From Promethearchaeota archaeon (GTDB lineage Archaea > Asgardarchaeota > Lokiarchaeia > Sigyniarchaeales > SOKP01), in the NCBI GenBank assembly GCA_016839765.1, contig JAEOTP010000012.1, forward strand, positions 1 through 49,891: a stretch of DNA of 49,891 bases, in the 5' to 3' direction. Positions 1 through 49,891 of this stretch are shown here, piece after piece (the first letter of the stretch is position 1; the number at the start of each line of letters is the position of its first letter). A model generated the notes under the pieces. The model was not told the DNA's origin. It did no database searches and worked only from the letters and a program-made list of their open reading frames with translations. The position numbers were made by a program, and so were the translations under genes.

Positions 1-146
1 ATTAGATGACAATATTGCCCACCAAAGTCTAAAACTATAATCATATTTATAGAATATTTATCGTTAATCTTCTTATAATAATAGAATTAAACAAATAAAA
101 TTAGTTTTTTCTATAGTATAAGAAATTCATCATATTTTTTAAAATA

Positions 147-1448
147 TTAATGGGTGGCGCAAGAAATACATGGATCAAAAGCTCTTATAATTTTTTGAAT
201 TTCTTTCTTAACTTTATTTAAATCCTTTTTTTCATAGAGTTTTCGAGCATAATTACTAATCATATCGTTAATAAGTGCTATATTTATTTCTGTTGCTATA
301 AATAATTTAGCTTCTTTAAGAACATTTCTTTTATTAATTCGATAATGATGAATAAGCGATCCTCTAGGTGCTTCCACAACTCCAATACCTTCTCGAGAAA
401 TAATTGATTTAAGATTTGGTAGAGGAATGGTACTTTTTAGAATAGGATCCTCCAAAATTTTTAATGAATTTTGTGATTCAACATACATTTCAATTAAATT
501 TAAAAAGGACGCATATAGAATATTATTTCTCCATTTTTCATCAAAAAGACTTAAATATCCAGAAATTTCATCTGATCCATAACTTTCTACAACCTGATTT
601 CGAGAAATTGGTCCAACTAAATAATTATGATTTTTATCAGTAAAATCAATACCTCTTATTGTAGGATATTTGTCAAAATAATCGATATATTCTTCTAACC
701 TAAAGTCCTGATATTCGGCTAACCCCTTTTTTATGGTTAAAATACCATCATATCTATCATAGGATTTATTATTATTTAATGAAAGGAAATTAACATTTGG
801 GATTATAAAATCCTCTGGTGGGTTAAACTTTGAGAATAAATCAATAAAGTTTTTAATAATCCATTCTAAATTACTTAATACCCTTAAAAAGTATTTCTCA
901 ACAATAATTATCCTTTTCCGTGATGGTCTATAAATAACTCCACCAGGGATAGGTGTAATTGCATGGATTGATCTTCCCCCAAAAAGCTTATCTATATCAT
1001 TCCCGATTTTAATAATTTCATATATGTGAGAGGTTAATTGTGGATTATATTTTATTAAATCATAAATATCGATAGGTTTTGTATAAATTTTAAAGATATT
1101 TAATAGGTCTGGAAAAGATTGGAAAAAATAATGCATACTATGTGATTTTAATAACTCTCCTGCCATCAGGAGCCTTCTTACTAGAACAGATTGTTGATTG
1201 GCTTTTATATTATACATTTCTTCAATGCTTTTACAACTTACAATAGTTTGGGATGCATGGCATAATCCACATATTCTAGAAACAATTTTAGGAACATCTG
1301 ATAATTTTTTACCTATTAAAATATTTTCAAATCCTCTGAAGGCTAAAATTTCAAATTCCACATTCGAAATCTCATCATTTTGTATATAAATTTTTACATT
1401 ACCGTGACCCTCAACCCTTGTACACACATCAATAACTTTTTGCATCAT
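147..1448 (-). CDS. mvhA: [NiFe] hydrogenase large subunit, MvhA/FrhA-like (group 3)
   Basis: Catalytic subunit of a cytoplasmic [NiFe] hydrogenase that splits or forms H2 and passes electrons to the small subunit and an HdrA complex. Seen: an N-terminal RVEGHG motif (residues 11-16), the first nickel motif RICGLC with C60 and C63, and the second motif DPCISCATH with C427, C430 and H433. The length of 433 aa fits the MvhA/FrhA family. Two oddities stand out. The stop codon follows H433 directly, so there is no C-terminal extension for a maturation protease to remove. The position four residues after C63, usually His in CxxCxxxH, is Gln67. It is the last gene of a minus-strand set with the small subunit (1-base gap) and HdrA-MvhD. 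The family call is firm; the group 3c assignment rests on the neighbours. Confidence 0.92.
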   Translation of the reverse strand: MMQKVIDVCTRVEGHGNVKIYIQNDEISNVEFEILAFRGFENILIGKKLSDVPKIVSRICGLCHASQTIVSCKSIEEMYNIKANQQSVLVRRLLMAGELLKSHSMHYFFQSFPDLLNIFKIYTKPIDIYDLIKYNPQLTSHIYEIIKIGNDIDKLFGGRSIHAITPIPGGVIYRPSRKRIIIVEKYFLRVLSNLEWIIKNFIDLFSKFNPPEDFIIPNVNFLSLNNNKSYDRYDGILTIKKGLAEYQDFRLEEYIDYFDKYPTIRGIDFTDKNHNYLVGPISRNQVVESYGSDEISGYLSLFDEKWRNNILYASFLNLIEMYVESQNSLKILEDPILKSTIPLPNLKSIISREGIGVVEAPRGSLIHHYRINKRNVLKEAKLFIATEINIALINDMISNYARKLYEKKDLNKVKKEIQKIIRAFDPCISCATH

Positions 1449-1449
1449 A

Positions 1450-2208
1450 TCACCATCGTATTTTTGGTTTCGAGAATCTATAAAAGATTCCTTTGTATTT
1501 TGTTAAATCTTTAGAGAGATTAATAAGACTTAAGAAATTTATCAAATTTGAGGTATAATCCTTAGATACTGGTCCTAAACATCCTTCACAGGGTATTCCC
1601 TGTTCAATACATATATGATCGCAGCCCTCCCTAGTTATTGGTCCTAAGCATAAAATTCCATTATCTAAAAAGCAATTAGATTTCTCATTAAAAATTGTTA
1701 ACTCATCATTTGATGGATTTAATTTGTTAACTGGTTTTTCAAAAGGAATATTATTATTTCCTCTTAGAGGGCATGATGAGCATAGATTTTTTTCCGATAA
1801 TTTTATTTCTTTATTTTCTATTAATCTTATTAAACAATTTCCTATTAGTTTTAAAGGAGGAGGACAACCAGGAATTATACCATCGATTTGGACGACATCT
1901 GATATTGCACCTGCTTTTTTCTTTTCAGATAAACTTAAAATTCCCCCAAATGCTGCACAAGTACCTAAAGCATATACTTTTTTTGCATTATTTCTAATAT
2001 CTTTTAATAGTTCAATTTGTGAATCCATCGAAATACAACCTTCTATTAAAGCAATATCGCCTTCTTCAATTTTATTCTCATCAGAGATAAAGGGAAAGTA
2101 AGAAAGTTTTATTCTTTCTAAAAACTGAGGAAATATATCACTTGAGATTAATTTAGATATACATCCACTACAGGATGTAAGTGATGCTATTAAGATTTTA
2201 AGTTTCAA
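1450..2208 (-). CDS. mvhG: [NiFe] hydrogenase small subunit, MvhG-like
   Basis: Electron-transfer subunit of the hydrogenase, expected to carry three iron-sulfur clusters between the nickel site and HdrA/MvhD. Seen: proximal-cluster ligands C13, C16 (SCSGC), C84 (LGTCA) and C115 (PGCPPP), then C143 and C146, and a C-terminal set C187, C196, C200, C207 and C210. That is enough for two further [4Fe-4S] clusters. There is no twin-arginine signal, so the protein should be cytoplasmic. Its start overlaps the end of the HdrA-MvhD gene by 11 bases and its stop is one base from the large subunit start, so the three genes are surely co-translated. The length of 252 aa is a little short of typical MvhG. 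Confidence 0.92.
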   Translation of the reverse strand: MKLKILIASLTSCSGCISKLISSDIFPQFLERIKLSYFPFISDENKIEEGDIALIEGCISMDSQIELLKDIRNNAKKVYALGTCAAFGGILSLSEKKKAGAISDVVQIDGIIPGCPPPLKLIGNCLIRLIENKEIKLSEKNLCSSCPLRGNNNIPFEKPVNKLNPSNDELTIFNEKSNCFLDNGILCLGPITREGCDHICIEQGIPCEGCLGPVSKDYTSNLINFLSLINLSKDLTKYKGIFYRFSKPKIRW

Positions 2209-4744
2209 ATCTAATCTCCTCCGTTAATACGTTATAAAATTTATTTATTGCATTTGCAAATTTGGCACCTTCAACCGCATTCAGATTTTCTACTATTATC
2301 CTATTACTTAATCGGGGACCAAATACTTTCTTTAACAGGTTTACTTTTTTCTGAACTTTTTGAATTCCATCGATATATCTGCACGCATCTTTTCTACATC
2401 CAATAACCATTACACCATCAAATCCACACTCAAATGATTTAAGGATAAATTCAGTATCAATACGCCCGGTGCATGGTACTTTAATTATAAACACATTGGG
2501 ATGATAAAATAATTTCTTTAATCCCGCATCATCTGCAGCAGCATAACCACAGGATTTACAGCAAAAAGCAATAATCATTGGCTTTTTATTAAATTTAGAA
2601 AAAATTTCTATTGTTTTAAGTATTTTTTTGGAAGTATCAATATTTAAATCAATAGCATTTGTAGGACACACACTTACACATGATCCACAGCCTTTACATT
2701 TAAATTTATCGATATTTATTTTATCTCCCCCGATTATTATGGCATTATATGGACAAGATACTACGCATAATCCGCACAACCCACACTTTTCTTCATTTAT
2801 TTTAATTCCTGTAAATTCTGATACTAAATAGTCATTTGAAAGAAGATAGATTATTTCTAAAGCTGTTTGATTTGTTGTAGAAATTGTAGATTTATAATTT
2901 AATGGCCCAAAAATTGTACCAACGCCATAAATACCAGATGCTAAAGTTTCTCTACTCATGAAACCATTATCGTCTAAAGAAAAGTCCATGTATTTTCGAA
3001 GACTTTTTAAATCTTTGTTGGGAATATACTTAAGGTTTAATACTATCAAATCACTTAGAAATTCAGTATCATCAGCAACAACATAGTTTATATCTTTATT
3101 ACTTTTAACAGAAATATGATTAGCATAAATAAATCTAGGGTTAGTTGATCTTAATAAAATCTGATCCTTATCATTTAATTTACTCAAATCATAAAAAACA
3201 TTAACTTTACATTTAGCATTTCTTATTTTAATATCCTCAATATATTTTTGTGCTAAAATTTCAGAGTAATCTGAGATTAATTTTGAAGGTCCGACCTCTT
3301 GAACAATAGAAACCGAATTAACTGGTTTCTTATCCGATATTCTTAATAATTTCCCTTCTGTAATACCATCAGAAGATAATATACGCTCAAATTCAGGTGA
3401 AGTAATAATATTATTTTGAGGATTATAATGGTAATCCTTTAAGTTATCACTAAAATCTGCCCCGATAGCTATAACTTTTACACCAACCTTAATTCGGACT
3501 TTTTCTGGTTTTTCATTTAAATTTATTGCATTATTAATACAAGCTCGTTCACAAATCCTGCAATCGAGACAATCTTCAATATCTTCGTGATCAATTAAAG
3601 GGATATATGGATATGAATTCTGAAAAGGGATATAAATAACTTTTCGATATGACAGACCAAAATCGTATTGATTCTTTTTCTCCTTACCACAAACATTAAC
3701 GCATTGTTTACAACCGGTACATTTCTTTTCATCTATATATCGAGGTTTTTTAATTAATTCAATTGTAAAATTTCCCACTTCTCCTGAGATTGTTTCAATT
3801 TCGCTATTTGTAAATATATTGATATTCTTTTCTTTGACTATTTCTCCAATCAATTCTGAAGTGAAACAAATAGAACAATCACCCATCTCAGAGATACGGT
3901 GCCATCTAGCTACTTTACCCCCTAATGTTGGTGATTTTTCAATAAGATATACTTTTATTCCTGCTTTTGATAAATTCAGTGCTAAAGTCATACCTGCAAT
4001 ACCACCCCCTAATATTGCACAAGCTTTCTCAACTTCAACCGTTTTAATTTGAACTTCCTTTTGAAGCTTTACACGTTCAATTCCTGCTTCTATTAATAAT
4101 TCTACTTTTTTTAGAATTAGATCCGCACTAAATTTTTCGAGATTTGAATCATGAACCCAGCAGCATTGCTCCCTAATATTAGCAATTTCTATATTTGTAT
4201 GTTCAATCACATCTTTAAAGATACGTTCAAAAATATGTTGGTGTGTTTTAGGAGAACAAGCTGCAATTACTACTTTATTTAGAAAATTTTGTTTTGCCCA
4301 AGATGTGATTTTATTCAAATTCTTTTCTTGACATAAATTATCAAATATCTTGACAGAAACAACATCATTTAACTTTGCAATATACTTCTCTAATATTTCA
4401 ATATTAATAACATTAGAAATTTCAGTATTACAATCACAGATTATTACTCCTATACGATTTATTATATTTCCTCTTTTATCCAAATATTCTAATTCTTCGC
4501 CTGATAAAATACGTTTGTTTAAACTTATTATATTTAATACTCGTTTACCATCTTCTGTCAAAAAATAAGATTTTTTATCTTTGCTGATCAATGACCCAAG
4601 CTTTTTTAAGTGGAAATTTAATTGCCCCGTTTGGGCTAAACCCAATTTTTCCATTAAATCGGTATAAGGAATGAATCCCTCTCTTTCCAAAAGTAAGAGA
4701 ATCTTTCTACGAAAAGGATGTGATAATATTGAGTAAATATTCAT
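2198..4744 (-). CDS. hdrA: Winged-helix-HdrA-MvhD fusion
   Basis: Flavin-based electron-bifurcating subunit with a regulatory-looking N-terminus. Domains in order: ArsR-like winged helix (1-75); HdrA N-terminal part with CDC at 103-105; Rossmann FAD site GGGIAG (246-251); the DCSIC motif (289-293); inserted ferredoxin-like clusters (342-352 and 392-401); two C-terminal [4Fe-4S] motifs (654-664, 683-693); and an MvhD domain (721-840) with CCKSC and CRKDAC. MvhD normally is a separate protein linking HdrA to the hydrogenase; here it is fused. The stretch matching the QCVGSR...YCSxxCC motif of HdrA reads QEVGPS and has lost those cysteines. It leads the operon with the two hydrogenase subunits. 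The winged helix on an HdrA is unusual and may tie redox state to DNA binding (inference). Confidence 0.9.
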   Translation of the reverse strand: MNIYSILSHPFRRKILLLLEREGFIPYTDLMEKLGLAQTGQLNFHLKKLGSLISKDKKSYFLTEDGKRVLNIISLNKRILSGEELEYLDKRGNIINRIGVIICDCNTEISNVINIEILEKYIAKLNDVVSVKIFDNLCQEKNLNKITSWAKQNFLNKVVIAACSPKTHQHIFERIFKDVIEHTNIEIANIREQCCWVHDSNLEKFSADLILKKVELLIEAGIERVKLQKEVQIKTVEVEKACAILGGGIAGMTLALNLSKAGIKVYLIEKSPTLGGKVARWHRISEMGDCSICFTSELIGEIVKEKNINIFTNSEIETISGEVGNFTIELIKKPRYIDEKKCTGCKQCVNVCGKEKKNQYDFGLSYRKVIYIPFQNSYPYIPLIDHEDIEDCLDCRICERACINNAINLNEKPEKVRIKVGVKVIAIGADFSDNLKDYHYNPQNNIITSPEFERILSSDGITEGKLLRISDKKPVNSVSIVQEVGPSKLISDYSEILAQKYIEDIKIRNAKCKVNVFYDLSKLNDKDQILLRSTNPRFIYANHISVKSNKDINYVVADDTEFLSDLIVLNLKYIPNKDLKSLRKYMDFSLDDNGFMSRETLASGIYGVGTIFGPLNYKSTISTTNQTALEIIYLLSNDYLVSEFTGIKINEEKCGLCGLCVVSCPYNAIIIGGDKINIDKFKCKGCGSCVSVCPTNAIDLNIDTSKKILKTIEIFSKFNKKPMIIAFCCKSCGYAAADDAGLKKLFYHPNVFIIKVPCTGRIDTEFILKSFECGFDGVMVIGCRKDACRYIDGIQKVQKKVNLLKKVFGPRLSNRIIVENLNAVEGAKFANAINKFYNVLTEEIRFET

Positions 4745-5089
4745 TTCAAAATCCTCCCTCTTTCTCTTTTATTATGGTTTTTTTCTTAATTTTTAATTTT
4801 TGATAAATTTATTTTTCCTCATGATAATGATTGTTATCGAATTATTTAAATCTTTGTAAAATATTGATCACATAATGTATGAGATTCATAGTCCACATTA
4901 TGAATATTAGTCATTTTTTTGTTAATTTTAGATATAACTAAAAAAATTGTCATATTAGAGTTTTTGATTAAAAAATTTATCAAATTTGAAGAAATTATTC
5001 TTGTCAAATTCCTTTTATTTTGGTAAAATAATCATTTACTTAGAAAGTAAATTACTTGTAAATTTAAACTTAAAGAGGTGTATAACTTA
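4745..5089. promoter_or_regulatory. Divergent promoter region between HdrA-hydrogenase and mtd operons
   Basis: No gene is visible in these 345 bases, which must hold the promoters of both divergent operons. Inverted repeats stand out: CATAATG at 4871-4877 against CATTATG at 4896-4902, and GATAA-N6-TTATC at 4823-4838. They are candidate operators, possibly for one of the winged-helix redox proteins encoded on either side. That link is inference. Confidence 0.4.
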
Positions 5090-5707
5090 ATGGAAGTTTT
5101 GGAATTTAAACCAATAAGAGACAAAAAAATCGTAGTATATATGTCATCTAAAGAGAATGCTAAATATTTCCAAAATACTGATAACTCTAAACTTATAGAA
5201 TTTTTAAAAAAGAAAAATATTGACTTTGTCACTGTTGATTTTCAAGTTGATATAAAAGAATTCAGAACAACACCATTTGCTCAAACATTAAATGAACTAG
5301 ACATACCATATTTTCAATTAGATATTCCAGATTATGCTATGGGGTATCTATATCAGGAAATTATTGAAAAACAACAATTTCAAAATGAATTATTTGAAGA
5401 ATATGAAAATATGGAAGAAAAAGAATCGTTTAAAGGGCTTAGTTTAAAAAATTGGATAGATATGTTGGGGGAGGAAATTCAGGAAAGAGAAATTTTTCTT
5501 AGTTTAAAATTAAGACCTCAATGGATTGTTAAAAAAATGTTAGATTTAGCATTATCTTACAAGAAAGATACTGTGACATTTGTTCATTTTGTTAAAGAAG
5601 ATATCTGTGAAGATATTTGTCCGCAAGTAGTTGAAAATTTAAGAGAATTAAAAGTTAAAGTTATATCTTATAATAAAAAACATACAATTCAAAATATAAT
5701 ATTTTAA
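5090..5707 (+). CDS. Unknown protein, first of a related pair next to mtd
   Basis: I do not recognise this 205-residue protein. It is soluble, mixed alpha/beta and acidic, with no signal peptide or metal motif. The N-terminus EVLEFKPIRDKK closely resembles that of the next gene (EVLELKPLKNKN). Both also share a xIPxxxxDI segment and a later helix followed by a hydrophobic strand, so the two look like diverged paralogs. The ATG at 5090 is chosen over the upstream GTG at 5078. It has GAGGTG about nine bases before it and gives the same N-terminus as the paralog. The gene is first in a plus-strand set leading to methylene-H4MPT dehydrogenase and the NfnA/FrhB-NfnB genes, so a role beside C1 metabolism is likely but unproven. 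Confidence 0.8.
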   Translation: MEVLEFKPIRDKKIVVYMSSKENAKYFQNTDNSKLIEFLKKKNIDFVTVDFQVDIKEFRTTPFAQTLNELDIPYFQLDIPDYAMGYLYQEIIEKQQFQNELFEEYENMEEKESFKGLSLKNWIDMLGEEIQEREIFLSLKLRPQWIVKKMLDLALSYKKDTVTFVHFVKEDICEDICPQVVENLRELKVKVISYNKKHTIQNIIF

Positions 5708-5730
5708 TAAAAAAAGAGAGGCGATAATAA

Positions 5731-6456
5731 ATGCCAGAAGTATTAGAATTAAAACCTTTAAAAAATAAGAATTTAAAGTTAATTTTAATTGAGAGTGAGT
5801 TTCCTATCGACTGGTGGTTTGAAGTTCCCAAGGATTATAAAGAAGATCTTTTTTGGAATCTTCATTTAATTTCTAAGGAATACCTTCAATTAATTAATTC
5901 GTTAATAAAAAAATATAAACCGAATTTTATTTTAGAAGAAAGACCAAATTCATGGAGTGAAGAACTGAATGCAAATGATCCTTTAAAAATGCTTATTAAA
6001 AAACGTGGAATTCCGTTTAAACATACTGATATTTCAGAAAATGCTGAATTATATCTCTCTTCAGCGTTAGATGAACACAGGAGCATGGTTAAGAATCTCG
6101 AAAAAAGGATTAATGGTATAATGAAAGAATTTAAGGAAAAACCAGAAAATGATGAATTTTTTCAACGTTTAGTATTATGGAAAGAATATTTACAATTAGA
6201 TTACAATATTCAAGAAGATGAAGTCAGATATAAGGTTCGAGAAGCATGGATGATGATGAACATTTTGAAGTTTGCGAAAGAATTTGAAGGAAAGAAATTG
6301 AAATGTTTATTCATATGCGATCCGCGACACTTTAACGGTCTTGAGAAACTTTCATTGGATCTTGGTATTGAAACCGAACAAGTGAAAATAAGTAGAAGGA
6401 TTAAAACTGAAGGAGTCGGAGAAATATTTGAAAAAGATTTAGAAATTGATATTTAA
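5731..6456 (+). CDS. Unknown protein, second of a related pair next to mtd
   Basis: Unrecognised 241-residue soluble protein and apparent paralog of the upstream gene, which ends 23 bases earlier. It begins PEVLELKPLKNK. A central helical region follows (about 110-170), then a helix with EVRYKVREAWMM (about 175-190) and a hydrophobic strand with CLFICDPRHFNGLEKL near the C-terminus. The last segment recalls Rossmann-like or TraB-like folds, where an ExxxREAWM helix precedes a strand, but I cannot assign a family. An AGAGGCGA ribosome site precedes the ATG. The same EVRxKVxEAWMM helix is seen in the relic at 17366-17536, joined to an mtd-like tail. This supports a stable association of this family with mtd. 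Confidence 0.8.
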   Translation: MPEVLELKPLKNKNLKLILIESEFPIDWWFEVPKDYKEDLFWNLHLISKEYLQLINSLIKKYKPNFILEERPNSWSEELNANDPLKMLIKKRGIPFKHTDISENAELYLSSALDEHRSMVKNLEKRINGIMKEFKEKPENDEFFQRLVLWKEYLQLDYNIQEDEVRYKVREAWMMMNILKFAKEFEGKKLKCLFICDPRHFNGLEKLSLDLGIETEQVKISRRIKTEGVGEIFEKDLEIDI

Positions 6457-6505
6457 TAGCTAATTTTTATTAAATTTTTAAAAATAAAAAAAAGAGCTGA
6501 TGTAA

Positions 6506-7501
6506 ATGGTAGAAAGAGAACTTGAAAATATTCTTGGAAAAAAGTCAATAATAGAATTAACACCAATTATTATTAAAAAGAAAGATACCTCCGATAAAAT
6601 TTGTTATTTTTTTGATACTGATGATAATGCATCTCCATTCGATATCAATATGGCATATGATGCCGGTTTTGATGTTGTAATCCCTTATAATAATATAAAA
6701 GCTGATAAAGTAACTCAATTAGTCCAAGATGCAATGTTTTCGAGAAAAGCAAACGCTCCAACAGTTTATTTTATTGGTGGTTCTGATGTAGAAGAAGCTG
6801 ACAAGATTGCTGAGATTGTATTAGATTCGCTTATACCTCCTTTTGAATCTCCTGTAATCATAGATCCAAGAGGAGCTCATACAACCGCAGCAGCAATGGT
6901 TGCTAAGACTATAGAAGTTACTCGAAAGCTAAGATGGCATGATATCTATGGTAAAAAAGCAGTCATTTTAGGAGGTACAGGTCCAGTTGGACAAATTGTT
7001 GCAATTTTAGCTGCAAAGCTTAATTGTACTGCTGTGATGACATCCCGACGAGCGGACTATGTCAAGACTTTAGCAAAGAACTTAACTGAAAAAGCAGGAG
7101 AAGGAGCAACCGAAATTGTTGGTGCTGTAGGGATTACTGACGAGCAAAAATATAGGTTTCTTAAAGAAGCTGATATTATTTGGTCTGTAGCTAAAGCAGG
7201 AGTGCAAATGGTTTCAAAAGAACTATTGGAAAAATTACCTAAGAATAAGATCATAGTTGATATCAATTTAGTACCTCCCTACGGAATTGAGGGATTAAAA
7301 CCAAAATTTGATGGTGATGAAATAATTCCAGGAATTTATGGAATTGGAGCTTTAGGTGTCGGGAGATTGAAATACAAGACTGAGAGTAATATTTTTAAAG
7401 AAGCATCAGAGAGCAAAGGTAAAAAAATCTTTAATTATAACAACGCGTTCAAACTTGCATGTAGAATTCTTTTCGGCGAAGAAATTAAGATTACAGTTTA
7501 A
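6506..7501 (+). CDS. mtdB: Methylene-tetrahydromethanopterin dehydrogenase, MtdA/MtdB-like
   Basis: Oxidises methylene-H4MPT (or methylene-H4F) to the methenyl form with NAD(P), in the cytoplasm. Seen: an N-terminal substrate domain with FFDTDDNASPFDINMAYDAG (about 32-51), a DPRGAHTTAAAMVAKT helix, and a Rossmann nucleotide site with GGTGPVGQ (about 152-159). The conserved C-terminal GIYGIGALGVGRLK segment follows. The length of 331 aa is slightly longer than bacterial MtdA (about 290). Context with F420-type and bifurcating proteins supports a methanopterin C1 pathway (Wood-Ljungdahl methyl branch). Whether NAD or NADP is used cannot be read here. Two related unknown genes lie upstream, and NfnA follows after 87 bases. 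Confidence 0.88.
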   Translation: MVERELENILGKKSIIELTPIIIKKKDTSDKICYFFDTDDNASPFDINMAYDAGFDVVIPYNNIKADKVTQLVQDAMFSRKANAPTVYFIGGSDVEEADKIAEIVLDSLIPPFESPVIIDPRGAHTTAAAMVAKTIEVTRKLRWHDIYGKKAVILGGTGPVGQIVAILAAKLNCTAVMTSRRADYVKTLAKNLTEKAGEGATEIVGAVGITDEQKYRFLKEADIIWSVAKAGVQMVSKELLEKLPKNKIIVDINLVPPYGIEGLKPKFDGDEIIPGIYGIGALGVGRLKYKTESNIFKEASESKGKKIFNYNNAFKLACRILFGEEIKITV

Positions 7502-7588
7502 ATAAAACAGAAAACAATGTAGAATCAGAATTTCTAATCTAATTTTTTTAAAATTGTATTATTATAAATAAAGACCGAGGTTTCAAGC

Positions 7589-8476
7589 ATGGGCTATAAA
7601 ATTTTGATGAAAAAAGAATTAGGAAGTAGTGGAACATTATTTGAAATAGAATTAGCTACGCCTTTAATTGCTAAAAAGGCGCGTGCTGGAAATTTCATTT
7701 TAATCAGAATAAATGAAAAAGGAGAGAGGATTCCTTTAACTATTGCTGACTATAATCGAAAAAAAGGAACATTAACGATTGTTTTTCAGGTTATTGGTAA
7801 AACTACAAAATTATTATCAAAATTAGAAGAAGGAAATTTCCTTCTTGATGTTGTTGGGCCTTTAGGAAATGAAATTCATATTAAAAAATTTGATTATCCT
7901 GTGGTAATTATTGGAGGTGGAGTTGGTATTGCTCCTTGTTACCCTCAAGCAAAGGAATTGAAAAAAGTAGGAAACAAGATAATCGCAATTATTGGCGCAA
8001 GGAGTAGCAATTTATTATTTTGGAGAGAAAAAATGGATAAAGTTAGTGATGAGTTAATAATTTGTACAGATGATGGAACCGAAGGGAAAAAAAGCGTAGT
8101 TACTGAACCTCTTAAGGAACTTTTAAAGAGAGAACCTTTAAGTCTAGTTATTTCTATAGGTCCCTTAATTATGATGAAATTTGTAGCTCTAACGACAAAT
8201 GGGTATGAAGGATTACCTAAAGTAAAAACAATGGTTTCTCTAAATACTATTATGATCGATGGTACTGGCATGTGTGGAGGATGCCGATTTTCCACAATAG
8301 ATGGAAAAATATATTTTGCATGTGTGGATGGTCCTGACGTTGATGGTCATATGGTAGATTTTGATAATCTTATAAAGCGTGCTAAAAGATTTACGGCTCA
8401 AGAAAAGGAGAGCATTGAACTCTATGAACATGAATGTGGGGCTGTAGAAAAACTCAAAATGGGAGGTTCATTTTAA
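7589..8476 (+). CDS. nfnA: NfnA/SudB-like FAD and [2Fe-2S] reductase subunit
   Basis: Small subunit of an NADH-dependent ferredoxin:NADP oxidoreductase-type complex. It belongs to the ferredoxin-reductase family shared with PyrK. Seen: an FAD-binding beta-barrel (1-100), an NAD domain starting VVIIGGGVGIAPCYP (105-119), and the [2Fe-2S] loop IDGTGMCGGC with C229, C232 and C245 plus D224, the Asp/three-Cys pattern known in NfnA. The typical VDGPDVDGHMVDF end is present. It lies one base before the FrhB-NfnB fusion, its evident partner. In this pairing it would pass electrons between NAD(H) and the large subunit. Sulfide dehydrogenase is the main alternative name for the same fold. Confidence 0.88.
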   Translation: MGYKILMKKELGSSGTLFEIELATPLIAKKARAGNFILIRINEKGERIPLTIADYNRKKGTLTIVFQVIGKTTKLLSKLEEGNFLLDVVGPLGNEIHIKKFDYPVVIIGGGVGIAPCYPQAKELKKVGNKIIAIIGARSSNLLFWREKMDKVSDELIICTDDGTEGKKSVVTEPLKELLKREPLSLVISIGPLIMMKFVALTTNGYEGLPKVKTMVSLNTIMIDGTGMCGGCRFSTIDGKIYFACVDGPDVDGHMVDFDNLIKRAKRFTAQEKESIELYEHECGAVEKLKMGGSF

Positions 8477-8477
8477 A

Positions 8478-11264
8478 ATGGAGAATCAAACAACCATAAT
8501 TAAAATTTTATTAGATAATAAACAGAAGATTTTGAAAGCAGCAAAATTCGATGAACCAGAGTTTGATAGCTTAATCTCCAAACTAAATAAAGCTGAAGAG
8601 CAAAGAAAAAAACTATCACAGAAAATTAAGGATATTAGAGAACTTAATATAGAAAAATTAAGTCATGAATTAGGAATTTCGCGTTATAAATTAACATTAA
8701 AGATCGATTACTTAAAAGAATTAGGATTTTTAAAAGCTGTCGGAAAGGAATCACGATTTTTCCAATATTTATTGGATGAATATAGATCTAAGGGTATTTT
8801 TCCTAACGTATCTATTATTAAAGAAAAGAACCTATGTTGCAATTGTGGATTATGCGTTTCTGTATGTCCTTTAAATGCTGTTAAGTATTCTGAGGATACT
8901 TTTGAAGTCATTGAGGAAGATTGTATCAATTGTGGATTATGTTTTGCATGTTGTCCGAGATCATTTTTTCCAATAACTCTCAAATTTATTAAAGAGAATG
9001 AAGATATAAAAACTAAATTTTCTGATCAAATAAATTATTATCGAGAAGTCTATACTGCCCAGACAAACGATAATCAAATAATTGAAGTTGCTCAAGATGG
9101 AGGTATTGTAACAAGCTTATTAAAGACTGCTTTTCAAGTAAATATGATTGATTGTGCTTTGGCTGTTGGATTAGCAAATAAACCACACAAACCAGCACCT
9201 ATCTTCGTTGAAAATGTAGATGATTTATTAAAAACGGCTGGGACAAAATATAGTAATACACCTTCTTTAAAAATTTTACATGAATCTAAAAAATATAAAG
9301 ATATTGCGATAGTGGGGACACCTTGTATGATGGAGGGGCTTAAAAAAATATCCATCTATCCATTTAACGAACCTTTTTATGATAATATCGCTATAAAAAT
9401 TGGATTATTTTGTATGGAATCATTTAATTACTCACAAATTTTAGAGCTGTTAAAAAATGAATTTCAAAAACCTGCTGATGATATTATTAAAATGAATATA
9501 GATAAAGGTAGATTTCTTGTTTATAGTAAAGATGGTACTTCGTTAGATGTTCCTTTAAAAAAAGTCAAAAAGTATGGAAGACTGGGATGTTTTTTCTGTG
9601 ATGATTTGACTGCTGAACAAGCAGATATATCAGTAGGGTCTATTGGTTCTGAACCGGGATGGTCAACTGTTATAATTAGGACTCAAAAAGGTGCTGATCT
9701 ATTTCAAAAAGCATTAGATTTAAAAATAATCGAAAAGAAAGAAATTAAGGAAGATGATAAAAGATTTGTTTATTTAGAACGGATAGCTAAGTCAAAAAAG
9801 AAAACATATAAGGAAGGGCGTAGGCCCAAAATGATTGAACAAGATCCTAAAGAAAGAATAAAAAATTTTGATGAGGTTCCTTTAGGATTAACTGAAGAAA
9901 TGGTGAAATTAGAAGCTCAAAGATGTTTACAATGTGGGAGGCCTTTATGCATTAAAGGGTGTCCAGTAAACATTAATATCCCTGAATTTATTAGATTAAT
10001 CAAATTAGGTAAAAATGCTGATGCATTACATCTAATTAAAAGAAATAATTTATTACCAGCGATTTGTGGAAGAGTTTGTCCTCAAGAAACCCAATGTGAA
10101 GAAAAATGCCTATTAAATTCACTTGGAGAACCTATTTCAATCGGTTATTTAGAAAGGTTTCTTGCTGACTGGGAAAGAAAAAATAAGCTTAAAGAATGTC
10201 CTGACTGTCAACCCTCCAATAATATTAAAGTGGCTGTTATTGGATCTGGACCTGCTGGGTTAACATGTGCGGGCGATCTTGCAATGAAAGGTTATAATGT
10301 TACTCTTTTTGAAGCTTTTCATGCAGGTGGAGGAGTATTGGTCTATGGAATACCTGAATTTAGATTGCCTAAGGAAATTGTTAAAGATGAGATTAAAACT
10401 TTGAAAATGCTTGGTGTTAAGATAAATTATAATACTATTATTGGTAAAATTTTAACTCTAGAAGATTTAAAAGAAGAGGGTTTTAAGGCATTTTTCATAG
10501 GTGTTGGAGCAGGGCTTCCTATGTTCCTAAGAATTCCTGGATTAAGTTTGAATGGTGTACTAACAGCAAATGAATTTCTAACAAGATCTAATTTGATGAA
10601 AGCATATAGATTTCCAGAATATGATACACCAATAAATGTTGGAAAGATAGTTACTGTTATCGGTGGAGGGAATGTTGCTTTAGATTCTGCCCGAACCGCT
10701 CTAAGATTGGGCTCTGATAGAGTTATAATCGTTTATAGACGATCTGAAAAAGAAATGCCAGCAAGACTTGAAGAATACCATCATGCAAAAGAAGAGGGTG
10801 TTGAATTTAAATTTTTAACAAATCCAACACGAATCATTGGTGATGAGAATGATAATGCTATAAAAATGGAGTGTCTTAAAATGAAATTAGGAGAACCAGA
10901 TGATTCAGGAAGGCGAAGACCTATCCCAATTAAGGATTCAGAATTTATAATTGAAACTGATACAATAATACTTGCAATTGGAGCTTTAGCAAATCCCGTT
11001 CTTACAAAATCAATCCCTGATTTAAAATTAAACAAATGGGGTTATATCGAAACTGACACGGGCGGAAGGACGAGTATAGAAGGAGTATATGCTGGAGGAG
11101 ATATAGTAACTGGAAGTGCTACAGTAATCTCTGCTATGGGTGCAGGAAGAATAGCCTCAGCGGCTATAGATAAATATCTTAGAAATAAATTTCTGAGTAA
11201 GGTAGGTTCTATTGAAGTTGAAATAATGAAAATTAAAACAATTAAGAAAGAGCAGATAAAATAA
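8478..11264 (+). CDS. HTH-ferredoxin-FrhB-NfnB fusion, putative F420-linked bifurcating subunit
   Basis: A 928-residue fusion. Domains: a coiled coil and helix-turn-helix-like segment (25-105; LSHELGISRYKLTLKIDYLKEL is split over 61-82); a two-[4Fe-4S] ferredoxin (C120-C130, C149-C159); an FrhB/F420-dependent reductase domain (about 190-440) with the CFFCDD loop; and an NfnB/GltD domain (about 455-905) with its N-terminal iron-sulfur module (CLQCGRPLC, CGRVCP), FAD site GSGPAG and NAD site GGGNVALDSA. Nfn complexes bifurcate NADPH electrons to NAD and ferredoxin. The FrhB insert implies F420H2 as an extra donor or acceptor (inference). It begins one base after nfnA stops. The N-terminal HTH mirrors the one on the divergent HdrA. 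Confidence 0.88.
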   Translation: MENQTTIIKILLDNKQKILKAAKFDEPEFDSLISKLNKAEEQRKKLSQKIKDIRELNIEKLSHELGISRYKLTLKIDYLKELGFLKAVGKESRFFQYLLDEYRSKGIFPNVSIIKEKNLCCNCGLCVSVCPLNAVKYSEDTFEVIEEDCINCGLCFACCPRSFFPITLKFIKENEDIKTKFSDQINYYREVYTAQTNDNQIIEVAQDGGIVTSLLKTAFQVNMIDCALAVGLANKPHKPAPIFVENVDDLLKTAGTKYSNTPSLKILHESKKYKDIAIVGTPCMMEGLKKISIYPFNEPFYDNIAIKIGLFCMESFNYSQILELLKNEFQKPADDIIKMNIDKGRFLVYSKDGTSLDVPLKKVKKYGRLGCFFCDDLTAEQADISVGSIGSEPGWSTVIIRTQKGADLFQKALDLKIIEKKEIKEDDKRFVYLERIAKSKKKTYKEGRRPKMIEQDPKERIKNFDEVPLGLTEEMVKLEAQRCLQCGRPLCIKGCPVNINIPEFIRLIKLGKNADALHLIKRNNLLPAICGRVCPQETQCEEKCLLNSLGEPISIGYLERFLADWERKNKLKECPDCQPSNNIKVAVIGSGPAGLTCAGDLAMKGYNVTLFEAFHAGGGVLVYGIPEFRLPKEIVKDEIKTLKMLGVKINYNTIIGKILTLEDLKEEGFKAFFIGVGAGLPMFLRIPGLSLNGVLTANEFLTRSNLMKAYRFPEYDTPINVGKIVTVIGGGNVALDSARTALRLGSDRVIIVYRRSEKEMPARLEEYHHAKEEGVEFKFLTNPTRIIGDENDNAIKMECLKMKLGEPDDSGRRRPIPIKDSEFIIETDTIILAIGALANPVLTKSIPDLKLNKWGYIETDTGGRTSIEGVYAGGDIVTGSATVISAMGAGRIASAAIDKYLRNKFLSKVGSIEVEIMKIKTIKKEQIK

Positions 11265-11285
11265 GAATTTATGAGGATTATAGAT

Positions 11286-13532
11286 ATGGAATCAGATCAA
11301 AAATTAAGAATTAAAGATGCTTTTAAAGAGGATGCTGGAAGAGGAATTGTTAGAATAGATCCGGATATAATAAAAAAATTAAAGTTAAAAGTAGGTGATG
11401 TTATAAGAATTTCTCATCCTTTGGTGAATAAAAAAACTGTTGCATTATTATCATCAGGAAGAATTGAAGATAATGGAACCCAAGTAATTAGAATGGATCC
11501 TTCTTTAAGGAGAAATTTAAATGCTTCTATTGATGATTTTGTAGAGATAAAAAAAATTGAAGTAGATTTAGCTACGAGTATAAGTTTTGCTGGATTAAAT
11601 AGCTCATTGATCCCCCGGGATCCTCAAGCTTTGGCAAGAAAATTAGAAAATCGGGTCATCACTCTGGGAGACACTCTGAGTTTTTACGCAATGGGTCATA
11701 GAATTGATATAGCTGTTGTTAATTATACTCCAAAGACAGAGGCCGTTAAAATTTCTCTTAATACAAATATAAAGTTTACAGAAAAACCTCAAAATACTAT
11801 TGAAACACGAAAAGTCATAGTTAAACATGAAAAAATAAGTGATATTGAAGAGAAATTACAAGAAATACGTGAAAAAGTAACTTATGAGGATATTGGTGGA
11901 TTAGAAGCATTAATTCAAAAGATTCGTGAAATTATTGAACTTCCAATAAGACATCCGGAACTTTTTGAGAGAATAGGAATTGAACCACCTAATGGAGTTT
12001 TATTATATGGTCCCCCAGGTACAGGAAAAACATTATTAGCAAAAGCAGTTGCCTCAGAAACAGATGCAAATTTTATTAGTATTAGTGGTCCTGAAATAAT
12101 GAGTAAGTTTTTTGGGCAGAGTGAAGAAAATCTCAGAAAATTATTTGAAGAGGCTAAAGAGAATTCTCCTTCGATAATTTTTCTGGATGAATTAGATTCT
12201 CTTGCACCAAAAAGGGATGAAGGGAAAAATCAAGTTGAATCAAGGGTTGTTGCTCAATTATTATCACTTATGGATGGATTAAAAGGGAGAGGAGAGGTAA
12301 TTGTAATAGGAGCAACTAATAAAGTAAATAATATTGATATTGCATTACGAAGACCCGGAAGATTTGATAGAGAAATTGAAATAAAGGTCCCAGATAGTAA
12401 TGGACGTTTTGAAATATTATTAATTCATACCAGAGGAATGCCTTTAGGCGAAGATGTGAATTTAAGATTGATAGCTGAAAAAACTCACGGGTTTGTTGGA
12501 GCAGACATAAAATCTCTATGCAAAGAAGCTGCATTCCTTGCTATTCGTGAAATAATTCCTGAAATTGATTTAGATGAACCAGTTCCGGAAGTAGTTTTAA
12601 ATCAATTAAAAATAAAAATGAGCCACTTTATTGAAGCTCTAACTAACATTGAGCCATCAGCCTTAAGAGAAGTGTTAATAACTCATCCCTCAGAAACATG
12701 GGATGATGTTGGGGGATTGAGGGAAGCAAAACAAGAATTAAAAGAAATAGTTGAATGGCCCTTAAAATATCCAGAGTTTTATAAATATATGAAATCGAGA
12801 CCTCCTAATGGTATTCTTATATATGGTCTACCTGGTACTGGAAAAACTTTACTTGCTAAAGCTCTTGCTCACGAAACTGAGATTAATTTTATCTCAGTGA
12901 AAGGTCCCGAATTCTTATCTAAATGGGTAGGAGAAAGTGCTAAAGCTGTTCGAGAGGCTTTCCGGAAAGCACGATCCACGGCACCATGTATTATTTTCTT
13001 TGATGAGATAGACGCTATCGCATCTAGACGTTCAGAATCTTCTGATTCAAGGGTAACAGATCAGATTGTAGCACAACTTCTAACTGAAATGGATGGTTTG
13101 GAAGAATTGAAAGATGTAGTGTTGATTGCAGCTACTAATAGACCTGATTTGCTCGATCCTGCTTTACTAAGATCAGGGAGATTTGGTAGACATATTGAAA
13201 TTCCTCTCCCAGATAAAAATACTCGTATAAATATATTCAAAATTCATCTAAAAGATCGTCCTATTAATGATAAAATTGATATAGAATCATTAGCTCAAGA
13301 ATTAGAAGGATATAGTGGTGCTGATATTGAAGCAGTATGTGAAGAAGCTACAATTTTAGCAATTCGAAAAGGAGTTTTCCATGTTGATATTGATGCATCA
13401 AATCCTAATTCTTATTCTAAAATTAAAATTTCCCAAGAAGATTTTGAAAAAGCTATAGCAAAAATCAAAAAAGTTGCAGATAAAGCAAATAAATCCTACA
13501 GGGAAGTTTCCTACAGTGAAATATATAGATAA
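11286..13532 (+). CDS. cdc48: Cdc48/p97/VAT-type AAA+ ATPase
   Basis: Hexameric protein unfoldase feeding substrates to the proteasome or remodelling complexes. Seen: an N-terminal double-psi barrel ([15 protein letters not shown]) and two AAA+ modules. D1 has Walker A GPPGTGKT, Walker [10 protein letters not shown] and arginine-finger stretch [10 protein letters not shown]2 has [17 protein letters not shown] and RSGRFGRH. The second Walker A has Leu in place of the usual Pro. The length of about 748 aa is normal. The ATG at 11286 is preferred over the in-frame ATG at 11271: GAGG lies about nine bases before it and MESDQKL matches the family N-terminus. It follows the FrhB-NfnB gene closely and may be co-transcribed, though no functional link is evident. 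Confidence 0.95.
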
Positions 13533-13643
13533 ATCGTTCCGAAAACAATTTTCCTAAAAAATTTTTAGTAATTATTAATATTAAGATTTAGTACACGTTA
13601 GCCATCTTCAGAAAGAAGTTATGTTAAAAATGGATTTCAGTAG

Positions 13644-14801
13644 TTATGTTTCATCATTTGTCAATATCGCTGAAGTAGTTTTCCATGATTTCAATTTGTT
13701 TATCATATTTTGCTCTGTTCTTGTTATTTTTGATTGAGAGTATTGCGTAATTTTTTCTTTCATTTTATTTTTAACGGTGTTATCCATTCTTAAACACTTA
13801 ATTATCCCTGTTTTAATTGCTCTATCAACTATATCCTTTCCTTTTTTAGTTCGAGTTATTACAGTTGTAAATTTATCTTCGGAACCTAATCCTCCAAAAG
13901 AAATATCAGCATAAATGTTAGTAAAATCTTTGCAAACCCCACAAGCGGGGCGCATATAATCAGTTAAACTTTCAAAAGGCACATGAATCTTTTTTTGGGG
14001 CGCTTTATGATTTTTTAATTCAATAATTAAATTTTCCTTAATATTTATTCTCTGAATATTTTTGAATTTAATTTTAAATTGTTTCTCAAATTGTGTCAAT
14101 TTTGTTCTATCAAAGAAAAAATTCTCATAGCAAAATAAACCAAGACAAACTTCTATGTTTTCTGATGGTATTATCCCTAAGCTTTGCATACATCTAATTG
14201 TGTAAATTTGGCAGGGAGTTCCTACAAATGCTAACTTATTGAATTTATAGTGTCTTAATTTAGGTAATGAACTTATATATGTGTGAAATTTCTGCACGGT
14301 ATCTAGTTGTGGAGAAATATCCAATTTTGTACCTGATGCATTGATTAAATCTTGTTTAGTTTTTGCGATAGTTGCCTCTCTAGAGAAAGGTGATTTTGTT
14401 TTTGCTACAATTGCCCCATTAATAATTTTTTTTTCTATTAAGTAATTTATAATTGTGTTTACAACGCCTCCATCTGTCCCATATTTTAAAAATTCTTTAT
14501 CCATAGATTGACATGAATAAATATTATCTACAAAACCCAAAGGCATTAATGAAAAATCTGAAAAATTAAAAGTTTCATTAAGATCTTCATCTAAAACATG
14601 TGTCTGTGGACAAATAAAATAGCATATACTACACTCAAGGCATTTTTCCTTGTTTATGTATTCTGGAGGTGAATTAAGATCCTTAAAGCCAATTACTTCG
14701 TTTTCTATTGAGTTACAAAAACTCACACAGCCACCACATTGTTGACAAATACCGAGTTCATGAACCTCTTTTATTAAATCTTGAAAAACTTTATTTTTCA
14801 T
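13644..14801 (-). CDS. FrhB-family F420-dependent oxidoreductase subunit with two [4Fe-4S] clusters
   Basis: Stand-alone member of the coenzyme F420 hydrogenase/dehydrogenase beta family (FrhB, FpoF, FdhB), which moves electrons between F420 and iron-sulfur clusters via FAD. Seen: two ferredoxin motifs, C19/C22/C25/C29 and C54/C57/C60/C64. The FrhB core follows with YGTDGGVVNTIINYL, FVGTPCQIYTIRC and, near the C-terminus, PACGVCKDFTNIYADISFGG. It is 385 aa. It resembles the FrhB portion inside the 928-residue fusion at 8478-11264 but lacks the HTH and NfnB parts. It is transcribed toward Cdc48, with the UGA-containing HdrA divergent from it. The likely partner is that HdrA (inference from adjacency). 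The electron partner and direction are unknown. Confidence 0.88.
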   Translation of the reverse strand: MKNKVFQDLIKEVHELGICQQCGGCVSFCNSIENEVIGFKDLNSPPEYINKEKCLECSICYFICPQTHVLDEDLNETFNFSDFSLMPLGFVDNIYSCQSMDKEFLKYGTDGGVVNTIINYLIEKKIINGAIVAKTKSPFSREATIAKTKQDLINASGTKLDISPQLDTVQKFHTYISSLPKLRHYKFNKLAFVGTPCQIYTIRCMQSLGIIPSENIEVCLGLFCYENFFFDRTKLTQFEKQFKIKFKNIQRINIKENLIIELKNHKAPQKKIHVPFESLTDYMRPACGVCKDFTNIYADISFGGLGSEDKFTTVITRTKKGKDIVDRAIKTGIIKCLRMDNTVKNKMKEKITQYSQSKITRTEQNMINKLKSWKTTSAILTNDET

Positions 14802-14973
14802 TTTTAAAAATCACCAATTTTTATTATCAATTTCAAAAATTATTATAACTCTTTTGATTAAATTAATGATCCCTATGATAAATATTGTTGTCATAATATA
14901 TAAATGTGATCTTTTTCTTATATTGCATGCCCATATATAGTCAATTGAATGTTAAATAATCCTAGATCCCATC

Positions 14974-15135
14974 ATGAAATCGATAGATCTACTGCTGGAG
15001 AACGATCAGGCAAAGATCAGATCCGTACATTTGATTAACGAAATGACAAAAATTTTTGTCAAATTTATTAAAATTTCTCTTATCATATTTTTTAAATTTA
15101 ATTTAAACCATCTTTTTATTGGAATAGGAGATTAA
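14974..15135 (+). other. Short GC-richer ORF between frhB-like and hdrA, possible gene relic
   Basis: A 53-codon reading frame whose first 26 codons (MKSIDLLLENDQAKIRSVHL and onward) are amphipathic, protein-like and less AT-rich than the surroundings. The rest dissolves into Phe/Ile/Lys codons typical of AT-rich non-coding DNA. It could be the 5' end of a decayed gene or a leader transcript. I recognise no family, and no ribosome site is seen. The remainder of the 14802-15235 gap holds promoter sequence and the hairpin at 15151-15193. Confidence 0.25.
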
Positions 15136-15150
15136 AAAACATTTTTTGCT

Positions 15151-15193
15151 TTTAGCAAATTTTTTGTTCTTTCAATTTCATAAATTTGCTAAA
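15151..15193 (+). promoter_or_regulatory. Perfect 11-bp inverted repeat upstream of the UGA-containing hdrA
   Basis: TTTAGCAAATT at 15151-15161 pairs exactly with AATTTGCTAAA at 15183-15193 around a 21-base loop, ending 42 bases before the hdrA ATG. If transcribed it forms a hairpin in the 5' leader; as DNA it could be an operator. One archaeal selenoprotein gene is known to carry a 5' recoding element, but the GAA/A bulge of methanogen SECIS elements is not visible here. Confidence 0.4.
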
Positions 15194-15235
15194 TTACCTA
15201 TCACTAGTTGGTGATGTTTTAAATAGGTGAATTAA

Positions 15236-17272
15236 ATGTCTGAAATACAGACCAAAGTGAGAATCGGAGTTTATATATGTAGATGAGGAGTTAATATTAG
15301 TGCTTCAATCGATTGTAATCTTATTAGAGATTATGTTGAAGCACTACCAAACGTTTTTGTTGCTAAAGTAAATGATTTTACTTGTAGTGATCCAGGACAA
15401 AATATTATCAAAAACGATATTTTAGAATTAGACTTAAATCGGGTAGTTGTTGCAGCTTGTACACCAAAAATTCATGAATCCACCTACCGATTAGTTTTAG
15501 CTCAAGCAGGATTAAGCCCTTATTACTTCCAAATGGTTAATCTTCGCGAACATTGCTCATTTACTTACTCCAGAAATAAGAGAAGCATTACTGAAAAAGC
15601 TATAAGGTTAGTGCAAGCAGGGATAAATCGTGCCAGAGAATTAGAAATTATACCTTATAAAAAGATATCAGTAGAAAAATCGGTATTAATTATCGGTGCT
15701 GGTATTGCAGGGATGAATGCTGCATTAGACTTAGCAAATCATGGAATAAATGCAAATTTAGTCGAAAAGGAAGCCACAATTGGCGGAAAAATGGCACAAT
15801 TAGATCGAATATATCCTACAGACGATTGTGCTATATGAGTTCTAGCGCCTATTATGGTTAGTGCTTCAAAACATCCAAATATAAAATTATTTACCTATAG
15901 TGAAGTTATTAAATTCGAGGGCATCCCAGGAAATTATAATGTTAAAATACACAAGAAACCTCGTTTTATTAATGAAAATAAGTGTACTGGTTGTGGATTA
16001 TGTACGACTAAATGTCCAATAAAAGTACCTAACGAATTTAACAGAGGTATTGGGGAACAAAACGCGATTTACATACCTTTTCCTCAAGCAGTGCCCAGAA
16101 TTGCTCTAATTGATAAGAGTGTATGTATAGAATGTAAAAATTGTCAAAAATGTTGTCCCACAGAAGCTATTGAATTAGATCAAACCTCAGAATATATCGA
16201 TTTAAAAGTTGGTGCGGTAATTATTGCCACAGGTTGGGATGAATATCCAATTATGAAAAAAAATGAATATAAATATGGTATTTATCCAGATGTTATTACT
16301 CAAATAGAGTTAGAACGTATGTTAAGTCCAGTTGGACCAACCGGTGGTCAAGTGTATAGAATTTCTGATGGAAAAATCCCCAAAACAGTAGCTATGATTC
16401 AATGTGTGGGTTCAAGATCCTTAAAAGGGAATCCCTATTGCTCAGGAGTATGTTGTAATGTTGCACTTAAAAATGCTCAATTGTTAAAGCAAGAATATCC
16501 AGATATAGAAATTGTTATCTTTTATATAGACATGCGGACATGGGATAAAGGCAATGAAGAATATTATAGAAAAGCGAGAAAAGCGGGAATAATGATGATT
16601 CGTGGAAAAGTAGGAGACATTCGAGAAGATACTAGCATAAAGAAAATAAAACTTACAGCTTCTTCAACTTTAACCAATGATTTCATTACCATGAATACCG
16701 ATTTAGTTGTATTATCTACAGGTATGGTCCCTTCTAAAAAAGCGGCACAAATTATTGAGACATTAGGTATAGCTAAAGATATGAATGGGTTTTTAAGTGA
16801 AGTTCATGGATGCCTAAAACCTCAAGAGACAAATAATTTAGGTATTTATATATGCGGCTGTGCTACTGGACCTAAAAATATCCCTTATTCAGTATCAACT
16901 GCATTAGCTGCAGCAAGTAAAGCATCTATTTTGCTTTCTAAAGATACAATAACTCAAGAATTAATCATCGTTGAAGTAAATGAAAATCTATGTATGGGTT
17001 GCCATAGATGTGAAAAACTATGTAATTTTAAGGCAATAAAAATTAATGGAGAGAATATAGCTGAAGTAGACGACTTAAAATGTAAAGGTTGCGGAGTTTG
17101 TGTTACATCATGTCCCGCTCGAGCAATTGACCTTAAGTATTACAGAGATAAACAAATTATTGAAGAGATAAAAGGGATTTGTAGTACTGAACTTGAATAT
17201 AAGGAAGAATTTATTGAATCTATTGAACTTATTTGGAAAAAGATTGAAGCTTTAGCTCCTTATCAAACATAA
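15236..17272 (+). CDS. hdrA: HdrA selenoprotein with two in-frame UGA (Sec) codons
   Basis: Flavin-containing heterodisulfide reductase A subunit, 678 residues if UGA at 15284-15286 and 15836-15838 is read as selenocysteine (Sec17, Sec201). The frame is open from ATG 15236 to TAA 17272 except for those codons. They fall in the HdrA motifs ICRUG and DCAIU; the paralog at 2198-4744 has Cys at both places (C105 and C293). Other motifs: FAD site GAGIAG, ferredoxin CTGCGLCTTKC, CIECKNCQKCC, QCVGSR...YCSGVCC, and two C-terminal [4Fe-4S] motifs. Sec-containing HdrA is known in methanogens and Lokiarchaeota. It should act with an FrhB, hydrogenase or formate-type partner. A frame-by-frame caller would split it into two broken ORFs and lose the N-terminus. 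Confidence 0.93.
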
Positions 17273-17343
17273 TCTGAAAATGAATGATCCTCTTAAAAAA
17301 ATGTTAGTTGAGAGGTAACTAACCCATAGCATGGGTTTTCAGA
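17273..17343 (+). promoter_or_regulatory. Candidate selenocysteine recoding element in hdrA 3' UTR
   Basis: Begins right after the hdrA stop. TCTGAAAA (17273-17280) pairs with TTTTCAGA (17336-17343) and encloses a hairpin CCTCTTA/TGAGAGG (17289-17295, 17309-17315), whose loop holds AAAAAATGTTAG, and a hairpin CCCAT/ATGGG (17323-17335). A competing stem GTTAGTT/AACTAAC (17303-17309, 17317-17323) also exists. Archaeal SECIS elements normally lie in the 3' UTR. The classical GAA/A bulge or a clear UGA/GA quartet is not evident, so this is a hand-folded candidate only. Confidence 0.4.
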
Positions 17344-17365
17344 AAACTATAAAATAATAAATGGT

Positions 17366-17536
17366 ATGAATTTGTATCATCATGAGCTAGAAAATGAAGT
17401 AAGGTTTAAAGTCGGAGAAGCATGGATGATGAATATCATCAATATTGCCAGAAATTATGGTCATAACTATTCGAAAATTGCATTCGGATTAGCAAGTAAG
17501 ATGATATTGGGAGAGGAAATTAAAATTTCTAATTAA
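17366..17536 (+). pseudogene. Chimeric relic of an mtd-associated protein fused to an Mtd tail
   Basis: A 56-residue frame. Its first half, ELENEVRFKVGEAWMM, matches the C-terminal helix of the unknown protein at 5731-6456 (EDEVRYKVREAWMM). Its second half, IAFGLASKMILGEEIKISN, matches the last residues of Mtd at 6506-7501 (NAFKLACRILFGEEIKITV). In the intact locus these sequences are about 1.3 kb apart. The simplest reading is a second copy of the two-gene block that lost everything between by internal deletion. An expressed micro-protein cannot be excluded since the frame is open, but no such family is known to me. Confidence 0.65.
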
Positions 17537-17765
17537 TTTTTTTTTAAATTTTTAAAATTATTTTCAAGAGATATTTTAAAAACACATCTATTCCTTGATT
17601 TAGCCTTCTGAGGATTGACTTCATGAATGATATTAATATTTCCATTAATGGAGATAAGTCTATATAGAATTTCTAAAACCTTTTAACCTCTTTTCTTCAA
17701 AGAATTTTATTATTCTTATTCAAAAAGCATCCTAAATTATTATGAAAAAGAACTAATTAACTTGT

Positions 17766-17853
17766 CGAATAATGTTCGCTCAATCTTACATTATCCGAAA
17801 TGCCTTCGCTTTAATGCCCGAATGATAGGATAATATTCGGCATATTTATAAAT
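17766..17853 (+). promoter_or_regulatory. Three palindromic operators and TATA box of the first glutamate dehydrogenase gene
   Basis: CGAA-N5-TTCG occurs at 17766-17778 and again at 17796-17808. A wider CCGAAT-N11-ATTCGG follows at 17818-17840. The centres are about 30 and 27 bases apart, near three helical turns. A TATA-like TTTATAAAT at 17845-17853 follows directly, so bound protein would sit upstream of the TATA box, a typical activator position. Related palindromes precede both Lrp-type regulator genes nearby. The rest of 17537-17932 shows no gene, apart from a 12-codon upstream ORF at 17901-17939 that overlaps the next start codon. Confidence 0.5.
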
Positions 17854-17932
17854 CTTAAATAACATATATAAAATGAAGAGATATAATCTAATCAATTAAA
17901 ATGGAAGAATTGAAACTGAACTTAATTCGAAA

Positions 17933-19288
17933 ATGTTAGAAGATAAAAAAAAGGATCAGGCAAAAATTGTTTATCCAGAAGCTTTAATTACTACTGACCA
18001 AATTGAAGTTTCTAGAATTGTAGAGAAAGAAATACTAATTGAAACTAACCCATTTGAAATGGCAAAAAAACAAATCGATATTGTTGCTGAAAAGATAGGA
18101 TTAGATCCAAATATAAGGGAATATCTCAAAAGAGTGGAACGCTCATTAATTGTATCAATTCCAATTATGATGGATAATGGCTCTTTAAAGATATTTGAAG
18201 GATATCGGGTACATCATTCTACTGTTAGAGGTCCTGGAAAAGGTGGTATTAGGTATTCACCAGATGTCTATTTGGATGAAATTAAAGCTTTAGCCACATG
18301 GATGACATTTAAATGTAGTCTTTTAAATTTGCCTTTAGGTGGGGCAAAAGGGGGAGTTTGCGTAGACCCTCGAAAGTTATCAGAGGGAGAATTAGAGCGT
18401 CTAACTCGGAGATATACTGCTGAAATTATAAATGTTATAGGCCCAGATATAGATATTCCCGCTCCAGATATTAATACAGGTCCTCAAATTATGGCTTGGA
18501 TTATGGACACCTATTCTATGCATAAAGGGAGAGCTATTCCTGGAGTAGTGACAGGAAAACCAATAGAAATAGGAGGTTCAGTTGGGAGAGAAACTGCAAC
18601 TGGAATGGGTTTATTTTATGTTCTCGAAGCTTTGTGCAATAAAATAAATATAGATCTAAAAACCCAGAATATTGTTGTTCAAGGATTTGGCAATGTTGGG
18701 GGTAATATTGCTAATATTTTACATGAGAAAGGTTGTAATATTATCGCTGTCTCGGACATTACTGGAGGTTTATACGCCAAAAGTGGATTAAATATAAAAG
18801 AGTTATTAGAATGGAGAGATAGAAATAATTATCTAAAAGATTTTCAAAATAAAAATTATAAATTTATCACTAATGAAGATATACTCACGATTAAATGTGA
18901 TATTTTAATCCCAGCAGCAATAGAAAACCAAATAACACAATCAAATGCTTATAATATTAATTGTAAAATTATATTAGAAGGTGCTAATGGACCAACTACT
19001 CCAAAAGCAGATGGTATTTTGAAAAAACGGGGAATTATTGTTGTACCTGATATTCTTGCTAATGCTGGAGGTGTATGTGTCTCATATTTCGAGTATATTC
19101 AAGATATCCATAGCTATTTTTGGAATTTAAACAGGATTAATCAAGAACTAGAAAATATTCTTGTTGAGGCATTTGAAGATGTTTACAGTTTATCTAAAGA
19201 AAAATTTGTCACTCTGCGTACAGCTGCATACATGATTGCTATTTTGAAATTAGCTAAGGCAATCGAATTAAGAGGTATATTCCCATAA
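17933..19288 (+). CDS. gdhA: Glutamate dehydrogenase (Glu/Leu/Phe/Val family), paralog A
   Basis: NAD(P)-dependent interconversion of glutamate and 2-oxoglutarate plus ammonium. Seen: the dimerisation segment, GPGKGGIRYSP, catalytic-lysine motif PLGGAKGG (K139), APDINTGPQIMAWIMD, Rossmann site QGFGNVGGN, and the GANGPTTPKAD and ILANAGGVCVSYFEYIQD blocks. It is 451 aa with about 37 extra N-terminal residues compared with paralog C at 26539. Those residues are Lys/Glu-rich and not family-like. Large blocks are nearly identical in DNA to paralog C, including synonymous sites, suggesting recent duplication or gene conversion. The promoter carries three palindromes shared in form with two Lrp-type regulator genes, so nitrogen or amino-acid control is likely. 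Confidence 0.92.
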   Translation: MLEDKKKDQAKIVYPEALITTDQIEVSRIVEKEILIETNPFEMAKKQIDIVAEKIGLDPNIREYLKRVERSLIVSIPIMMDNGSLKIFEGYRVHHSTVRGPGKGGIRYSPDVYLDEIKALATWMTFKCSLLNLPLGGAKGGVCVDPRKLSEGELERLTRRYTAEIINVIGPDIDIPAPDINTGPQIMAWIMDTYSMHKGRAIPGVVTGKPIEIGGSVGRETATGMGLFYVLEALCNKINIDLKTQNIVVQGFGNVGGNIANILHEKGCNIIAVSDITGGLYAKSGLNIKELLEWRDRNNYLKDFQNKNYKFITNEDILTIKCDILIPAAIENQITQSNAYNINCKIILEGANGPTTPKADGILKKRGIIVVPDILANAGGVCVSYFEYIQDIHSYFWNLNRINQELENILVEAFEDVYSLSKEKFVTLRTAAYMIAILKLAKAIELRGIFP

Positions 19289-19308
19289 TTTATCCTCTGG
19301 GTGATTTA

Positions 19309-19503
19309 ATGTCAACCAAAAATATATTAAAATCTGAAAATGATAAGAATAGTAAATATCCAGCAAAATATGAGGGATTTCTTAAACTCAAAAATGGAAA
19401 GAAATTATTAACAAGGCCTGTAAAACTTAATGATGAAAGAATGGTTCAGGAGTTGCATTTTTCCTTAGATAAACAAGAAAATGCTTCTGTATCTATTAGA
19501 TAG
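19309..19503 (+). pseudogene. Truncated GNAT acetyltransferase N-terminus
   Basis: A 64-residue frame starting 20 bases after the dehydrogenase. Its middle, KYEGFLKLKNGKKLLTRPVK followed by LNDERMVQELHFSLDKQ, matches the first strand and helix of GNAT acetyltransferases of the Pat/acetyl-CoA-synthetase-linked kind. There the sequence continues with a Tyr/Arg-rich motif and an acetyl-CoA site. Here it ends with ENASVSIR and a TAG, so the catalytic and CoA-binding parts are missing. A good ribosome site (CTGGGTGAT) precedes the ATG, so a short protein could still be made. It is most likely a decayed gene. Confidence 0.55.
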
Positions 19504-19749
19504 GAAATCTTTAGTTTAATTTTTAAAACTTTAAAGGAGGTTGGACAAAATATTCAAAGAAAACCACGAGAAGCATTCTAATAAAAAAATTTGTAATTTA
19601 GATAATCTACAAAATAATTCAAATTCTTCTTTTAAACAAAATAATAGTATGGATGCAAAAATAAAACATAGAAAAAGAAGAGAAGGAGATTAGAAATTGA
19701 TTTGTTTAAAAAAAAAGAACTTACTTATTCCGAGAAATTCATAACAATT
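19504..19749 (+). other. Gap with a doubtful Lys/Asn-rich short frame
   Basis: A strong AAAGGAGG (19533-19540) abuts a TTG that opens a 50-codon Lys/Asn/Ser-rich frame (19541-19693). The spacing is zero, the composition is that of AT-rich junk, and no family is recognised. It may be the remains of the truncated acetyltransferase region. Confidence 0.2.
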
Positions 19750-20652
19750 TTAAACTTTTTTTTGAATTTTAAATTTTACTTTGTGAGTCATTTTATAAAG
19801 ATCTATAAAACTTGACACATTAATTGGGTGTTGAATTCCATCTAATGTTTTAATTTCATCATTAATAAATCTCCAGAGATTTTTTTCATCTTTAGCAATA
19901 ATTTTTACTAATAAATTATGATCTCCAGTTGACGATGCAACCAATTGTATATCGTCATAATCGGCTAACTTTTTTGCTATTTCCTCCAATTTCATTGGAT
20001 CGACAGATAAACCAAGAATGGCTATAGATTCATATCCCACTTTAAATGGATCTACGAGAGTATCAAATTTTGTTATGATTCCTTCTTTTACCATATTTTG
20101 TACTCGATTATGAATTGTACTCGCAGCTAAATTTACGTTTTTACTTAAATCTTTATAAGAGATTCTATAATTTTCTTGTAAAAAATTAAGAATTTCTTTA
20201 TCTTTTTCATCAAATTGCATTTTTAGAACTTTATCTGAAACTTTTTCACTTTCAATTCTGTGTCGTTCAATTGCATACAAGATTGCCCGAGTTAAACTTG
20301 GTCCATTAAGTTCACTTTTTACTATATAATCTTGGGCTCCCTTTTGAAGAGATAGTAATGCAAAATCTTTATCATCTAATCCAGTTAAAATTATTATAGG
20401 AATTGCATCAGTAAAACTTAAAACTCTTTCTAAAGTAGATTCTCTATCGCTATCTGGTAGAGTTAAATCTAATAAAATAACATCAAAGTTTTTAGTTTTA
20501 AGATTATTCAAACTTTCAGAAAGCCTAGAATATGCCTCTAAATCAAATTTAAATTCTGCAGAATCTTTTAATAATTCTTTAATAAGACGTACATCAGCAG
20601 AATTATCTTCAATTAGTAATATATTAAAATTCTTATTCTCTATATTATTCAC
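19750..20652 (-). CDS. Receiver domain fused to Lrp/AsnC transcription regulator
   Basis: A 300-residue hybrid regulator. Residues 8-130 form a response-regulator receiver with acidic pocket IEDN, phospho-acceptor D62 (ILLDLTLPD) and conserved Thr and Lys (IILTG, IVKSE). Residues about 148-205 are an Lrp-type HTH (LAASTIHNRVQNMVKEGII), and about 210-295 a RAM ligand-binding domain. Lrp proteins usually sense amino acids, so the fusion would join a phosphorelay to nutrient sensing. A histidine kinase and a second response regulator are divergent from it, and a plain Lrp paralog lies at 22615. The palindrome at 20713-20725 in its own upstream region suggests autoregulation. It is next to the glutamate dehydrogenase cluster. 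Confidence 0.9.
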   Translation of the reverse strand: MNNIENKNFNILLIEDNSADVRLIKELLKDSAEFKFDLEAYSRLSESLNNLKTKNFDVILLDLTLPDSDRESTLERVLSFTDAIPIIILTGLDDKDFALLSLQKGAQDYIVKSELNGPSLTRAILYAIERHRIESEKVSDKVLKMQFDEKDKEILNFLQENYRISYKDLSKNVNLAASTIHNRVQNMVKEGIITKFDTLVDPFKVGYESIAILGLSVDPMKLEEIAKKLADYDDIQLVASSTGDHNLLVKIIAKDEKNLWRFINDEIKTLDGIQHPINVSSFIDLYKMTHKVKFKIQKKV

Positions 20653-20712
20653 CTAAAAATATTTGTTATGGATAAAGAGATAAAATCTTTTTCAATTTTA
20701 TTTTCCTTATTC

Positions 20713-20725
20713 TGAATAATATTCA
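20713..20725 (-). promoter_or_regulatory. TGAA-N5-TTCA operator upstream of the receiver-Lrp gene
   Basis: Perfect palindrome TGAATAATATTCA, 61 bases before the regulator start. With flanks (TCTGAATA...TTCATTTTAAT) it is almost identical to the element at 23256-23268 before the second Lrp gene. The remaining 20653-20989 gap holds the two divergent promoters and no gene. Confidence 0.5.
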
Positions 20726-20989
20726 TTTTAATATAAATAATTATTTTATTTAGAATTTAAAGAGATTCATTTTAATTATACCATTTTTAAGAGTAAAAGG
20801 CAAATTATAATTATTTTTATAAATTCTAAACTGAAATCTCATTTTTTGAACTAGAAAATATGATATTTTTGTTCGCTAAAATTTATTTTATATTGGACAA
20901 TATTCTAATTAATGAAGAATTTTTCCTATGATTTTTTCTCAATCCTTTTTAAAAATTTAAATTAATGAATACATAACAAAATAAGAGAA

Positions 20990-22057
20990 ATGATTGTAAT
21001 GAATTCGAAATTTAAAGAAGAAAGAATGAGATTTGTGATTATTTTAATTTTAATTATTATCTCGTGTTTATTAATTTATTCTATCGAGTTAATACTTAGA
21101 ACTTCTATCCTAGTTGCACATTTTTTCTATTTTCCTTCAATTTTGGCATGTCTATGGTGGAAAAAAAAAGGTTTAATTGTTCCTATTTTTTTAGCTACAA
21201 TACTTATAATTTTTCATTTAATTCTGGATTATGGGGTTTTTACTCTAGAGACCATAAATAATTTTCTGAGAGGCATCTCACTAGTCGTTGTTGGAATAGT
21301 AGTATCATCCCTATCTGAACAAATTTCAAGAAGAGAAATCGAATTTAATGAAATTATGGAGGATTTAAAACGCTCTAACGAAGATTTACAACAATTTGCT
21401 TATGTAGCATCCCACGATCTACAAGAACCTTTACGAGCAATTGTAAGCTTTTCTCAACTTCTAGAAGATAAATATCAAGATAAAATCGATACGGACGGTA
21501 AAGAATTTATTCACTTTATTACAGAAGGAGCAAAAAAAATGAACACCCTTATAAAAGATTTATTATCGTATTCAAGAATCACAACACACGCTCAACCTCC
21601 TAAATTAACTAATCTTGAGATGATTTTACAGGATGCCTTATTTAATTTACACGAATCAATAAAAGAAAGTGGTGCAGTTATAACTTATGATAAAATGCCA
21701 ATATTAAAAGTAGATAAAACTCAATTTATACAGTTATTTCAAAACCTTCTTAGTAATGCTATAAAATTCCGTAGAAAAGAACCACCAAGAATACATATCG
21801 GTTTAAAGAAAATTAATAGTGGATGGTTATTCTCTGTAAAGGATAATGGCATAGGTATTGAGTTAGAATATTTTAACAAGCTTTTCAATATTTTTTACCG
21901 TTTACATACTAAAGAAGAATATTCAGGTACCGGGATAGGATTACCTATATGTAAAAAAATAGTTCAACGATATGGTGGAAAAATATGGGTAGAATCCAAA
22001 TTTGGTAAAGGATCAACTTTTTTCTTTACAATTTTTCCAGAAAAAATTAAAGATTAA
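20990..22057 (+). CDS. Membrane histidine kinase
   Basis: Sensor kinase of 355 aa. Residues 14-110 hold about four hydrophobic segments, so the sensor is embedded in the membrane with little outside the bilayer. A short coiled coil leads to the dimerisation domain with phospho-acceptor His142 (YVASHDLQEPLRA). The ATPase domain has the N-box NLLSNAIKFR, DNGIGIELEYF and the G-box YSGTGIGLPICKK. The SHDLQEPLR type is common in phytochrome-like and archaeal kinases that pair with small receiver proteins, and one such gene follows 12 bases downstream. The divergent receiver-Lrp protein is a second plausible partner. The signal is unknown. Confidence 0.92.
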   Translation: MIVMNSKFKEERMRFVIILILIIISCLLIYSIELILRTSILVAHFFYFPSILACLWWKKKGLIVPIFLATILIIFHLILDYGVFTLETINNFLRGISLVVVGIVVSSLSEQISRREIEFNEIMEDLKRSNEDLQQFAYVASHDLQEPLRAIVSFSQLLEDKYQDKIDTDGKEFIHFITEGAKKMNTLIKDLLSYSRITTHAQPPKLTNLEMILQDALFNLHESIKESGAVITYDKMPILKVDKTQFIQLFQNLLSNAIKFRRKEPPRIHIGLKKINSGWLFSVKDNGIGIELEYFNKLFNIFYRLHTKEEYSGTGIGLPICKKIVQRYGGKIWVESKFGKGSTFFFTIFPEKIKD

Positions 22058-22069
22058 TGGTGTGGAATA

Positions 22070-22516
22070 GTGAATGAATACAATAGAACTAAGGCTAAAA
22101 TCTTACTCATAGAAGATAATGCGGCAGATATTCGGCTAACGAAGGAAGTTCTTCAAGAGAGTAAAATTGTGAGTAGATTAGACGTTGTGAGGGATGGTGT
22201 TGAAGCGATTGATTTCTTAAAGAAGAGAGGTAAATTTTCTAATACTAGTAAACCAAATCTAATCCTTTTGGATTTAAATTTACCAAAGAAGAATGGTTTT
22301 GAGGTATTGGAAATTATTAAACAAGATAAAGAATTAAAAAGAATTCCTATAGTAATATTAACCGTATCTGATGCAAAAGAAGATTTAATAAAAGCTTATA
22401 ATCTCTATGCTAATTCTTATGTAATTAAACCATTAGAAATGAAGGAATTCTATAAAATTATTAACTCAATCGTAGATTTTTGGTTTACGATTGTAAAGCA
22501 TTTTGAGGATGAATAA
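22070..22516 (+). CDS. Single-domain response regulator, Rcp1-like
   Basis: A 148-residue receiver domain of the Rcp1 type. It has acidic pair IEDN (residues 14-17), phospho-acceptor D68 (LILLDLNLP), Thr in IVILTVSD and Lys in YVIKPLEM. The FxxxxxSIVDFW tail is typical of this subgroup. There is no output domain, so it relays phosphate or acts by protein contact. The start is GTG. It is co-transcribed with the kinase 12 bases upstream and so is its probable partner. It could compete with or pass phosphate to the receiver-Lrp regulator (inference). Confidence 0.9.
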   Translation: MNEYNRTKAKILLIEDNAADIRLTKEVLQESKIVSRLDVVRDGVEAIDFLKKRGKFSNTSKPNLILLDLNLPKKNGFEVLEIIKQDKELKRIPIVILTVSDAKEDLIKAYNLYANSYVIKPLEMKEFYKIINSIVDFWFTIVKHFEDE

Positions 22517-22614
22517 ATAGGAATTAAAATAGATTTGCTTTTGTTGATTTGATGATTATATTATGTTAAAAATAAAAAGATTTTATTTTACTACATTACT
22601 AGCTGAAATCATTA

Positions 22615-23208
22615 TTAGACAATTTTGATTGATTGTGTTGATTTATATATATCTAAAAAGTTTGATACGTGAATTTGCGGCTTTATTCCATTTATTGTCT
22701 TGATTTTTATATTAATAAAATTCCAGAGTGACTTTTCATCTTTAGCAATGATCTGAGCGATTATATCATGATCTCCTGATGAAATTGCTACAAGTTGTGT
22801 CTCATTATAGGATGCAATCTTTTCTGCGATATCATTCATTTTTATAGGATCGACTGAAAGACCTACTATTGCTATAGTATTATAGCCGATTTTCACTGGA
22901 TCTATTATAGCTCCAAATTGTTTTATTATTTCCTCTTCAATCATCTTTTTGACTCTATTATGAATTGTACTCGCAGCTAGTTTTAACTTTTCTGATAATT
23001 CCCGATATGAGATTTTATCATTTATTTGTAATATATTTAATATTTTCTTATCTATTTTATCAATAGATTGACAATTCCAAGGACGATTTTCACGATCATC
23101 ATTAAAAATGACACCATGTTCTATTGAAAACCCTTCACAGCTATGATAAATCTTTCTTCCTAGTGAGTATTCTTCTCCACATTTAGGACAAGTTACTATA
23201 ATAATCAA
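22615..23208 (-). CDS. Lrp/AsnC regulator with N-terminal zinc-binding segment
   Basis: A 197-residue regulator. The N-terminal 45 residues carry CPKCGEEY and two further Cys (SCEG, NCQS), a likely zinc or iron site not found in standard Lrp proteins. Then come an HTH (LAASTIHNRVKKMIEEEII) and a RAM domain. Its HTH-RAM part is a close paralog of that in the receiver-Lrp fusion at 19750-20652, sharing GLSVDP, SSGDHD and AKDEKSLWNFIN type blocks. The upstream region has three palindromes of the same GAA-N5-TTC form, consistent with self-binding. The regulated set probably includes the glutamate dehydrogenases (inference). Confidence 0.88.
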   Translation of the reverse strand: MIIIVTCPKCGEEYSLGRKIYHSCEGFSIEHGVIFNDDRENRPWNCQSIDKIDKKILNILQINDKISYRELSEKLKLAASTIHNRVKKMIEEEIIKQFGAIIDPVKIGYNTIAIVGLSVDPIKMNDIAEKIASYNETQLVAISSGDHDIIAQIIAKDEKSLWNFINIKIKTINGIKPQIHVSNFLDIYKSTQSIKIV

Positions 23209-23255
23209 CTCGTTTTTATTAATTAAAATTTAAAAATTCAATTTCAATAAAATTC

Positions 23256-23419
23256 TGAATAAAGTTCATTTTAATCTTCTTCTTAATTTTATACGAATGT
23301 AGTTTCTCTAATATGATATATGTATTTTATAATATTTAAAACTATCGAAGATAGTTCGATTATCATGTCATTTTCCGTATAATATATGGAATAAGACAAT
23401 TAATAATGAAGAATGTTCG
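23256..23419 (-). promoter_or_regulatory. Cluster of three GAA-N5-TTC operators upstream of the Lrp gene
   Basis: TGAA-TAAAG-TTCA at 23256-23268, ATCGAA-GATAG-TTCGAT at 23344-23360 and TGAA-GAATG-TTCG at 23407-23419. All have the same five-base spacer as those before the first glutamate dehydrogenase gene and the receiver-Lrp gene. The rest of the 472-base gap (23209-23680) is AT-rich with no credible gene. Confidence 0.5.
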
Positions 23420-23680
23420 TATAATTTTATAAAAATATTACAATATTTGAGTTGTATGAGTTTTAGAATAAATAACTAATTTTTGAATAGATTTTTTATT
23501 GGATTATTATGTGGAGTTAGATATTTCTAATTTTTTAATCTTTAAATAAATTATTTAGATAATTTTTAGGTTGATATTCTTTTTTAAAAATCATTAAAAA
23601 AGGAGAATAATTTTATAAGTCTTTTCAGTGATGTGTCTTCACGTTTGTATAAATTTGGAAACTTTAGACCGTTTTAAGAG

Positions 23681-24472
23681 CTATAAAACAAATATTTTTA
23701 CAAATGAAAATATTCCAATTCCAATCGCATATACTGGTATGAAATATTTCCAGATTTTATTAGGGACAACTCTTACTAAATAAGGAGCAGAAAGGGCGGC
23801 AAAAAACCCTCCAGTAAATAATGATGGTAGAAGAACAAGATCTATTTCAACACCTCCAAAACTTATTAGAAAAAATGTCAAAATCCCCACAAATGAGACA
23901 ATTGATTCAGCAAACGATACAATTGCAGTGGCGCTTTTTTCATAAACACCAGAAAAAATTTGCCCCATAGTAATAACTGGTCCATATCCTCCTCCTCCAA
24001 TTCCTTTATTAAAACCTGCGATTACTGAAAATCCAATTAGTAGCTTAGGGTGTGTTTTAGAACACTCCATTTTCCTTAATTTAACTCTAATAAACCCTGA
24101 AACTCCCATGAAAATAACTAGGATTGCAACATAGGTTTTAATTACAATATCATGTATTTTTAAAGCAAAATAACCTAGAAAAATTGATATAAATATAGCT
24201 AAACAACCAAAGAAAGCCATTATAAGCCCAATTTTTGTGGCATCGTTTAAAGGACGGAAAGAATAGTGAACATTCTTAAATTCATGATCGAAAAAAGTAT
24301 CTACTAAGCCTGTTATTGCTTCTGAAATTAGAATAGTTGGAACAATTTGAAGAGGGTTATAACCTAATAAGAATAATAAAGGTGATAAAGCTGTACCAAA
24401 ACCCATACCTGCCATAGAATCCATTGATTCAAATAAAAATGCCAATAAAATTATAATTAAGACTAATTTCAT
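23681..24472 (-). CDS. TauE/SafE-family membrane permease
   Basis: Integral membrane protein of 263 aa with about eight hydrophobic segments in two repeated halves. Family signatures are GMGFGTALSPLLFLLGYNP near the N-terminus and the matching FNKGIGGGGYGPVITMGQ in the second half. TauE/SafE proteins are thought to export sulfite, sulfoacetate or other small organic anions; the substrate here cannot be read from sequence. A 51-residue single-span protein is encoded ten bases upstream on the same strand, and the two are probably co-transcribed. Expression could respond to the Lrp regulators next door, but no operator is seen directly before it. Confidence 0.88.
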   Translation of the reverse strand: MKLVLIIILLAFLFESMDSMAGMGFGTALSPLLFLLGYNPLQIVPTILISEAITGLVDTFFDHEFKNVHYSFRPLNDATKIGLIMAFFGCLAIFISIFLGYFALKIHDIVIKTYVAILVIFMGVSGFIRVKLRKMECSKTHPKLLIGFSVIAGFNKGIGGGGYGPVITMGQIFSGVYEKSATAIVSFAESIVSFVGILTFFLISFGGVEIDLVLLPSLFTGGFFAALSAPYLVRVVPNKIWKYFIPVYAIGIGIFSFVKIFVL

Positions 24473-24482
24473 CTATTTAACC

Positions 24483-24638
24483 TTATAATAAAAAGTAAAA
24501 TAACACCATAATTATACAATAAAATAATAAGGCAACAGCAATTTTTATGATAGAACGTCTTTCTACTCTCAATCTTTCTGAAATTGGCTTTTCATCTAAT
24601 TCACGTGCTTCTTTTCCAATTTCCCAACTTTTCAACAT
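24483..24638 (-). CDS. Small single-span membrane protein
   Basis: A 51-residue frame. A charged first half (LKSWEIGKEARELDEKPISE) is followed by a basic turn and one hydrophobic helix (IAVALLFYCIIMVLFYFLL) running to the stop. It ends ten bases before the TauE/SafE-family permease on the same strand and likely forms an operon with it, perhaps as an accessory subunit. Coding looks genuine because the composition switches sharply from polar to membrane-like. I recognise no named family. Confidence 0.6.
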   Translation of the reverse strand: MLKSWEIGKEARELDEKPISERLRVERRSIIKIAVALLFYCIIMVLFYFLL

Positions 24639-24877
24639 TTTTAGTTACTCAACCTTTAATTAAGCTTCATTAATTATCATTATATATAATTAAATATAAT
24701 AATAATTATTTGTTATTTAAAAGTTATGTTTTTTCAACATTTATAACGATAAATATCCATTCAAGAATGTTTAAAAACAGTATTTTATAAGTGATATATG
24801 GTAAGAGAAATATGAATATATTAATAAGAACAAATTTTTATCGAAAATTATTCAAAAAAAAATAAAATTGATATTTA

Positions 24878-24997
24878 ATGCCAAAAGCAAATTATCCAAT
24901 CCCTAAAGGGATGGTTCAAAATAATGAAAAAATTTTATTAAAAATTGTTGAAAATTCTAATATTAGAAAGTTCATTTATAAATATTTAATCCTTTAA
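24878..24997 (+). CDS. Very short ORF of unknown status
   Basis: A 39-codon frame starting MPKANYPIPKGMVQNNEKIL and ending in a basic/hydrophobic helix. The protein-like N-terminus is more convincing than random sequence, but there is no clear ribosome site. It lies in the 3' region between the permease operon and a convergent dehydrogenase gene. It may be a truncated gene. The rest of 24639-25016 shows nothing. Confidence 0.25.
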   Translation: MPKANYPIPKGMVQNNEKILLKIVENSNIRKFIYKYLIL

Positions 24998-25016
24998 TCT
25001 CTAGATTCTTGAAGTA

Positions 25017-26267
25017 TTAAATCCAACCTCTCAATCTCATAGCTTCAATAACCCTATCAATAGAAATCATATATGCTCCCATGCGGTTATGAGTATTGTA
25101 CTGCTTGGCATGCTCTATAGTGGAACGGTAAGCATTTGTCATTATTCGGTCTAAGGCTGCAAATACCTCTTTTTCAGTCCAGAAATATTGATAATATCCT
25201 TGCACCATTTCAAAATATGATACAGTTACTCCTCCGGCATTACACAAGAAATCTGGAATTAAAACTATATCGTTATTAAATAAAATTCTATCAGCACTTG
25301 GAGTTGTAGGACCATTTGCTAACTCTGCTACAATTTTAACATTAACATCTTTTGCGTTTTTCTCGGTAATCACATTTTCAAGAGCTGCAGGAACTAATAT
25401 ATCACATTCTAATTCTATTAGTTCTTCATTAGTAATTTTCTGTGTGCCTTCTAATCCGACAACTGTTCTTGTCTTTTCTTTATGATTTGCCGCCTTGTAT
25501 GGATCAATACCATCTTTATTAAAAATACCTCCTTTTGAGTCAGAAACCGCCACAATTTTACAACCAAAATCATCTTGTAAAATTTTAGCAGCCCAAGAAC
25601 CTGCATTTCCATATCCTTGTACGGCTACAGTTGCTTCAGTTAAATCCAATCCAATATCTTTTGCGGCTTCTCTAATTGTAAAAATACCACCTTTCGCTGT
25701 AGCGATTGACCTTCCAGCACTTCCTCCTAATGCTAGTGGTTTTCCAGTAATTATCGAAGGAGAATGCTTACGAACAATTTTCTCGTATTCGTCCATCATC
25801 CAGGCCATAATTTGGGGGTTTGTATAGACATCTGGAGCGGGAACATCAGTGTAAGGGCCAATAACATCCGCTAATTGCCTGATATAACTCCTAGCTAGGG
25901 TCTCCAATTCCCTATTACTCATTCCTTTTGGATTACAAATAATACCACCTTTCGCTCCCCCTAAGGGAATATCAACACAGGCGGTCTTCCAAGTCATCCA
26001 TGCACTAAGAGCTTTAACCAATGAGGCACTTTCATCCGGATGCCATCTTATACCACCCTTCATAGGTCCCCTTGCTGAGTTATATTGACTTCGAAAACCT
26101 TTAAAAGATTTAATTTTTCCATCATCCATTTTCATGGTAATCCTTACTTCTACAAACCTTTCAGGCTCACTTAATACATCATAGATATCATTGTCAATTC
26201 CTTTTAAATTACATGCTTCTCTTAATTGAGTTTGTGATATCTTAAATGGGTCTAAACTTTCACTCAT
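25017..26267 (-). CDS. gdhA: Glutamate dehydrogenase, paralog B
   Basis: A 416-residue member of the Glu/Leu/Phe/Val dehydrogenase family. It has [11 protein letters not shown], catalytic PLGGAKGG (K106), [18 protein letters not shown], the Rossmann site [19 protein letters not shown] and [14 protein letters not shown]. It is clearly more distant from paralogs A (17933) and C (26539) than those two are from each other. It carries the features of the main archaeal glutamate dehydrogenase group ([16 protein letters not shown]-terminus). It is divergent from paralog C with 271 bases between, which contain near-palindromes such as CGAAATTTTTTTCA at 26315. Cofactor and direction (assimilation versus catabolism) cannot be decided. 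Confidence 0.93.
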
Positions 26268-26538
26268 TATTTTTTAATCCCTATCCAACTAATTGATTTT
26301 ATAAATGTATTTTTCGAAATTTTTTTCAATATTTCTATATAATGGGTATAATTATTTAAACAGTTTTCAATTTATTTGGGGAAGAAGTTGGGAAATTTCA
26401 GAATTTAGCAATTTCCTAATAGTGATTGATATATTTTATCCATAATTTTTATATTTTATATTATTCTTAAATTTAAATTAACAATTTTCAATATTTTGAT
26501 TATAATTTATTAATGAATTTTTGGAATGGGAGTTATAG

Positions 26539-27795
26539 ATGACTACTGAATTAAATCCGTTTGATGTTGCAAAAAAGCAAATTGATATTGTAGCCAAAGA
26601 GATGGGATTAGACCCAAACATAAGGGAATATCTCAAAAGAGTGGAACGCTCATTGATTGTATCAATTCCAATCATGATGGATGATGGCTCTTTAAAGATA
26701 TTTGAAGGATATCGGGTACATCATTCTACTGTTAGAGGTCCAGGAAAAGGTGGTATCAGATATTCACCAGATGTAAATTTGGATGAAGTTAAAGCTTTAG
26801 CTACATGGATGACCTTTAAATGTAGCCTTTTAAATTTACCTTTGGGTGGGGCAAAAGGAGGTGTCCGTGTGAACCCTCGAAAGTTATCAGAGAGAGAATT
26901 AGAGCGTCTAACTCGGAGATATACTGCTGAAATTATAAATGTTATAGGGCCAGATATAGATATTCCCGCGCCTGATATCGCCACTGATAAAAAAGTTATG
27001 AGCTGGATCATGGATACATATTCAATGCAAAAAGGAAGATCTACTCCTGGAGTGGTGACAGGAAAGCCTATTGAAATAGGAGGGTCTGTAGGAAGAGAAC
27101 AAGCAACAGGCATGGGTATATACTTTGTACTTCAAGGTTTATGTGAAAAACTAAATTTCAATTATAAGGAATTGAGTTATGTAGTACAAGGATTTGGAAA
27201 TGTAGGTGGTACAATTGCAGAATTATTGTATAATGATGGATGTAAAATTTTAGCAATTTCGGATATCTCAACGGGTATTTTTTATGAGGGCGGATTAGAT
27301 ATTCCAAAGCTTTTAGAATGGGTCAAATATGGTAATTATTTAAAAGATTATAAGGACGATCGGTATAAATTAATAACAAATGATGAACTAATCACGTCAA
27401 AATGCGATATTTTAATACCCGCAGCTATTGAAAACCAAATTGCCAAAGATAATGCAAATAATATTGATTGTAAGATAATTTTGGAAGGAGCAAATGGGCC
27501 CACAACCCCAAAAGCAGATAAAATATTATTTAAAAAAGGGATCCACGTAGTACCTGACATTTTAGCAAATAGCGGGGGAGTGTGTGTCTCTTATTTCGAA
27601 TATATTCAAGATATTCATTCATATTTCTGGAAATTAGATCGCATCAATAAAGAACTCAAACGGATCATTATTGAAGCATTTGAAGAGACATATAGGATAT
27701 CTCAAAAAAGAAAAATAAACCTTCGTACGGCGGCTTATGTTATTGCTGTTGGAAGACTTGCTAAAGCTATAGAGCTAAGAGGGTTTTTTCCTTAA
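26539..27795 (+). CDS. gdhA: Glutamate dehydrogenase, paralog C
   Basis: A 418-residue Glu/Leu/Phe/Val dehydrogenase and close paralog of A at 17933. Seen: [19 protein letters not shown] (K106), APDIATDKKVMSWIMD, QGFGNVGGT, GANGPTTPKAD and ILANSGGVCVSYFEYIQD. It starts MTTELNPFDVAKKQ and so lacks the 37-residue N-terminal extension of A. A GGGAG ribosome site precedes the ATG. The first 450 bases share long runs of identical DNA with A, while the second half differs at many synonymous sites. This fits gene conversion or uneven selection. Residues around the substrate site differ (RVNPRKLSERE here, CVDPRKLSEGE in A), so the two may differ in regulation or assembly, possibly mixed hexamers. Confidence 0.92.
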   Translation: MTTELNPFDVAKKQIDIVAKEMGLDPNIREYLKRVERSLIVSIPIMMDDGSLKIFEGYRVHHSTVRGPGKGGIRYSPDVNLDEVKALATWMTFKCSLLNLPLGGAKGGVRVNPRKLSERELERLTRRYTAEIINVIGPDIDIPAPDIATDKKVMSWIMDTYSMQKGRSTPGVVTGKPIEIGGSVGREQATGMGIYFVLQGLCEKLNFNYKELSYVVQGFGNVGGTIAELLYNDGCKILAISDISTGIFYEGGLDIPKLLEWVKYGNYLKDYKDDRYKLITNDELITSKCDILIPAAIENQIAKDNANNIDCKIILEGANGPTTPKADKILFKKGIHVVPDILANSGGVCVSYFEYIQDIHSYFWKLDRINKELKRIIIEAFEETYRISQKRKINLRTAAYVIAVGRLAKAIELRGFFP

Positions 27796-27821
27796 GCATA
27801 TATTTCTCTTTTTTATTCTTA

Positions 27822-29138
27822 TCATGAGAAAGGTATTAGTATTACCAGATATAACATTGAAAATAACAAATGTATAAATGCAAAAATTGCTCCCATTTTT
27901 AATAATCTTTTATAATTAAGATTTTCCACACCACTATCTCTTGCCACTTTCAACGTCATCATATCTGCCGCTGCTCCCTGAGGAATAAAATTCCCCCCAA
28001 GATTAACCGCGATAATTAAGGAGAATATTAGAGGGATATAAGGAAAAGGAGGATCAAAAGTTATCAATGTATCAATTATTGGAATAAAAATTAAAGCTGT
28101 AGGAGTATTGGCTACAAACCCTGAAATTAAACTAATGATTATAAGTAACATAAAAGATAATAATATTGGATTTATGAATTGAAAGGGTAAACTCGCAAAA
28201 ATTTCGGCAAATCCAGCTTTTATGAGCGAACCAACAATTACATATAAAGATATAAAGAAAAATATGATTTCCCATTCAATGTCTCTAAGTAATTCTCCCA
28301 TTGGTTTTTTTGTAAATCTTTTATTAACAATGACTAGTATTAATGCCGCTGTGATAGCTGTTAAATAAAGAAGTGGTAAAATTGCAAAAAGGCTTATTGT
28401 TATAATTATTGCGATACTATTAAAGTAGAAATACTTCTTATTTTTTATCATTACATCGGCATCTACTAATTCTAATACAAATTGCTTCTGTTGGTCTTCA
28501 ATTTTTGGTTCCTTTGATAAAAGAAATCTGTCTATTAGAAAAATTGTTAAAAATAGTAATAAAAAAGAAAAGATCCAATAATATTGAATAAAATATAATG
28601 TATTCAAATCAGGAACCGGCGGAGACCAGTCGTATGTAGAGATGATGATATTTTCTCCGCTTGAGAATGGAGTAATCATAGAACCAATATTTATACAGAT
28701 TGTCATCCCCAATAAATAGGTTCCCGCCCTTATTTTTAAAAAATGGCATAACCTAACTACAACTGGAGCCAAAATCAAAACTACCACTACATCAGTAATA
28801 ATAGCCGCTAACAAAGTAGTAATGAGACATAACAGATAAAGAAAAGTTCTTTGGTTTCCTCTTGATAGTTTAAACAATTTAACCGCAACGAATTCTAAAA
28901 TATTTGAATCTTGAGCTACTTTTGTTATTAAACTCATACTAAGAATAATAATAATTGCTTCCCATTCTATCATTTGGATAAATTCTGTAAATTGAACATT
29001 TAAAAATATAAATGTAATTGTGGCTCCGATAAACATGCATAATAAAGAAATCGCTACAAAATCTAAATTTTTGATTGAATAACTTAGTATAATCAATATA
29101 AACAGTGCGAATAGAATGATTAGAACTGGAAGATTCAT
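27822..29138 (-). CDS. ArsB/NhaD/DASS-type anion or sodium transporter
   Basis: Membrane protein of 438 aa with about eleven to twelve hydrophobic helices in two halves. Signature segments are ITDVVVVLILAPVVVRLC (first half), NIGSMITPFSSGENIIIS, and in the second half GFVANTPTALIFIPIID and NLGGNFIPQGAAADMM. Such Asn/Thr/Gly-rich helix breaks are typical of the ion-transporter superfamily that includes arsenite pumps (ArsB), Na+/H+ antiporters (NhaD) and dicarboxylate carriers. The substrate is not determinable. It is convergent with paralog C glutamate dehydrogenase, so a link to glutamate or dicarboxylate transport is possible but unproven. The gene upstream encodes the longin-like protein. 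Confidence 0.85.
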   Translation of the reverse strand: MNLPVLIILFALFILIILSYSIKNLDFVAISLLCMFIGATITFIFLNVQFTEFIQMIEWEAIIIILSMSLITKVAQDSNILEFVAVKLFKLSRGNQRTFLYLLCLITTLLAAIITDVVVVLILAPVVVRLCHFLKIRAGTYLLGMTICINIGSMITPFSSGENIIISTYDWSPPVPDLNTLYFIQYYWIFSFLLLFLTIFLIDRFLLSKEPKIEDQQKQFVLELVDADVMIKNKKYFYFNSIAIIITISLFAILPLLYLTAITAALILVIVNKRFTKKPMGELLRDIEWEIIFFFISLYVIVGSLIKAGFAEIFASLPFQFINPILLSFMLLIIISLISGFVANTPTALIFIPIIDTLITFDPPFPYIPLIFSLIIAVNLGGNFIPQGAAADMMTLKVARDSGVENLNYKRLLKMGAIFAFIHLLFSMLYLVILIPFS

Positions 29139-29212
29139 TTATTCAATAATTATGGAAATTAGATTATTAATAATAATGTTAATAAATAGCTTTTAATAAA
29201 TCTTGATAAATT

Positions 29213-30061
29213 TTACTTATTCAATAAGAATAGTTGTAAGAGGAATTTAAATAGATTTAATTCATTTAACAGAGATAAATTCGATACTAAATAATCAAAA
29301 ATATTTTCATCAATAAAATATTTCAGACTTTTTTGATATCCTACTTCTGATTTAATCATTTCTACAACTCTTCTGATTAAATTTACAATCTGCTTCTCGA
29401 CTATAATCATATCAACATTTTTGGGATCAATGCTAATAATATTAATACCTGTAGTTCTATTAAAAGAAAATTTACATAATTCCGGATTTTGTTGTACATA
29501 CTCGTGATTTAAGTAATGCTCAAACATATTTTCAATACGCTTATATATTCTCTCCTTGTTATTAGGCTGGAAATGTGCTTCGATAACATTGATCAATAGG
29601 TTTAAAATTTGTTGGAACACTCCTAATATATCAAAATATTCGGCAAGAGCAGAAATATTCTCAGCTGTCAACCACTGCGTATAATATTCATCTATCACGT
29701 CTTTAAAAGGATTAAAAAGATCCGTATTACCTTTCCATAATGCTTTCCACTCTTCCTTGTCTTGTGCATATTCCTGTATAAAAGTCTGCATAATTATGCG
29801 TAAGCGTGCTTTTAAAATGTCAGAATTCACATCTTTCTCCGCAGCGGCTATAAAAAGTAAGTCTAACTCGGTATTTTCCAAATAAACCCATCTAAGTCCT
29901 GACATATCAATGCTTTCAATTACTTGCTTTAATTCAAACACAGTAAATTGGTTTATTGCTGTCAATAAACCAGAAATTAGATCTTCATTTAAAGCTAAAT
30001 CTAGATATGGTTTATATAATAAAGTTATTCCACTTTGAGAATCTAAAACCCATATATTCAT
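29213..30061 (-). CDS. Longin-domain-like Asgard protein with helical C-terminus
   Basis: A 282-residue soluble protein. Residues 1-110 read as a longin/roadblock-type fold. A first strand with IWVLDSQSGITLLYKPY is followed by a helix with DLISGLLTAINQF, then strands LRWVYLENTELDLLFIAAAE and a long helix DILKARLRIIMQTFIQEY. This order (strand, helix, strands, helix) is the pattern of longin domains in Asgard relatives of eukaryotic trafficking proteins. The remaining 170 residues are mainly helical and unrecognised. A role in small-GTPase or membrane processes is inferred from the fold only. It is followed by an SRPBCC-like gene on the same strand upstream. Confidence 0.65.
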   Translation of the reverse strand: MNIWVLDSQSGITLLYKPYLDLALNEDLISGLLTAINQFTVFELKQVIESIDMSGLRWVYLENTELDLLFIAAAEKDVNSDILKARLRIIMQTFIQEYAQDKEEWKALWKGNTDLFNPFKDVIDEYYTQWLTAENISALAEYFDILGVFQQILNLLINVIEAHFQPNNKERIYKRIENMFEHYLNHEYVQQNPELCKFSFNRTTGINIISIDPKNVDMIIVEKQIVNLIRRVVEMIKSEVGYQKSLKYFIDENIFDYLVSNLSLLNELNLFKFLLQLFLLNK

Positions 30062-30147
30062 CTTTAACCCAAATTATCAGATGTTATCTCTAAGTAAATT
30101 AAAACTCTTTATTAATAAATTTCTTTGGTAATCGAACATTAATTTTT

Positions 30148-30633
30148 TTATAATAATTCTTCGAGTTTCTTACTTTTACAATATTTTTCTAAATTTCTTA
30201 TCATATCAGTTATCTTCATTTGCAATGTGAGATCAGCCGCTCCACCCATTAAATTAAGAAAATCACTACTTAAGGTGAAATTTTCGATAAATATTCCAAC
30301 TTTGGATTTAGTGGGAGATAATGCTTTAATTCTTATCCTTCCCTCCAAATCTTTGACATCTTTATTATTTCTCACATTAAATTCAATCAGTCTACCTTTA
30401 TTTTGCTCCTCACCTTTATCAATTAGCACTAATTCACCTTCCATTTCTATTGGAACCTTAATAACATTGATTTCATCATACACTTTAGTATATAATACAT
30501 TAGGAGCGATAAATTCTGCTTCTAATTTCTTAGTCGGTTTAATTTCTTCCCAAAACTTTGCTTTATAAATTGCTTTAACAAGAATTTCATTATTACAATT
30601 ATTAATTTCTAAAACTTTCGAAATTTTAGTCAT
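30148..30633 (-). CDS. SRPBCC/START-like protein
   Basis: A 161-residue protein whose pattern fits the SRPBCC (START-like) ligand-binding fold. An opening strand (KISKVLEIN) and a short helical segment with ILVKAIYKAKFWEEI are followed by a run of amphipathic strands (residues about 45-125) and a long C-terminal helix (LQMKITDMIRNLEKYCKSKK). No catalytic residues stand out. Such proteins bind lipids or other hydrophobic ligands or act as cyclases. It lies 86 bases upstream of the longin-like gene on the same strand. The fold is suggested by secondary-structure reading alone. Confidence 0.5.
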   Translation of the reverse strand: MTKISKVLEINNCNNEILVKAIYKAKFWEEIKPTKKLEAEFIAPNVLYTKVYDEINVIKVPIEMEGELVLIDKGEEQNKGRLIEFNVRNNKDVKDLEGRIRIKALSPTKSKVGIFIENFTLSSDFLNLMGGAADLTLQMKITDMIRNLEKYCKSKKLEELL

Positions 30634-30847
30634 ACTAAATTAAAATTTTTAATGTTCTAATTAAATAAATAGAAATTTAGAAAGTTTATAATTGTTTATA
30701 TCTATTTGAGATTTAAAGGAAAAGCCTCAGACTTCCTAGATTATCTCATGTTTATAGACTTTAAATCATATTAGATTTTTTCATCATTGGCTAGATATAC
30801 TTATATTCCCTTATATTTAAGTAAAGGAAATAAAATTAATTTAAGAA

Positions 30848-31048
30848 TTAAGGGTTTCGAAATAATTTGCTTTTTTCTGTATTTTGTTCCTCATGACAAT
30901 GAGGACAAATCCAAGTTGTTTGATTTTTTTTAACTGAATTTATACAATCAGTACAGATCGTTATGTCACAGATACAGTAATAGCATTCGTTGAGAAGATC
31001 TTCACAACTTTTTCCACAGATATAACAAAAAGGTGGATTTTTGGACAT
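30848..31048 (-). CDS. Small RING/PHD-like zinc-finger protein
   Basis: A 66-residue protein made of one cysteine-rich module: C8xxC11, C22xxC25, C32xxC35 and C48xxC51, with extra C15, C27, H50 and H52. Four regularly spaced CxxC pairs fit a two-zinc cross-brace or treble-clef domain as in RING, PHD or FYVE fingers, with Cys replacing the usual His. There is no membrane segment. Asgard genomes encode RING-type proteins linked to ubiquitin-like systems, but no E1, E2 or ubiquitin gene is in this window, so E3 activity is only a possibility. It is monocistronic, and its promoter faces that of the small membrane protein at 31147. Confidence 0.6.
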   Translation of the reverse strand: MSKNPPFCYICGKSCEDLLNECYYCICDITICTDCINSVKKNQTTWICPHCHEEQNTEKSKLFRNP

Positions 31049-31146
31049 CTTATATCAAAATAAAAACCTAATTCGATATTATGTATTATCTTTTTAATTT
31101 TAAAAATTATTTTATTTAATAACCACATTAAAGTATATTGTATATT

Positions 31147-31335
31147 ATGAATAATCAACTAAGATCTCGAATAACTTTATTGAGCCTTTTGAGTATATTT
31201 TTTATATATAAAGCCATAATGGGAATAATTGAACAGAATATTTTTGATTTTACCTTATGGTTTCTTATAACTATTATTTACTTAATATCACTTGTAATAT
31301 TGTATTTTGTTATTAGGAATAAGCAGAATGCGTAG
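31147..31335 (+). CDS. Small two-span membrane protein
   Basis: A 62-residue protein with a short basic N-terminus (NNQLRSR), two hydrophobic helices (about residues 9-25 and 36-54) and a basic tail (RNKQNA). The ATG at 31147 is preferred over the in-frame TTG nine bases earlier. It is divergent from the zinc-finger gene. No family is recognised. The clean charge distribution, with positive ends and two spans, supports real coding. Confidence 0.55.
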   Translation: MNNQLRSRITLLSLLSIFFIYKAIMGIIEQNIFDFTLWFLITIIYLISLVILYFVIRNKQNA

Positions 31336-31387
31336 GAATTGCCTTATACTGCAAAACTAATAAAAATTTAGAAGAAAAAGTTACAAC

Positions 31388-31642
31388 TTACTTTTTCCTC
31401 TTTAAGAAAGAGTCAAGTCCAAGAGTTTTGAATATAGTGTCTTTAATATCCATCTGGATTTTCATATCTCGCATGATTTTAAGTGATTCTTCAAGAGTTT
31501 TCGAGAAATTTTTACTCATTTCTTTAATTGTATCAGAAGTTAACTGTAATGACTCTCTTATTGCTTTATTTGTTTCATGTAATTCCTCAGCCATTTTATC
31601 TATACTTTTTCTCAATTCAGAAAGTTCATTTTTAAGCCCCAT
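31388..31642 (-). CDS. Small coiled-coil protein
   Basis: An 84-residue, almost wholly helical protein. Heptad-like spacing of Leu/Ile/Met from residue 3 to about 62 predicts a coiled coil, ending in a short basic tail (DSFLKRKK). There is no motif for binding or catalysis. Such short coiled coils are often oligomerising partners or adaptors. It is isolated between the two-span membrane protein gene and the 31643-32035 gap, convergent with the former. Function unknown. Confidence 0.55.
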   Translation of the reverse strand: MGLKNELSELRKSIDKMAEELHETNKAIRESLQLTSDTIKEMSKNFSKTLEESLKIMRDMKIQMDIKDTIFKTLGLDSFLKRKK

Positions 31643-31787
31643 AATGAAACGCGCTAATATTTATACCATTTGTGTCAAAAATATTTCAAGACTTTAGTAT
31701 ATTTCTAAAATTATTATAGATAATAAATATTCTTTTATAACTTCATTTTCTTATTTAATATAATTATTTTAAAAATTAAATTCGAAA

Positions 31788-31943
31788 ATGTCAGAATGGA
31801 AATATAGAATAGAAGAATCGGAACCTGATGATAACTATTGTTCAGGATGAGTAATCATCGATTCCATCATTGCAAGTTTCAGAAATATAAAAAAAAAGCG
31901 AAATGAAAAAAAGGTAAATTCAAAAAAAAATCTCAAAGATTAA
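31788..31943 (+). CDS. Possible 51-residue selenoprotein with CxxU motif
   Basis: From ATG 31788 the frame runs to TAA 31943, broken only by UGA at 31848-31850. If that is Sec, the motif is C18-S-G-U21 (NYCSGUVIIDSI), a redox-type CxxU. An amphipathic helix and a Lys-rich tail follow. Without recoding only a 20-residue peptide results. The neighbouring HdrA shows that UGA is read as Sec in this genome, and a similar folded element follows both stops (see 31930-31993). Against it: small size, AT-rich tail and no recognised family. The rest of the 31643-32035 gap holds nothing else. Confidence 0.35.
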
Positions 31944-31993
31944 GTTAAAAAATGTTAGGATTTAATCTTGTAAGTCTTGTGAGGACTTGAGAT
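31930..31993 (+). promoter_or_regulatory. Folded element resembling the one after hdrA
   Basis: ATCTCAA (31930-31936) pairs with TTGAGAT (31987-31993). Inside are a hairpin AGATTAA/TTAATCT (31937-31943, 31962-31968), whose loop contains TTAAAAAATGTTAG, and a hairpin AAGTC/GACTT (31972-31976, 31984-31988). The closing stem shares its last two bases with the second hairpin, so not all pairs form at once. The layout and the loop sequence match the candidate after hdrA at 17273-17343. It is a possible SECIS, hand-folded. Confidence 0.3.
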
Positions 31994-32035
31994 AATAACA
32001 ATTTTGATTTTTTTATTTTTAAAAAACTACAAATC

Positions 32036-33403
32036 CTAAAATGGATTATTTGCTCCTTCCCCAACTTTTCGATATATAAATCCCTTACTTTCAAGCTTTT
32101 CCCTATTAAAGATATTCCTACCATCGATGATAATAGGAGTTCTTAATCTTTTTTTTAAATCATCCAAATCTATATTATAATATTGCTTATGGTTTGTAGT
32201 AAAGATTAAAACATCCGCTTCTGATACTGCTTCATTAAAATTAGTGGTGAATTCTGTTAAATTATAATCTTTTAATTTAACATAAGGATCATGGGCAATA
32301 TACACAATATTATGTGAGTGATATTTACTCGTTAAAAATTTAACTATATGTTCTGTTGGAGTATTTCGAACATCATCTGTATTTGCTTTATATGAAACTC
32401 CTAAAAGAACTACTTTTATATTATCAACTAATTTTCCTACTTCTTCAAGAGCATCCTCCATTAATTCCACCATATGTTTAGGCATATAATCATTTAAATT
32501 TCTGGAATCAGTGATTATTTTTATCTTCGGTTTATTTTTATTTGGTGTATATTTATCATATCCATACAACAATAACCATGGATCCTTTGTTAAACAGTGA
32601 CCTCCAACTCCAGATCCAGGAAAATGCATCATTCTATCCTCTCTCTGATTTATTAATTTAATAATTTCAAAGATATTCCTGTCAAAATCCTCACATAATA
32701 ATGCCATTTCATTTGCAAAGGCTATATTCACATCTCTATAAGCATTTTCGATACATTTAGTTAATTCTGCTGTAAGTGTATCTGTTATGTGTAGTTCTTC
32801 TTTAACAATTTTACCATATAGAAATTTTGCTCTTTCATTTGCTTCTTTACAACCCCCACCAATCACACGAGGGATATCAGTAATAAATTCTAATAGTTTA
32901 CCGGGCATAACACGTTCAAAAGAAAAAACTAAATAAAAATCCTCACCCCTTTTTAATCCACTTCCTTCTTCCAATATTGGTTGTACAATATTATTGGTTG
33001 TTCCAGGAGCAACAGTTGATTCAATAATTATCGTTACGCCTTTTCTCATATGTTTGGATATTTTTTCAGAGACTTCTATAAGTGATTCATATCTGGGGAT
33101 TTTATCTTCCATTTCAACAGGTGTTTGTACGTCAATTAAAATAAAATCCGCATTATTGCAACTATCATAACTCTCAGAAACGTAAAATTTCTTATTCTTT
33201 ACTACTCTAGAAATTAATTCATCTAATCCAGGTTCCTCTCCTTCAAAGGGATTTTTTCCACTATTAAGCCAATCTATTTTCCACCCCGATCTTTGAGAAC
33301 TTCGCTGAATTCCAGTAACAAAAAAATCTTCAACATCCGCTAGAATTGCAGCCATGGGAATTCCAACATAACCCATTCCAATAACAACAATATTCGTTGG
33401 CAT
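32036..33403 (-). CDS. Nucleotide-sugar (UDP-ManNAc-type) dehydrogenase
   Basis: NAD-dependent oxidation of a UDP-sugar to its uronic acid, for surface glycans. Seen: Rossmann site VIGMGYVGIPMA (residues 7-18), ESTVAPGTT in the central part, the catalytic-Cys motif GSGVGGHCLTKDPW (about 263-276), and the C-terminal GVSYKANTDDVRNTP block. The length of 455 aa is normal. GGHC followed by (I/L)xxDPW favours the UDP-N-acetylmannosamine or N-acetylglucosamine branch (WecC/WbpA) over UDP-glucose dehydrogenase, but the substrate is not certain. PIG-L deacetylase and GH172 genes nearby suggest a glycan-related neighbourhood. Confidence 0.9.
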   Translation of the reverse strand: MPTNIVVIGMGYVGIPMAAILADVEDFFVTGIQRSSQRSGWKIDWLNSGKNPFEGEEPGLDELISRVVKNKKFYVSESYDSCNNADFILIDVQTPVEMEDKIPRYESLIEVSEKISKHMRKGVTIIIESTVAPGTTNNIVQPILEEGSGLKRGEDFYLVFSFERVMPGKLLEFITDIPRVIGGGCKEANERAKFLYGKIVKEELHITDTLTAELTKCIENAYRDVNIAFANEMALLCEDFDRNIFEIIKLINQREDRMMHFPGSGVGGHCLTKDPWLLLYGYDKYTPNKNKPKIKIITDSRNLNDYMPKHMVELMEDALEEVGKLVDNIKVVLLGVSYKANTDDVRNTPTEHIVKFLTSKYHSHNIVYIAHDPYVKLKDYNLTEFTTNFNEAVSEADVLIFTTNHKQYYNIDLDDLKKRLRTPIIIDGRNIFNREKLESKGFIYRKVGEGANNPF

Positions 33404-33509
33404 TATGATTCAAGTATTAGTAAGTTATTAAGGTTTTAAATAACTCATGATTGAAAAAACTTTATAAAAAATCAATTTTATTAAAAAAAAGAAAATTTAT
33501 GGAATGAAA

Positions 33510-34196
33510 TTAGGATTTCGGTTTCTTCTTATACGATGTGCCTTTTACTCCTTTAAAGATTCCAGCGATTATTGCTCCCGCTATGAAACCCCCTGCATGC
33601 GCCCAGTGCGCTGTAGAAGACCCAAATGGATTATAAAATGAATAAATAGCATAACTCAATTCGGTTATAAAATAAGTAAGTATGAAATAGCCTGCATTTA
33701 CTTTTCGCATTGACGTACCCGTTGCAGATGGAAGATAAAATTTATTGCCGGGGTAAAGAATTAGATAAACTCCCATAAGACCAAATATCGCTCCAGATGC
33801 ACCTAATGAAGGTATGCTTGCTAATAATGGACCCCAGACAGGGATAATTATCGCAGTTAAAGCATGAAGTAAAGTACCACAGAGCCCTGAAACTAAATAG
33901 GTAATAAGGTATGGGAAATGACCCAATGCGTGTTCACAGTTGTCTGTAATTACAATGAAAAACCACATATTCATGATTATGTGTACAATATCACCATGCA
34001 TAAACATTGAAGTCAATAAAGTCCACAATTTCTGCCCCGCAAAAAATTCTGCGGGAACAAATGCAAATTCAATATGCATTTGACCAGTAGGGTCCAATAA
34101 TTGCCAAATAAATACAATTATATTAGCCGCTAAAATAACTACTGAAAAATATTGCTTAAAGAAAGGAATTTTATCACTTTCAGCTTCTAAAACCAA
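33510..34196 (-). CDS. Rhomboid intramembrane serine protease
   Basis: Six-span membrane protease of 228 aa. The catalytic Ser134 lies in GASGAIFG and the His200 in HWAHAGGF. The supporting HIIMNMWFF motif (72-80) provides the oxyanion-side His and Asn. Order and length are canonical. Rhomboids cut single-span membrane proteins near the membrane surface; the substrate is unknown. The C-terminus is basic (KGTSYKKKPKS). It lies between nucleotide-sugar dehydrogenase and PIG-L deacetylase on the same strand, with separate promoters likely. The GH172 protein at 35262, which has one C-terminal membrane anchor, would be the kind of protein such an enzyme could release (speculation). Confidence 0.93.
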   Translation of the reverse strand: MVLEAESDKIPFFKQYFSVVILAANIIVFIWQLLDPTGQMHIEFAFVPAEFFAGQKLWTLLTSMFMHGDIVHIIMNMWFFIVITDNCEHALGHFPYLITYLVSGLCGTLLHALTAIIIPVWGPLLASIPSLGASGAIFGLMGVYLILYPGNKFYLPSATGTSMRKVNAGYFILTYFITELSYAIYSFYNPFGSSTAHWAHAGGFIAGAIIAGIFKGVKGTSYKKKPKS

Positions 34197-34308
34197 TTTA
34201 ATTCACTATTTTCAGTTAATTTTTATGAATATAATTACTTGTAGAATCTTCAAATTATTTAAGGATTATCATATTGGATAATAGATACCAAAAAAGGAAA
34301 AAAATAAT

Positions 34309-35142
34309 TTAATAAATCTTTGGTGTTTCAGAAGGATTTCCTAACATTTCATTCATTAACTCTAAAAAGTTATCAAAGTGTCCAGGTAATACTTTTTGAG
34401 TGTAGAATGCTTCAGCTGCTTTTATATTGGCCTTTTTCCCTATCGTAGATGCAATTGATCTTAACAATCGGTTTGCATATTTCGACAATTTCTTTAATTC
34501 TTCTGGCGAAACATTAGCAGGATCAATATCTGGCGCAAAAAATCGAGCTAAAAGTGTTAAAGTTGCTTCAAATTTCAGGGCTGCTTCAACTTTCTTTTCA
34601 ATTGTAGAAGAAATATTTACAAAACAATTAGGAGAATGGCCTAACAACCCCATAAACCATACTTCCGAACAAGAATATGGGTTTATATCATCTTTTACTT
34701 GTTCAGAATAGAGTAACGGAAATGCAGCAAAAGCTCCTGCTTCTGATGCCATCCTTCCAACAATTACATGGTCAGGGTGTACTTCGTAAGGAACCCACGG
34801 ATCAAAAGTCATTACTCGGTCAGCGCGTAACTTTCTAATAAAGTATATGAGTTTTTCTCGTAACTCTTGTCTGGGGATGAATCCTCCGTCCGGGTAATCC
34901 AATAGTATCGTTTTTTTAATTCCAAGTATTTTATTCGCTTCCTTTAGTTCTTTTTCTCGCATTTTTGCAACGTCCTCTTTAGTTAAATCAGTTCTTAGAG
35001 TTCCAAGATTTCCATTTGTACAACATAAAGCAAAAATATTATGCCCTTCTTCCGCCCATTTAGCTAAGGTTCCCGAACAGAAGATAGAAAGATCATCTGG
35101 ATGGCTGAAAATAGCCAAAACATTTATTTTTTTGGAATTCAA
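34309..35142 (-). CDS. PIG-L/LmbE-family deacetylase
   Basis: Zinc-dependent N-acetyl-sugar deacetylase of 277 aa. Metal-binding residues are seen in SHPDD (H14, D16, D17) and VHPDH (H122, H125), with the TNGN loop (42-45) typical of the family. Members de-acetylate GlcNAc-phosphatidylinositol, GlcNAc-inositol (MshB) or chitobiose. The C-terminal 70 residues form an extra helical part. There is no signal peptide, so the protein should be cytoplasmic. The adjacent nucleotide-sugar dehydrogenase and the divergent GH172 gene point to glycan or glycolipid processing. The exact substrate is unknown. Confidence 0.9.
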   Translation of the reverse strand: MNSKKINVLAIFSHPDDLSIFCSGTLAKWAEEGHNIFALCCTNGNLGTLRTDLTKEDVAKMREKELKEANKILGIKKTILLDYPDGGFIPRQELREKLIYFIRKLRADRVMTFDPWVPYEVHPDHVIVGRMASEAGAFAAFPLLYSEQVKDDINPYSCSEVWFMGLLGHSPNCFVNISSTIEKKVEAALKFEATLTLLARFFAPDIDPANVSPEELKKLSKYANRLLRSIASTIGKKANIKAAEAFYTQKVLPGHFDNFLELMNEMLGNPSETPKIY

Positions 35143-35261
35143 TTAAATCACCTGTTTTTAATTGATGAATAAAATATAACTTATTTATAAAACAAATTCA
35201 GTAATATTATTTAAAAATTTAAACCTTTATGCAATAAAAATAAAATTTTAGATGAATATTT

Positions 35262-36455
35262 ATGAAAATTGGACGATTAAGCCTAAATAACATTGCTAAA
35301 ATAAGACCCGATTCAGTAAAAAGAAAAAGAATTTCTAGTTATGACAAAACTGGTGGAAATTTTGATTGGCTTGAGATAGAATCTGGTGAAAAAGTAATCA
35401 TTGCTGAAGATAAGGGTACTGGGAGTATTAAGCATATTTGGTGCACCTCTTGGTGTAGAACAAAACATTACTTAAGAAATATAATTATTAGAATGTATTG
35501 GGACGGTGAACAAGAAAATAATCCTAGTGTAGAGGTTCCATTAGGCGATTTTTTTGGATTAGGTCATGCAAAGCACAAGAATTTTGTTTCTTTGCCTTTA
35601 CAAATGAGTCCTAGATCAGGTAAAGGATTTAATTGCTGGTGGCCAATGCCCTTTTCATTGGGATTTAGAATTACTATTGAAAATGACAGTTCGAAAAAAT
35701 TGAAATTGTATTATTATATTGATTATGAAATTTATGAAGATGGTTTTAAAAATGAAAATGATTTTGGGAGATTTCACGCTCAATGGCACAGAGAAAATCC
35801 TCCAGAAGCAAAAAGATTGGATGTTGTAACTGGGAAAAAGTATAAAAGATCGAAGCCAAAAAGTTTCCAGTTTCTTGGAAATAATACAGAACCATTAAAG
35901 TTTAACTATAAAATTCTTAACGCAAAGGGAAAAGGGCATTATGTAGGATGTCATTTAGATATAGACAACACTACTTCTTTACCTTATTATCTCAATTGGC
36001 CAGGAGAAGGAGATGACCAAATTTTCATTGATGATGATGTAGATAAAGGGATTCCAACTTTATATGGTACTGGAACAGAGGATTATGTAAATCAGTCCTG
36101 GGCACAGCAAAAAAAATATTTTGCACCATACCATGGTACTATTTTAGGCGGGGGTCTTAATTGGTGGGGTAAAATTTCTTATTATCGTTATCACATAGAA
36201 GATCCAGTCTATTTTAATAAAAAAATAGTTGTTTCAATAGAACATGGACATGATAATCATAGGAGAGATGATTGGTCTTCTACAGCATATTGGTATCAAG
36301 TTGAGCCACATGATTACAACTTATTTCCAAAATTATTAGATCGGGAAGCGAGAAAGCCAAAATCTCACATTGGTCATACTATTAGAAAATCATTCTGCAT
36401 ATTGGTACTAATTTCAATTGTATTCTTATGGATATACTTTACTTATCTAATCTAG
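35262..36455 (+). CDS. DUF2961/GH172-like glycosidase with C-terminal membrane anchor
   Basis: A 397-residue protein of the DUF2961 family, some members of which are GH172 fructo- or arabinofuranosidases. Signature segments: DKGTGSIKHIWCTSWC (about 50-65), MYWDGEQENNPSVEVPLGDF, GFNCWWPMPF, and the late GTGTEDYVNQSW and YRYHIEDPVYFNKK blocks. Residues about 376-395 are a single hydrophobic helix (SFCILVLISIVFLWIYF) ending the protein, i.e. a tail anchor. No N-terminal signal is seen, which leaves the enzyme domain cytoplasmic unless secretion is non-classical. It is divergent from the PIG-L deacetylase with about 120 bases between. Confidence 0.82.
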   Translation: MKIGRLSLNNIAKIRPDSVKRKRISSYDKTGGNFDWLEIESGEKVIIAEDKGTGSIKHIWCTSWCRTKHYLRNIIIRMYWDGEQENNPSVEVPLGDFFGLGHAKHKNFVSLPLQMSPRSGKGFNCWWPMPFSLGFRITIENDSSKKLKLYYYIDYEIYEDGFKNENDFGRFHAQWHRENPPEAKRLDVVTGKKYKRSKPKSFQFLGNNTEPLKFNYKILNAKGKGHYVGCHLDIDNTTSLPYYLNWPGEGDDQIFIDDDVDKGIPTLYGTGTEDYVNQSWAQQKKYFAPYHGTILGGGLNWWGKISYYRYHIEDPVYFNKKIVVSIEHGHDNHRRDDWSSTAYWYQVEPHDYNLFPKLLDREARKPKSHIGHTIRKSFCILVLISIVFLWIYFTYLI

Positions 36456-36517
36456 AATATCATTTAATTTATGGTAGATAAACAAAAGAAAATAATAAGA
36501 AAGAAAAGGGTTGAATT

Positions 36518-36910
36518 TTAAAGTATACCCTTTTCTTTTAAAAGTTTTTTAACATATTTTAATAAATCCTTTCCAGAAAAAGGTTTAGTGATATATCCAT
36601 CTGCCCCTAAAGCCTTTCCTTTTTGAATATCTTCGTTAAAACTCTTAACAGTAAAAAGTACAACAAGAATATCTTTAAAAAGATCATTACCTTTCAAATT
36701 CTGGAGTACTTCCCAGCCAGAAAGTCCAGGCATCATAACGTCAAGCAAAATTAACACAATACCGGGATATTTCTCTTCTACAATCTTTAGAGCCTCTTTC
36801 CCATTATTACAAGTAATCGTATCATAATTTTCTAGCTCCAAAAATTTTTGTGTAAGGTTTACAATATCAGGCTCGTCATCAACGACGAGTATTGTCTTTT
36901 TCTCAGCCAT
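36518..36910 (-). CDS. CheY-like response regulator
   Basis: A 130-residue single receiver domain: acidic pair VVDDE (9-13), phospho-acceptor D57 (ILLDVMMPGLSG), Thr in VVLFTVKS and Lys in YITKPFSG. No output domain. It is an orphan, with no kinase adjacent, and probably works with a hybrid or distant kinase. The closest kinase in this window is at 20990, which already has its own small receiver gene. Confidence 0.92.
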   Translation of the reverse strand: MAEKKTILVVDDEPDIVNLTQKFLELENYDTITCNNGKEALKIVEEKYPGIVLILLDVMMPGLSGWEVLQNLKGNDLFKDILVVLFTVKSFNEDIQKGKALGADGYITKPFSGKDLLKYVKKLLKEKGIL

Positions 36911-37039
36911 TTTACTTCCGATCTTAAAGGTTAAATTATAATTTGTCTTAATTTATTTGGTATCATTAAAATTTTTAACTAATATATATGCATTTTTGTA
37001 TTTAAATAGTTTATCTGATTTTTATATATTTGATCCTAT

Positions 37040-37696
37040 ATGACGCGGAAAAACAAACTTCCAGAATTTCCAAATTCTTATTTAGGTGAAAAATCCTATG
37101 AATATGACAATTCAAAATGGATGGAAAGAAACCAAAATAAAACTACATTGTTATGTTTCCAATATTTATGTGATGAAAAATTGGATAACGTAGGAAAAAA
37201 AGATGTTTTGGACAAAAAACCATACATAACTCTGGATTTAGGATGCGGAACAGGATTTTCTTCTGAAATATTAATAGCCTCAGGTTTAAAAGTTATTGGT
37301 GTAGATATTTTGTTTGACATGCTTATAAAAGCTAAATCCAAAATACCTCACCTTGAAAATGGCTCGAATCTATATCTTATTCTTGCAGATATGAAATATT
37401 TACCTATAAGATCTAATTCAATTAATCATATAATTTCAATTTCAGCGTATAATTTCATATTGCATGAAAAAAAAGATTATAAAGACAGAAACAAAACTGT
37501 GAATAATACAGCTAAATCTTTAAAAAGAATATTAAAACCAAATGGAAGGATGATCATTGAATTCTACCCAACTAATGAGGAAGAATTGAATCTTTTCAGG
37601 TCTTCATTTACGGATAATGGGTTTAATGGATTTATGATTAAGCAGAATCCAAAACAAAAGAAGGGTCAAACTTTCCTATTATTAAAAAGGTGGTGA
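37040..37696 (+). CDS. Bud23-like SAM-dependent methyltransferase
   Basis: A 218-residue class I methyltransferase. The SAM motif LDLGCGTGF (about 66-74) is followed by the acidic end of strand 2 (VIGVDILFDML), ADMKYLPI and ISISAYNFI. The C-terminal part, FYPTNEEELNLFRSSF then DNGFNGFMI...PKQKKGQTFLLL, follows the pattern of Bud23/WBSCR22, the m7G methyltransferase of small-subunit rRNA. The N-terminal YDNSKWMERNQNK helix also resembles Bud23. Eukaryotic Bud23 works with Trm112, which is not in the window. A generic methyltransferase is the fallback. It precedes the radical SAM gene by six bases. Confidence 0.75.
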   Translation: MTRKNKLPEFPNSYLGEKSYEYDNSKWMERNQNKTTLLCFQYLCDEKLDNVGKKDVLDKKPYITLDLGCGTGFSSEILIASGLKVIGVDILFDMLIKAKSKIPHLENGSNLYLILADMKYLPIRSNSINHIISISAYNFILHEKKDYKDRNKTVNNTAKSLKRILKPNGRMIIEFYPTNEEELNLFRSSFTDNGFNGFMIKQNPKQKKGQTFLLLKRW

Positions 37697-37702
37697 TACA
37701 AC

Positions 37703-38845
37703 ATAGGAGAATGCAAATTCTGTGGAAAGAAAGATAAGTTAATTTCAGAAATTCTTCAAGCATGTAGGAATTGTATTTTAAATAAAGACTGGGAAAAGAT
37801 AAAATCCCATATCTTATCAGTTCATAGTCAAGTGAGAAAACTCGTTGGTTTGCCCATAAAGCCTCCCAAAGCAGAAGGTTCAGATATTCAATTGAAATGT
37901 AATTATTGTATTAACGAATGTATTTTATCTAAAGACGATGTAAGCTATTGTGGGCTAAGAAATATTTCAAAGAAAGAAACAGGCGAATTACCATTTCCTT
38001 CTAGATCCAAAGGTTATATTCACGGGTACATTGATGCGAATCCCACAAATTGCTGTAATGCATGGTTTTGTCCAGCAGGTACTTCACGGGGATATCCGGA
38101 TTATTCTGATTATAATGAACCGGAATTTGGCACATATTCATATGCAGCATTTCTATATGGATGTACATTTTCGTGCTTATTCTGCCAGAATTATAGCCAT
38201 AAGCAATTCCAGAAGCGACATCTATTTGATAGTGAAACTTTAGCAAATCAAATAGTAAAAAATGAAAAAATTACTTGTTTATGCTATTTTGGAGGCACTC
38301 CTGAAGCGCAATTACCCTTTACTATAAATTTAGCAGAATTAATATTAAAGAAGATCAAAAAGCAAAACGCTGTAAGAAAATTCAGAGTTTGTTGGGAGTG
38401 GAATGGCAGTGGTAATAAGGCTTTAGTTGATAAATGCATGAACATTGCCATTAAAACGGGTGGAAATATAAAATTTGATTTAAAAAGCTTTGATGAGAAA
38501 TTAAATTTAGCGCTGTGTGGCGTCAGTAATAGTAGAACACTTGATAATTTCAAATATCTCGCGGATAATTATTTTGGTACGCGGGGAAAGGAGATGCCAG
38601 AAATGAGCGGTTGTACATTAATGGTTCCGGGATATGTCAACCATGAAGAAGTGGAGTTAATTGCGACATTTATTAGTGAGATAAATCCTGATATCCCATA
38701 TAGCCTTTTAGTGTTTCATGGTGATTATCAAATGAGGGATTTATCGATAACACCACGAGATCAAGCGTTAAAATGCTTGAAAGTTGCTCAAAAATATTTA
38801 AAAAATGTACATTTAGGGAACAAGTTCTTATTGGGCTTTTCTTAA
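37703..38845 (+). CDS. Radical SAM protein with N-terminal zinc ribbon, apparent AUA start
   Basis: The radical SAM cluster motif CTFSCLFC lies at C154, C158 and C161 when numbered from the start used here. The N-terminus GECKFCGKKDKLISEIL...ACRNC (C4, C7, C21, C24) is a zinc ribbon typical of a PflA-like archaeal family. The first standard start, GTG at 37832, would delete this ribbon. Upstream the frame is open back to the stop of the preceding gene with no ATG, GTG or TTG. ATA at 37703 sits seven bases after GGTGGTGA, where homologs are expected to have Met. So the start is AUA or there is a base error. The 3' end has a second, diverged copy at 41121-41162 beyond an HNH gene. Confidence 0.8.
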   Translation: MGECKFCGKKDKLISEILQACRNCILNKDWEKIKSHILSVHSQVRKLVGLPIKPPKAEGSDIQLKCNYCINECILSKDDVSYCGLRNISKKETGELPFPSRSKGYIHGYIDANPTNCCNAWFCPAGTSRGYPDYSDYNEPEFGTYSYAAFLYGCTFSCLFCQNYSHKQFQKRHLFDSETLANQIVKNEKITCLCYFGGTPEAQLPFTINLAELILKKIKKQNAVRKFRVCWEWNGSGNKALVDKCMNIAIKTGGNIKFDLKSFDEKLNLALCGVSNSRTLDNFKYLADNYFGTRGKEMPEMSGCTLMVPGYVNHEEVELIATFISEINPDIPYSLLVFHGDYQMRDLSITPRDQALKCLKVAQKYLKNVHLGNKFLLGFS

Positions 38846-38891
38846 TTTTACTCATTAAATCTAAAGATTCATCTATAATTAAATCAATCTT

Positions 38892-41024
38892 TTATGATTT
38901 TAAATGATATTCACCATCTCTAAAAAAAATAAGATGAGATTTTAATAGTTCATCAACCAAATCCAATAAAGAGGATTCAATTAACAAGTGTTCATTCCTA
39001 TTTTCACAGATCCATAAATTTTCCAATCTATTATCCATACTATCAAAATTGATATGATGAACTATACATTCTGGTTTTAAATATTTTCCATCAATAAGAT
39101 ACTTTTTTGACCATTGTAATTCAGGATGCTCTGTTAAGTATAGTTCAATAACATAACGATGCTCGTACATCCATCCATTATTATTCTTGGCAGTAGGATT
39201 TTCGAACCTTTTTGGTACTCTCATCCAAACTCGACCTTCACTATGCTGGTGTTTTCCAAAACCTCTCTTCTTATTTTCCATATCAATATTATGTTTAACT
39301 TTAGACCAATAATAAATAACACCTCTATCAACACCACATAATTTGGCAAGTCTTCTTTGTGTTAGATTAAAGTTTTCATCTTGAACAAGATGCTCAACCC
39401 ATTGTTTATGTAAATATAAAGGATTTTCATCCGAACAATTTGAATAAGGATCTAATGAAATTTGTTTTTCTGAAGATTGATTTTCACGAATTTTGACAAT
39501 CCAATTGTCAGAAATCTCTTTCCAATTAATTTTTTTAATCTCTTCTTTTACCAAGTTTATATCTTTATAGGGATTAATGGATATTGGTTTTAATAATTCA
39601 TTAATCTTAGACGAGCTTAATTTTCTACAATCAAAATTAATATTTAAGTAATATTTACCATCTTCAAAACCTATTTGATTCAATTTAATTAAATCTCTAA
39701 AACATTCATTTAATGATCTTTCTGCTTTCTTATGACTTTTAGTATTTTCATATAACCATAAATTTTTCAACCTATTATCAGATTTTTTAAAATTAATATG
39801 GTGAACATTACATTCAATCTTCAAGTATTTTCCGTCAATAAGATATTTTTTTGACCATTTTAATCCTGGATTTTTCAATAAATAATTTTCCATTACTATT
39901 TCATGTTCAAATCGAACATTTCTACCTTTTTGAGGGACTAATTCTGGATGTAAATATCCATTAGGCATATATAATTTTACATAACCTCTTTTGTCAATCC
40001 AACTTCCATTCGTCCAGTTTTTTGCGGGAATACCATGTTTTTTACGCCAATTTTGTATTGTAACGAGATGCACTCCGCATACTTCACTTATTAATTGATC
40101 AGTTAAATTCAATTTTTTATTAGTATAAATTGTCTCCAACCAAATCTTATGTTTATATAAAGGATTTATTCTTGAGCAATCTTGTTTAGGATTTAATCGA
40201 ATCTCATAATTTGAATGCTGATTTTTTGGATATTTAATATTCCAATCTTTTACGATATCGTTCCAATCTATTTTTTTAATAAAATCTTTTATTAATCTTA
40301 TATTTAGTTGCGTCACTTGTATTTCGGGCACTTTTATAAGTTTAGGTAGAATTTTGGAGGTATAATATTCTGTTGTTGCTTCTAATTTTTGTTCACACAA
40401 TAAGAGGTTAAAATTTTGATCGTAATTAATGGACTTCTGGTCCTTGCGGTTTGAGTGGATATTTGGTTTTGAGATTGGTTTTACGTTTTCATTTTTATCG
40501 ACAGGTTTTAGCGGAATAATTTTATTTTTAGGGGTGTAATTTGGCTGGAGTTTTGGGGGTGTAATTTTATTTTTAGGAGTATAGTGATGCTCGAGTGTGG
40601 GCTGTTGGATTTTATTGATGGGCTTGTCGGTTGGTTTGTTTTTTGGTGGTTTGATTTTATTTCTGGTTATGTAATTAGGCGGAAGTTTGGGCGGTCTAAT
40701 TTTGTTTTTGGGTATGTAGTGAGGTTGGAGAGTGTGTTGTTCGATTTCTTGTGTAGGTTTATTGGTTGGTTTATTCTTTGGTGGTTCGATTTTGTTTTTG
40801 GTCAGGTAATTAGGCGGAAGTTTCGGCGGTATAATTTTATTTTTAGGCGCGGAACGAGGGTCGAGGTAGTGTTGTTCGATTTCTTTTATGGTTTTGTGGT
40901 CTGGTTTAGTTTTAGGGAGTTGAATTTGGTCAGAGCGTATATCTGCATCTTTAAATTGAGGATTGTGGATATCTTCTTTCACATCTTTTTTGGGATGCTG
41001 AGTTTTAAATTTGATTTTAGTCAT
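38892..41024 (-). CDS. Double HTH-HNH endonuclease-like protein with Pro/Lys repeats, putative insertion
   Basis: A 710-residue protein. Residues 1-35 are charged, about 36-174 a Pro/Lys/Asn-rich repeat, and the rest two copies of one module. Each module has an HTH (NLTDQLISEVCGVHLVTIQN; NLTQRRLAKLCGVDRGVIYY), then a segment with HEIVMENYLL or HRYVIELYLT, WSKKYLIDGKYLK, and an HNH core: CNVHHINFKKSDNRLKNLWL or CIVHHINFDSMDNRLENLWI. HNH plus HTH is the build of free-standing homing endonucleases. It is antisense to its neighbours and flanked by two copies of the radical SAM 3' end, which suggests an inserted element. Neither cleavage specificity nor mobility can be shown from this sequence. 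Confidence 0.72.
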   Translation of the reverse strand: MTKIKFKTQHPKKDVKEDIHNPQFKDADIRSDQIQLPKTKPDHKTIKEIEQHYLDPRSAPKNKIIPPKLPPNYLTKNKIEPPKNKPTNKPTQEIEQHTLQPHYIPKNKIRPPKLPPNYITRNKIKPPKNKPTDKPINKIQQPTLEHHYTPKNKITPPKLQPNYTPKNKIIPLKPVDKNENVKPISKPNIHSNRKDQKSINYDQNFNLLLCEQKLEATTEYYTSKILPKLIKVPEIQVTQLNIRLIKDFIKKIDWNDIVKDWNIKYPKNQHSNYEIRLNPKQDCSRINPLYKHKIWLETIYTNKKLNLTDQLISEVCGVHLVTIQNWRKKHGIPAKNWTNGSWIDKRGYVKLYMPNGYLHPELVPQKGRNVRFEHEIVMENYLLKNPGLKWSKKYLIDGKYLKIECNVHHINFKKSDNRLKNLWLYENTKSHKKAERSLNECFRDLIKLNQIGFEDGKYYLNINFDCRKLSSSKINELLKPISINPYKDINLVKEEIKKINWKEISDNWIVKIRENQSSEKQISLDPYSNCSDENPLYLHKQWVEHLVQDENFNLTQRRLAKLCGVDRGVIYYWSKVKHNIDMENKKRGFGKHQHSEGRVWMRVPKRFENPTAKNNNGWMYEHRYVIELYLTEHPELQWSKKYLIDGKYLKPECIVHHINFDSMDNRLENLWICENRNEHLLIESSLLDLVDELLKSHLIFFRDGEYHLKS
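40503..40847 (-). repeat. 45-residue (135-bp) Pro/Lys tandem repeat in the HNH gene
   Basis: Residues 60-104 and 105-149 are two full units of the form PKNKIxPPKLPPNYxTxNKI followed by xPPKNKPTxKPxxxIxQ and TLxxHY. Residues 150-174 are a partial third, and a degenerate unit precedes them. The plus strand here is G/T-rich, unlike the rest of the window. Repeat arrays of this kind change length easily by slippage or recombination. Confidence 0.8.
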
Positions 41025-41120
41025 GATATCTGGTTTTAATATGATACATGTTCTTAAAAAGGAGTAGATGTCAGAGGTTTATAAAGAAAAATTTAGTGTG
41101 GCAAAATAATATTAATAAAT

Positions 41121-41162
41121 AATGTGAATTTAGGCAACAAATTTCTTTTAGGGTTTACTTAA
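41121..41162 (+). pseudogene. Second, diverged copy of the radical SAM gene 3' end
   Basis: Fourteen codons, AAT to TAA, encode NVNLGNKFLLGFT. The intact gene ends NVHLGNKFLLGFS at 38804-38845. Eleven of 13 residues agree, with differences mostly at third bases, and similarity continues into the AT-rich 3' flank. Stops lie upstream in this frame. This is the fragment left beyond the inserted HNH gene. Confidence 0.75.
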
Positions 41163-41283
41163 TTTTTAATGAATTAATTTTTAAGATTTATATAATAAAA
41201 TATTTATTTTACAAACAATTATCGTTCATACGATTACTAATTAGAATTAGAATAATCATTAAAGTAAAGGAGAACTTGGTAAA

Positions 41284-41589
41284 GTGCAGAAAGCTAGGAT
41301 TCGCTTAAGTTCCACTATACTAGAATCACTAAATTCAGTATGTGAGCAGATTGAGAGTGTATGTAAAAGCCAAGGAATAAAAAAGCACGGCCCAATCCCA
41401 TTACCTACTAAACACTTGAAAGTTCCGGTAATGAAAAATGTTTCAGGTCAAGGTACATTACATTGGGCTAAATATGAAATGCGTATTCATAAAAGATTAT
41501 TTGAAATTATTGCTAATGAACGGAGTATGCATCTAATTATGAAGATACAAATTCCCGAATCAGTTCTAGTTGAAATAGAGCTAATGTGA
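41284..41589 (+). CDS. rpsJ: Small-subunit ribosomal protein uS10
   Basis: A 101-residue archaeal/eukaryotic-type S10 of the ribosome. Seen: start QKARIRLSST, central GPIPLPTKHLKVPVMKN, and the C-terminal YEMRIHKRLFEIIANERSM and IQIPESVLVEIEL blocks. The start is GTG with AAAGGAGA ten bases upstream. In many archaea this gene follows the elongation factor 1A gene. Here it stands alone after the inserted HNH gene, so its usual context has been broken or differs in this lineage. Residues between GPIPLPTK and the second half are somewhat divergent, but the length is normal. Confidence 0.96.
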   Translation: MQKARIRLSSTILESLNSVCEQIESVCKSQGIKKHGPIPLPTKHLKVPVMKNVSGQGTLHWAKYEMRIHKRLFEIIANERSMHLIMKIQIPESVLVEIELM

Positions 41590-41734
41590 ATTTCTTTTTC
41601 TATATATTATATTGTGGAATTCAAATTTTATCTGCTTAAGAATAATGTTTTAATTCTTAAATTTTACATCATTAGTAATACCGTCAATTGGTCGAATAAT
41701 ATTTAAGTTTCCAAAGTTATTTGAACTATAGTAT

Positions 41735-42598
41735 ATGGAAGATAAAAGCTTAATCGAGATTAGAGACATTGGAAATAAAAATTTAATTCTCTTTTTTCTA
41801 ATAACTTTTTTGTTTTCCTGGTTGTTATGGTTACCTAGCCTATTTTCATCCGTACTTTTCTCTAAAAAAGAAGTATTGTATGAAATTTTAAATATTATCG
41901 GTGCATTTGGGCCCTTTATAGCAGCATTCGTTCTTACTTTGGTTAATGAAGGTAAGCAGGGATTAAAATTTTTGTGGAAAAGAGGTTGGCATTGTGAAAA
42001 TAAGCGATTTCTTATAATCTCCATATTTCTTATCCCTTTCTTATATCTTTCTTCCTTGATTTTAGTGATTTCTGTTGAAGGAATTATTCCATATGCGTTT
42101 ATACACTGGCCTAATCCAATTGAAATTATTACGCAGTTTGTTTTAGTTTTTTTCCTTGCTGGACCATTTCAAGAAGAATTTGGATGGAGAGGATATGCTC
42201 TTGATCGTTTACAATTAAGGTTCAATGCCCTAACTTCTAGCATTATACTTGGAGTGATTTGGGGCATATGGCATTTACCTTCGTTTTTCATAATCGGCAC
42301 AAATCAAGAAAATCAACTCTTTTACCCTTTCTTATTTAGTACAATTGTTTTATCTGTATTATTCACTTGGATATACAATTATTCTAATAGAAGCATTTTA
42401 GCAACTATGATTTTTCACGCAACAATAAATGGTTCTAATTATATATTTCGCCTGGATCAAACAACTTTAGGCTTCTGGTTTTATAGATTTTTGTTAAATT
42501 TCGTCGTGGTATATGTTGTTATAAAGTATTGCCTAAAAGATTTATCTCACTCTTCTAAAAAGGATAAAAAATCTTGTATTATAAAGGATTTGATTTAA
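41735..42598 (+). CDS. CPBP-family (CAAX-type) intramembrane metalloprotease
   Basis: A 287-residue membrane protein with about eight hydrophobic segments. Motif 1, EEFGWRGYALDRLQ (near residue 150), carries the Glu-Glu-x3-Arg signature. Motif 2, IWGIWHLPSFF, carries the metal His, and the late FHATINGSNYI holds motif 3. The family includes CAAX prenyl proteases (Rce1) and bacteriocin-immunity proteins; the substrate is unknown. The basic C-terminal tail (KKDKKS) would be cytoplasmic. A weak upstream region and a 145-base gap from uS10 suggest its own promoter. Confidence 0.9.
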   Translation: MEDKSLIEIRDIGNKNLILFFLITFLFSWLLWLPSLFSSVLFSKKEVLYEILNIIGAFGPFIAAFVLTLVNEGKQGLKFLWKRGWHCENKRFLIISIFLIPFLYLSSLILVISVEGIIPYAFIHWPNPIEIITQFVLVFFLAGPFQEEFGWRGYALDRLQLRFNALTSSIILGVIWGIWHLPSFFIIGTNQENQLFYPFLFSTIVLSVLFTWIYNYSNRSILATMIFHATINGSNYIFRLDQTTLGFWFYRFLLNFVVVYVVIKYCLKDLSHSSKKDKKSCIIKDLI

Positions 42599-42684
42599 GC
42601 AACTATATTTAAATCAGTTAATTATTATAACTTAAATAAGTATTTTAGCGTTAATTTGTAAATTTATTCTCAAAATGGGTTATA

Positions 42685-43407
42685 ATGGCAGACTTTCATA
42701 CTAAAACTTTTTACGGACAAAAATCGAGTATAATTATAACAAGTCCAGCTAAAACGGTTCCTTATATCTTTATAAGCTGTATAAATAGAAAAGATGATGG
42801 GACTTGGGAAATCCCAAGCAAGAGTGAAGGTAAAACAGTAAAGATTTCAATTGAAGAGATTATCTGCTTTTTGGAAGTGCTTAGAAGAAAAAGTGCTAAC
42901 TGGAGAGGGTATCATGTCTTTAAAGAGCGAAAAACTGAAATCTACGTGGGGTGGGAAGACGAATCGCGTCAAGTGCTTAAAATTAAAATTGGTAATTATA
43001 CAAAAAAACTGCGATTTCCAAATATAAATTTCATGACGTTATTATTAGAACATTTATTACAAGAAAAAATTGAGTTCGCAACAAGCGGTACATTTGAATC
43101 TAAAGAGAAAGAAGAAAAAGTTGATGAAGAAACAGAATATAGTTTATTTTCAGAACATATTACCGCGAGAGATGGATTACAGGTTGTTGAAACCACTGAA
43201 TATGGGGTCTCTGTTGATACCGTGGAAGTGAAAGCAAAAGTGAAAGTAGAAAGCCCAAAAGCTCTCTTAATTATACTGGATACTGGAGAAGAATTTTGGA
43301 TCCCTAAATCAACGATTCATTCTTTATATGTTTTAGATAAGAAAGCCAAATATCAAAATTTTGTAGTAGATAAGTGGATTATTGAAAGAAACAAGATCAT
43401 AAGATAA
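42685..43407 (+). CDS. Unknown two-part beta-rich protein
   Basis: I do not recognise this 240-residue protein. The N-terminal part (1-135) has strands with YIFISCINRKDDGTWEIPSK and a helix SIEEIICFLEVLRR, then VYVGWEDES-like and LKIKIGNYTKKLRF strands, which recall a PC4-like or other nucleic-acid-binding beta sheet. An acidic Lys/Glu linker (about 137-150) follows. The C-terminal part (185-240) has VEVKAKVKVESPKALLIILD and GEEFWIPKSTIH, resembling a small beta-barrel module. No metal or catalytic motif. Its last base overlaps the first base of the CDF transporter start, so the two are translationally coupled. Confidence 0.7.
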   Translation: MADFHTKTFYGQKSSIIITSPAKTVPYIFISCINRKDDGTWEIPSKSEGKTVKISIEEIICFLEVLRRKSANWRGYHVFKERKTEIYVGWEDESRQVLKIKIGNYTKKLRFPNINFMTLLLEHLLQEKIEFATSGTFESKEKEEKVDEETEYSLFSEHITARDGLQVVETTEYGVSVDTVEVKAKVKVESPKALLIILDTGEEFWIPKSTIHSLYVLDKKAKYQNFVVDKWIIERNKIIR

Positions 43408-44651
43408 TGGCTCCAAATTCCTTAAAACTATATGAAAAACCCGTTTTTATCAATTCATTCTTACTATGTGTAAATCTTGGGCTTTTCATATTTAAAATTG
43501 TGTTTGGCATATTTAGTAGAAGTTTAGCTTTGCAAGCGGATGCATTTGATAACCTTACTGATATCGTCATGGCCTTTGCAGCATTAATCGGATTACTTTA
43601 TAGCAATAAAAAACCGAATGAAAAATTTCCTTATGGATATTACAAAATTGAAAATATTATTAGTTTAATAGTTTCTTTTTTTATTTTTTTTACAGCATAC
43701 AATATTATTGTTCAATCCATTACAAGCATCTTAGACTATTTTAAGGGGATTCATAGAATAATTATTATCTCTCCAGTAATTATAATATTTTTGATTATAT
43801 CTTTAGGAATTTCATTTTCGTTAACTTTATATTTAAAATTAATAGGAAAAAAAAGTAGATCTCCCATAATTGAGTCTGAAGCAAATGAAAAACTCTATGA
43901 TAATTTTATTTCTTTCTCGGTCATTGTTGGATTTATATGTGCTATCTTTAACATCTTCTTGGTAGATTCAATCATTGGTCTTATAATTTGTATATTTCTT
44001 ATAAAAGGGGGTTATGATATCTTTTTGAACTCAACAAAGACTCTACTTGATGCAGTTATAGAATTTGATAAAAGAAAGGAACTCTTTGAACTGATTGAGT
44101 CTTATCCAAAAGTAAAAAATGTAGATAGTTTGGAAGTAAGATCTTATGGCAGATATATTTTTGCGGAAATGATTGTTAGCTTAAATAAAGACTTAACTTT
44201 ATCTCAAATTCAATCTTTAAAAATTATTTTATCAAATAATATAAAAAATCACTTTCCTCATATATTTAAATTAATAATAATAACTAAAACGCAAGAAAAA
44301 CCTGTAATAAAAGTAGCTGTTCCTTTATTGGAAAATAATGATTTACATTCCCAAATTTCCGATCATTTTGGTGAATCGCCCTTTTTTGCGATTTTAGAAG
44401 TTCAAGAAGATAATAACGAAGTATCCCTTCAAAACTATAACATCATTAAAAATAAATATGCACACTTAGAAAAACGAAAAGGTATAAATATAGCAGATTG
44501 GTTAATATCTGAAAAAATAGACAAAGTGTATTTAAAGAATGAATTAAAAAAGGGTCCAAAGTTAATCTTTGAAAATAGCCTTGTACAAGTTATTATAACA
44601 AAATTATCAAGCCTAAAAGAGGTTTTAAGTTGGGAGCTTGAAAATCAATAA
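43407..44651 (+). CDS. Cation diffusion facilitator with C-terminal NifX/NifB-like domain
   Basis: Divalent metal/proton antiporter of 414 aa. Residues 1-200 carry six membrane helices with metal site LQADAFDNLTD (Asp44, Asp48 region) and KFPYGYYKIENI. The second half of the transmembrane site is the EANEKLYDNFISF helix. Residues 205-300 are the cytoplasmic dimerisation domain (VKNVDSLEVRSYGRYIFAEM). Residues about 305-410 match the dinitrogenase FeMo-cofactor (NifX/NifB) fold: VAVPLLENNDLHSQISDHFG, YNIIKN, and a C-terminal helix. No nitrogenase genes are near, so the extra domain probably senses or carries metal. It is coupled to the unknown gene upstream by a one-base overlap. Confidence 0.88.
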   Translation: MAPNSLKLYEKPVFINSFLLCVNLGLFIFKIVFGIFSRSLALQADAFDNLTDIVMAFAALIGLLYSNKKPNEKFPYGYYKIENIISLIVSFFIFFTAYNIIVQSITSILDYFKGIHRIIIISPVIIIFLIISLGISFSLTLYLKLIGKKSRSPIIESEANEKLYDNFISFSVIVGFICAIFNIFLVDSIIGLIICIFLIKGGYDIFLNSTKTLLDAVIEFDKRKELFELIESYPKVKNVDSLEVRSYGRYIFAEMIVSLNKDLTLSQIQSLKIILSNNIKNHFPHIFKLIIITKTQEKPVIKVAVPLLENNDLHSQISDHFGESPFFAILEVQEDNNEVSLQNYNIIKNKYAHLEKRKGINIADWLISEKIDKVYLKNELKKGPKLIFENSLVQVIITKLSSLKEVLSWELENQ

Positions 44652-44705
44652 ATAAGGTAAAAGTTAATTTCATTCTCAAATTTTGTGTAATAATTATAGA
44701 TTTTT

Positions 44706-45548
44706 ATGATTTCTATGGAATTCACTATTGATTATTTAAAAAAGCTTGCTTTAAAAGTTTATGACACGATATATCCACTTCTAGGCCGAAAAGAAGCATC
44801 TGTAAAATCTGAGAGGGGTGCAGGGGGAGATATGACAATGTACATTGATCAAGTTGCTGAAGAAATAATTATTCAGTCTCTAAAAAAAGGTAAGGTAAAT
44901 TGTTTATTAATTAGTGAAGAAATTGGAGAGAAATATATTGGAGATGAACATCAAGTAAAAAAGAATCAGCAGGTACTTATAATTGATCCCCTTGATGGGT
45001 CAAATAATGCTGTAAGAGGTGTTCCCTATTGTTCTGTATCCATAGCATATGCAATTGGGAATAAAATGAATGATATATTAAGAGCAGTAGTTCTTAATCT
45101 AAATACAAAAGATATCTATTGGGCTGAAAAAGGAAAAGGAGCTTATTTTAATAATGCACAGATTCATGTTTCTGATTTGGATATTACACAAAAGTGCTTC
45201 TTTGAATTAAACCTTCCGATGAAAAATCTAATGATAAACTTACAGAAACTAGCTCCATTAATAAGAAGATTTTATCGAATTAGAATATTGGGAAGCAGTG
45301 CTTTAACTTTATGCCAAATAGCTAGTGGTAGAATGGAAGCCTTTATTAATTTGAGAGAAACTAACCGATTAGTGGATGTGGCTGCAGGTTTTTTAATATT
45401 AAAAGAAGCTGGAGGTAAAATCTTTTCTTTAGATGGAAAGGAAATTAATAAAGATTTATCAATAGAAATAAAATTCCCATTTATTGCGTGTAATGTTAAA
45501 TTAGAATCATTTCTTAAAACTGAGCTAATTAATAAAAACAGTAAGTAA
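44706..45548 (+). CDS. Inositol monophosphatase/fructose-bisphosphatase family phosphatase
   Basis: Magnesium-dependent phosphatase of 280 aa. Metal-binding motifs: the GAGGDMTMYIDQVAE region with Asp, LLISEEIGE (Glu pair, about 68-76), the core IIDPLDGSNNAVRG (about 95-108), and C-terminal NRLVDVAAGFLILKEAGGK with the last metal Asp. Archaeal members remove phosphate from inositol-1-phosphate and often from fructose-1,6-bisphosphate too; this one could do either. The length is typical. Expression is probably separate from the CDF transporter 54 bases upstream. A structured intergenic element follows. Confidence 0.9.
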   Translation: MISMEFTIDYLKKLALKVYDTIYPLLGRKEASVKSERGAGGDMTMYIDQVAEEIIIQSLKKGKVNCLLISEEIGEKYIGDEHQVKKNQQVLIIDPLDGSNNAVRGVPYCSVSIAYAIGNKMNDILRAVVLNLNTKDIYWAEKGKGAYFNNAQIHVSDLDITQKCFFELNLPMKNLMINLQKLAPLIRRFYRIRILGSSALTLCQIASGRMEAFINLRETNRLVDVAAGFLILKEAGGKIFSLDGKEINKDLSIEIKFPFIACNVKLESFLKTELINKNSK

Positions 45549-45617
45549 AAATTATTCTTCTTACTTTGATGGATTTATTTTAGATTTATTAACAAACTTT
45601 AAAAATAAAAAAAAAGT

Positions 45618-45699
45618 AATATAGAATGGAGGATAATTGGTTTAGGTGTGGTCATTCGAGAAGCCATTTTTCTAAACTGATCCCTCCTTTTTCTATATT
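45618..45699 (+). ncRNA. Long imperfect hairpin with T-run, candidate small RNA or terminator
   Basis: Nested complementarity: AATATAGAA (45618-45626) with TTCTATATT (45691-45699), GGAGG (45628-45632) with CCTCC (45683-45687), GTTTAG (45640-45645) with CTAAAC (45672-45677), and TGGT (45649-45652) with GCCA (45663-45666), loop CATTCGAGAA. A run of Ts follows directly. Four consecutive helices in order make chance unlikely. It could end the upstream transcript, be a small RNA, or control the glycosylase gene 69 bases downstream. It is not a tRNA. Confidence 0.5.
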
Positions 45700-45767
45700 T
45701 TTTTTAAATTCACAATTTTTTTGAATTAATCCTTAATTCTTCTATTTATATTGTTAAATACTAAATT

Positions 45768-46367
45768 TTGAGTGAATTGGAAAGATTAAAGAGCGATTTT
45801 TTTGATAGACAAACGGTAGCTGTTGCTAAAGAATTAATAGGTAAATATATAGTGAGAAAGACGAAAAGAGGAAACATTATTGGAAAAATAATTGAAGTAG
45901 AAGCTTATTTAGGTCCAAATGATAAGGCATGTCATAGTTATAATTATAAAAAAACAGAAAGAACCAAACCAATGTATATGAAACCAGGAACGTTATATAT
46001 TTACTTTATATATGGAATGTATTACTGTTTAAATGTAGTTACTGAACCAGAAGGTATGCCTTGCGCGGTTCTGATAAGGCAATTACATCCTGTTGATGGA
46101 ATTGAAATTATGAAAAAGAATAGAAACATTAAAATCGGTAAAAATTACAAAAACCTAACTGATGGTCCTAGCAAATTATGTATGGCTTTAAACATTACAA
46201 AAGATTTTTTTAATGGAAAAGATTCATGTGCTTCTGATTCAAAACTATTTTTCACTTATGGGGATACTATTAACCCCAATGAAATTATTTTAGGAAAAAG
46301 AATTGGTATAGAATATGCGCAAGAAGATAAAGATAAGCTTTTAAGATTTACATTAAAGAGCCCTTAG
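45768..46367 (+). CDS. 3-methyladenine DNA glycosylase, AAG/MPG family
   Basis: Base-excision repair enzyme of 199 aa that removes alkylated or deaminated purines. Seen: the opening FFDRQTVAVAKELIGKYIVR, catalytic strand IIEVEAYLGPNDKACHSYN with the general-base Glu, KPGTLYIYFIYGMYYCLNVV with the intercalating Tyr region, AVLIRQLHPVDGIEIM, and the GPSKLCMALNIT helix. The length is normal for archaeal and bacterial members. The start is TTG (LSELERLKSDFF), as no closer ATG exists upstream. A structured RNA element lies 69 bases before it. Confidence 0.93.
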   Translation: MSELERLKSDFFDRQTVAVAKELIGKYIVRKTKRGNIIGKIIEVEAYLGPNDKACHSYNYKKTERTKPMYMKPGTLYIYFIYGMYYCLNVVTEPEGMPCAVLIRQLHPVDGIEIMKKNRNIKIGKNYKNLTDGPSKLCMALNITKDFFNGKDSCASDSKLFFTYGDTINPNEIILGKRIGIEYAQEDKDKLLRFTLKSP

Positions 46368-46440
46368 GTTTTCATTCCTTGTTAGCTAAGAATTCACCTT
46401 CCTAAATTTGTAAATAATTGATTCTAATATAACCAGACTA

Positions 46441-46701
46441 TTAAAACAGGTAAACTACACCCATTTTATTGCAAATAATCTTATCAGCGATGTGTTGTTG
46501 AATTACTTGTGGCATTATTCCGAATGCCTCTATCCCATCCACCGAAACGGCATTTGGGAATACTTTTTTCATGATATTGTATGCGACTATACCTTTTTAT
46601 AATTTGGTTTTTAAAAAACCTTGATTTTTATATCTAAATAGTGTTCGTCTTGAGATTCTTAGTAAGCGTAATACTTCGTTTGTCTTTATAATATCATTAA
46701 A
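46441..46701 (-). pseudogene. Decayed recombinase/transposon-type HTH fragment
   Basis: Read on the minus strand, one frame gives TNEVLRLLRISRRTLFRYKN and then QGFLKTKL-stop-KGIVAYN. The first part is the MerR/excisionase-like HTH that opens IS607-type serine recombinases. In the same frame after the stop, a further 45 codons (KKVFPNAVSVDGIEAFGIMP and onward) look protein-like but are unassigned. There is no start codon and one in-frame stop. It is the only clear transposon trace here. The rest of the 46368-46951 gap is AT-rich with the next gene's promoter and nothing else evident. Confidence 0.5.
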
Positions 46702-46951
46702 AAAATGTGTTTTTTATAATAATTATAGTCAGTGAATTTAGTGATTTACTAAAGAATTAATAAGTACATCTGTATTATTTCTTCTTGATAATATCAGAGA
46801 GTAATATCTTTTATCAAATTATTAATTTATCACAATGATATTATATCCATTTATCTTAGACAAAAAAGAATAAATTTAAATAACAAATCTATGACTTTTC
46901 AAGTAGGTTATTAGTTAGAATAATTATTCATAAATTAATAGGTCATGATTA

Positions 46952-47404
46952 ATGGTAAAAGATGCTCTTAAATTCTTTCATGCTTACATTAATGAAATGA
47001 TTGATCTTGGGGGAAAGGATCTTCCAAAGTCAGTGTCAACAGCATTAGGCGCGAAATTAGCAAATATCTATAAAAGGAAAGGTATTACTGATTTAGAAAC
47101 TGCTTTGTATCAAATATATAAAGCTCTAGGCGCTAAAGTTTCAATAAAAAAGATAGATGAGGATACTTATGATGTAATCCTTAAACATTCCAAGAGGTTT
47201 TGTCCCATAGGTGGTAAAAAGAATCCAAATCTAGCAAAAACAATTCAGGAAAGCATATGTATTCCGTATACCCGAAGCTTTTTAGCTTCCCTTCTCCCAA
47301 ATTATATGTTAGAATCAGAAATTAAAGAATGTATTCTTGAAGAAAATAGTAATAGACATTGCCGTTATGTCTTAAAAGCTAAACCAAAAAATAGCCAATC
47401 TTAA
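46952..47404 (+). CDS. V4R-like small-molecule-binding protein
   Basis: A 150-residue soluble protein. The N-terminal helical part (KDALKFFHAYINEMIDLGG, SVSTALGAKLANIYKRKG) is followed by strands and then a Cys-bearing end. That end reads FCPIGG, ESICIPYTRSFLASLLPNYM, ECILEENSNRHCRYVL. The CxxPYxxxFLxxL helix, a Glu/Cys strand and a final CRYVL strand are the layout of V4R domains, which bind hydrocarbons or heme-like ligands and often accompany regulators. Conserved Cys may hold zinc. No DNA-binding part is present and no operon partner is seen. The family call is by pattern only. Confidence 0.5.
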   Translation: MVKDALKFFHAYINEMIDLGGKDLPKSVSTALGAKLANIYKRKGITDLETALYQIYKALGAKVSIKKIDEDTYDVILKHSKRFCPIGGKKNPNLAKTIQESICIPYTRSFLASLLPNYMLESEIKECILEENSNRHCRYVLKAKPKNSQS

Positions 47405-47504
47405 TGTTAATTAATTATCCAAATTCTTACTATTTTTATTTTTATTTTTAATTTTTAATTTTTCAATAAATAATTTTTTATTTTGTAACAACTTATTCCT
47501 TATT

Positions 47505-47812
47505 GGACAAGTTGCGCAATGTCTGAAGTCCCATGCTGGACGGACCGCGAAATGCGCATAGCGGAAGTGCCTGATTTGAGGCATTATGAGTTATTATTAG
47601 CCATTATTGTATCCCGGCGAAGCTCTCCCCATGATGGTGGGTGCCTGTGTGGTGTTTTCTGTAGGAAAAACATAATCACATAATAGCAAACCCGGCCAGG
47701 CCAGGGATGGAGCAGCCGTAAGTTTAGGTGTTCACGCTTCATGGTAAGGGAGTGGAGGGGTATGATATTTATGGACCTAATGATAGGATTGGAGCCGAGG
47801 ATCGGGTTTTTT
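47505..47812 (+). ncRNA. ffs: 7S signal recognition particle RNA
   Basis: A 300-base GC-rich island in AT-rich DNA. The S-domain helix 8 core is at about 47691-47720 (CCGGCCAGGCC, GNRA loop GGGA closed by CCA/TGG, AGCAGCC), matching the SRP54-binding site. At the 5' end the Alu-like domain shows GTCTGAAGTCC and hairpins GTCC/GGAC and CCGC/GCGG, as in SRP helices 3 and 4. Helix 5 closes by CCTGAT (47570-47575) with ATCGGG (47801-47806), inside which GGC pairs with GCC. A T-run at 47807-47812 ends the gene. The 5' end is uncertain by about ten bases. Confidence 0.88.
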
Positions 47813-47875
47813 AAAATTTTTTCTTTAAAGATATAAAATAAAAAGTATGATATAAGATTTTAATTGAATCTAGAT

Positions 47876-48040
47876 TTACTCACTTTTAATTAATTCCCTA
47901 TGTAATTTCCGTTTAATAATCGAAATGAATTCGTTAGTATCTGGAAAAACGTAAGTTATGTCTTCCCCATCATTAATATCAACAGTTATTTCTTTGTAAA
48001 ATTTCCCTTTTACTTTTTCATCCATATCATTTAGAATCAT
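47876..48040 (-). CDS. Small acidic/basic protein of unknown function
   Basis: A 54-residue frame antiparallel to the SRP RNA and the dehydrogenase. It starts MILNDMDEKVKGKFYKEITV and continues with DINDGEDITYVFPDTNEFIS, ending in a basic helix (IIKRKLHRELIKSE). The mix of strands and helix with balanced charge looks like true coding. An inner ATG at codon 6 is an alternative start. No family is recognised. Confidence 0.55.
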   Translation of the reverse strand: MILNDMDEKVKGKFYKEITVDINDGEDITYVFPDTNEFISIIKRKLHRELIKSE

Positions 48041-48194
48041 AAATAACAAGAAAAAGAAAGCAGTTCAAAAAATTGCATGATATGCTAATAATATATAGAG
48101 ATTTAATATAAATAGAAATATTAACTAAAGCTTAGCAAACTTGAAATTAAAATAATTTTAGAATTGAATAATAACAAATTGAGTTAAAAAAATA

Positions 48195-49298
48195 ATGTCT
48201 GAGGATATAATAGTTATCGATGCAAATATTCTTAAGAATTTCATGCGGGATGTCTATATTGGTTTAGGAGTTCCCAAAGAAGATGCTAAAATTATTGCTG
48301 ATGTTTTAATTACATCTGATTTAAGAGGAATAGAATCGCATGGAATTCAACGATGTAAAATGTATTATGATAGAATTAAACAAGGAATTTATGAAATAAA
48401 TACCAAAATTGATGTTATAAAGGACGGTCCAACTACGGCTCTTTGGGATGGAAATTGCGGTATGGGACATGTAATTGCTTATAAAGCCATGGAGACTGCA
48501 ATTGAGAAAGCAAAAAAGTATGGTCTTGGGGCTGTTGCAGTAAGAAATTCTACGCATTTTGGAATCGCAGGTTATTATTCCTTAATGGCGATTAATGAAG
48601 GGATGATAGGCTTCACAGTTACTAATGCAAGACCTTCAATTCCTCCTACCTTTGGAGTTGAACCTATGTTAGGAACTAATCCTTTAACAGTTGGAGCACC
48701 AACAGATGAGGATTTTCCTTTTCTTATTGATTGTGCCACGTCTATAATACAACGTGGAAAAGTAGAAGTTTATAGCCGAATAAATAAACCTTTACCAGAA
48801 AATACTGTAATAGATGATAAAGGAGAAATTCTGACTGATCCAAATAAGGTTTTAGAAGAGATGATTCATAGAAAGGCAGCTTTATTGCCTTTAGGGGGAA
48901 AAGGAGAGGACACTGCGGGATATAAAGGATACGGTTATGCAACTGTTGTTGAGCTATTGTCTGCAGCATTGCAAAACGGAATATATCTAAGAGATACACT
49001 TGGAATTGAAGAAAATGGAATAAAGAGACTTAAAGTAGGTCATTTCTTTCTCGCAATAAATATTGATAATTTTGCTGGTTTAGATTCCTTTAAAAAGACT
49101 GCTGGTAATATAATGAGGGGGCTGAGAAGTGCTAAAAAAGATCCTAAAGCTGAAAGAATATATACCGCAGGTGAAAAAGAATATGTTGCAAAGATAGAAA
49201 GGAAAAAGAAAGGAATACCTTTAAATAAAAGTCTTCAAAATGATATCAGAATTATGCAACAAGAGCAAGGGTTAGATCAATACAAATTCCCTTTTTAA
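48195..49298 (+). CDS. Ldh2-type malate/lactate dehydrogenase, paralog 1
   Basis: NAD(P)-dependent 2-hydroxyacid dehydrogenase of the malate/L-sulfolactate/ureidoglycolate family, which is unrelated to ordinary Rossmann LDH. Seen: SDLRGIESHGIQRCKMYYDR (about 51-70) with the catalytic His, the VRNSTHFGIAGYYSLMA block (about 116-132), GTNPLTVGAPT, and the GYKGYGYATVVELLSAAL helix. The length of 367 aa is normal. It contains a KAALLPLGGKGEDTAGYKG loop typical of the family. A second member starts 137 bases downstream. The substrate (malate, sulfolactate or other) cannot be told from sequence. Confidence 0.9.
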   Translation: MSEDIIVIDANILKNFMRDVYIGLGVPKEDAKIIADVLITSDLRGIESHGIQRCKMYYDRIKQGIYEINTKIDVIKDGPTTALWDGNCGMGHVIAYKAMETAIEKAKKYGLGAVAVRNSTHFGIAGYYSLMAINEGMIGFTVTNARPSIPPTFGVEPMLGTNPLTVGAPTDEDFPFLIDCATSIIQRGKVEVYSRINKPLPENTVIDDKGEILTDPNKVLEEMIHRKAALLPLGGKGEDTAGYKGYGYATVVELLSAALQNGIYLRDTLGIEENGIKRLKVGHFFLAINIDNFAGLDSFKKTAGNIMRGLRSAKKDPKAERIYTAGEKEYVAKIERKKKGIPLNKSLQNDIRIMQQEQGLDQYKFPF

Positions 49299-49435
49299 AA
49301 TTTTTTTCTTCATACTTTTACAGTTAAACAGTTTTTGAACTTGTCTATTACTAATTCTCACCTTATATTAAATAGGATTTTAATTAAATAGAAAGGAAAT
49401 AAAATAAATTATATCACTCGATCTATGGTGAGAGC

Positions 49436-49891
49436 ATGTATACAACGGAAACTAGTGATCAGCAATCAAAGGTTGATTTCGATGAAATTGTCAATATTAA
49501 ACCATCCATTTTAAAAAACTTCATAAAAGACGTTTTTATTAAATTAGGTGCCCCCAAAAAACATGCAGGAATTGTTTCTGATGTGTTAATCACTTCTGAT
49601 ATAAGAGGTATTGATTCTCATGGTATTCAAAGATTAAAGACTTATTATGAAAGAATCAAGCAGGGTATTTATAATATAAAAACTAAACCAAAATTACTCA
49701 AGGAAACTCCAACTACAGCCGTTATAGATGGAGGATTTGGATTAGGACCTGTAATTGCTTATAAATCAATGAAATTAGCAATTAAAAAAGCTAAAAAGTA
49801 TGGATTGGGAGCTGTAGCAGTCAGGAATTCAACTCATTTTGGAATTGCTGGATATTATTCTCTAATGGCAATAAAAGAAGGAATGATTGGA
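49436..49891 (+). CDS. Ldh2-type malate/lactate dehydrogenase, paralog 2 (cut by window end)
   Basis: The first 152 codons of a second Ldh2-family gene, open to the last base of the window. It has TSDIRGIDSHGIQRLKTYYE and AVRNSTHFGIAGYYSLMA, nearly the same as paralog 1. Its N-terminus is about 15 residues longer (YTTETSDQQSKVDFDEIV). The ATG at 49436 is chosen since an earlier ATG at 49425 is in another frame. It is a tandem duplicate of the preceding gene. Differences such as GAPKKHAG versus GVPKEDAK show that the duplication is old. The catalytic C-terminal half lies outside the window. Confidence 0.88.
   Translation, partial: MYTTETSDQQSKVDFDEIVNIKPSILKNFIKDVFIKLGAPKKHAGIVSDVLITSDIRGIDSHGIQRLKTYYERIKQGIYNIKTKPKLLKETPTTAVIDGGFGLGPVIAYKSMKLAIKKAKKYGLGAVAVRNSTHFGIAGYYSLMAIKEGMIG

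Follow-up and report, generated by a model that had tools for sequence, protein, structure and literature searches.

Homing elements that supply a replacement for the end of the gene they enter have, as far as we could find, previously been described from fungal mitochondria only. In the mORFs found in atp6 of Allomyces macrogynus and in atp6, atp9, cox2 and nad3 of Glomus sp., an endonuclease gene separates the foreign C-terminus that was inserted from the native one, which was displaced and resembles close relatives (PMC3630166). No archaeal or bacterial precedent was found in the literature, of which our coverage was partial. The locus described here shares the layout and logic of the mORFs, their horizontal spread and their varied target genes (PMC3630166). 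It differs in that mORFs encode LAGLIDADG or GIY-YIG enzymes in mitochondrial DNA and are in many cases expressed together with the gene or in phase with it, whereas here a multi-module HNH_3 protein is encoded in Lokiarchaeia chromosomes, antisense to its target in most elements, and the targets are metabolic and regulatory genes, unlike those of the mORFs.

Two further systems invite comparison. With the free-standing seg and mob genes of T4-like phages, as covered in part of a review, the present element shares the intron- and intein-free HNH condition and the co-conversion of flanking DNA, and some of the free-standing phage insertions lie inside essential genes; however, each phage enzyme is encoded next to its target gene and cleaves at some distance, mobE and mobA interrupt the genes into which they are inserted, and that part of the review describes no substitute gene ends (PMC2988022). 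I-HmuI (PDB 1u3e) resembles our protein in its HNH_3 motif and helix-turn-helix, and is the best PDB match, albeit a weak one (E 0.33, probability 0.66), to the AlphaFold model of the protein. Yet I-HmuI is intron-encoded, has one HNH domain and nicks one strand, whereas here two or three HTH-HNH modules are joined in a chain and there is no intron.

The window, by which we mean the whole 49,891-nt stretch analyzed here from a Promethearchaeota archaeon (Lokiarchaeia; contig JAEOTP010000012.1; genome G000), carries the following locus:

37703–38152, plus strand: native 5' part of a radical SAM gene (Pfam Radical_SAM), 93.6% nucleotide identity to the sister genome G023 over codons 1–150
38153–38845, plus strand: foreign substitute 3' part of the same gene, codon 151 to stop, including the CxxxCxxC motif; delimited by a change point and a rise in dS
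38804–38845, plus strand: upstream repeat, the final 14 codons of the resident radical SAM gene counting the stop
38892–41024, minus strand: HNH homing-endonuclease-like gene, 710 aa, antisense to the target (open reading frame; Pfam HNH_3)
40380–41024, minus strand: N-terminal portion of the HNH protein (~aa 1–215), rich in repeats
39732–39803, minus strand: first HNH catalytic motif, HHIN..DNRLKNLW...H (invariant columns in a 12-protein alignment)
38988–39059, minus strand: second HNH catalytic motif, HHIN..DNRLENLW...H (invariant columns; Pfam HNH_3 match)
41116–41162, plus strand: displaced native radical SAM 3' end, trimmed to about 14 codons and detached from any gene
41284–41589, plus strand: S10 ribosomal protein gene, the native downstream neighbor and right side of the empty site (Pfam Ribosomal_S10; synteny in relatives)

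The radical SAM reading frame occupies 37703–38845 (a GTG start is listed at 37832, yet homology reaches 37703) and has its own stop codon ahead of the HNH gene; the latter sits on the opposite strand and stands alone between the repeat copies. We are highly confident in reading this arrangement as an intronless homing element that couples a substitute 3' end for its target with an HNH-family gene, the product of which would cleave DNA. The initial annotation had proposed a mobile endonuclease cassette with a substitute 3' end, and this proposal gains support from a sister genome with an empty site, the recombinant 3' part of the resident gene and the same layout at other genes. The comparisons presented below show the native 3' end displaced beyond the HNH gene and undergoing decay there. 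They likewise show that the combination of substitute end and HNH gene has moved between species and genera, and that the ends of several unrelated genes have been replaced by the same HNH family.

The two copies of the gene end, NVHLGNKFLLGFS at 38804–38845 and NVNLGNKFLLGFT at 41121–41162, are identical at 32 of 42 nucleotides, with 3, 0 and 7 mismatches at the first, second and third codon positions. Since the mismatches fall mostly at third positions, the downstream copy derives from a functional gene end. When extended, the repeat (38799–38849 versus 41116–41166) reaches 40 identical positions of 51, compared with a best match of 32 of 51 among 300 dinucleotide-preserving shuffles, which bears out the earlier observation that the last 14 codons occur twice, in diverged form, around an antisense HNH gene. 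The displaced copy is closer to the gene end of G023 (44 of 51 nucleotides) than to the window's own resident end, and the window sequence 3' of it is 91–96% identical to G023. The repeat is therefore real, but the exchanged tract is not the 14 codons that the initial annotation had taken it to be: it extends from about 38153 (codon 151) to the stop, some 230 codons, and the 14 downstream codons are what remains of the displaced native end.

Up to codon 150 of the radical SAM gene, the upstream methyltransferase gene included, the window and G023 are about 94% identical; identity then drops to about 81% as far as the stop and returns to 91–96% in S10 and its leader. The best change point, at 38153 (codon 151), gains 19.8 log units against a maximum of 10.1 among 500 shuffles, and dS to G023 rises from 0.22 before it to 0.89 after it. 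On both sides dN/dS is about 0.13–0.15, and thus both parts are under purifying selection. Codons 151–200 of the window gene are 89–92% identical to G059, a genome of another genus, whereas the 5' parts of the two genes are 72% identical. By this comparative evidence, the resident gene is a chimera, native in its 5' part and foreign over its last stretch of about 230 codons. In the AU test, the sisterhood of G000 and G023 is not rejected for the 3' part (p = 0.33); because the tree cannot separate donor from sister there, the case for the window rests on the identity break. An exchange seems to have affected the 3' part of G023 as well.

The order methyltransferase–radical SAM–S10 is conserved in the genus and the family. 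Empty sites, with 100–131 nt between radical SAM and S10, occur in the sister genome G023 (121 nt), the kind of site that the initial annotation had suggested seeking in related genomes, and in G037, G054, G046, G048, G020, G018 and G029. The gap measures 2438 nt in the window and 2598 nt in G059, where the HNH gene at the same site is 77% identical to that of the window over the latter's last ~470 aa. In other genomes the space is taken up by ordinary genes, accompanied in some by a displaced radical SAM end that starts at codon 276 (G053), 317 (G057), 335 (G058) or 342 (G051); G039 carries a displaced fragment comprising codons 158–184. The displaced copy in G059 is far longer than that of the window, with ~218 codons from codon ~163, just after CxxxCxxC, to the stop, and one small internal deletion.

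In trees, G055 is the sister of G059 both for the 5' part of the gene (100/97) and for the displaced 3' copy (100/100), whereas the resident 3' part of G059 belongs to a clade that spans genera and includes G016, G015, G056, G000, G023 and G037 (96/98). Grouping G059 with G055 is rejected for the resident 3' part (AU test, p = 4e-59), and a clade of those seven genomes is rejected for the 5' part (p = 1e-68). A phylogeny of the two 3' ends, the check initially suggested, thus splits resident from displaced in G059, but leaves the 3' part of the window unseparated from that of G023. The suggestion that the substitute 3' end arrived with the element is upheld by the recombinant 3' part in the window together with the differing placement of the two ends in G059.

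A mechanical comparison of the left and right flanks of HNH relatives for duplicated gene ends recovered the same layout at genes encoding an enolase, a GTPase, a winged-helix protein, a MoxR ATPase and a coiled-coil protein. The earlier picture of a radical SAM cassette therefore holds but was drawn too small, the HNH family having acted at about six different genes. For enolase, the contig in G008 is only 3.2 kb long and of low coverage. The G008 gene is 92–99% identical to G009 through codon 360, while its last 34 codons are 64% identical to G009 and 96% to G057, which belongs to another genus; its displaced end is 89–91% identical to G009 and G021 versus 65% to its own resident end. The match between G008 and G057 runs on past the stop into the HNH gene, at 94% and then 99%, so that gene end and HNH gene are 94–99% identical between two genera, the enolases of which are otherwise 68–82% identical. 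The exchanged tract starts a few dozen bases before the junction and takes in the HNH gene, and the element terminates with nearly identical bases at about codon 405 in both genomes.

At the GTPase gene of G010, the displaced end is 87–97% identical to G015, G013 and G022 (codons 141–211), against 52–68% for the resident end. The winged-helix coiled-coil gene of G011 and G013 is ~95% identical to G010, G004, G015 and G022 until about codon 140 and ~63% identical thereafter, and that of G006, its 5' end cut by the contig, follows the same pattern; the 3' parts of G006, G011 and G013 are mutually ~95% identical, with G002 as their closest match. The displaced winged-helix end is 92–95% identical to G010, G004, G015 and G022 versus 69% to the resident end in G006, and 80–82% identical to relatives versus 69% in G002, while G011 and G013 have the substitute end with neither HNH gene nor displaced end. 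The MoxR gene of G008 is 96–100% identical to G009 up to codon ~210 and 78–83% beyond it; its displaced end is decayed and does not discriminate native from foreign. At the coiled-coil gene of G010, G015 and G013, the HNH gene is longer (~810 aa) and co-oriented with its target, and a displaced end is present, which carries an internal stop codon in G010 and G015; a G022 contig holds the displaced end and the end of an HNH gene.

For most targets, then, it is the displaced end that resembles the host's relatives, and the end fused to the resident gene is foreign. The mORF-type layout, with the endonuclease gene between fused end and displaced native end, is found in the window, G059, G010, G008, G006 and G002; the mORF-type pairing of a foreign resident with a native displaced end is found in G059 and at the GTPase, enolase and winged-helix genes. 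About half of the HNH relatives lack a duplicated gene end, among them the loci upstream of an HdrD-like Fe-S gene (G020, G057, G042, G026) and those beside NOG1 (G051, G056); decay, contig ends or different behavior may be the cause.

As a control, flank duplication (E ≤ 1e-5) was scored around HNH and other open reading frames, and was present at 6 of 14 HNH frames versus 7 of 220 others. Three of the seven control cases are the radical SAM site itself, and the remainder comprise tandem paralogue arrays, one similarity due to chance and another candidate relic; in this last case, from G020, a dehydrogenase-like gene end flanks a WD40-like gene. One of the six HNH cases (G034) sits between two full-length paralogues and may be unrelated to gene-end replacement.

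These counts bear on the best-surviving alternative, namely that lineages exchanged DNA at hotspots by ordinary homologous recombination and the HNH gene was carried along passively at the boundary. The 3' part of the radical SAM gene is indeed mosaic in many genomes without an HNH gene, and some displaced ends adjoin other genes, as do the radical SAM ends that flank non-endonuclease genes in G053 and G058 and the gene end beside the WD40-like gene in G020. Recombination of this kind would, however, replace the native end rather than retain it beyond an insert, and the layout is far commoner with the HNH family, at unrelated genes, than around other genes; with the enolase exchange starting near the junction and including the HNH gene, we consider this explanation unlikely. 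Still less probable is a tandem duplication of the radical SAM gene with an HNH gene inserted between the copies and the second copy decayed. A partial second copy does exist downstream, but duplication predicts neither the sharp break inside the resident gene itself, nor displaced rather than resident ends matching the host's relatives in several genes, nor the same layout and HNH family at unrelated genes. Two full tandem radical SAM genes, the arrangement that would have favored simple duplication and decay over the initial interpretation, were absent from the relatives examined, in which the longest displaced copy, that of G059, starts where the insertion apparently took place.

Integrase elements in gene 3' ends, such as e14 and phage 21 at icd and the islands in tRNA genes, likewise supply a substitute 3' end and displace the native one, through a site-specific recombinase and identical att cores. 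Recombinase-driven integration would yield the same outcome on either side of the insert, but neither of these hallmarks was found here: integrase and transposase genes are absent from the window, G059 and the enolase elements, where the HNH gene is alone, the junction repeats are diverged copies (66–78% identical, a difference of ~20–35%) without an identical core, and a search for a tRNA at the site found none, which makes this route highly improbable. An assembly or binning artefact is just as improbable: every genome compared is a MAG and the G008 enolase contig is short and thinly covered, yet the layout recurs in independent assemblies of different genera and at different genes, on contigs of 192 kb (window), 203 kb (G010), 68 kb (G059), 72 kb (G057) and 45 kb (G002).

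For the favored reading, a homing element that brings its own gene end, we propose the following mechanism. The two-module HNH protein would bind and cut the uninterrupted target allele at a fixed internal site, predicted at codon ~163 in the radical SAM gene and ~405 in enolase; by analogy with nicking HNH enzymes treated in the phage review (PMC2988022), each module may cut one strand. The break would be repaired off the element-bearing copy, its left end pairing with the 5' part of the gene. Should the right end pair with the donor's displaced native end, the substitute end and HNH gene would be inserted; should it pair with the substitute end, the result would be a converted gene without the HNH gene. 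Both predicted products exist: alongside the insertions, converted genes without HNH are found in G011 and G013 (winged-helix gene) and in G015, G016 and G037 (radical SAM). The substitute end would keep the gene functional and presumably destroy the cut site, conferring immunity, and after installation the displaced native end would be free to erode, as it appears to have done in the window. The element could thus spread without destroying host genes because it supplies its own replacement gene end.

With moderate confidence, we extend this reading to a Lokiarchaeia-specific class of mobile elements that retargets by capturing new core-gene ends, driving segment exchange across genera and leaving resistant chimeric alleles, some relics having lost the endonuclease and now holding other genes. 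The presence of such elements in Asgard archaeal chromosomes, at core genes like enolase, suggests that the strategy arose independently of the fungal elements. It offers a concrete mechanism by which genera of the archaeal group nearest to eukaryotes exchange core genes segment by segment, and phylogenies based on these genes accordingly call for caution. The model lends itself to direct testing, given the chimeric alleles, empty sites and variously decayed displaced ends that occur naturally.

The Pfam HNH_3 match of the HNH protein lies above the cut-off, and the HH-N...DN...NL...H residues of both HTH-HNH modules are invariant in 12 relatives. A search of PDB sequences with the HNH profile gave no match, PADLOC gave no meaningful defence match, and Rfam, consulted for a self-splicing intron, gave one sub-threshold chance match only. 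The 84,980 species genomes scanned confine close HNH relatives to Lokiarchaeia MAGs, with two weak matches elsewhere, and a viral collection gave three weak matches; within the order, the family occurs in 22 of 79 genomes, spanning three genera of one family. The repeat-rich N-terminal part (~aa 1–215), missing from the G059 HNH protein and present on other proteins elsewhere in the window's genome, is apparently a swappable module. Upstream of the HNH start, a segment of ~87 nt is common to the G059 radical SAM element and the enolase elements at 76–77% identity, scoring 68–69 versus shuffled maxima of 35–41, which is consistent with a putative discrete element end and promoter.

The gap between the radical SAM gene and the S10 ribosomal protein gene is occupied in many genus g1 genomes by a conserved membrane protein gene of about 366 aa (stretches L085-L088, L090, L091, L093, L094 and L099), indicating that this site acquires genes repeatedly. 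In the relatives G053 (L073) and G058 (L070), the gene in this gap is also antisense but encodes a related repeat-domain protein in place of the HNH protein, and a displaced radical SAM end was found past it. A further relative, G017 (L089, contig G017:C232), carries a 166-nt relic directly after the radical SAM stop; this relic shows 84% identity to the HNH start plus element end of G059, a genome belonging to a different genus.

Within the window's own genome, G000, the repeat-rich N-terminal module of the window HNH protein recurs at two other positions:
G000:C57:101716-102093 (L002), module by itself, near a gene that looks like a LAGLIDADG-type gene
G000:C56:8661-9302 (L003), module as part of another HNH protein, one that has Cys pairs

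Upstream of the longer HNH genes lies a partner gene of about 204 aa, without a Pfam family, which often overlaps the start of the HNH gene:
L107, 2529-3146, partner gene
L110, 2824-3438, partner gene
L109, 4256-4870, partner gene
L121, 4518-5129, partner gene
L113, 2675-3289, partner gene

In four genomes, an HdrD-like Fe-S gene is located directly downstream of HNH genes or HNH relics (L106, L108, L111 and L122), and a search for a duplicated gene end at these four loci detected none.

A duplicated gene end lacking an endonuclease was observed in the relative G020 (L083, G020:C30, 11494-14204), where the last 58 codons of a 369-aa dehydrogenase-like gene recur, at 76% amino acid identity, past a WD40-like gene. 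This layout, with the WD40-like gene between the two ends, is that of the HNH element, and the arrangement is possibly a relic.
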